DNA of 33,136 nt from Candidatus Sulfopaludibacter sp. SbA3. Lineage in GTDB: Bacteria > Acidobacteriota > Terriglobia > 20CM-2-55-15. The stretch spans positions 1-33,136 of the forward strand of contig CAMBFR010000041.1 in the NCBI GenBank assembly GCA_945865815.1, given 5' to 3'. Every line of letters starts with the position of its first letter. The first letter of the stretch is position 1. Under the pieces are notes generated by a model. That model did not search any database. It was not told the origin of the DNA and saw nothing but the letters and a program-made list of their open reading frames with translations. The translations under genes were made by a program, and so were the position numbers. This document shows, one piece after another, positions 1-33,136 of the stretch.

Positions 1-2
1 CG

Positions 3-473
3 GCTGTGATCAAACCCTTTGCGTGGATTTTCGGCGCCCGCGGAGATAAGAACCTGGGCTTCGAGCAGTTAAAGACGGCCATTCAGAAAGCGCGATACGC
101 CCAAACCGAAGGCCGAATCGTCTACTACACGGCCCTGCTCGAAGACCAGCAGTACTCATCGGCATTTCAGGTTCTGCAGAAGCTTCAGGCCGACTACAAG
201 CACAACTTCGTTCTCTATACCTGGGCCACGGACTGGTTCCGGCGGCAGCGAAAGAACCTTGAAGGCGCCGACTATTTTGAAAAGGTATATGAGGGCCAGC
301 TCAAAACTGCTCCATTGATGGCAAAGTACGCGCTGCTGGAAAGAGCCCACCTTCTGGCTGCCCAGACCCTGAAGGCCGAAGCTGTTCGCACGCTCGATCG
401 TCTGAACGCGATTCCGGGCAGCGACCGTCTCCTCGAGACCAAGGTTCAGGCCTTCCGCAAGACACTACTTTAA
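3..473 (+). CDS. TPR-type helical repeat protein, C-terminal part (cut by window edge)
   Basis: About 156 residues are visible and the frame stays open to the left edge, so the N-terminus is missing. A GTG at position 6 is available, but I see no reason to treat it as the true start. The protein is strongly alpha-helical with repeating helix-turn-helix units of TPR/Sel1-like character: pairs such as GRIVYYTALLEDQQYSSAFQ and the following QADYKHNFVLYTWATDW. These resemble the C-terminal halves of large bacterial tetratricopeptide proteins that mediate protein contacts. It ends 5 bases before the convergent kbl gene, with no terminator between them. Specific function cannot be assigned. Confidence 0.6.
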   Translation, partial: AVIKPFAWIFGARGDKNLGFEQLKTAIQKARYAQTEGRIVYYTALLEDQQYSSAFQVLQKLQADYKHNFVLYTWATDWFRRQRKNLEGADYFEKVYEGQLKTAPLMAKYALLERAHLLAAQTLKAEAVRTLDRLNAIPGSDRLLETKVQAFRKTLL

Positions 474-478
474 GGACT

Positions 479-1693
479 CTAGATTACAGCCAAACGTTTT
501 CCAGCACGCTCGAAAGCAGAGAGCGCGCGGTTCAGAATCGATTCGTCCAGCGCGGCGGAAATCTGGGCGCGGAGCCGGGCTTCGCCCTTGGGCACCACGG
601 GGTACCAGAGGCCCTTTATGTAGACGCCTTCCGCGAGCAGAGCATTGCTCATATCCATGGCCATTGAGGCTTCGCCCAGCATGATCGGCACGATCGGGTG
701 ATCGCCCTCCAGGATAGTGAATCCGAGCTGTTGTATGTGCTTGCGGAAGTACTGCGTGTTGCGGCGCAACCTTTCAACGAGGCCCGTATCTTCATCCAGC
801 AGTTTCAGCGCCTCAATGGCGGCCATAACGATGGAAGGTGGCAGGGAATTCGAGAACGTGTAAGGGCGCGATTTCTGTCTCAGGAAAGTGACCAGATCCT
901 TTTTGCCCCCGATGTAACCGCCGCCGGCGCCGCCGAGAGCCTTGCCGAGCGTGCCGCTCAGGACGTCGATCTGGCCATGCACGCCCAACTGTTCGGGTGT
1001 GCCGCGCCCGGTTCGACCGAGTACTCCGACGGCGTGTGAGTCGTCCACAAACAACAGGCACCCGTGTTCCTTTGCTGCAGCGATCAGTTGAGGCAAAGGG
1101 GCGAGGTCGCCTTCCATGCTGAAGACGCCATCGGTGGCAACCATTCTGAAACGATAGCCGGTGTTGCGGTCCGTCTCGAGCAGCTCACGCAGGTTCTCGA
1201 CACTGGAGTGTTCATAGACCTTCCGGTGGACAACTTCGGCGCGGCAGAGACGCGTGCCGTCAATGATGCTGGCATGGTTGAGCCGGTCACTGTAAATGAC
1301 GTCGCGATACTCCTCGAAACCAAGCCTCTCGTTGACGATGGATGCGAAGAATCCTTCATTGGCGGAAAAGCAGGATGAGAACAGGATCGTGTCTTCGGTG
1401 CCAAGAAACTCGGAGAGCTTTTCCTCCAGCCGTCGGTGGATCGTCAGCGTTCCGCACAGAAAACGAACCGAGGACACGCCGAACCCGTATTCTCGAATGC
1501 CACGCAGTGCCGCCTCCTTGATGCGTGGGTGGGACGCCAGGCCGAGATAATTGTTTGACGCCAGCATGATGACGTCTTTACCACCCACCCGGACGATGGG
1601 GCCCTGCTCGGATTCGATGAGTGTTTCGGTCTTGAATGTCCTGGTTTGCTGCAGGCGCTCGATTTCAAGGCGAATAGATTCCAGTAGTTTCAT
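479..1693 (-). CDS. kbl: 2-amino-3-ketobutyrate CoA ligase (glycine C-acetyltransferase)
   Basis: A PLP enzyme of the alpha-oxoamine synthase family, 404 residues, close to the usual Kbl length of about 400. It interconverts 2-amino-3-ketobutyrate plus CoA with glycine plus acetyl-CoA, the second step of threonine breakdown. Visible features: the SVRFLCGT segment (about residues 75-82) typical of Kbl rather than BioF; NHASIIDG with His140; VDDSHAVG around 216-223; and the PLP lysine Lys251 in [13 protein letters not shown]. The start is an ATG at 1691-1693 with no obvious Shine-Dalgarno. No threonine dehydrogenase (tdh) gene is next to it. The stop codon is TAG, which shows amber is a normal stop in this genome. 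BioF or another family member is the alternative, but the motifs favour Kbl. Confidence 0.9.
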
Positions 1694-1748
1694 GATTTTG
1701 AGCCCCGCTACTAAAGAAAACGCTACAACGGCCGATACTGAGATTCAA

Positions 1749-1901
1749 ATGAGAAAGCTGACGACTCGCATCATTGTCCTGTTTGCCGTCGCTCAATGGC
1801 TCGCTACGATCGACATTCTCGTGCTGGTGACGGGTATGGCGACGCTGATCGCGGCCATGGTTTGCCTGGATCTTCTGTTTGATTCCGGTGGAGCGCAGTA
1901 G
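1749..1901 (+). CDS. Possible small hydrophobic protein (50 aa)
   Basis: A 50-residue frame starting MRKLTTRIIVLFAVAQW and ending in a short polar tail (DSGGAQ). Two hydrophobic stretches (about residues 8-22 and 23-45) would form one or two membrane helices. It lies in the otherwise empty 300-base gap between kbl and the SH3 lipoprotein gene and runs opposite to both. No convincing Shine-Dalgarno is visible and no family is recognised. It could be a chance frame. Confidence 0.25.
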   Translation: MRKLTTRIIVLFAVAQWLATIDILVLVTGMATLIAAMVCLDLLFDSGGAQ

Positions 1902-1950
1902 ATAGGTAGGCTGACGCCTCTTCCGGAGGGATAAGCTCCTCTAAATGTGT

Positions 1951-1990
1951 CCTTCTCCCTCAGGGAGAAGGTGGCCCGAAGGGCCGGATG
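1951..1990. repeat. Double-hairpin intergenic palindrome (REP-like)
   Basis: Two adjacent perfect hairpins: CCTTCTCCC-TCA-GGGAGAAGG (1951-1971) and GGCCC-GAA-GGGCC (1973-1985), followed by a GATGGGG tail. This CTCCCT..AGGGAG plus GGCC-GAA-GGCC layout resembles dispersed palindromic elements common in bacterial intergenic regions. It sits directly downstream of the lipoprotein gene that ends at 1997 on the minus strand and could also act in 3'-end formation. There is no U-tract, so it is not a classical terminator. Confidence 0.6.
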
Positions 1991-1996
1991 GGGGTC

Positions 1997-2896
1997 TCAC
2001 GACGCTTTCTTTTCCCGCACCACGCCGTCCCGCAGGACGAAACGCCGCTGAGTCTTTGTCGATCCATCCCCACTCAATTCGTTGATGTGGAAGGTGGTGT
2101 TGCCTTCTTCCCGTCCCGCTTCCAATGGATAGACGCCGCGAAGGCCTTTGGTTCTGAATGCGGTTTCGTAGCGGTGCATCCGCATATTCCAGGTAAAAAC
2201 CCGAATACCTTCGAAGTCGATGTTGGGATCGAGAGCCTGTTTCCGTTCTGCTACAAGGTAGATGTCAACGGGTCCTGCAACGGAGTCCTGAACCTGGTTG
2301 AGGACTTTGACGGCGGGATATGCGTAGCCTTCGCTGTAGGGCGCAACTCCGGCAGGCGTGTCGAACTCCACGAGGCCGGAAAACACCCAGCCGATTTCGG
2401 CCGGTGAAGTGCGCACTTTCAGCCAGACATCATACTCATTGGATCCGGGCCGCGGAGTGGTAACACGATCAAGAACTTCGACGCTTTTCCCTCTCTCGAG
2501 GCGGCGGATGACCGGCGTTGAGCGTCCTGGCTCAATACGAAAGTTTGCGCTTTCGCGCAGCACGGCGGTGTTCTGTGGTGTCAGGTTTCGAGAAGCCGCA
2601 ACCATCTCCTGGACGCGCGCCTGCATGGCGCTGGTGACCAGAGTGGTTTCTTCCATCCAGCCTTCAAGCTGATCGTCGTGCCGGATTCGAAACCAATTAC
2701 CGTCGCGTTCGAGGACATCGACCTTTTCGCCGGCCGTAAGCACCTGCAGGGTACGGGATGTCGCGCTGTTTCTCGCCCGCACGGAAGCGCGATCTGAAAC
2801 GACCGTTGCGTTATCGATGATCTCCTCGATTTTCGATTCGGCGCAGCCTGAAAGAAGCAGCAGAGCGAGGAATGGCGATGCCAGTACGGCTTTCAT
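1997..2896 (-). CDS. Lipoprotein with two bacterial SH3 domains
   Basis: 299 residues from the ATG at 2894-2896; a TTG nine codons upstream is less likely because the signal peptide begins at the ATG. The signal peptide MKAVLASPFLALLLLSGC has a lipobox with Cys18, so this is an exported, lipid-anchored protein. It is followed by a bacterial SH3 domain at about residues 30-85 (ASVRARNSATS, GEKVDVLERDGNWFRIR, EGWMEE) and a second SH3-like domain at about 110-175 (ANFRIEPGRSTPVIRRL, VFSGLV). The roughly 120-residue C-terminal part is not recognised. Such domains usually bind cell-wall peptides or ligands in the periplasm. It is divergent from xseB, with 57 bases between the two starts. Confidence 0.75.
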   Translation of the reverse strand: MKAVLASPFLALLLLSGCAESKIEEIIDNATVVSDRASVRARNSATSRTLQVLTAGEKVDVLERDGNWFRIRHDDQLEGWMEETTLVTSAMQARVQEMVAASRNLTPQNTAVLRESANFRIEPGRSTPVIRRLERGKSVEVLDRVTTPRPGSNEYDVWLKVRTSPAEIGWVFSGLVEFDTPAGVAPYSEGYAYPAVKVLNQVQDSVAGPVDIYLVAERKQALDPNIDFEGIRVFTWNMRMHRYETAFRTKGLRGVYPLEAGREEGNTTFHINELSGDGSTKTQRRFVLRDGVVREKKAS

Positions 2897-2918
2897 AGGT
2901 GATGTTGAACCAATACCT

Positions 2919-2947
2919 TTCAATCATACTACGAGGTCAACTACAAT
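2919..2947 (+). promoter_or_regulatory. Candidate promoter of the xseB-ispA-tlyA-nadK operon
   Basis: A -10 hexamer TACAAT lies at 2942-2947 with a weak -35 TTCAAT at 2919-2924, 17 bases apart. Only 6 bases separate the -10 from the xseB ATG at 2954, so transcription would start at or next to the ATG. No Shine-Dalgarno is present. This implies a leaderless mRNA. Confidence 0.4.
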
Positions 2948-2953
2948 CGGGTC

Positions 2954-3205
2954 ATGTCAGAAGCTCCGGACTTCGAGAACGCGTTGAAAAGACTGGAAGA
3001 TATCGTCAAGAAACTCGAAAACGGAGATTAGTCGCTGGATTCGGCGCTGGAATTGTTCGAGGAAGGCATCAAGCTATCGCGCCTCTGCCACGCCAAGCTT
3101 GAAGAAGCCGAGCATCGCGTGGAAATTTTGCTGAAGAACGGATCCGGTCCGGCGCGTGCGGTGCCCTTCGAGTCCGAGAGCGGGAGCGCGAAGCGCGACG
3201 AATGA
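2954..3205 (+). pseudogene. xseB: Exodeoxyribonuclease VII small subunit, interrupted by an in-frame TAG
   Basis: Reading from the ATG at 2954 gives MSEAPDFENALKRLEDIVKK then LENGD, a TAG at 3029-3031, then SLDSALELFEEGIKLSRLCH and an AEHRVEILL segment, ending at TGA 3203-3205. Both halves match the XseB helical hairpin. The stop falls where the family has Leu in GDLSLD; a single base change (TTG to TAG) would explain it. The frame is otherwise intact for 83 codons and its TGA overlaps the ispA ATG (ATGA at 3202-3205), as expected for the usual xseB-ispA coupling. XseB with XseA forms the exonuclease that degrades single-stranded DNA; xseA is not in the window. As written, only 25 residues would be made. 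It could be a real nonsense mutation, a sequencing or assembly error, or suppressed amber. TAG ends other genes here, so general recoding is unlikely. Confidence 0.8.
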
Positions 3206-4083
3206 TGGAATCGGCAAGCGCCAGTACGGATCTGAGTGCTTTTTTCGCGAGTGCGCGGCCAGCCGTCGAATCTGCTCTCGATAATCTGCTCCCTGACGAA
3301 AACATTCCTCCTTCAATAATTCACCAGGCAATGCGCTACAGCACGCTCGGCGGCGGAAAGCGGATCCGTCCCTGCCTCTGCATTGCCGGCTACATGGTCG
3401 GCAAGGACGACTGGAGTCCCCTTATTCCCGTTGCGGCCTCCATAGAGATGATTCACGCGTATTCGCTCATTCATGATGACCTGCCGGCGATGGATGATGA
3501 CGATGAGCGCCGCGGAAAGCCGTCGTGTCACGTGCGATTCAATGAGGGCATAGCGATCCTTGCCGGCGATGCGCTTTTGACGCTGGCTTTCGAGACTCTC
3601 GCGCGAGTGAAGGAGTTTCCCGCGGAGCGCATGCTTCGGGTCATTGCGTCTCTGGGCCGGTATGCCGGCGCCAGCGAGGGGATGATTGCGGGCCAGGTGC
3701 TTGATATCGAAGCGGAGGGGAAAGCCGTTACGCCGGCGGAACTCGAATTCATCCATCGGTCGAAAACCGGGGCCCTTCTTGGCGGAGCCGTCTGGATTGG
3801 CGCCTATCTGGGAGACCTGGGTGAGGCCGAACTGGCGCGGATTTCCAGATTCGGCGAATGTATCGGACTGGCATTCCAGATTCTCGATGATATCGACGAC
3901 GAACTCGACGGAAACAAGCGGGATGAGGGTAAGGCGACTTACCCGCATGTCCACGGTTTTGAAAAATCAAAAGCGGTTGCGCGCGAACTCCTGCACAATG
4001 CCAGGCAGGCGGTTGCGCCTTTCGGCGACCGTGCGCGTATTCTCGCCGGTATTTGCGACTATCTGGAGTATCGACGCCGTTGA
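3202..4083 (+). CDS. ispA: Polyprenyl (farnesyl/geranylgeranyl) diphosphate synthase
   Basis: 293 residues, normal for the short-chain trans-isoprenyl diphosphate synthases that condense IPP with allylic diphosphates for quinone, carotenoid and undecaprenyl precursors. The first Asp-rich motif is DDLPAMDDDDERRGKP (Asp92-Asp101). The second is DDIDDELDGNKRDEGKATYP (Asp229, Asp230, Asp233). The GGGKRIRP substrate-binding segment is at 50-57. The start ATG overlaps the upstream xseB stop (ATGA), and the downstream tlyA start overlaps its TGA, so it is the core of a translationally coupled operon. Related bacteria often have dxs between ispA and tlyA; here it is absent. Chain length (C15 versus C20) cannot be read with certainty. 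Confidence 0.92.
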   Translation: MMESASASTDLSAFFASARPAVESALDNLLPDENIPPSIIHQAMRYSTLGGGKRIRPCLCIAGYMVGKDDWSPLIPVAASIEMIHAYSLIHDDLPAMDDDDERRGKPSCHVRFNEGIAILAGDALLTLAFETLARVKEFPAERMLRVIASLGRYAGASEGMIAGQVLDIEAEGKAVTPAELEFIHRSKTGALLGGAVWIGAYLGDLGEAELARISRFGECIGLAFQILDDIDDELDGNKRDEGKATYPHVHGFEKSKAVARELLHNARQAVAPFGDRARILAGICDYLEYRRR

Positions 4084-4820
4084 ACAAGACGAAGAAGAGG
4101 ATCGATCGCGCGCTGGTGGAGCGCGGCCTTGCCGAGTCCAGTGAGAAGGCCCTGGCGATGATCATGGCAGGCAATGTCCTGGTCGACAACGAGCCTGCAA
4201 TGAAGGCTGGAATGCCCGTGTCGGACACGGCCGAAATCCGGCTCAGGCACGAGCCTTCGCGATACGTCAGCCGGGGAGGCCTGAAACTCGAAGGCGCTCT
4301 CCAGTCATTCGGCCTCGATGTTCGTGGCATGGTTTGCCTGGATATCGGCTCGTCGACGGGAGGATTCACGCATTGCCTTTTGTTGAACGAGGCGGGGCGC
4401 GTATACGCGCTGGATGTTGATATCAAGCAACTCGACTGGAGGATTCGGAATGACCCGAAGGTGCGTCCTGTCGAATTGAATGCCCGTTTCCTGGAGCCGC
4501 AGCATATTGGGGAGCCAGTCGATCTTGCGACCATGGACGCATCCTTCATCTCCCTTACAATGCTGTTGCCCAGGGTGCCGGCTCTACTGAAGCATGGCGG
4601 GTATTGCCTCGCACTGGTAAAACCGCAGTTCGAGGTGGAGCGCGGCCAGGTCGGTAAGGGCGGCATCGTGCGCGACGCCGAACTACAACAGGGCGCTATC
4701 GAAAAAATTGCCCGCTGCGGGATCGAAGCGGGATTCGAGTTTATGGGATCGCAGGAATCTCCGGTGCCGGGCCGCGAAGGGAATCGGGAATTCTTTGTTT
4801 TGTTTCGGAAGAATCAATGA
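4080..4820 (+). CDS. tlyA: TlyA family rRNA 2'-O-methyltransferase with S4 domain
   Basis: 246 residues from a TTG start at 4080 that overlaps the ispA stop (TTGA). I chose it over the TTG at 4053 because GGAG at 4065-4068 precedes it by 11 bases and the protein then begins MNKTKKRIDRALVERGL, as TlyA proteins do. An S4 RNA-binding domain covers residues 6-65 and an FtsJ-like SAM-dependent methyltransferase the rest. The SAM loop is CLDIGSSTGGFT (86-97). Candidate catalytic residues include Lys69 in SRGGLKL, the Asp of MDASF, the Lys of KPQFE and the Glu in GREGNREF. TlyA methylates ribose in 16S and/or 23S rRNA; in some organisms it was first described as a haemolysin. The fourth base of its TGA is shared with the nadK start. 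Confidence 0.9.
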   Translation: MNKTKKRIDRALVERGLAESSEKALAMIMAGNVLVDNEPAMKAGMPVSDTAEIRLRHEPSRYVSRGGLKLEGALQSFGLDVRGMVCLDIGSSTGGFTHCLLLNEAGRVYALDVDIKQLDWRIRNDPKVRPVELNARFLEPQHIGEPVDLATMDASFISLTMLLPRVPALLKHGGYCLALVKPQFEVERGQVGKGGIVRDAELQQGAIEKIARCGIEAGFEFMGSQESPVPGREGNREFFVLFRKNQ

Positions 4821-5626
4821 ACTGGCGGAACGTAGTCATCGTTACGAAGCCGAAAAAGCCGGATGTGGCGGAAGTCGCCGCAAGCCTCGTCGAATGGTTC
4901 AGGACGAAGGGGATCGAGGCTTCGACAGATCCCGAAGCGGCGCAGACGGCGGACCTCGCTGTGGTTCTCGGCGGCGACGGAACATTGCTTGCGGCGGCGC
5001 GCCTGCTCGGTACCCGGCAGATTCCGATTCTGGCGATCAACTATGGCGGTCTCGGTTTTCTGACGGAAGTGACGCTGGACGAACTCTATCCCTCTCTTCA
5101 ACGTGTCGTGGATGGGCAATTCGTCATGCAGCACAGAATGATGATGGACATTACGGTGACCCGCGCGAACAAGGAGATTGCCGCCTACCGGGCGCTGAAT
5201 GATGTGGTCATCAACAAGGCGACGCTCGCCCGCATCATAGAGCTTGAAGCGCGCGTCGATGGGCAATATGTGTCCAGTTTCCGATCGGACGGGCTCATCG
5301 TTTCTACCCCGACGGGGTCCACGGCATACAACCTTTCGGCAGGCGGCCCGATCATCTTTCCCAACATGGATGCCATGGTCATGACGCCCATCTGCTCGCA
5401 TACTCTGACCAATCGGCCGATCGTCCTTCCGGCGGGAGTCAAAATAGAGATCACGTTGCTCTCCGCCCAGGACGAGGTGTATCTCACGGTCGACGGCCAG
5501 GTCGGTTTGAGGCTTGAAAAGGAAGACCGGTTGACAATCGAGAAGTCCGAAGTTTCGGTGAAGCTGGTCGAACCCACCGACAAAAACTATTTTGATGTCC
5601 TTCGCGGAAAGCTCAAGTGGGGCTAA
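4817..5626 (+). CDS. nadK: NAD kinase (ATP or polyphosphate dependent)
   Basis: 269 residues. It phosphorylates NAD to NADP in the cytoplasm. The hallmark GGDGT is at residues 52-56, followed by NYGGLGFLTE, the conserved ALNDVVINK and the TPTGSTAYNLSAGGP nucleotide-binding segment. The ATG overlaps the tlyA stop by four bases (ATGA), making it the last gene of the coupled xseB-ispA-tlyA-nadK run. This gene order recurs in several bacterial phyla, often followed by recN, which is not present here. The gene ends with TAA at 5624-5626. Confidence 0.95.
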   Translation: MNWRNVVIVTKPKKPDVAEVAASLVEWFRTKGIEASTDPEAAQTADLAVVLGGDGTLLAAARLLGTRQIPILAINYGGLGFLTEVTLDELYPSLQRVVDGQFVMQHRMMMDITVTRANKEIAAYRALNDVVINKATLARIIELEARVDGQYVSSFRSDGLIVSTPTGSTAYNLSAGGPIIFPNMDAMVMTPICSHTLTNRPIVLPAGVKIEITLLSAQDEVYLTVDGQVGLRLEKEDRLTIEKSEVSVKLVEPTDKNYFDVLRGKLKWG

Positions 5627-5668
5627 AATTCCCGGTCCGCTATAATTTAATCGGAGGATCGATACAAC

Positions 5669-5878
5669 GTGAAACTCAAGGCTCCCCGGCAGACAGTCTG
5701 CAATATTCCAACCGATAACCCGAAAGAACCCTACTGCGGCGGCAAACTGAAGAAGATTTCCGACCTGGAACCGGCAGTGAAAAAAGACGCGGGACCGGGG
5801 AAAGATGTGTTTCGGTGCCAAAGGTGCAAGACGCTTTATGCTGACGAGAGTCCATATGCATTAGCGAAGAGCAAATAG
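5669..5878 (+). CDS. Small Cys-rich protein, possible zinc ribbon
   Basis: 69 residues from a GTG start, chosen because GGAGG at 5653-5657 lies 11 bases upstream. A TATAAT at 5641-5646 could be its -10 box, but no good -35 is seen. Cysteines occur at 11, 23, 50 and 53. The last pair forms FRCQRCKTLY, a CxxC knuckle, and the first pair frames a short loop, so a single zinc site is plausible. The rest is Lys-rich. No family is recognised. It sits between nadK and the acyltransferase/lyase gene on the same strand, 18 bases before the latter's start, so the two may be cotranscribed. Confidence 0.6.
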   Translation: MKLKAPRQTVCNIPTDNPKEPYCGGKLKKISDLEPAVKKDAGPGKDVFRCQRCKTLYADESPYALAKSK

Positions 5879-5896
5879 AGCAGCACAGGAGACACC

Positions 5897-7147
5897 ATGC
5901 CCGATCGCGATCACCTTGTGTACGACTGGAATTTAGTCAGCGAATCGGGGCCATTTACCAAAAAGCGCGTCCTGCTCGACGATGAGACATTACGCGACGG
6001 ACTTCAATCCCCGACCGTCTGCGACCCGCCAATCCAGGACAAGATCCACCTTATCCACCTCATGGAAGACCTCGGCATCCAGATGCTCGATATAGGGCTG
6101 CCCGGTGCCGGGCCCCGGGCTTATGCCGACGTACTGGCGCTGGCAACCGAGATCTCCCGAAGCGGTCTCAAGATTCGTCCCAATTGCGCGGCGCGCACCG
6201 TGATTGCGGATATCGATCCGGTTCTGGAGATCTCACAGAAAACGGGCGTGACGATCGACATTGCCGCCTTCCTGGGATCGAGCCTGATTCGGCAGTACGT
6301 CGAAAACTGGAGCATCGACGATCTTCTTCGCCGTACGGAAGAAGCCGTCACCTATGCGGTCCGGCGGGGCGCCCTGGTTTTGTACGTTACCGAAGACACC
6401 ACGCGCGCATTCCCGGAAACCATTAAGAGGCTCTACTCCACCGCCATTAGTTGCGGAGCCCGGCACGTGATTCTGACCGATACGGTCGGGCATGCGACGC
6501 CTGCCGGGGCAGCGGCGCTGGTGAAATTCCTCATAGACGAGGTTATCAAGCCGTCGGGAGAAGAAGTCCTGATCGGCTGGCACGGGCACAACGATCGCGG
6601 GTTGAGCCTGATGAACTCCCTCGCGGCGGTCCATGCCGGCGCCGACGTGATTCATGGTTGCGCGCTCGGTATCGGCGAGAGGGTCGGGAACACGCCAATG
6701 GACCAGGTTCTCGTGAATCTGAAGTTGCTGGGCGTGATCGATCATGACCTTCTGAAGCTCAAGGAATACTGTGGAACCGCCTCCCGTGCGTGCAACGTGC
6801 CGATTCCTCCGGGGTATCCGGTATTTGGCTCCGATGCGTTCAGGACCGCTACGGGTGTCCACGCTGCCGCGATTATCAAGGCATTCCGGAAGGGGGATTC
6901 GGAGCTTGCGGACTCGGTTTATTCCGGCGTGCCCTCGCACATGTTCGGGCTGGATCAGATCATCGATATCGGTCCGATGAGTGGAAAATCAAACGTGATT
7001 TTCTGGTTGGAAAAGCGGGGAATCGAGATCACGGAAGACCGGGTGAATGCGGTTTACAATCGGGCCAAGCAATCCGACCGGCTGTTGACCACAATGGAAG
7101 TGCTGGAAACCCTGTACAACGCGGATACGAAGGTCACAGCACTCTGA
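5897..7147 (+). CDS. DRE-TIM metallolyase/acyltransferase (isopropylmalate/citramalate synthase-like)
   Basis: 416 residues of the HMGL-like TIM barrel family (PF00682), which makes or cleaves C-C bonds between acyl-CoA and a 2-oxoacid. The signature DDETLRDGLQSP is at 28-39. The metal-binding HGHNDRGLS lies near residue 230 and GIGERVGNTPMDQV near 255. The length fits a catalytic barrel plus short linker domains, without the C-terminal regulatory domain of classical LeuA. It could therefore be a homocitrate, citramalate or isopropylmalate synthase variant, or an HMG-CoA-lyase-like enzyme; the sequence alone does not decide. The ATG has a good Shine-Dalgarno (CAGGAG, 5 bases upstream). It ends 2 bases before the convergent FAD-subunit-like gene. 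Confidence 0.8.
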   Translation: MPDRDHLVYDWNLVSESGPFTKKRVLLDDETLRDGLQSPTVCDPPIQDKIHLIHLMEDLGIQMLDIGLPGAGPRAYADVLALATEISRSGLKIRPNCAARTVIADIDPVLEISQKTGVTIDIAAFLGSSLIRQYVENWSIDDLLRRTEEAVTYAVRRGALVLYVTEDTTRAFPETIKRLYSTAISCGARHVILTDTVGHATPAGAAALVKFLIDEVIKPSGEEVLIGWHGHNDRGLSLMNSLAAVHAGADVIHGCALGIGERVGNTPMDQVLVNLKLLGVIDHDLLKLKEYCGTASRACNVPIPPGYPVFGSDAFRTATGVHAAAIIKAFRKGDSELADSVYSGVPSHMFGLDQIIDIGPMSGKSNVIFWLEKRGIEITEDRVNAVYNRAKQSDRLLTTMEVLETLYNADTKVTAL

Positions 7148-7149
7148 AT

Positions 7150-7980
7150 CTAGCGCCCGGTGAGGGCGCCTTCCAGAATCACGCGCAGCGTTCGCGCCAC
7201 GGCAATTTCGATCAGTGATCGTTCGTAATTGCTGTCCGAGTCCGACAATTCGAGAATCTCGTCCGCAGCGATTGCAGACGCGCTCTTCACCAGTCCCTCT
7301 GCCGCCGGCTTGTCTGAGATTTCTTTTTCCGCGGCCTTGGCCCGCAACGGAATCAACGTGAGGCTGGATACCACGATTTCCGGATCCTCGCATACCTGCC
7401 GGACAAGTTTCATTTTGACCGCGGCCGACACGGTACCCTTGCCGCCCATGCGCGCCACGCGGAAGAACCCAACCCGCTCGTCGCGCGGCAGCCGCGAAAA
7501 TTCAATGGCGACGGGTATCTCACCCTTCTTGAGTCCCTTTGTCACTGCTTCGAGGAAGTCTCGAATCGACAGCGTGCGCTTTCCAGCAGGGCTTTGCATT
7601 CGAACCTTGGAACCCAGCAAGACAAGAGGAGTCGTAATATCGAAAAATGGCGATTCCGGATCCAGCGCCTGAAGGAACGTGACCTTGTTTCTGACAAGCG
7701 GATTCGCGATCAGCGAGGCCGTCTGCCGGATCAGCCCGTTTTCGCCGGCAGCCTCGCGCGCCAGGCGTCCAAGGTTCATGCCGGTGCCAAGAGTGACCTT
7801 GTTGCCCTGGGTCGAGATTTCATTCAGCGGCTGAATCCCGCTAAGGTTGATTACGACTTTACCCGCAGCGGCACGGTCTGCGGACATGTCGACTCCTGAA
7901 GACAGGAGTGTCCGCTTGCCGTGTTTAGCGACCAATCGGACCAGTTCGGCGACCGTTTTCGGATTTTGAGTAGCTGGCAT
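7150..7980 (-). CDS. FAD-subunit-like protein of molybdenum hydroxylases (CoxM/XdhB type), degenerate motifs
   Basis: 276 residues with the overall fold order of the FAD_binding_5 domain (about 1-165) plus CO_deh_flav_C (about 170-276) found in the medium subunits of xanthine and CO dehydrogenases. The two FAD loops are altered. The usual AGGTD reads SSGVD (about 27-31), and the usual TIGGNLANASPASD region reads TFLQALDPESPFFD (about 100-113). No catalytic large subunit or 2Fe-2S subunit lies beside it. An xdhC-family gene is divergent from it across a 65-base gap. It may be a non-flavin derivative or a subunit whose partners lie elsewhere. The stop is TAG. The start ATG at 7978-7980 has no Shine-Dalgarno. 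Confidence 0.75.
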   Translation of the reverse strand: MPATQNPKTVAELVRLVAKHGKRTLLSSGVDMSADRAAAGKVVINLSGIQPLNEISTQGNKVTLGTGMNLGRLAREAAGENGLIRQTASLIANPLVRNKVTFLQALDPESPFFDITTPLVLLGSKVRMQSPAGKRTLSIRDFLEAVTKGLKKGEIPVAIEFSRLPRDERVGFFRVARMGGKGTVSAAVKMKLVRQVCEDPEIVVSSLTLIPLRAKAAEKEISDKPAAEGLVKSASAIAADEILELSDSDSNYERSLIEIAVARTLRVILEGALTGR

Positions 7981-7992
7981 AAAAAGCGAGTG

Positions 7993-8021
7993 ATTCTAGG
8001 GGCCGGTACGAGCAAAGTCAA
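7993..8021 (-). promoter_or_regulatory. Sigma70-type promoter of the FAD-subunit-like gene
   Basis: On the minus strand, TTGACT (8016-8021), a 17-base spacer, then TAGAAT (7993-7998). Only 12 bases separate the -10 from the ATG, so the predicted 5' leader is about 5 nt, with no room for a Shine-Dalgarno. It overlaps the divergent xdhC control region. Confidence 0.6.
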
Positions 8022-8027
8022 TAAATA

Positions 8028-8036
8028 TGTTAGACT
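8028..8036 (+). promoter_or_regulatory. Extended -10 element for xdhC
   Basis: TGTTAGACT, a TGn-extended -10, ends 9 bases before the xdhC ATG at 8046. The predicted leader is about 3 nt and no Shine-Dalgarno exists. No matching -35 is seen. Confidence 0.4.
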
Positions 8037-8045
8037 GAGCGCCTT

Positions 8046-8867
8046 ATGGACGTTGATCTGTTCGATGAAATCCAGCGCCTGCGCCAGGCAGGGCGCAAGG
8101 CCGCGGTAGCGACGATTGTCCAAATCCGAGGGTCGGTACCAAGCTTTCAGACGGCGAAGATGCTGGTACGTGAGGACGGGTCCACGGTCGGCTCGATCGG
8201 CGGAGGGTGTGTCGAGGCTGAAGTCTGGGCGGCGGCTCAGGACGTCATCCGTGAGGAAAAATCACGGATGATGAGTTTCGACCTGACCGACGACTCCATG
8301 GCGGAAAGCGGACTTATCTGCGGCGGAACGCTCGAGATTTTCGTCGAGCCTGTTCTTCCGAATCCGAAGATGGTGATCTTTGGCGCCGGCCACATTTCGA
8401 CGCACGTTTCCCGGATCGCCAGCGTCGCGGGCTTCAGGACCACGATTGTGGACAACCGTCCGGTCTACGCGAATGCAGAGCGTTTTCCCGAAGCCGAACA
8501 GATTTATTCGGAAAGCTTCGAGGCGGCGTTCGAGGCGATCGTTCCCACCGCCAATACCTACATCGTTATTGTTACCCGCGGCCACCTCGACGATCAGAAC
8601 GTGTTGCGATGGGCCGTGGGAACCGAAGCACGTTACATCGGCATGATCGGCAGCAAGCGGAAGGTGCGCACCATATTCCAGCAACTGGAAAGTGAAGGCG
8701 TGACGCGTGATCGCCTGGAGCGGGTTATGGCTCCGATCGGGTTGGATATCGGCGCCGTGCTTCCGGAGGAAATCGCAGTCGCAATCGTAGCGGAGGCGAT
8801 TCATATGCGCCGGGCCGGGTTCAAGCATCCTCTCAGCAAGAAGCTTTATCAAACCACCGCCCAGTGA
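8046..8867 (+). CDS. xdhC: XdhC/CoxI family molybdenum-enzyme maturation protein
   Basis: 273 residues with the two family domains. The N-terminal XdhC/CoxI domain (about 10-75) includes IVQIRGSVPS and GSTVGSIGGGCVEAEV. The C-terminal Rossmann domain (about 110-250) includes the nucleotide loop VIFGAGHIS and the conserved IGMIGSKRK. XdhC proteins bind molybdenum cofactor and deliver its sulfurated form to xanthine-dehydrogenase-family enzymes. It heads a plus-strand operon: its TGA overlaps the GTG of the next gene (GTGA). The divergent FAD-subunit-like gene supports a molybdoenzyme role, but the client enzyme is not in the window. Confidence 0.88.
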   Translation: MDVDLFDEIQRLRQAGRKAAVATIVQIRGSVPSFQTAKMLVREDGSTVGSIGGGCVEAEVWAAAQDVIREEKSRMMSFDLTDDSMAESGLICGGTLEIFVEPVLPNPKMVIFGAGHISTHVSRIASVAGFRTTIVDNRPVYANAERFPEAEQIYSESFEAAFEAIVPTANTYIVIVTRGHLDDQNVLRWAVGTEARYIGMIGSKRKVRTIFQQLESEGVTRDRLERVMAPIGLDIGAVLPEEIAVAIVAEAIHMRRAGFKHPLSKKLYQTTAQ

Positions 8868-9403
8868 AGATCTATACAAAAACGGGCGATCGTGGCGACA
8901 CCAGGTTGTTCGACGGCACCGAGGTCCGCAAGCACGACGACCGCGTTGAAGCGTATGGAGACGTCGACGAACTGAATTCATTGCTGGGCGCTGCCGCGTC
9001 TTTCCTGCACGATCCTTCGCTCGTTGCAACGCTGTCCGATATTCAGCGCGATCTGTTTTCGGTCGGCGCCCAGCTGGCCGATCCCCGGTTCAGGGAGCGG
9101 GGCCGCGCAAAGTCCGAGCTTTCACGCGAGAGGATTGCGGCGCTGGAAAATGCCATTGACGGTTTTGAGACCGAGTTGCCTCCGCTTCGTCAATTTATCC
9201 TGGCCGGCGGAGGACATGCCGGTGGGATGCTGCACGTGGCTCGAACGGTTTGCCGCCGCGCCGAGCGGCGCGTCGTAAGTCTGTCTGAGAAAGTTGAAGT
9301 TAGTCCGGACGTAATCGAATACTTGAATCGGCTTTCCGATTTTCTGTTCATGATGGCGCGAGCGGTTAATCATCGAGAAGGCAAACAGGAGATTCCATGG
9401 TGA
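8864..9403 (+). CDS. pduO: Cob(I)yrinic acid a,c-diamide adenosyltransferase, PduO type
   Basis: 179 residues. It transfers the adenosyl group of ATP to cob(I)alamin to make coenzyme B12. The N-terminal KIYTKTGDRGDTRLFDG contains the TGDxGxT ATP-binding motif. RAERRVVSL and the C-terminal YLNRLSDFLFMMAR helix are typical of the PduO/MMAB class rather than CobA. The GTG start overlaps the xdhC stop by four bases. The next gene begins 7 bases before its TGA, so all three genes are coupled. No B12-dependent enzyme is in the window. Confidence 0.92.
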   Translation: MKIYTKTGDRGDTRLFDGTEVRKHDDRVEAYGDVDELNSLLGAAASFLHDPSLVATLSDIQRDLFSVGAQLADPRFRERGRAKSELSRERIAALENAIDGFETELPPLRQFILAGGGHAGGMLHVARTVCRRAERRVVSLSEKVEVSPDVIEYLNRLSDFLFMMARAVNHREGKQEIPW

Positions 9404-9936
9404 TATTGTCGAGATTATCGAAGTTGCTCTGTGTTGCGGCAGTGGTATTGATCTTCAGCATTCCAACGTTCGCGCAGGATGAGTTTCCGGCGGTCGAGGT
9501 GGCAATGGGATATGGCAATTTGGGTTTTCCATCCGAATTCAACCCTGCCACAGGCGACTTCAAGAACACGCGCCATTCCGGATTTACGATGCACAGCGGA
9601 TTTAATTTTAAACGCTGGTTCGGTCTCGAAAACTTCACCGGAGTGTATAGCCTTGGAGATAACGTCACGATGATTTCGAACCTCATGGGGGGGAAAGTGG
9701 CGTTCCGGGCCGCCCGGGTTACTCCTTACGCGGTGGCCGGCGTTGGCATCGTCTATCTCACTGACGAAAGAACTTTTGGTTCCAGCAATATGGGTACGCG
9801 CCTCGCGGTGGGCGTGGACGTTCCGCTGAACGACTCGTTTGCCCTGAAGTTCGACGTCGGCCGAATGTCGTTCAAACTCGACGAGTGGCGGTCAGGTTCC
9901 GCGTTTTCAACGGGAATTGTATTCACGCTCCAGTGA
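9397..9936 (+). CDS. Outer-membrane beta-barrel protein (OmpA/OprF-like small barrel)
   Basis: 179 residues from the ATG inside the end of the pduO-type gene. The signal peptide spans about residues 1-26 and ends PTFAQ. The mature part alternates polar and hydrophobic residues in short strands: GFTMHSGFNFKRW, VTPYAVAGVGIVYL, TRLAVGVDVPLNDSFALKFD. It ends STGIVFTLQ, with an aromatic near-terminal residue as in eight-strand barrels. Length fits a small barrel. Ligand or role is not evident. The last 14 bases overlap the convergent hypothetical gene on the other strand. Confidence 0.75.
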   Translation: MVILSRLSKLLCVAAVVLIFSIPTFAQDEFPAVEVAMGYGNLGFPSEFNPATGDFKNTRHSGFTMHSGFNFKRWFGLENFTGVYSLGDNVTMISNLMGGKVAFRAARVTPYAVAGVGIVYLTDERTFGSSNMGTRLAVGVDVPLNDSFALKFDVGRMSFKLDEWRSGSAFSTGIVFTLQ

Positions 9937-10171
9937 TCGCAATGACGTAAACGGTGCGGGCATCGTCGCGTACATGGACGTATGCCCAGCCGTTCTCCAG
10001 TTCTACGTCGTAGAAATTCGTGCGGCGCGCATCCGGAAGCGCCTGGACGCCTTTCTTCAATACATGAGTTAGTTCTGTCATTCGATCGGTGAGCCTGATT
10101 TTCAGAGGCACAATGGCGTAATCCCGCAGGCGCAACCATACGGTTTCCATTTTAAGAGCAGCACGCGACAT
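9923..10171 (-). CDS. Hypothetical protein, 82 aa
   Basis: A soluble, mixed alpha/beta small protein of 82 residues from the ATG at 10169-10171. A TTG nine bases further upstream is an alternative with a similar Shine-Dalgarno-like AGGAAAGG. It begins MSRAALKMETVWLRLRDY and ends GWAYVHVRDDARTVYVIAIT, so the C-terminal strands look structured. No Cys and no known motif. Its 3' end overlaps the barrel gene by 14 bases tail-to-tail. I recognise no family. Confidence 0.5.
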   Translation of the reverse strand: MSRAALKMETVWLRLRDYAIVPLKIRLTDRMTELTHVLKKGVQALPDARRTNFYDVELENGWAYVHVRDDARTVYVIAITGA

Positions 10172-10266
10172 GTCGTTCAACCTGCCTTTCCTGACGAGTT
10201 CAGATCTTTATTACGGAGCGGCCTTTGGAAAAGTTCCGTTCGTATTCCACGGAGTGGAGGGGTGCA

Positions 10267-10713
10267 GTGTCCTCAATATTGATTCTCATTGGGCTTGTGA
10301 TCGGAGTGTTCCTGCCGCTCCAGGCAGGCGTCAACGTCCGGCTCGGACAATTTGCCGGACATCCGGCGATCGCCGCGCTGATTTCATTTTTGATCGGAAC
10401 AGTTGTGCTGGTCTTTGTCTCGCTGGGCATTCGACCGCCATGGCCGGACCTTTTTTCGAGACTCGGTGAAGCGCCGTGGTGGGCGTGGCTGGGAGGAGTG
10501 CTCGGGGCGAACTACGTGCTGATGGCGATCATATTGGCGCCGCGTCTTGGCGCGGCGACACTGATCGCGCTGACGGTAACAGGGCAGATGGTGTCGTCGA
10601 TCGTCATCGACCACTACGGCATTCTGGGTTACCCCGTCCATCCCATCAGCCTTGTGCGAATTGCAGGAGCGGCCCTGCTAGTCGTTGGCGTGCTCCTGAT
10701 TCAACGCGTGTAG
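10267..10713 (+). CDS. YdcZ/DUF606 family membrane transporter
   Basis: 148 residues from a GTG at 10267, chosen because a strong GGAGGGG at 10256-10262 precedes it and the protein then begins directly with a membrane helix. A TTG at 10225 would add a polar 14-residue tail. Family features: FLPLQAGVNVRLG near the N-terminus, about five hydrophobic helices, LGGVLGANYVLMAIILAPRLG in the middle, TGQMVSSIVIDHYG, and a final ALLVVGVLLIQRV helix. These are half-size members of the drug/metabolite transporter superfamily that work as oligomers. The substrate is unknown. It lies upstream of a long inverted repeat and the fluoride channel. Confidence 0.8.
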   Translation: MSSILILIGLVIGVFLPLQAGVNVRLGQFAGHPAIAALISFLIGTVVLVFVSLGIRPPWPDLFSRLGEAPWWAWLGGVLGANYVLMAIILAPRLGAATLIALTVTGQMVSSIVIDHYGILGYPVHPISLVRIAGAALLVVGVLLIQRV

Positions 10714-10735
10714 GCGGTCCAGCTTACCTGCTTCA

Positions 10736-10905
10736 AAATGTCGAATGTCAGATGTCCCATGTGCGAAGTGCAATGTACCTGTCAAAAGTTCGAATTACCA
10801 ACTGACTCGGCTGACGAAATATTTCATCGGGGAAGGGTTGGGTCATTGGGTTGGTGGGCCGTTTGACAAGTACATTGCACATCGCACGTGGGACATTCGA
10901 CATTT
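10736..10905. repeat. Long imperfect inverted repeat (possible MITE-like or structured RNA element)
   Basis: The left arm at 10736-10786 and right arm at 10862-10905 are reverse complements over about 44 pairs, with few mismatches. The left arm has one extra heptamer (AGATGTC) that copies its neighbouring ATGTC. Both arms carry TGTCGAATGTC, GTGCAATGTAC and TGTCAAA. The loop is about 75 bases and contains GAAATATTTC. Weaker similarity between the flanks may extend the element to about 10712-10925. It fills most of the 269-base gap between the DUF606 gene and crcB; nothing else is seen there. No terminal duplication or transposase is evident. Confidence 0.75.
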
Positions 10906-10982
10906 GGCAAGTTGGCGGCCTGCGAATTCATTCATGCCTCCTATGACCGCGGATTTCCTGCCTGTTGTAAACTCGTCCGACT

Positions 10983-11363
10983 ATGAGAGAGATCATCTTC
11001 ATTGGCGTGGCTGGCTTGGTGGGCACACTAGGCCGGTATTGGCTTTCGGGCGTGTTGGACCAGAAGTTTGGGCCGGTTTTTCCGGTGGGCACTCTTGTCG
11101 TCAACCTGCTCGGCTGCTTTCTCGCCGGCGTTATCTTTTACGCTGTAACCGAGCGATATGTCATCGATCCGATAATTCGCTCCGCACTGCTGATCGGATT
11201 CCTTGGCGGCTTCACGACTTTCTCGGCGTTCGGCATCCAAACCTTCACGCTGCTGCGCGACGGACAGGTGTTCTTTGCCATGCTTAACGTGGCCCTCTCG
11301 AATGTGGCTGGCCTGTTGCTCGTCTGGGCTGGCTATAGTCTGTCCCGCATGTTTACAATCTAG
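10983..11363 (+). CDS. crcB: Fluoride ion channel CrcB/Fluc
   Basis: 126 residues with four membrane helices, the standard length for a Fluc subunit, which assembles as a dual-topology dimer and lets fluoride leave the cell. Signature pieces: GTLGRYWLS (14-22), GTLVVNLLGCF with the conserved pore Asn41, and GFLGGFTTFSAFG carrying the paired pore phenylalanines. The ATG has no Shine-Dalgarno. I looked for a fluoride riboswitch upstream and did not find one. It ends with TAG, 8 bases before the next gene's ATG, so the two are probably cotranscribed. Confidence 0.93.
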   Translation: MREIIFIGVAGLVGTLGRYWLSGVLDQKFGPVFPVGTLVVNLLGCFLAGVIFYAVTERYVIDPIIRSALLIGFLGGFTTFSAFGIQTFTLLRDGQVFFAMLNVALSNVAGLLLVWAGYSLSRMFTI

Positions 11364-11371
11364 GCTCATAC

Positions 11372-12001
11372 ATGTACGAAGCCAGCAAAGCGCTCATACG
11401 TCGATTGCACGACGGCAGGTTTGCCACGCGATACTTTGTCGGTCATGGCATCGACATTGGCTCGGGCCCGGACGCGCTTGGCCAATACGTGGAGCAGTTT
11501 CCGCTGATGCTTAGCTGCCGGCCATGGGACCTCAAAGACGGAGATGCGAGACTGCTGGCATCGCTTTCTAACGGCTCGCTGGACTTTGTCCACTCCAGCC
11601 ATTGCCTGGAACACATGCGCGATCCACGCGAGGCACTCCACCACTGGCTGCGCGTTCTAAAGCCTGGCGGACACCTCATCGTCACCGTTCCGGACGAGGA
11701 TCTCTACGAACAGGGGGTATTTCCCTCCACGTTCAATGACGACCATAGATGGACCTTCACGGTGCATAAGGTCAGGAGTTGGTCAGCCAGATCGGTCAAC
11801 CTCATGGAGTTACTCGCGGAATTCTCCGACCGTGCACAGGTCCTCAAGATCGAGCAACTCGACGCAACCTACCGTTTTGGTCTTCCTCGTGTTGACCAAA
11901 CCCTCACTCCCGTGGCGGAGTGCGCGCTGGAGTTCATTTTGCGCAAACGCCCGGCCAGCGAACTCGCGTCCAGCGGCCGCTACCCTGCGCTGCCGAAATG
12001 A
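11372..12001 (+). CDS. Class I SAM-dependent methyltransferase
   Basis: 209 residues with the Methyltransf_11 layout. The SAM motif I is GIDIGSGPDALG (about 26-37). An acidic strand-4 segment reads LDFVHSSHCLEHMRDP (about 69-84), and LKPGGHLIVTVPDE follows. The SSHCLEHM form is common in methyltransferases acting on sugars, lipids or small metabolites. The substrate cannot be deduced. It starts 8 bases after crcB and lies 79 bases before tRNA-Val. Confidence 0.8.
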   Translation: MYEASKALIRRLHDGRFATRYFVGHGIDIGSGPDALGQYVEQFPLMLSCRPWDLKDGDARLLASLSNGSLDFVHSSHCLEHMRDPREALHHWLRVLKPGGHLIVTVPDEDLYEQGVFPSTFNDDHRWTFTVHKVRSWSARSVNLMELLAEFSDRAQVLKIEQLDATYRFGLPRVDQTLTPVAECALEFILRKRPASELASSGRYPALPK

Positions 12002-12057
12002 TGCTTCCTCGATGGGGCCAGTCACCGGTTTCAAGACCGATCGGAAGAACCGAACCG

Positions 12058-12066
12058 TGGTAAATT
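12058..12066 (+). promoter_or_regulatory. Extended -10 element for tRNA-Val
   Basis: TGGTAAATT (TGn plus TAAATT) ends 14 bases before the mature tRNA 5' end. Transcription would start near 12073, giving a short 5' trailer for RNase P. No good -35 is visible. Confidence 0.4.
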
Positions 12067-12080
12067 AACGGTCTGACCAC

Positions 12081-12153
12081 GGGCGGTTAGCTCAATTGGA
12101 AGAGCATTCGGTTTACACCCGAAAGGTCATAGGTTCGAGCCCTATACCGCCCA
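12081..12153 (+). tRNA. tRNA-Val (anticodon UAC)
   Basis: A 73-base cloverleaf. Acceptor arms GGGCGGT (12081-12087) and ACCGCCC (12146-12152) pair perfectly with discriminator A at 12153. The D-arm is GCTC..GAGC. The anticodon stem TTCGG/CCGAA encloses loop TTTACAC with anticodon TAC (12114-12116). The T-arm includes GGTTCGAGCC. CCA is not encoded. It reads GUA and, by wobble, other Val codons. Confidence 0.97.
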
Positions 12154-12180
12154 TCTTTCCTGCCATCGCCGCCGAGCGGC

Positions 12181-12750
12181 TCAGTCTTCGTATTTTTGGC
12201 GAAGGCGGGGTGTGAGTCGAAGCATCAGTTGCACGCGTTCCACTTCGTTCAACCAGTCGCCGAGAGTGGCATCGAGTTCTTCTTTTTCGGGCGGTACAAT
12301 GCCGGTCGAGCAACTCGGTCCGAGCTTTCGGCGTGCAATGGCGCGATAGCGGTTGATGGTGCGATCGCCGGCAGTGGCGCACCATTCGTTGTCTTCAGAC
12401 AAAAACAGGACGAGCGGTACACGGCTGCCGCCATTGATGCGCAGCTCCGGAGCCAATTCGCCGTCTTTTGGCCGGTCGATGAAGCGCAAGTCAATCTTTG
12501 CAGGATTGGCTTCAGCTATCCGGTAAATGAGCGGACATTGCTCAACGCAGTCGCCACACCAGATGCCGCTAAAGACCAGAATCTTCATTTCACGTACAAA
12601 GCTGCCGATAAGCTCCTTCTGTGTATCCGTCAGCCTGCCGGCGTCATGGACCTGACGCCATCGGCGTTGCTGCTCATCGGTGCCGGCCTGAACATAACGT
12701 TCGTACCCAAGACCTGATTCGAATTGATCCGAAGGGCGAGAAGCTTTCAT
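12181..12750 (-). CDS. Thioredoxin-family protein with WCGDC active site
   Basis: 189 residues. An N-terminal helical extension of about 55 residues precedes a thioredoxin fold with active site WCGDC (Trp64, Cys65, Cys68) and the cis-Pro loop SRVPLVLF. No signal peptide is visible, so it is probably cytoplasmic. WCGDC replaces the usual WCGPC and is typical of the Thioredoxin_9-like group, whose partners are poorly defined. A long helical C-terminus (WLNEVERVQLMLRLTPRL) follows. It is the last gene of a minus-strand run, 33 bases after the second DUF507 gene. Disulfide reductase or peroxide-related roles are possible but unproven. Confidence 0.8.
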   Translation of the reverse strand: MKASRPSDQFESGLGYERYVQAGTDEQQRRWRQVHDAGRLTDTQKELIGSFVREMKILVFSGIWCGDCVEQCPLIYRIAEANPAKIDLRFIDRPKDGELAPELRINGGSRVPLVLFLSEDNEWCATAGDRTINRYRAIARRKLGPSCSTGIVPPEKEELDATLGDWLNEVERVQLMLRLTPRLRQKYED

Positions 12751-12783
12751 CGTGGTAGCGCTAACCGGCCAGGAAGAAGGGCA

Positions 12784-13059
12784 CTACTGTTCGACGTTGC
12801 GCATTTCCTCTTCGTAGTACTTCCGATAGAGGATTTCCCATTCCGCGCTGCCTTCCGGAATCCCGCGCTTCTGAGACTCCACCTTATGCCGGGCTCCTTT
12901 ATCGACTTCTTCTTCCTTCTTGAGCCATTTAGTAAGGATGTCGACAACGGCGAGCCGAATGGTGTTCCGGTCCTCGATGAACTCGACCTCGTCAAGTGAG
13001 GCGAGCCTTTCGGTGAGGCCGTGGGAAAGCAGGTTGATTTTGTCTCGGCTTAAACGCAT
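12784..13059 (-). CDS. DUF507 family protein (second copy)
   Basis: 91 residues, mostly alpha-helical: MRLSRDKINLLSHGLTERL, then DRNTIRLAVVDILTKWLKKE, and a C-terminal KYYEEEMRNVEQ. It matches the DUF507 layout, an uncharacterised family of about 90 residues that often occurs as adjacent pairs in Acidobacteriota, Nitrospirota and related phyla. It begins 10 bases after the first copy. The two share the opening MxLxRxxxxLLSxxLTEEL-type helix but are clearly diverged. Function unknown. Confidence 0.8.
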   Translation of the reverse strand: MRLSRDKINLLSHGLTERLASLDEVEFIEDRNTIRLAVVDILTKWLKKEEEVDKGARHKVESQKRGIPEGSAEWEILYRKYYEEEMRNVEQ

Positions 13060-13069
13060 GGGTATGGAT

Positions 13070-13348
13070 CTACAGAACCAGTTTTCGCTCCCTGATCAGC
13101 TTGTTTTTGATGAGCTTGAACATCTCCTGATACGAGGCGCCGCTCTGGCGCATCTGGTCGGAGTATTGGTTCAGCATGGACCGCACTTCATCGTTCAGGC
13201 GGTCTTCCAAAGTGATTTCGGCATCCATGACTTCGTAGAGGTGCTCGGAAAGATCAAACCCATCCGGTATCTCGATCATGTCCTGCTTCATCAGCTCTTC
13301 AGTCAGTTTCGTGGACAGCAGGCGGACATACTCTCTTCTTAAACTCAT
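13070..13348 (-). CDS. DUF507 family protein (first copy)
   Basis: 92 residues from the ATG at 13346-13348. A longer frame exists upstream, but this start is preceded by GGCGGA (and GGAGG further up) and gives MSLRREYVRLLSTKLTEELM, which lines up with its neighbour. All helical and acidic, ending KLIKNKLIRERKLVL. It is the first of the minus-strand trio DUF507-DUF507-thioredoxin. tRNA-Asp lies 101 bases upstream on the same strand, with a hairpin between them. Function unknown. Confidence 0.8.
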   Translation of the reverse strand: MSLRREYVRLLSTKLTEELMKQDMIEIPDGFDLSEHLYEVMDAEITLEDRLNDEVRSMLNQYSDQMRQSGASYQEMFKLIKNKLIRERKLVL

Positions 13349-13409
13349 AGTTCCGCCGTAATCCTCCCACACCGCCGGAGGCTTTTCAATAGGCTCCCAG
13401 AAACACATA

Positions 13410-13431
13410 AGCCCGGACTTTCATCCGGGCT
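13410..13431 (-). terminator. Hairpin between tRNA-Asp and the DUF507 genes
   Basis: A perfect 8-bp stem AGCCCGGA/TCCGGGCT with a 6-base loop. On the minus strand it is followed by TATGTGTTTC, a poor U-tract. It could end the tRNA-Asp transcript or mark its 3' processing end. The first DUF507 gene may have its own promoter, or read-through may occur. Confidence 0.45.
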
Positions 13432-13449
13432 AGCGTGCTTCGATTTAAA

Positions 13450-13523
<74 letters not shown>

Positions 13524-13539
13524 GTGGTCGAACTACGAA

Positions 13540-13548
13540 ATCATAGCA
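13540..13548 (-). promoter_or_regulatory. Extended -10 element for tRNA-Asp
   Basis: TGCTATGAT on the minus strand, 16 bases before the mature tRNA 5' end. It overlaps the A-tract edge of the terminator at 13546-13590, so the tRNA promoter is embedded in the terminator of the gene upstream. No clear -35. Confidence 0.45.
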
Positions 13549-13590
13549 AAAAAATCAGGGCGGCTCGATAGCCGCCCTGATTTTTTTTGC
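13546..13590. terminator. Strong bidirectional intrinsic terminator
   Basis: A 12-bp GC-rich stem ATCAGGGCGGCT/AGCCGCCCTGAT (13554-13565 with 13570-13581) and a 4-base loop CGAT, flanked by seven A on the left and eight T on the right. It functions for the M48 protease gene on the minus strand, which ends 18 bases away, and could also work on the plus strand. Confidence 0.9.
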
Positions 13591-13608
13591 TGAATGTGAA
13601 AAAGTTTC

Positions 13609-14703
<1,095 letters not shown>

Positions 14704-14733
14704 CTGTGTTCTCCGGGGAGTTACGTAGGGTCC

Positions 14734-14762
14734 ATCGTAGGATTGGCTCATAAGCGTGTCAA
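14734..14762 (-). promoter_or_regulatory. Sigma70-type promoter of the M48 protease gene
   Basis: On the minus strand, consensus TTGACA (14757-14762), a 17-base spacer and TACGAT (14734-14739). The predicted leader is about 24 nt and contains the GGAG Shine-Dalgarno. Confidence 0.7.
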
Positions 14763-14800
14763 GTCATTTGACGGTGGTAATACGTTTTGGAAGCAATCAT

Positions 14801-15517
14801 TTACACCGACACGACCGGTATATTCACGATATCGTCGACGGCCATCACCTCTTTCACGATAAAAGGCTCGGCGTATGCCACTCCCATGAGGTGCCCGTAG
14901 TACTTGCACTGTGTGGTAATCCGGTCGATGAGCTGGCCCCAGGCCGGGTAAAGTTCCGTGACATCACGAAGATCGCCGGCAAACTGCGAACTAAAACAGT
15001 TTACGGCGTCGATCTTGCGGGAGAACTGGGCGCTGATGTCGACCAGAAACGACGGCTTCACCTCCCAGTACATGGAGGCATACAGAATCTTCTTCGGCCG
15101 GTGGGGCTCTCCGGCAACGGGCAGTTGTTTGAGGCCTGCCGCGTAACAGGCTTCGTAGCCGAGAGTTGCGGCTATGTAGTGGTCCGGATGCCGCGCCTCC
15201 CAGTAGGGCAGTATCACGGTTGTGGGGCGGGCCAGCCGGATCTGCTCGGCTACCGCCAGCCGGTTCTCGATGGAAGTTGTCAGCCGGGAGTCGCCCAGGT
15301 TCATTCGCTCCCGCGCTTTAGCGCCAATAACCGCTCGGGCGGCCTCCGCCTCGCGGGCTCGAATCTCGGGAGTTCCACGGGTTCCCATCTCGCCTTGCGT
15401 CAGATCCAGAATCCCGACCGAATAGCCTTGATCGATCATCCGAATGAGCGTTCCCGCGCAGGTCAGTTCAATGTCGTCGGGGTGGGCAGCGATCGTGAGG
15501 ATATCTACTCTTTCCAA
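14801..15517 (-). CDS. bshB1: Bacillithiol biosynthesis deacetylase BshB1-like (PIG-L/LmbE family)
   Basis: 238 residues. The zinc site motif AHPDD is at 11-15 and the second ligand motif HPDH at 110-113. The conserved blocks DLTQGEMGTRG, ILPYWEARHPDH, KKILYASMYWEVKPSFLVD and the QFSRKIDAVNCFSSQF segment match BshB1, which removes acetyl from N-acetylglucosaminyl-malate on the way to bacillithiol. The start is a TTG at 15517, 13 bases inside the end of the glutaredoxin-like gene, so the pair is coupled. bshA and bshC are not in the window, so another GlcNAc deacetylase role remains possible. Confidence 0.85.
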   Translation of the reverse strand: MERVDILTIAAHPDDIELTCAGTLIRMIDQGYSVGILDLTQGEMGTRGTPEIRAREAEAARAVIGAKARERMNLGDSRLTTSIENRLAVAEQIRLARPTTVILPYWEARHPDHYIAATLGYEACYAAGLKQLPVAGEPHRPKKILYASMYWEVKPSFLVDISAQFSRKIDAVNCFSSQFAGDLRDVTELYPAWGQLIDRITTQCKYYGHLMGVAYAEPFIVKEVMAVDDIVNIPVVSV

Positions 15518-15762
15518 AGTCTCTTTACCTTCTTTTCAAGTTCGGCTTCGTCGACACGATACTTGAAAGCCTTGCTTCCGTTAATAAAAACGACCGGGAT
15601 TTGAGTGCCGTACGCCTCTTCGAGCTCAGGATCTTCTTCGATGTTGATCACGCGAAGCGCAAACCCGTAGCGCCGGCGCACACGTTCGATCACTTCCTTG
15701 GCGTCGTCGCAGAGATGGCACGCCGGCCGCGAGTAAATTTCAATGTGAACGGGATCCGGCAT
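15505..15762 (-). CDS. Glutaredoxin-like thiol protein
   Basis: 85 residues, a compact thioredoxin fold: HIEIYSRPACHLCDDAKEV with active-site CHLC (Cys15, Cys18), INIEEDPELEEAYGTQIPVV with the cis-Pro TQIPVV loop, and a C-terminal helix. It resembles the DUF836/glutaredoxin-2-like group. It sits between ribF (23-base overlap) and bshB1 (13-base overlap), so it might be a bacilliredoxin-type partner of bacillithiol. That link is an inference from position; true bacilliredoxins usually have a CGC motif, which is absent. Confidence 0.85.
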   Translation of the reverse strand: MPDPVHIEIYSRPACHLCDDAKEVIERVRRRYGFALRVINIEEDPELEEAYGTQIPVVFINGSKAFKYRVDEAELEKKVKRLWKE

Positions 15763-16699
15763 GACAGTCCGCTGTCAGGGAATTGAGGCGCCGGAAGAAC
15801 TGCTCGGCCCGCCCAATGTCCCTGGTTATCTGGCGGCGCAGCGCTTCCGGAGATTCGAATTTCATTTCATCGCGCACGCGCCGCATAAACTGCAGCTTTG
15901 CCGCGCGCGGCTGGCCGGGCACGGCGTCGCGCAGCACAAACGTCTCGATCGTCAACCCGCCGTCATCGAACGTTGGCCGCACGCCGACATTGGTGATGGA
16001 GTCGAGAAGACGGCCGTTATCGAGCGAGATCCTTGTCACGTAGACACCGGTTCGAGGGAGCAATTCGTTTGCCGTGTCCAGATTCAACGTTGGAACCGTC
16101 TGTTTTCTTCCGCGGCCGGCTCCTTCGACGATCGTCCCTTCGAGTTCCACCCATCGACCCAGCATCCGGCGGGTGCGCGATACCGCGCCGGCGCTGATCA
16201 GCTCACGAACCCTCGTACTGCTGACGATCGTTCCATGCAGCCGTACCGGCGGCACTTCGATAACCTGGAGGCTGCCGCATTCCCGCAATGTCTGGATCGT
16301 TCCTTGCTGGCGATACCCGAAATTGAAGTTGCTGCCGACACACACCGTGCGGGCTCCCAGGCCTTTGATCAGGTACTCCCGTATGAATCGCTCCGGCGCG
16401 AGGCGCGAGAAGGCTTCGTCGAACGGTGCAATGAAGAGAAGATCCAGCCCGGTTTCTTCGAGCAGCCTGACTTTTTGATCGAGCGTGCTGATCAGTTTCG
16501 GAGAACGGCCAGGAGCGAGGAAGCGGACCGGGTGAGGAGAAAACGTCATCGCGACAGAACGCATAGCGGCAGTCCCGGCTTCGGTGATGACGGTGTCGAG
16601 AATTGCCCGGTGTCCCAGATGAAGCCCGTCGAAGTTTCCGATACTGACGACAGACGGCCGCGCCGGAGCCGCTTCAGACAAGGAAGATACGACTTTCAT
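15740..16699 (-). CDS. ribF: Bifunctional riboflavin kinase / FAD synthetase
   Basis: 319 residues from the ATG at 16697-16699; the open frame extends 40 codons upstream but lacks homology there. It makes FMN from riboflavin and then FAD. The N-terminal nucleotidyltransferase has GNFDGLHLGHR (21-31) and SSTRVRELI. The C-terminal flavokinase domain has the VPTLNL segment, GVYVTRISL, SITNVGVRPTFDD and the IETFVL acidic motif. It heads the minus-strand run ribF-glutaredoxin-bshB1. No Shine-Dalgarno; an extended -10 lies just upstream. Confidence 0.92.
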   Translation of the reverse strand: MKVVSSLSEAAPARPSVVSIGNFDGLHLGHRAILDTVITEAGTAAMRSVAMTFSPHPVRFLAPGRSPKLISTLDQKVRLLEETGLDLLFIAPFDEAFSRLAPERFIREYLIKGLGARTVCVGSNFNFGYRQQGTIQTLRECGSLQVIEVPPVRLHGTIVSSTRVRELISAGAVSRTRRMLGRWVELEGTIVEGAGRGRKQTVPTLNLDTANELLPRTGVYVTRISLDNGRLLDSITNVGVRPTFDDGGLTIETFVLRDAVPGQPRAAKLQFMRRVRDEMKFESPEALRRQITRDIGRAEQFFRRLNSLTADCHAGSRSH

Positions 16700-16708
16700 C
16701 AAGATACG

Positions 16709-16717
16709 AATGTAGCA
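16709..16717 (-). promoter_or_regulatory. Extended -10 element for ribF
   Basis: TGCTACATT on the minus strand, 9 bases before the ribF ATG. The predicted leader is about 3 nt. The remainder of the 196-base gap to mazG holds a GTCCAC-CT-GTGGAC palindrome (near 16752-16765) and a GAGGCTTTAGCCTT hairpin, both typical of dispersed intergenic repeats. Confidence 0.35.
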
Positions 16718-16883
16718 CACCAGCCGTTTCGGCCGGATAGCGGGCCGCGCAGTCCACCTGTGGACGCGAGGCTTTAGCCTTGTTCCGGGATCAAACAGAA
16801 ATTTTCTGGAACTTTGCACCGGGCCAAGACCCCGCGAACACAGCCGCGTCTCGAGCTCAACGATTCGGGGGACTTGTGCAGGT

Positions 16884-16889
16884 TATAAT
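16884..16889 (+). promoter_or_regulatory. -10 box of mazG
   Basis: Consensus TATAAT ending 6 bases before the mazG ATG at 16896. Transcription would start on or beside the ATG, giving a leaderless mRNA. No convincing -35. Confidence 0.5.
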
Positions 16890-16895
16890 CAGCTC

Positions 16896-17735
16896 ATGAC
16901 GTCAGATAACGGCCGCACTGGTGGAAAATTCGAGAGGCTCGTCGAAATAATGGCGCAGTTGCGCAGTCCTGCCGGTTGTCCGTGGGACAAGGAGCAGGAC
17001 TTCAATTCTCTGAAGCCCATGCTGGTGGAGGAAACCTACGAGGTTCTCGAGGCGATCGATAATCGGGACTTCGAGGGACTCTCCGAGGAACTCGGCGACC
17101 TGCTTCTCCACATTGTCTTCAACGCCCAGCTCGCCAGGGAAGCCGGCCACTTCGATGTCAATACAGTCCTCGATGGCATCGCCGAAAAACTCATCCGGCG
17201 ACATCCTCATGTGTTTGGCAATGAGCAGGCGGGAACCGCCGAGGAAGTCCTGAAGAACTGGGAAGCGATCAAGGCGCAGGAAAAAGCCCTGAAGCTGAAG
17301 AACCGGACGCCCGAGCAGCGATCGCTTCTCGAAGGCATTCCCACCAAGCTGCCCGCGCTTCATGAAGCCCATCAGATTGCCTCTCGCGCGGCCCGCGTGG
17401 GGTTCGACTGGCCCGACGTGGAAGGTATCTTCGAAAAACTTCAGGAAGAAGTCATCGAATTAAAGGAAGTCATCGCGGAAGGGAACGGAGATAACGATCA
17501 GGACTTGAAAACGGCGCGGCTCGAAGACGAACTCGGCGACGTGATGTTCGTCATCGTCAACATCGCCCGATACCTCAGGATCGATTCCGAATCGGCGCTC
17601 AAGAGAGCCAACCGCAAGTTCAAAAAGCGCTTTCAGTTTATGGAAGCCGAACTGGCCGGGCAGGGGAAAGCGCTGGAGGCGACAACGCTTCAGGAGATGG
17701 AGGCACTCTGGCAAAAAGCCAAATCCGAGAGCTGA
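16896..17735 (+). CDS. mazG: Nucleoside triphosphate pyrophosphohydrolase MazG
   Basis: 279 residues with tandem MazG domains. The first (about 10-115) has CPWDKEQDFNSLKPMLVEE and the metal-binding EETYEVLEAID plus EELGDLLLHIVFNAQ. The second (about 150-255) has GFDWPDVEGIFEKLQEEVIE and DELGDVMFVIVNIARYL. It hydrolyses NTPs and dNTPs to monophosphates, lowering aberrant nucleotides and modulating stress responses. The start has no Shine-Dalgarno. The following GNAT reading frame overlaps its last 28 bases. Confidence 0.94.
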   Translation: MTSDNGRTGGKFERLVEIMAQLRSPAGCPWDKEQDFNSLKPMLVEETYEVLEAIDNRDFEGLSEELGDLLLHIVFNAQLAREAGHFDVNTVLDGIAEKLIRRHPHVFGNEQAGTAEEVLKNWEAIKAQEKALKLKNRTPEQRSLLEGIPTKLPALHEAHQIASRAARVGFDWPDVEGIFEKLQEEVIELKEVIAEGNGDNDQDLKTARLEDELGDVMFVIVNIARYLRIDSESALKRANRKFKKRFQFMEAELAGQGKALEATTLQEMEALWQKAKSES

Positions 17736-18433
17736 CCGGCATTGACGAATTCCGGAAATGTGTCGAAATCCAGCGGGAGTGTTTTCATCGTCCGGACATC
17801 GACCTGATCCCGGCAAGGTTCTATGTCGTGGTGAACTCCATGGGTGGACTGGTTCTTGGCGCGTTTGACGGCGACCGGCTGGTGGGGTTTCTCGCGACAA
17901 TGCCCGGCAGCCGCGATGGACACCCCTATTGGTATTCTCAGATGCTGGCTGTTGTGCCGGACCACTGGAGTTCCGGCATAGGCTCCGAACTCAAGCTGGC
18001 GCAGCGCGAGCGGGCGAGAGCGCGCGGCATTCAACGCATCGAGTGGACCTTCGACCCTCTCAGGGCCAGAAATGCGTACTTCAACGTACAGAAACTTGGC
18101 GCCATCGTCCGCCGCTATTACCCGAATCATTACGGGGAAATTCAGGGAACGCCGGATGAGGGTTTGGAGAGCGACCGCGTTGTCGCCGAGTGGTGGGTCG
18201 ATAAGCCACGGGTCATTCCCGGCCAGGACATCCGCCGGCTCTTCATTCCGGCAGATATTCAGTTCTTGAAGCGGCAGAGCCTGCCGTCCGCCAGGGACGT
18301 GCAGATGCGCGTGCGGGAACAATTCCTGAAAAACTTACAGGAAGACTATTTCGTCGCCGGTTTCGAACGGACTGACGAGTGGAGCGCTTACTTGTTCCTC
18401 CCGGGAGCCTCTCGTGTTCATCAGGAAGATTGA
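17708..18433 (+). CDS. GNAT acyltransferase, COG3375-like, with non-standard start
   Basis: The first ATG/GTG in frame is at 17828, but the conserved N-terminus continues upstream: SQIRELTGIDEFRKCVEIQR precedes VVVNSMGGLVLGAFDGDRL. The frame is open back into mazG, where a CTG at 17708 follows GGAGG (17699-17703); a CTG at 17732 overlapping the mazG stop is another option. From 17708 the protein is 241 residues. Family features: VVPDHWSSGIGSELKLAQRE (acyl-CoA loop), IEWTFDPLRARNAYFNVQKL, GAIVRRYYPNHYGE and DRVVAEWWVDKP. COG3375 members are often neighbours of N-acylamino acid racemases and include the succinyltransferase of the D-amino-acid conversion pathway. Its 3' end overlaps the racemase gene by 20 bases. 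The start is the uncertain part. Confidence 0.8.
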   Translation: MAKSQIRELTGIDEFRKCVEIQRECFHRPDIDLIPARFYVVVNSMGGLVLGAFDGDRLVGFLATMPGSRDGHPYWYSQMLAVVPDHWSSGIGSELKLAQRERARARGIQRIEWTFDPLRARNAYFNVQKLGAIVRRYYPNHYGEIQGTPDEGLESDRVVAEWWVDKPRVIPGQDIRRLFIPADIQFLKRQSLPSARDVQMRVREQFLKNLQEDYFVAGFERTDEWSAYLFLPGASRVHQED

Positions 18434-19523
18434 GCTCCGAGAACTGCAGATGCAGCTTCTGCAGCCTTTCGAGACCAGTTTCGGAGTGACACGCGAACGC
18501 CGCATCGTTCTCGTCGAGGTGACCGACGGCAAGCATACGGGCTACGGCGAGGTGACGGCCGGTGAAGGCCCCTTCTACAGCCACGAAACAACCGAGACGG
18601 CGTGGCACGTTCTTCGTGACTTCATCATTCCGAAAGCACTGGGCCGGGAAGCCGGCAACGCGGCCGGTTTTGCGCCCTTCTGGGCCGGCATTCGCGGTCA
18701 CAACATGGCAAAGGCGGGGCTGGAAACTGCCCTTTGGGACCTCGAAGCGAAGATGAAGGGCCTGCCACTTTGGAAGCTGCTGGGTGGAACGCGGGAGCGC
18801 ATCGACTGCGGCGTTTCCATCGGGATCAAGCCCACGATTGACGACCTGCTTGCCACCATCGACAGGGAGGTGCGCGCCGGATACCGCCGCATCAAAATCA
18901 AGATCAAGCCCGGATGGGATCTTAAAGTGATTCAGGAGGTACGGACCGCTTTCCCTAAGATTCTATTAATGGGCGACGCGAATTCCGCGTACACGCTTGC
19001 CGACGTCGATCTGTTCAGGAAGATGGACAAATACAACCTCATGATGTTCGAGCAGCCTCTGCATTATGAGGACATGGTCGACCACGCGGAACTTCAGAAG
19101 CAGATCGAAACGCCCATTTGCCTGGATGAATCCATACACTCGGCCGATGACGCCCGGAAGGCGATTCAGATCGGCGCCTGCCGGATCATCAACATCAAGC
19201 TTGGCCGTGTCGGTGGGCATAGCGAGGTCCGCGCCGTTCACGATGTGTGCAGGGACAATGGCATTCCGGTCTGGTGCGGCGGGATGCTGGAGTCTGGTAT
19301 CGGCCGGGCCCACAATGTGGCGCTTTCAAGCCTCCCGAATTTTTCGCTTCCCGGAGATGTTTCGGCAAGCAAACGGTATTGGGCCGAAGACGTTGTCAGC
19401 CCGCCGGTCGAAGTGTCGCCGGATGGCCAGATCAGCCAGCGTGCGGCGCCCGGTATCGGATTTGACGTGAAACAGGATCTGGTCGAGCGCCTGACGGTTC
19501 GAATCCAGCGATTTTCTCTATGA
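18414..19523 (+). CDS. menC: N-succinylamino acid racemase / o-succinylbenzoate synthase (enolase superfamily)
   Basis: 369 residues from a GTG with GGGAG 6 bases upstream. It has an enolase capping domain, then a TIM barrel with the KxK catalytic lysines (Lys161, Lys163 in IKIKIKPGWD). Metal ligands are Asp188 (MGDAN), Glu213 (FEQP) and Asp238 (LDES). Lys262 is in INIKLGRVGG, and the family segment CGGMLESGIGRAHN is present. This subgroup catalyses o-succinylbenzoate synthesis for menaquinone, racemisation of N-succinyl amino acids, or both. The adjacent COG3375 GNAT favours the racemase role; no other men genes are present. It overlaps both neighbours (20 and 4 bases). Confidence 0.88.
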   Translation: MFIRKIELRELQMQLLQPFETSFGVTRERRIVLVEVTDGKHTGYGEVTAGEGPFYSHETTETAWHVLRDFIIPKALGREAGNAAGFAPFWAGIRGHNMAKAGLETALWDLEAKMKGLPLWKLLGGTRERIDCGVSIGIKPTIDDLLATIDREVRAGYRRIKIKIKPGWDLKVIQEVRTAFPKILLMGDANSAYTLADVDLFRKMDKYNLMMFEQPLHYEDMVDHAELQKQIETPICLDESIHSADDARKAIQIGACRIINIKLGRVGGHSEVRAVHDVCRDNGIPVWCGGMLESGIGRAHNVALSSLPNFSLPGDVSASKRYWAEDVVSPPVEVSPDGQISQRAAPGIGFDVKQDLVERLTVRIQRFSL

Positions 19524-20824
19524 CGATTTTTGAAGCAGACTGGATCTGCCCGGTTACCGCGCCCGTTGTGCCGGGTGGCGCCATCGCCGTGGACGACGGG
19601 CGGATTACCGAAGTCGGTTCGACGGTCGATGCCGCGGCGGGAGCCGGCCGCGTTCGGTTTCCGGGCTGTGCGATCATTCCCGGCTTCGTCAACGCACATA
19701 CACACCTTGAACTGACCGTGCTGCGCGGTTTTCTGGAAAACCTGTCCTTCTTCCCCTGGCTTCGTGAGCTGATGCGCGCCAAGTCCCAGCTGACGCGCGA
19801 CGATTTTCTGGTTTCCGCGCGGCTCGGCTGCATTGAAGCGCTGGCAGCCGGCGTCACCACGGTAGGGGAAGTCATGGAGGTGGGCGCCTCATGGGATGCG
19901 ATGCGCGAGACCGGATTGCAGGGAATCGCCTACCAGGAAGTGTTCGGTCCGGCGGAGTCCATGGTTGAAGAGTCCATGTCGAAACTCCGGGAAAAAATCC
20001 GCCGATACCGCCCTCAGGAAACGCCGTTGCAGCGCATTGGTGTCTCACCGCATGCGCCGTACACGGTTTCGAGGAAGCTTTTTGAGGCCGTGCGCGACTA
20101 TGCCGCCCGCGAAGGATTACGCCAGACCGTGCACATCGCGGAGTCTGAGGATGAGTGCCGGTTCGTGCGGGATGGCCAGGGGCCATTTGCGGAGTTCCAC
20201 ACCCAGCGGGGCATTGCGGTCACCCCGTTCGGCATCAGCCCGATCGAATATTTGCACGGCATGGGAATGCTGACGCCGGAGATGCTTCTCATCCACGCGA
20301 TAGAACTGAGCGATCGAGACCTCGATATTCTTGAAGCCACGCATCCCACGGTCGTGCACTGCCCCAAGTCGAATGCCAAACTGGGCCATGGCATGGCTCG
20401 TGTCGAGGAGATGCTCCGGTCCGGACTGAACGTCGGTCTTGGCACTGATAGCGTGGCCAGCAACAACGTCGTCGACATGTTCGAAGAAATGAGATCCGCT
20501 GTGTTTCAGCAGCGAACCCGCACCGGGCGAATCGACTCACTCAAAGCCGCTTCCGCTTTCCGAATGGCGACGCTTGGCGGCGCCGAGTGCATGGGACTCC
20601 AGGCGCAGATCGGCAGCCTCGAAACCGGCAAGCGAGCCGACTTCGTGGTCGTGGACCTGAACGACCCGGCGCTGCAACCGGTCTACGACCCGATCGAGGC
20701 CATGGTGTATTCGGCTTCACGCCGCAATGTGCGGGCGACGTACATCAGCGGAAAAGAAGTGAAAATCGACGCGGACGCGCCTGTCCGGGAAGTTACTTCA
20801 ATTGCAGAGAAGCTGAGAGTTTAG
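19520..20824 (+). CDS. Amidohydrolase, deaminase-type (MTA/SAH or aminofutalosine deaminase-like)
   Basis: 434 residues, amidohydrolase superfamily. Metal-binding His60-Thr-His62 lies in FVNAHTHLELTVLRG. SPHAPYTVS, VHIAESEDE, HCPKSNAKLGHG and the catalytic Asp in VGLGTDSVASNN follow. C-terminal small-domain residues include GKRADFVVVDL. This is the ATZ/TRZ-MtaD pattern, which deaminates nucleosides or heterocycles; the HLELTVLRGFLENLSFFPW form resembles proteins annotated as aminofutalosine deaminases. The ATG overlaps the racemase TGA (ATGA), so it belongs to the same operon. It might instead hydrolyse the acylated product of the neighbouring pair; that is inference only. Followed by an intergenic repeat cluster and a terminator. 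Confidence 0.8.
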   Translation: MTIFEADWICPVTAPVVPGGAIAVDDGRITEVGSTVDAAAGAGRVRFPGCAIIPGFVNAHTHLELTVLRGFLENLSFFPWLRELMRAKSQLTRDDFLVSARLGCIEALAAGVTTVGEVMEVGASWDAMRETGLQGIAYQEVFGPAESMVEESMSKLREKIRRYRPQETPLQRIGVSPHAPYTVSRKLFEAVRDYAAREGLRQTVHIAESEDECRFVRDGQGPFAEFHTQRGIAVTPFGISPIEYLHGMGMLTPEMLLIHAIELSDRDLDILEATHPTVVHCPKSNAKLGHGMARVEEMLRSGLNVGLGTDSVASNNVVDMFEEMRSAVFQQRTRTGRIDSLKAASAFRMATLGGAECMGLQAQIGSLETGKRADFVVVDLNDPALQPVYDPIEAMVYSASRRNVRATYISGKEVKIDADAPVREVTSIAEKLRV

Positions 20825-20886
20825 TTCCCACATTGCGCGCCATATGCGCATCCAAATCGAGCCGCGGTGCGGCGCCATTGTTTTAG

Positions 20887-20983
20887 CCCACGGCAGCAGC
20901 CGTGGGACTACAGAACTCCAATAGGCTCCAGCCCCATAGGGGCGAAATAACGCAATTCTCACTTTATGCCGCCCCGCTGGGGC
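20887..20983. repeat. Cluster of intergenic palindromes
   Basis: Three hairpins in about 100 bases: CCCACGGC-AGCA-GCCGTGGG (20887-20906), GCCCC-ATA-GGGGC (20931-20943) and GCCCC-GCT-GGGGC (20971-20983). The last two sit in inverted 16-base copies (CAGCCCC..GGGGCG and CGCCCC..GGGGCTG, 13 of 16 matching) around an AT-rich centre, so the whole could fold as one cruciform. They look like mobile or amplified intergenic repeats. Nothing coding is seen between 20825 and 21075. Confidence 0.6.
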
Positions 20984-21008
20984 TGATTTTGAGACCCGAA
21001 ACGTTGAA

Positions 21009-21055
21009 AGGGGGAGGCAGACCGGAATTCATTCCGGTCTGTCTCCCCCTTTTTT
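21009..21055 (+). terminator. Strong intrinsic terminator of the mazG-amidohydrolase operon
   Basis: A 19-bp stem: GGGGGAGGCAG and ACCGGAAT pairing with ATTCCGGT and CTGTCTCCCCC (one G-U), a tiny loop, then six T. It closes the plus-strand operon. It also lies just past the end of the minus-strand gene at 21076, where it may act as a weaker terminator. Confidence 0.9.
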
Positions 21056-21075
21056 CATTGCAGATCGGTTCAAGT

Positions 21076-21792
21076 CTACCTGGGACCCGGCGCGGGCGCG
21101 GCCGCGTCGGCGCCCTGGCCGGCAATCGGAGGCGGTGGATACACACCCATGCCGTGGTAAGCGTTCGAGTAGATGGACTGATAACGAATCCCGTTTCCGT
21201 TCTTGTCAACCCACCCCAGCGATTGCTGAAACAAGCCCGGCTCCGGGTATCCCTTTGGCACCGTGCCCTCCAGTATGTAGAGCTTGTTTTCGTGCATCGC
21301 AATGTAGGCGTACGTGCGGGACTCATCGGCGTTGTTGGTCAGTTGAATGAAATGCCCTTCAACCATGTCCTGCCAGTCCCAGACCAGGTTTGTGAGTTTG
21401 ACGTCCCGCTGCAGGAGCCTGAACGTCGCAAACACGATCGCCCCTCGCTCATCCTGCTTCCAGTATCCTGGCCCGATGACAGGGCCTGCGTTCGCGCGGC
21501 ATTGCGCATTCCCAGGCGGACATGCCCTGGAACGCTCGATGCCTTGCTGTTCGAGGCCGGTATAGTCGACAACGGTTATCGAGTAATGCTCCGAGCCCCT
21601 GTCGCCGCTGTACACACGCGCCGGGAGCATGTACTCCATTTGCGACTTCCATGTGGTTTCGGTCACCTTTGGCTGTCCCGGAAAGTTCACCCTGAAGCCG
21701 TCTTGCGTGTTGACGTACTCTTCCCATTGCTGGGCAGCCGCGGGCGCCGGCGCCAACAGCCCCAAAGCGAATAACAGTGCGGCCATGCGCAT
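21076..21792 (-). CDS. Secreted protein, paralogue B of a three-gene cassette
   Basis: 238 residues. Signal peptide about 1-21 (ends PAAAQ), then WEEYVNTQDGFRVNFPGQPK and VTETTW, YSITVVDYTG, a CPPGNAQC pair likely to form a disulfide, RGAIVFATFRLLQRDV, the shared VEGHFIQLTNNADESRTYAY, KLYILEGTVPKGYPEPGLFQ and a proline/alanine-rich C-terminus. The same blocks occur in the gene at 22235-22954, so the two are paralogues. The FPGQPKVTETTW opening is a recurring pattern in uncharacterised secreted proteins of soil bacteria. The ATG has an AGAGGGAG Shine-Dalgarno. Last gene of the minus-strand trio, 15 bases after the DUF6152 gene. Confidence 0.75.
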   Translation of the reverse strand: MRMAALLFALGLLAPAPAAAQQWEEYVNTQDGFRVNFPGQPKVTETTWKSQMEYMLPARVYSGDRGSEHYSITVVDYTGLEQQGIERSRACPPGNAQCRANAGPVIGPGYWKQDERGAIVFATFRLLQRDVKLTNLVWDWQDMVEGHFIQLTNNADESRTYAYIAMHENKLYILEGTVPKGYPEPGLFQQSLGWVDKNGNGIRYQSIYSNAYHGMGVYPPPPIAGQGADAAAPAPGPR

Positions 21793-21807
21793 GACTGTCT
21801 CTCCCTC

Positions 21808-22209
21808 TTAGAAATCCGCCGGTGCTGGCGCGTTATTGCCGTCCCAGTCTTTGACGGTTCCGTCCTTGGCTTTCAAAAATCCCAGCAGACAGCCGTTTGA
21901 GCCGTCGCGGAGACGATGGCACCGGGCCTTGACGGTGTCGCCGGCTTTAATGTAGCTCGCCGTCACACCTATCGCCTGCAGTCCGGTGCGGCCCGTTGCT
22001 TCCAGGGCCCAGACCTGCGGCTCGCCCTTCTCATTCTTGACTTCCAGGTAGACCCAGGAATGCGGGACGACCAGGTGCACTTCCTTGACCACGCCCTGAA
22101 CATCCATAAAGGTATCGGTGTAGGCGCCGTGCGAATGGTGCGTCCACGCCGGCACAGCAAGAGTAGCCGCACAAATCGCGGCTATAAGAAAAACTGGTTT
22201 GAATCGCAT
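21808..22209 (-). CDS. DUF6152-like secreted protein
   Basis: 133 residues from the ATG at 22207-22209, which follows a good Shine-Dalgarno (AAGGAAGG). Signal peptide about 1-22, then HHSHGAYTDTFMDVQGVVKE with the His-rich start of the mature protein, VVPHSWVYLEVKNEKGEPQV and the WALEATGRTGLQA segment. This small beta-rich fold (HH near the N-terminus, PH in a strand) matches DUF6152. Two Cys near the C-terminus (RCHRL, NGCLL) could pair. It lies between two paralogous secreted genes with gaps of 25 and 15 bases, so all three are one operon. Function unknown; metal or small-molecule binding is possible because of the histidines. Confidence 0.75.
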   Translation of the reverse strand: MRFKPVFLIAAICAATLAVPAWTHHSHGAYTDTFMDVQGVVKEVHLVVPHSWVYLEVKNEKGEPQVWALEATGRTGLQAIGVTASYIKAGDTVKARCHRLRDGSNGCLLGFLKAKDGTVKDWDGNNAPAPADF

Positions 22210-22234
22210 GCTCACCTTCCTTAAAAAATTACGA

Positions 22235-22954
22235 TCACCGTGGGTTGGCGCCGGGAGCGTCAATCCGGCCTTGCCCCAGCTCCTGACCCGCGGTTCGGTT
22301 GACGCGCGTGGGCGCGGGGTAGTGGTTGGAGTAGAAGTCCAGATAGCGAAGGCCGACTCCCTTTTCATCGAGCCATCCCACCGATTGTTGAAACAGTCCC
22401 GGTTCGGGGTAACCCGCCGGGACAGTTCCCTCGATGATGTAGAGCTTGTTCTGGTGCATATAGACGCCTGCAAAGGTCCTGGATTTGTCGGCGTTGTTCG
22501 TGAGCTGCAAAGAGTGCCCTTCGACAAGGTCGACAAAATTCCACACGAGGCTCGTCACGCTGGCGTCACGCTTCATCAACTGCCATGTCGCGTAGAGAAT
22601 CGCGCCTCGCAGGTCGCTCTTCCAGTGTCCCTCGCCGCCGGCGGCTCCGCCGATGCATGTCTCGGCGCCCGCGGGGCACGTTTTGGACTTCTCAGTGAGT
22701 ATTCGCTGGATTTGGCTGTAATCGATCACGGTTACGGAGTAGCGGCTCTGGCCCTGCGCGGCGCTATAGATCCGTCCTGGCAGATCCGCTCCACGTTCCG
22801 ATCGGTACGTGGTTTCCGTCACCTTCGGTTGAGTCGGGAAGTTGCACGTGAAACGATCCTCCAGGCTCGCAAACTCAATCCATTCCTGCGCGAACAACGG
22901 CGCTGAAATGGTGAGCATAACGGCGGCCAGGAAAAATGGGATCAGTCGCCGCAT
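22235..22954 (-). CDS. Secreted protein, paralogue A of a three-gene cassette
   Basis: 239 residues from the ATG at 22952-22954, which has GGAGG 8 bases upstream; longer upstream frames lack a signal peptide. Signal peptide about 1-22 (APLFAQ), then WIEFASLEDRFTCNFPTQPK, VTETTYRSE, YSVTVIDYS, a CPAGAETC pair, RGAILYATWQLMKRD, VEGHSLQLTNNADKSRTFAG and KLYIIEGTVPAGYPEPGLFQ. It shares about half its residues with paralogue B across the whole mature length. First gene of the operon paralogue A-DUF6152-paralogue B. Function unknown. Confidence 0.75.
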   Translation of the reverse strand: MRRLIPFFLAAVMLTISAPLFAQEWIEFASLEDRFTCNFPTQPKVTETTYRSERGADLPGRIYSAAQGQSRYSVTVIDYSQIQRILTEKSKTCPAGAETCIGGAAGGEGHWKSDLRGAILYATWQLMKRDASVTSLVWNFVDLVEGHSLQLTNNADKSRTFAGVYMHQNKLYIIEGTVPAGYPEPGLFQQSVGWLDEKGVGLRYLDFYSNHYPAPTRVNRTAGQELGQGRIDAPGANPR

Positions 22955-23015
22955 TTTTCGATCCTCCTGTTCACTTTTCTGGTTCGTTTGGACCCTTATA
23001 CCACGAGTCGTGCAA

Positions 23016-24329
23016 CTAAATCGCGACGGGAGTTTTCTTCGAGCGAAACAAATACACGATGAACACAACGGCGAGGGTTGCCAGGGCGGTGAGGGTGGCG
23101 ACTGGCTGGGATTGAATGCTCCATACCGTCATCCAGACAGTAAAGATGAGAAATACGATCGGCGTGAAGGGGTAACCCACGCATGTCTTGTGTCTGCTTT
23201 GTCCGGTCTGCCGAAGCCGGATTAATGCGATGACGGCCAGTGCCGCGAAGATATTCAGGGTGAATCCGATATAGATAACGAGGCGTTCGAAAGACGAAGT
23301 CATCGTGATCATGGCGGAAATCACGGCGATAAACATGACTGCATTTGCCGGAACATTCCGGCGGTTCAGTTTTCCAAGTACAGCGGGCAGCAGTCCGTCG
23401 TTGCTCATCGCTTCAGCCATGCGGGGCGCCACGAGAACCATGGCGCTCAACGGGCAAAGAAGCGTCACGGAAATCAGGAGCGACACGATGTTTCCGCCTG
23501 CCGGACCCCATAATCGCGTTGCGACGACATTCCCGACTTCTTCCACGCCTGCGAGTTCAGCGTTCGGTACGACCGTCAGATACGACACATTGAGCATGAC
23601 GTAGATCGCGGCGACTGTGCCGGTTCCGATCAGTGAAGCCCAGGGCAGCGTCCGCTCCGGGTTGCGAAGATCGGCGCCGATGTAAGCCGCGGCGTTCCAT
23701 CCGCTGTAGGCGAACGACACGAATACCAGCACGACGGCAAAAGCCGAGGAAAACAGGAAATCGGGATTCAAGTTGAAAGCATTTGCCGGAGCCGGCTGCG
23801 GAGAAAAAAAGACTCCGGCAATGAACAGGACGATCAGAATGACCTTCATGATGGTGAGAGCGCTCTGGACACGGCTGCCCATCTGCAGGTCGTAGGAGTG
23901 CAATGCCGCAATGCCGATGATCATGACCGCCGCCATGATTCGGACCGGCCAGCCCGCAATGACGGTTCCAAGATAGAGGTTCAGCCCCATGGCGACCGCC
24001 GCAATCGGCGCCGCAAATCCCACGATCAGTTCCACCCATCCGGTGACAAAGCCCAGCGACGGATGCAGCAGGCGGGTCAGGTAAAAATATTCGCCACCCG
24101 AATGCGGCAGGTTTGCACCGAGCTCGCCGTAGCAGAGCGCTCCGCAGAATGCGATGATGCCGCCCAGAAACCATCCCAGCAGGATGTCTCCCGCGCCCGC
24201 GCCCATGGACACCATCAGGCCGGTTGTCGTAAAGATTCCGGTGCCGATCATGTTGGCGATCACCGTTGCGGATGTCGGAACTATTGTGAGAATCCGGCGT
24301 TCGGGCGTCAGGCCGGCATCAGACCGCAT
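23016..24329 (-). CDS. APC superfamily amino acid permease
   Basis: 437 residues with about 12 hydrophobic helices. It opens TSATVIANMIGTGIFTTTG, the APC substrate-binding GTGIF motif in helix 1, followed by GALCYGELGANLPHSGGEYF, and has GWNAAAYIGADLRNPERTLP in helix 6-7. These are typical of LAT/YfnA-like amino acid/polyamine transporters; the substrate is not deducible. The ATG at 24327-24329 is in a 10-bp tandem repeat shared with the end of ribA, 9 bases after its stop. It has no Shine-Dalgarno of its own and is probably translated by coupling. Confidence 0.88.
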   Translation of the reverse strand: MRSDAGLTPERRILTIVPTSATVIANMIGTGIFTTTGLMVSMGAGAGDILLGWFLGGIIAFCGALCYGELGANLPHSGGEYFYLTRLLHPSLGFVTGWVELIVGFAAPIAAVAMGLNLYLGTVIAGWPVRIMAAVMIIGIAALHSYDLQMGSRVQSALTIMKVILIVLFIAGVFFSPQPAPANAFNLNPDFLFSSAFAVVLVFVSFAYSGWNAAAYIGADLRNPERTLPWASLIGTGTVAAIYVMLNVSYLTVVPNAELAGVEEVGNVVATRLWGPAGGNIVSLLISVTLLCPLSAMVLVAPRMAEAMSNDGLLPAVLGKLNRRNVPANAVMFIAVISAMITMTSSFERLVIYIGFTLNIFAALAVIALIRLRQTGQSRHKTCVGYPFTPIVFLIFTVWMTVWSIQSQPVATLTALATLAVVFIVYLFRSKKTPVAI

Positions 24330-24345
24330 CAGACCCCATCAGACT
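24316..24345. repeat. Three 10-bp tandem repeats at the ribA/permease junction
   Basis: GCATCAGACC, GCATCAGACC and CCATCAGACT in a row. On the minus strand each unit contains TGATG. The first supplies the ribA stop and the second the permease ATG. Because the unit is 10 bases, the ATGs are in three different frames; a change in copy number would alter the stop-to-start spacing and which ATG is in frame. Confidence 0.7.
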
Positions 24346-24932
24346 TTGGATAACATGTGTCCGAGTTTGGCTTTCTTGGTGCGAAGGTAATTTTCCGTGC
24401 TGTTGGAGGGCGCAATCTCGATGGGCACTCGTTCGAGAACCTTTATCCCGGCGATATCGAGCGCATCGAATTTTTGAGGGTTATTGGACATGAGGCGAAC
24501 GGATTGAATGTTGAAGTAGTGCAGTATTTCGGAGCACAGGGCGTAGTCCCGGTGATCGGCATCAAATCCGAGGTGGTGATTGGCTTCAACGGTGTCTTGC
24601 CCGGAATCCTGGAGTTCGTATGCCTGCAATTTATTCATAAGGCCGATACCGCGGCCTTCCTGCAGTTGATAAATCAGAATCCCGCTTCCGGCATCGCCGA
24701 TGGCTTTCAATGCAAACTGGAGTTGATCGCCGCAGTCGCATCGTTCCGACCCGAACACATCCCCGGTCAGACACTGCGAATGAATGCGGACCAGCGCCGT
24801 CTCGGTCGCCCCAACCTCGCCGATAACGAGCGCGAGGGCGCTGTCGGATTTGTCGGGAGATTCGAAACCATAAGTGCGGAACGTGCCAAACTCAGTGGGG
24901 AGGCGGGTTTCCGCGACCTTGACTGCCTTCAT
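24339..24932 (-). CDS. ribA: GTP cyclohydrolase II
   Basis: 197 residues from the ATG at 24930-24932, the normal size of stand-alone RibA. It converts GTP to the first pyrimidine of riboflavin biosynthesis. Zinc ligands Cys54, Cys65 and Cys67 lie in HSQCLTGDVFGSERCDCG. GTP-binding YQLQEGRGIGLMNKLQAYEL and the ILHYFNIQSVRLMSNNPQK segment follow. RibB is not fused here, unlike many bacteria. No FMN riboswitch is upstream. A TGATATACT element ends 7 bases before the ATG. Confidence 0.93.
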   Translation of the reverse strand: MKAVKVAETRLPTEFGTFRTYGFESPDKSDSALALVIGEVGATETALVRIHSQCLTGDVFGSERCDCGDQLQFALKAIGDAGSGILIYQLQEGRGIGLMNKLQAYELQDSGQDTVEANHHLGFDADHRDYALCSEILHYFNIQSVRLMSNNPQKFDALDIAGIKVLERVPIEIAPSNSTENYLRTKKAKLGHMLSKV

Positions 24933-24939
24933 GCCGCGA

Positions 24940-24948
24940 AGTATATCA
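24940..24948 (-). promoter_or_regulatory. Extended -10 element for ribA
   Basis: TGATATACT on the minus strand ending 7 bases before the ribA ATG, implying a leaderless transcript. It overlaps the last codons of the upstream lipoprotein gene. No good -35. Confidence 0.45.
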
Positions 24949-25560
24949 CGGCGTTGCGGGGCTGTTGCCGTTGACGCCGGCGACACCGTTAACGACGATG
25001 TCGTCGTTGGTTCCGCCGGCCCTGTCCGCCCCCTTGGATGCGAGCCGAAAAGTTGCGGCGCCGGTCACCTCAAAGTCGAGAGGCTCGCCCCAACCGTCGA
25101 CACGAATGAGATCGCTCATGTAGAGCGGATGCAGAAGGTCTGTAAGGCTCACGATATCGCGAGCCGCCGGGATTGAGCCGTTCGTCTGCCGGTAGCCGTT
25201 GATTCCCGCAACCACCTTCTCCAGGGAGGCGGCGGTGTCCCGGCGTCGCCCTTCATTAACCGCTGCGACCAACTCGGTGACGTTGATCCAGTCACGATCG
25301 CCCATGCGGACGCCCGCGACGCGCCACTCGCCTGCAGGTGAATCCTTCTTGAACTGGAATGCCAGCGTGATGGTGGATTCCGCAATCGCCTCGGTATCGC
25401 TCTGCGAAACAATCCGGCGGATCTCAACAGCATCGGGCACCAGCTCGGATGCGCCAATCGCCGATATCTGCTGCCGGGCTTCCTGGCTCGAGAGCCGCGG
25501 ACCGGCGCATCCGGCGAGAATCAGAGTGCCTGCTATTAGAATTTGTAAGGTCGGCTTCAT
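24946..25560 (-). CDS. Lipoprotein with pseudopilin (GspG-like) C-terminal signature
   Basis: 204 residues from the ATG at 25558-25560 with AGGA just upstream. Signal peptide MKPTLQILIAGTLILAGC with lipobox Cys18. The middle is a mixed fold (QFKKDSPAGEWRVAGVRMGD). The C-terminal 60 residues read LTDLLHPLYMSDLIRVDGWG then EPLDFEVTGAATFRLASKGA and GTNDDIVV. That DGWGxPL..SKGADG..GT.DDI pattern is characteristic of type II secretion major pseudopilins, but the N-terminal prepilin peptidase site is absent. Whether it polymerises is doubtful; it may be a derived lipid-anchored relative. Located between moaX and ribA. Confidence 0.75.
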   Translation of the reverse strand: MKPTLQILIAGTLILAGCAGPRLSSQEARQQISAIGASELVPDAVEIRRIVSQSDTEAIAESTITLAFQFKKDSPAGEWRVAGVRMGDRDWINVTELVAAVNEGRRRDTAASLEKVVAGINGYRQTNGSIPAARDIVSLTDLLHPLYMSDLIRVDGWGEPLDFEVTGAATFRLASKGADRAGGTNDDIVVNGVAGVNGNSPATP

Positions 25561-25580
25561 TGTTCCTGATGGCCGAAGCG

Positions 25581-25589
25581 AGTCTAGCA
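25581..25589 (-). promoter_or_regulatory. Extended -10 element for the GspG-like lipoprotein gene
   Basis: TGCTAGACT on the minus strand, 20 bases before the ATG. The predicted leader is about 14 nt and contains AGGA. It lies back to back with the divergent moaX element. Confidence 0.4.
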
Positions 25590-25593
25590 CTTG

Positions 25594-25602
25594 TGTTAAC
25601 AT
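25594..25602 (+). promoter_or_regulatory. Extended -10 element for the MoaD-MoaE fusion gene
   Basis: TGTTAACAT ending 8 bases before the ATG at 25611. The predicted leader is about 2 nt and no Shine-Dalgarno is present. Confidence 0.4.
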
Positions 25603-25610
25603 CCAACAAA

Positions 25611-26303
25611 ATGCAGGTCAAACTCCTGTTCTTCGCCACACTCAAAGACATCGTAGGTTCCAGGCAGTTGCAACTCGATATTCCGGCGGGAAGTACCGTC
25701 GGCGATCTTTTGAACCACCTGGAGTCCGCCTACCCCAGGATCCGCGACTATCGCCGCGTGGCTCTGACGGCCGTGAACGAAGAGTACGTCGACGAATTCG
25801 GCCGGATCGAAGATGGCGATGAGATTGCGATATTTCCCCCCGTCAGCGGCGGTGAAGTCCAATCCGGCGAGATTGTCATCAGCCGTCCACGGGAGATCTA
25901 CCAGATCACACGGGAGCCGATCGACGCGCAGAAGGTTGTCCGGCAGTTGCTCTGCGGAGAAGACGGCGCGATCTGCGTTTTCGAAGGAGTGGTACGAAAC
26001 AACTCGAAAGGGAAGCGTACGCTCCATCTTGTGTATGAGGGTTATGAGACGATGGCGCTGAAGAAGCTCGAGGAAATCGGGATCTTTGTCCGCCAGGCGT
26101 GGGATATAGACGGGATCGCCATCCTGCACCGCCTCGGACATATGGATATCGGCGAAACCAGCGTCGCCGTCATCGTCACTTCCGCTCATCGCCGCGCCGC
26201 ATTCGACGCCTGCCACTACGCAATCGACAAGTTGAAGAAGGTCGTGCCCATCTGGAAAAAGGAATTTTTCGAAGACGGGGAAGTCTGGATCGAAGGCCAG
26301 TAG
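25611..26303 (+). CDS. moaX: Molybdopterin synthase, MoaD-MoaE fusion (MoaX-like)
   Basis: 230 residues. Residues 1-81 form a MoaD ubiquitin-like domain ending FPPVSGG (Gly80-Gly81), the sulfur-carrying tail that normally must be a free C-terminus. Residues 86-230 form MoaE, with GAICVFEGVVRNNSKGKR, LVYEGYETMALKKLEEI and the catalytic KKVVPIWKKEFFEDGE. Together they convert cyclic pyranopterin monophosphate to molybdopterin. A known Mycobacterium fusion (MoaX) is cleaved after the Gly-Gly to release MoaD; the same is expected here, cutting before Glu82. moeB or other mo genes are not adjacent. It relates to the xdhC and FAD-subunit-like genes by pathway. Confidence 0.92.
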   Translation: MQVKLLFFATLKDIVGSRQLQLDIPAGSTVGDLLNHLESAYPRIRDYRRVALTAVNEEYVDEFGRIEDGDEIAIFPPVSGGEVQSGEIVISRPREIYQITREPIDAQKVVRQLLCGEDGAICVFEGVVRNNSKGKRTLHLVYEGYETMALKKLEEIGIFVRQAWDIDGIAILHRLGHMDIGETSVAVIVTSAHRRAAFDACHYAIDKLKKVVPIWKKEFFEDGEVWIEGQ

Positions 26304-26551
26304 CCGGAATCGGAGTTGCCGGGGACGAAGAGGCTGCCTTCGGTGAGGCGTTGCGGAGAGATGCGCTGCAGCCGCCTGCGAAGATTGGCGGCGTTCATCT
26401 CGCTATGAAGGGCATCCAAAAATGCGTGAACGATATGGATTGCTGCTACCAAGTAGCGGGATAGTTCATCACTGTCCCTATACCTTTCAGTAACTTACGG
26501 AAGGAATCAGAAATGCCGCTAAGGGTTTTCTCTCCCAAGGAGGGGGAAGCC

Positions 26552-26830
26552 ATGGACGGCATGTCTCAGCCCATTCAATCCGAGATTCACTCATTAGCGG
26601 CGCAGCTTCGCGAAATCGAAGGCGACGGAACTCTCATCGACTGTCTCACCACGATCCAAGGGTATCTGGAGCTTTTCACCGGCGAGCCGAAGAACTCGAT
26701 TTATAGAAGTAAGTTACTCGAATGTTTTGGCTGGCTCGATCGAATCAGCCGTGCTCAGACGCGGGCGGCCGAGATTCTGCGCGAAAGTAACCTGCAGCGG
26801 GATCTATTTAAGCTTCCACTCTGGGGTTAG
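26552..26830 (+). CDS. Small helical protein with histidine-kinase DHp-like segment
   Basis: 92 residues from the ATG at 26552, chosen for AAGGAGG 8 bases upstream; an ATG at 26513 also has an SD-like AAGGA and would add 13 residues. Almost entirely alpha-helical: IHSLAAQLREIEG, then LTTIQGYLELFTGEPK, then WLDRISRAQTRAAEILRE. The LTTIQGYLELF stretch resembles the first DHp helix of histidine kinases (LTxIxGYLELL), but the phospho-accepting His position is Gly here and no ATPase domain follows. It could be a degenerate dimerisation module; equally it may be unrelated. It is convergent with gcvPB, with 8 bases between. The 248 bases before it hold nothing recognisable. Confidence 0.6.
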   Translation: MDGMSQPIQSEIHSLAAQLREIEGDGTLIDCLTTIQGYLELFTGEPKNSIYRSKLLECFGWLDRISRAQTRAAEILRESNLQRDLFKLPLWG

Positions 26831-26838
26831 GCGTCCGA

Positions 26839-28329
26839 TTACTCCGGTCTCCATCGCAACACGGGCTTGCGCGCGGCGGAAGCTTCGTCGATGCGGCCGA
26901 TGCGTGTGGAGTGCGGGGCCGATTTCACAATCTCGGGGTTTTCCTCCGCTTCCTTTGCAATTGCGAGCATTGCTTCGATGAACGCATCGATCTCCTGTTT
27001 GCTTTCGGTTTCCGTGGGCTCGACCATGAGCGCGCCCGGGACGATCAGCGGGAATGAGACCGTTGGAGGATGGAACCCGTAGTCGATCAGGCGCTTGGCG
27101 ATATCACCGCTATGGACGTCTTTGCGGGCCTGGATGCGATCGGAAAACACAATCTCGTGAAGCGAAGGCGAATCGTAGGGAATCGCATAGGCATCCTTGA
27201 GCTTCGCGCGAATGTAGTTCGCATTCAGGACCGCAACCTCGGAGACCTCCTTCAGCCCCTCGGGACCATTCGCCAGGATGTAACAGAGCGCGCGCACATG
27301 CATGCCGAACTGCCCGTTGTAGGCCTTCATTTTCCCAATCGACTGCGGCCGGTCGTGGTCAAAGAAATAGTTTCCCCCGGCTTGGCGTCCCACCGTCGGA
27401 TACGGCAGGAAAGGTTCGAGAATCTTTTTTACAGCGACAGGACCTGCGCCTGGTCCGCCGCCGCCGTGGGGAGTCGTGAACGTCTTGTGAAGATTGATGT
27501 GAAGCACGTCGATGCCGAAGTCGCCGGGCCGCGTGATTCCCATCATGGCGTTGAGATTGGCGCCGTCCATGTACACGAGCGCGCCGCGCGAATGCATGAG
27601 TTCGGCGATCTCGGCAATGTCGCGTTCGAACACGCCGAGCGTGTTCGGGTTCGTGATCATGATCGCGGCGACATCCTGGTCCACGACCTTCTTCAGGTGT
27701 TCCAGATCCACCATGCCGCGCCGGTCCGATGGAACGTTTTCGACCACGTAGCCGGAAATCGTGACGCTTGCCGGATTCGTTCCATGCGCCGAATCGGGAA
27801 CCAGGATCTTCTTGCGCGGATTGCCCTTCGATTGGTGATAGGCCCGGATCATCAGGATTCCGGTCAACTCGCCGTGCGCTCCAGCCGCAGGCTGCAGGCT
27901 CACGGCATCTGTTCCGCTGATCTGGGCGAGGCAGGTCTCGAGAGTCTTCTGAACTTCCAGGGCGCCCTGAATCAGTTCCGCCGGCATATACGGGTGCGCG
28001 AGCGCAAAGCCTTCGAGCCTGGCCACCCGCTCGTTGATCTTCGGGTTGTATTTCATCGTGCACGAGCCGAGCGGGTACAAGCCGAGATCGATGTGGTAGT
28101 TCCAGGTCGAAAGCCGGGTGAAGTGACGAATCACGTCCACCTCGCTGAGTTCCGGCATGCCGGCTATGCCGTCGCGCAGCAGGCTGGGATCGATCACTGT
28201 TGCGACGTCTTTTCTCGGCACATCCAGTTCGGGGAGATCAAATCCACGCCGTCCCGGCGATCCCTCTTCGAAGACCAGACGTTCGGTTATCTGGAAGTGG
28301 CTGCCTGTTCGCTGGTGGTTGCTGCTCAT
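26839..28329 (-). CDS. gcvPB: Glycine decarboxylase P-protein subunit 2
   Basis: 496 residues, the C-terminal half of the split P-protein. PLP lysine Lys282 in NLHKTFTTPHGGGGPG. Other family blocks: YPLGSCTMKYNPK, QPAAGAHGELTGILMIRAYH and SAHGTNPASVTISG. With GcvPA it decarboxylates glycine and passes the aminomethyl group to GcvH. Its ATG overlaps the gcvPA stop by 4 bases. Last gene of the gcv operon. Confidence 0.96.
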   Translation of the reverse strand: MSSNHQRTGSHFQITERLVFEEGSPGRRGFDLPELDVPRKDVATVIDPSLLRDGIAGMPELSEVDVIRHFTRLSTWNYHIDLGLYPLGSCTMKYNPKINERVARLEGFALAHPYMPAELIQGALEVQKTLETCLAQISGTDAVSLQPAAGAHGELTGILMIRAYHQSKGNPRKKILVPDSAHGTNPASVTISGYVVENVPSDRRGMVDLEHLKKVVDQDVAAIMITNPNTLGVFERDIAEIAELMHSRGALVYMDGANLNAMMGITRPGDFGIDVLHINLHKTFTTPHGGGGPGAGPVAVKKILEPFLPYPTVGRQAGGNYFFDHDRPQSIGKMKAYNGQFGMHVRALCYILANGPEGLKEVSEVAVLNANYIRAKLKDAYAIPYDSPSLHEIVFSDRIQARKDVHSGDIAKRLIDYGFHPPTVSFPLIVPGALMVEPTETESKQEIDAFIEAMLAIAKEAEENPEIVKSAPHSTRIGRIDEASAARKPVLRWRPE

Positions 28330-29651
28330 GCGAGTCCTTTCACCAGGGCGTCGATCTGGTCTTTACGGGTTGTTTCGGTAACGCATACCAGAAGCGTATT
28401 GCGCAGCTCCGGATAGAATCGCGACAGGTCCAGTCCCGGCACAATGTTGTTCTGCATCAGGCGCTCGACGCGGGACGCGTACCGGTCGTCCAACTGAACA
28501 ACAAATTCGTTGAACCGTGGGGCAGGGAACAGCACGCGATGCGGGGTCTGGCTCCGGATCTGGCCGACCGCATAGTCGGTTTTCAGGATGTTGTGCTCGC
28601 AGACTTCAGCGAGGCCCACCGGACCGAGCGTTGCAAGATAGATTGTCGACATCAGGGCGCAGAGCGACTGGTTTGTGCAGATATTCGACGTCGCCTTTTC
28701 GCGGCGAATGTGTTGTTCGCGCGTCGAGAGCGTCAGCACAAACGCCCGCTTGCCCGAATAATCTTTTCCCATTCCGACCAGCCGTCCGGGCATTTGCCGG
28801 ACGTAGCGGTCGCGCGTCGCCAGGAAACCCACATGCGGTCCGCCAAAACTCATCGGAACACCGAGCGCCTGGGCCTCTCCGACCACGATATCTGCGTCCC
28901 TGGGCGGTTTAAGTATTCCCAGGGAGACGGCCTCGGCGATGTTGATAATCGAGAGCGCATCGTGGCGATGAGCCAGATCGGAGATGAGCGCGGTGTCTTC
29001 GATTGTTCCAAAGAAATTCGGCGACTGCACGACGATGCCGGCGACATCTTTCCCCAGTGCTCTCTCAACCTGGGCCATGTCCACCCGGCCTTCGGCCGTG
29101 TAGTCGATCAATTGGATTTCGATGCCGAGGTTCCTGGCATACGCGTCCATCACCGCCCGGTATTCCGGATGAACGGTCTTCGCGACCAGGAATTTGTTCT
29201 TCCGGCTGATCCGTTGGGCCATCAACATCGCTTCGGCCACTCCGGTGCTGCCGTCATACAGTGACGCGTTGGCGACTTCCATGCCCGTAAGCTGGGCGAT
29301 GTAAGTCTGGAATTCAAAGATCGCCTGGAGGGTTCCCTGGGCAATTTCCGGCTGATAGGGAGTGTAGGCGGTGTAGAACTCGGACCGCGAAATCAGCGCG
29401 TCGATGATTATGGGAATATGGTGCCGATAGATGCCCGCGCCGAGAAAAGATACGTAGTCGGCGGCGTTCCGTGCCGCTCGATCCTTGAAGTAGTCGAGCA
29501 ATTCAGGCTCGGTCAGCGCCCGGGGAATGTCGAGAAGCCGCCGAAGTCTTAACTTTTCAGGGATGCCGGAAAAAAGCTGGTCGATGGACTCCAATCCGAT
29601 CGCGGCCAGCATCTGCCGGCGATCGGCTGGAGAGTTCGGGATATATCTCAA
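28326..29651 (-). CDS. gcvPA: Glycine decarboxylase P-protein subunit 1
   Basis: 441 residues, the N-terminal half of the split P-protein: MRYIPNSPADRRQMLAAIGL at the start, then YTPYQPEIAQGTLQAIFEFQ with the adjacent TYIAQLTGMEVANASLYDGS segment, and IVVQSPNFFGTIED. It forms the heterotetrameric decarboxylase with GcvPB. It starts 7 bases after gcvH and its TGA is inside the gcvPB ATGA overlap. Confidence 0.96.
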   Translation of the reverse strand: MRYIPNSPADRRQMLAAIGLESIDQLFSGIPEKLRLRRLLDIPRALTEPELLDYFKDRAARNAADYVSFLGAGIYRHHIPIIIDALISRSEFYTAYTPYQPEIAQGTLQAIFEFQTYIAQLTGMEVANASLYDGSTGVAEAMLMAQRISRKNKFLVAKTVHPEYRAVMDAYARNLGIEIQLIDYTAEGRVDMAQVERALGKDVAGIVVQSPNFFGTIEDTALISDLAHRHDALSIINIAEAVSLGILKPPRDADIVVGEAQALGVPMSFGGPHVGFLATRDRYVRQMPGRLVGMGKDYSGKRAFVLTLSTREQHIRREKATSNICTNQSLCALMSTIYLATLGPVGLAEVCEHNILKTDYAVGQIRSQTPHRVLFPAPRFNEFVVQLDDRYASRVERLMQNNIVPGLDLSRFYPELRNTLLVCVTETTRKDQIDALVKGLA

Positions 29652-29658
29652 ACCGTTC

Positions 29659-30036
29659 CTATTCCTTTTCCGCTACGTATGCGTCGTATGCCTTGGCAGA
29701 CATGAGTTGTCCGGTCTCAGCCGTATCGCGAACCTTGATGCGGATCATCCAGCCCTTTCCGTACGGGTCTTGATTGACGCTTTCGGGAGCGTCGGTCAGG
29801 CCTTCGTTTATCGCGACAACTTCACCCGATACCGGCATGAACAGTTCTGAAACCGCCTTCACGGATTCGACGGTGCCGAACGTGTCGCCGGAATCGAATT
29901 TGTCTCCAACTTTTGGCAGTTCGACGTAGACGACCTCGCCGAGTTCGTCCTGTGCGTGATGCGTAATACCGATGACACCGTCGCCGGTGCGGAGCCATTC
30001 GTGTTCTTTTGAATAAAGCAGCTCGTCAGGGCTCAT
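29659..30036 (-). CDS. gcvH: Glycine cleavage system H protein
   Basis: 125 residues from the ATG at 30034-30036; its TTG-ATG context shares one base with the gcvT stop (TGATG). The lipoyl-attachment Lys60 is in TVESVKAVSELF. Other family blocks: SKEHEWLRTGDG and GKGWMIRI. It shuttles the aminomethyl and lipoyl-bound intermediates between P, T and L proteins. The L protein (lpd) is not in this operon. Confidence 0.96.
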   Translation of the reverse strand: MSPDELLYSKEHEWLRTGDGVIGITHHAQDELGEVVYVELPKVGDKFDSGDTFGTVESVKAVSELFMPVSGEVVAINEGLTDAPESVNQDPYGKGWMIRIKVRDTAETGQLMSAKAYDAYVAEKE

Positions 30037-31133
30037 CAATTTCCCTTTCTCTTATAAAACGGCGTCGGGACGACCTGTGCGTCACAGAACCGCCCGCGCA
30101 TCGAAACCTGAAACTTTGTTCCTGCCCCCGTATGCTGAACGGGCAGATAAGCGAGACCGATATTCTTCTTCAGGGTTATCGAAGGAGATCCGCTCGTCAC
30201 GTGGCCAACCTCGATTCCGTCGATGCATGCCGGGTAGTGGTCGCGCGCAATCTCGCGGCCCAGCATTTCGAATCCAACCAGCTTGCGCTTCGGGCCGGAC
30301 TGTTTCTCCTTCGCGAGCGCGTCACGCCCGATGAACTCGCCCTTGTCGAGTTTGACGATCCAGCCGAGGCCGGCTTCAAGCATGGTTGTGGTCTGATCCA
30401 TATCATTCCCATAAAGGAGCAGTTTCGCTTCCAGCCGCAGCGTATTCCGGGCGCCCAGTCCCGCCGGCAACAGGCCGGCAGAATTGCCCGCGTCGAGTAT
30501 GGCATTCCAGATGGATTCGGAAAATTCTGTGGAGAAGTAGATCTCGAACCCATCCTCACCAGTGTAGCCAGTGCGGGAGAGAATTGCATCCGCCTCCAGG
30601 ACCTTACCGCGGCGGAAATGATAATAGGGAATGTCGGCGAGTGGTAGCTTGATAATCGAGCGAAGAACTTCGAGACTCTTCGGCCCCTGCACGGAGAGGA
30701 GCGTGATGCGATCGCTGATGTTTTCGATCTCGGCGTTGAAGCGGTTATGCGACCGGATCCACTCGAAATCCTTGTCGATGTTCGAAGCGTTGACGACCAG
30801 CATGTAGTGATCGGCCGAATGCCTGTAAACAAGCAGGTCGTCCACGACGGTCCCTTCCGGATATGTGAGCGCCGAGTACTGTGCCTGTCCATCCACGAGG
30901 CGGGAAGCATCGTTTGTGGTGACCGACTGAATCAGTTCGAGCGCCTGCGGACCCCGCAGTTCGAACTCTCCCATGTGACTGACGTCGAAAAGGCCGGCGG
31001 CCGTGCGGACGGCGGCGTGTTCGCGGGCAATGCCGCTGTATTCGACCGGCATATCCCAGCCGCCGAATGGAATCAGCCGCGCCTTCAGGCGTTTGTGTGT
31101 TTCGTAAAGGGCAGTTCTCTTGTTGTCGGACAC
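30036..31133 (-). CDS. gcvT: Glycine cleavage system T protein (aminomethyltransferase)
   Basis: 365 residues from a GTG at 31131-31133, chosen because GGAGG lies 4 bases upstream and the protein then starts MSDNKRTALYETHKRLKARL, matching GcvT. It transfers the methylene group to tetrahydrofolate and releases ammonia. Family blocks: FGGWDMPVEY, LFDVSHMGEFELRGPQA, YTGEDGFEIYF and LRLEAKLLLYGNDMD with the folate-site residues. First gene of gcvT-gcvH-gcvPA-gcvPB. No glycine riboswitch is upstream. Confidence 0.96.
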   Translation of the reverse strand: MSDNKRTALYETHKRLKARLIPFGGWDMPVEYSGIAREHAAVRTAAGLFDVSHMGEFELRGPQALELIQSVTTNDASRLVDGQAQYSALTYPEGTVVDDLLVYRHSADHYMLVVNASNIDKDFEWIRSHNRFNAEIENISDRITLLSVQGPKSLEVLRSIIKLPLADIPYYHFRRGKVLEADAILSRTGYTGEDGFEIYFSTEFSESIWNAILDAGNSAGLLPAGLGARNTLRLEAKLLLYGNDMDQTTTMLEAGLGWIVKLDKGEFIGRDALAKEKQSGPKRKLVGFEMLGREIARDHYPACIDGIEVGHVTSGSPSITLKKNIGLAYLPVQHTGAGTKFQVSMRGRFCDAQVVPTPFYKRKGN

Positions 31134-31171
31134 TCTACCTCCTGCGTTTAACTCGTTGGCAGCTCCCGCTG

Positions 31172-31200
31172 AATATCGGGGCAAAAGACTGTAACTTCAA
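31172..31200 (-). promoter_or_regulatory. Candidate promoter of the gcv operon
   Basis: On the minus strand, TTGAAG (31195-31200), 17 bases, GATATT (31172-31177), each 4 of 6 to consensus. Transcription would start near 31165, giving a leader of about 32 nt with the GGAGG. Confidence 0.45.
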
Positions 31201-31227
31201 GCGAAAGGGTTTGGATATTCAGTTTCC

Positions 31228-31236
31228 TGCTATGCT
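31228..31236 (+). promoter_or_regulatory. Candidate -10 region of the lipoprotein amidohydrolase gene
   Basis: TGCTATGCT (extended -10 form), with an overlapping TAAAAT at 31236-31241 as an alternative. Upstream TTGGAT at 31211-31216 is badly spaced for either. The leader of about 45 nt carries AAGGAG before the ATG at 31287. Confidence 0.35.
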
Positions 31237-31286
31237 AAAATTCCGCACCGCAAGAGGCTATTAATATATCTAAGGAGATTGGGTCG

Positions 31287-33077
31287 ATGAAACGGTACAC
31301 ACAATTGGTTATCGCGGGAACACTGCTCGCATTCGTTGCCGGTTGCTCCTCTGAGCCAGCCGACGAAAAAACGGGTGGGGGCGGCGAAGCGACACCAGGA
31401 GCAGTCGCCGAAGTCACATTCTTTTTGGGCGCACGCCTGATTACAGGCGATGGAAGCGCTCCCATTGAGGAAGCCACTTTCATTGTGTCGAATGGGAAAA
31501 TCACAGCCATTGGGGCGAAAGGCGAGCTCAGGGCTCCCGACGGCGCGGGACGTGTGGACCTGGAAGGACAAACAGTAATGCCGGTGGTGGTCAACCTCCA
31601 CGGGCATGCCGGAATCAACAACGGTTCGACGACTGGATCTCAGAACTACAGTCGCGAATCCGTGCTGGCGGATCTCAATCGATACATCTATTACGGCGTC
31701 GGGGCCGTCGCTTTGCTGGGAACGGACTCGGGTGACATCATCTATGGGATTCGAGACGAGCAGCGCGAAGGCAAAGGTGGCAGCGCTCGAGTATTGACCG
31801 CGGGCCAGGGCATCACGGTCAGGGGCGGTTGGCCCGTTTCGATTCTGGGCAACATTCCAATCCAGGTATCTTCGGAAGCCGACGCTCGACAAGCGGTAGC
31901 CGGCCTCGCAGCCAAAAAGGTCGACTTCGTCAAGATCTGGGTCGACGACGATATGGGCCGCGTTCCGAAAATGAGCCCGGCAATCGCCAGAGCCATCATC
32001 GACGAGGCCAAAAAGAGTAGTCTCCGTGTTGTCGCGCACGTCTTCTATCTCGCCGATGCGAAGGAACTGGTCGCAGCCGGAGTCAGTGGACTTGTCCACA
32101 GCATCCGCGACCGCGAGGTCGACAATGCGCTGGTCGCTGAGATGAAAGAGAAAAACGTCTTTTACACGCCAACGCTCGTTGCCCACGAAGCCAAATTCGT
32201 ATATGCCGATGATCCGGACTGGCTTGGCGAGCAGACGATGCGTGAAGCGTACCCAGCCCAGCTTTCCGCCTATTATGCCAATGCCATCACGGTGAACAGA
32301 TACAAGAGAAACGCTGACGCGGATAAATTCCGCCAGCAATATGACATCGCAAAGCGGAATCTTAAAAAGATGGCCGATGGCGGTGTGAAGATCGGGCTCG
32401 GAACCGACAGCGGCACCGGCGGCGATTTTCCGGGCTACTTTGAGCATCGTGAGATGGAGTTGATGGTTTCTGCCGGCATGTCGGCATCCGACGTCATCAA
32501 GGCTGCAAGTGTCGTGTCTGCCGAAATCGCCGGTGTTGCCGATCTTGGAGGTCTGGCGGTTGGAAAGTCCGGAGATTTCTTTGTGCTAAACACCAATCCT
32601 CTGGATGACATCAAGAACACCAAGGACATTTTGTCAATGTACAGAAACGGTCAGGAAATGCAGCGCCTTCCCCTGATCCAGAACCTGACGATGGATGTTC
32701 CTTCAATCACCGACGCGGATCGGGCGGCAGACCGTGCGGCGGCAGTCCGCGAAGCTCAACTCGCGGCGGAAGCCAAGCTGGAACATTTCGGCAAGTTTGT
32801 GCTCGGCCCGTCCGCCAATGTTCGCGCAATGCCCATTCCGACCCCCAAGGGTTCCACTTCACGGATTGTGGCCGGCCCGCCGGACAGAATCACGGTTGGC
32901 CTGCGTGCCAGCGCGGCGGATCTGCGGCAGTTCTATACCGCTGCGCTTCCCAGATACCGCTGGACGCTCCAGGGCCAGTGCTGGGAACGGACACATCCGA
33001 TCTCGAATAAGACCCAGGTCCTCTGCGCCGATACGTCGGCGGCAAACAGCATCGTCCTCCAGATTTCCGAAAGGTAA
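31287..33077 (+). CDS. Lipoprotein amidohydrolase with extra C-terminal domain
   Basis: 596 residues. Signal peptide MKRYTQLVIAGTLLAFVAGC with lipobox Cys20 and a Gly-rich linker, so it is exported and lipid-anchored. The amidohydrolase barrel covers about 43-470: metal His105-Gly-His107 in VNLHGHAG, FVKIWVDDD with the candidate bridging Lys, VVAHVFY, GLVHSIRD and the catalytic Asp in IGLGTDSGTGG. These match imidazolonepropionase/prolidase-like exported hydrolases, often acting on peptides. The last 100 residues (about 497-596) form an additional domain with LRQFYTAALPRYRWTLQ and two Cys (QCWER, VLCAD) that may pair. Good Shine-Dalgarno AAGGAG. Substrate unknown. Confidence 0.85.
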   Translation: MKRYTQLVIAGTLLAFVAGCSSEPADEKTGGGGEATPGAVAEVTFFLGARLITGDGSAPIEEATFIVSNGKITAIGAKGELRAPDGAGRVDLEGQTVMPVVVNLHGHAGINNGSTTGSQNYSRESVLADLNRYIYYGVGAVALLGTDSGDIIYGIRDEQREGKGGSARVLTAGQGITVRGGWPVSILGNIPIQVSSEADARQAVAGLAAKKVDFVKIWVDDDMGRVPKMSPAIARAIIDEAKKSSLRVVAHVFYLADAKELVAAGVSGLVHSIRDREVDNALVAEMKEKNVFYTPTLVAHEAKFVYADDPDWLGEQTMREAYPAQLSAYYANAITVNRYKRNADADKFRQQYDIAKRNLKKMADGGVKIGLGTDSGTGGDFPGYFEHREMELMVSAGMSASDVIKAASVVSAEIAGVADLGGLAVGKSGDFFVLNTNPLDDIKNTKDILSMYRNGQEMQRLPLIQNLTMDVPSITDADRAADRAAAVREAQLAAEAKLEHFGKFVLGPSANVRAMPIPTPKGSTSRIVAGPPDRITVGLRASAADLRQFYTAALPRYRWTLQGQCWERTHPISNKTQVLCADTSAANSIVLQISER

Positions 33078-33079
33078 AC

Positions 33080-33136
33080 AATTCGGGGGGAGATCCGGGG
33101 ACGCACCCCCGAATTCTTGAAGTACAGAATTCGGGG
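33080..33136. repeat. Palindromic AATTCGGGGG element at the right edge
   Basis: AATTCGGGGG (33080-33089) pairs with CCCCCGAATT (33106-33115) around a 16-base loop. A further GAATTCGGGG begins at 33127 and runs off the window. It lies 3 bases after the amidohydrolase stop. It may be a dispersed repeat or a 3'-end hairpin; no U-tract is visible. Confidence 0.55.

Follow-up and report, generated by a model that had tools for sequence, protein, structure and literature searches.

The locus analysed here raises the question of whether an amidohydrolase whose gene overlaps that of a racemase works in the same pathway as the racemase, or only shares its operon. It lies in a stretch of 33,136 nucleotides (the window) that makes up contig C41 of a MAG from a soil acidobacterium; the MAG has 4.34 Mb and a completeness of 98%. 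A preliminary description of this DNA proposed that a GNAT acyltransferase and an N-acylamino acid racemase (NSAR) form the core of a known pathway, and that the amidohydrolase encoded after them either replaces the desuccinylase of that pathway or acts on an unrelated substrate, such as aminofutalosine. The sequence evidence favors the second proposal: we put the probability at nearly four in five that the gene at 19520–20824 encodes a 6-aminodeoxyfutalosine deaminase of the COG0402 type that serves menaquinone synthesis by the futalosine route and is separate in function from the GNAT–NSAR pair. The pair and the deaminase alike are members of kinds that are already known.

Gene order and the acyltransferase–racemase pair

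The conserved block is opened by mazG (16896–17735, plus strand), which encodes a nucleoside triphosphate pyrophosphohydrolase (NF007113, 326 bits; cut-off 208). Its 3′ end is overlapped by the GNAT gene (17708–18433, plus strand), which in turn overlaps the NSAR gene (18414–19523, plus strand) by 20 bp. The amidohydrolase gene (19520–20824, plus strand) begins within an ATGA at 19520–19523, where the NSAR stop codon and the amidohydrolase start codon overlap. Both the overlapping arrangement of the three genes and the ATGA junction, as first described, were confirmed. The order mazG–GNAT–NSAR–amidohydrolase was also found in six related acidobacterial records (L027–L032, mostly gp5), with proteins 58–92% identical, and therefore is not due to chance; the ATGA-type junction is present in gp5 relatives as well. 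Conservation of mazG 5′ of the GNAT gene extends to gp5 records and Holophagaceae-like genomes. In one of the six records (L030:5104–7512), NSAR and amidohydrolase form a single stop-free open frame of 803 codons, the result either of a genuine gene fusion or of faulty assembly; the NSAR gene of L031, also among the six, is frameshifted. The amidohydrolase is probably co-transcribed with the GNAT–NSAR pair.

A GNAT gene was correctly placed at 17708 in the preliminary description, but the codon there is CTG and not a standard start. No ATG, GTG, or TTG lies directly 5′ of the conserved N-terminus in the GNAT frame (window 17690–17740), where CTG or ATC is available; the start is thus non-standard, either the CTG at 17708 or a nearby codon. 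In five of the six relatives (L027–L031) the matching start is an ATG shortly after the mazG stop, and the closest relative (L032) has no standard GNAT start either.

Elsewhere in the window, a second PF01979 amidohydrolase of 596 aa (31287–33077) is unrelated to the one at 19520–20824. The genes at 21076–21792 and 22235–22966 (minus strand) are neighboring paralogues, 53% identical across about 207 residues; the one of the two that was scanned, that of 21076–21792, matched no Pfam family.

The racemase matched TIGR01928 at 354 bits (cut-off 200.65), and its best PDB matches were the N-acylamino acid racemases 2zc8, 1r0m, and 1sja. All of its catalytic residues are kept: K161 and K163 of the KxK motif, D188, E213, D238, K262, and R265, the last of which we take to be the NSAR-type arginine. 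The GNAT, placed in the COG3375 type by the preliminary description, was identified at the level of the fold family (PF00583, 6e-9), and it adjoins NSAR both in gp5 and in other families. The reading of the two genes as GNAT plus N-acylamino acid racemase holds. To judge from what is known of the NSAR pathway, the GNAT probably acts there as succinyl-CoA:D-amino acid N-succinyltransferase. Together the pair would probably N-succinylate and racemize D-amino acids, and an M20 enzyme whose gene lies at another locus would remove the succinyl group. As in the GNAT–NSAR–M20 operon of the Geobacillus kaustophilus type, the GNAT gene lies directly 5′ of the NSAR gene, and KxK, K262, and R265 are kept; unlike that operon, the window has a gene of the nucleoside-deaminase type in the place of M20, and mazG upstream.

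The NSAR/OSBS family is known to be bifunctional, and TIGR01928, the model that the racemase fits, carries the title o-succinylbenzoate synthase. A role as the MenC (o-succinylbenzoate synthase) of the classical menaquinone pathway might be read from these two points, but we regard it as barely credible and rejected it. Because the host genome has no MenD above cut-off, NSAR is not needed there as MenC; futalosine genes are present in that genome, and the GNAT neighbor and R265 likewise argue for a racemase. Among the entries for Acidobacteria in the survey of Zhi et al. (PMC3914697), MqnA, MqnC, and MqnD are given for all five organisms and MenC matches for four of the five, with no MenF or MenB entries; as far as these entries go, the pattern fits NSAR rather than MenC. 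Racemases filed as MenC in Acidobacteriota genomes that use the futalosine route are thus likely to be misannotated.

Active site and family of the amidohydrolase

The third gene product had been described as a metal-dependent amidohydrolase of the deaminase type, and its family (PF01979, COG0402) and metal site bear this out. The site consists of HxH (H60/H62), HxxE (H205/E208), H259, HCPxSN, and D310 and is of the nucleoside-deaminase type; H60/H62, H205/E208, H259, and D310, which comprise the metal site and the purine-binding glutamate, are invariant in alignment A2. The COG0402 6-aminodeoxyfutalosine deaminases (DR0824, Nis0429, and H. pylori AFLDA), a type also named MqnX or MqnF, have the same HxH, HxxE, H, HCPxSN, and D site. 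The MTA/SAH/adenosine deaminases (PA3170, 4dyk; XCC2270, 4dzh; CV1032, 4f0r; and TM0936) share both the metal site and the fold. DR0824 and Nis0429 reportedly deaminate 6-aminodeoxyfutalosine, and the PDB names 7lkj/7lkk aminofutalosine deaminase; the structures are 2imr for DR0824, 3v7p/4m51 for Nis0429, and 7lkj for H. pylori AFLDA.

Comparisons of the whole protein, by sequence and by fold, placed MTA/SAH deaminases first (4dyk, with a TM-score of about 0.89), and as a whole the window protein is closer to these than to the 6-aminodeoxyfutalosine deaminases. Three finer comparisons pointed the other way. First, a FastTree tree built from 85 proteins united the window clade, DR0824, and the mqn-linked homologues; the split between this group and PA3170, XCC2270, and 26 further acidobacterial homologues had an SH-like support of 1.0. 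Second, the window protein and the 6-aminodeoxyfutalosine deaminases have in common a glutamate at position 140 (E140) and a long insertion that separates the third metal-site histidine from the fourth. E140 and a His205–His259 spacing of 54–63 residues were found in DR0824 and in 56 of 56 clade members, with a spacing of 54 in the window protein; in the 26 other acidobacterial homologues, PA3170, and XCC2270 the spacing is 37–38 and none has E140. Nis0429 has the glutamate and the HxxE...E...G.G-type motif at aligned positions as well, and H. pylori AFLDA has them with a single change. Third, when a profile made from the window clade only was restricted to residues 90–224, its top four PDB matches were DR0824 (2.6e-21), the two entries for Nis0429 (8e-13), and H. 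pylori AFLDA (3e-10), with all MTA/SAH deaminases behind them. The ranking of whole proteins by BLAST or fold was rejected as sole guide, its preference for MTA/SAH deaminases being in conflict with these finer tests.

Two further comparisons concern individual residues and scores. Ser145 of Nis0429 aligns with P144 of the window protein, and DR0824 also has a proline there. The NCBIfam aminofutalosine model NF006269, applied here to the window protein, gave it 198.7 bits, below the model's cut-off of 320.

E140 and the His–His spacing provide a simple marker that separates the two groups of deaminases. Generic labels such as chlorohydrolase or amidohydrolase, or labels as MTA/SAH deaminase, are likely misannotations where they stand on probable menaquinone enzymes of Acidobacteriota.

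Operon sharing and pathway sharing

If the amidohydrolase worked in the NSAR pathway, by deacylating or by acting on a product in place of an M20 desuccinylase, its ATGA-coupled position, conserved in gp5 records, would be accounted for, and the in-frame fusion of L030 could hint at a common function. This role is highly improbable. The active site and the clade are those of deaminases, and the two genes are distributed independently. Same-class genomes of family f2, probably Holophagaceae, contain mazG–GNAT–NSAR without the amidohydrolase (L174, L177, L183, L187, L189, and L191); the amidohydrolase also occurs without NSAR, and in the phylum's other families its orthologues lie in unrelated contexts (YicC–guanylate kinase, SLT, and Memo). 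Among 199 genomes, the presence of NSAR was independent of that of the deaminase clade (p = 0.87, relatedness ignored).

No M20 gene lies next to NSAR at the window locus. In other acidobacteria, wherever NSAR had a hydrolase as its neighbor, this was an M20 that follows NSAR (L163, L164, L166, and L167), and a search of the host genome for such an enzyme, as had been suggested, located one on contig C12 that is 46% identical to the NSAR-linked M20. A desuccinylase role was rejected as improbable on the active site, the clade, the independent distribution, and the separate M20 together. From the NSAR genes without amidohydrolase, the unrelated contexts, the lack of association, and the M20 elsewhere in the genome, we conclude that the three genes probably have the operon in common and not the pathway. 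The preliminary interpretation thus stands in its assignment of GNAT plus NSAR and is well supported in its aminofutalosine alternative, but it finds no support for the replacement of the desuccinylase. Overlap of genes in one operon need not mean one pathway.

A third arrangement, in which a futalosine deaminase was captured into the gp5 mazG–GNAT–NSAR operon and became coupled to D-amino acid racemization, its clade having acquired a new substrate connected with N-acyl amino acids, strikes us as very improbable.

Futalosine genes in the host and in the phylum

According to the preliminary description, nucleoside-specific residues together with an mqn set lacking its own deaminase would assign the amidohydrolase to menaquinone synthesis, and this is largely what was found. 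The host genome carries mqnA, mqnC, mqnD, and mqnE (contigs C34 and C26; loci L083 and L084), with MqnC at 487 bits (cut-off 428), MqnE at 489 bits (cut-off 434), and two PF02621 proteins of the MqnA/MqnD type; it has no other close COG0402 deaminase. With the deaminase-specific features, these genes give good support to the reading as an aminofutalosine deaminase. As a deaminase of this pathway, the amidohydrolase would convert aminofutalosine, formed by MqnE, into futalosine by metal-dependent hydrolytic deamination, a function separate from that of the GNAT–NSAR pair. In the host genome (about 98% complete) no MqnB-like futalosine hydrolase was found, the PF01048 proteins being PNP and MTAP only; futalosine may be hydrolyzed by PNP or MTAP, or mqnB may lie in the missing 2% of the genome.

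As a point of difference from the 6-aminodeoxyfutalosine deaminases, the window gene lies in an NSAR operon and not in an mqn cluster, and no member of the window clade was seen inside an mqn operon. The larger superclade does show such linkage. In 16 other acidobacterial genomes (L091, L093–L095, L097–L101, L106–L110, L112, and L113) a superclade homologue 30–34% identical to the window protein adjoins mqnC or lies near it, usually directly 3′, and mqnA is on the same contig in all but one of the 16, wherever the contig extends that far. In a seventeenth (L090) the mqn genes are about 8 kb from the homologue, and in L094 the genes next after the homologue in the mqn cluster are those for UbiA and UbiE. 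Genes for mqnA/D were present in 50 of the 52 genomes with a superclade member (Fisher p = 4e-5, relatedness ignored), G161 and G185 being the two without, and in all 21 window-clade genomes (relatedness again ignored).

Deaminases of the PF00962 (adenosine deaminase) family are a second known route for aminofutalosine deamination. Among mqn-positive Acidobacteriota, PF00962 proteins and the COG0402 clade were strongly complementary: 8 genomes had both, and 85 and 42 had only one or the other (p = 1e-15, relatedness ignored). This is the pattern expected if either can supply the deaminase step. In a further 18 mqn-positive Acidobacteriota, neither a COG0402-clade protein nor one of PF00962 passed the thresholds applied.

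The host has both kinds of protein. Its PF00962 protein, on contig C51, is divergent (TIGR01430, 176 bits, below cut-off). It might be the C51 protein that deaminates aminofutalosine, with the amidohydrolase acting as a broad deaminase of 5′-modified adenosines (MTA, SAH, and 5′-deoxyadenosine). The top rank of MTA/SAH deaminases in the whole-protein comparisons agrees with such a division of labor, as does the presence of both proteins in one genome despite the complementarity across the phylum. We nevertheless consider it unlikely. The amidohydrolase differs from the MTA/SAH deaminases in E140, in its spacing of 54 residues, and in its place on the other side of the clade split; PA3170 and XCC2270 lack both E140 and the insert and fall in a separate clade, and DR0824 is in the same clade as the window protein. 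In gp5, moreover, most of the PF00962 proteins are orthologous neither to one another nor to that of C51 (26–30% identity, the L198/L199 pair alone reaching 76%), whereas the amidohydrolase is constant. For this reason the amidohydrolase is the better candidate than the C51 protein for the deaminase of the futalosine pathway.

Two observations concern genes of the CofG/CofH type. In two of the mqn clusters (L094:3123–3971 and L110:3034–3945) a short protein of about 280–300 aa with a CofH_C domain precedes mqnA; no Radical_SAM domain was reported for these two proteins. On contig C18 of the host (L147), genes for CofG and CofH lie side by side, both above cut-off, which indicates FO/F420 synthesis in this acidobacterium.
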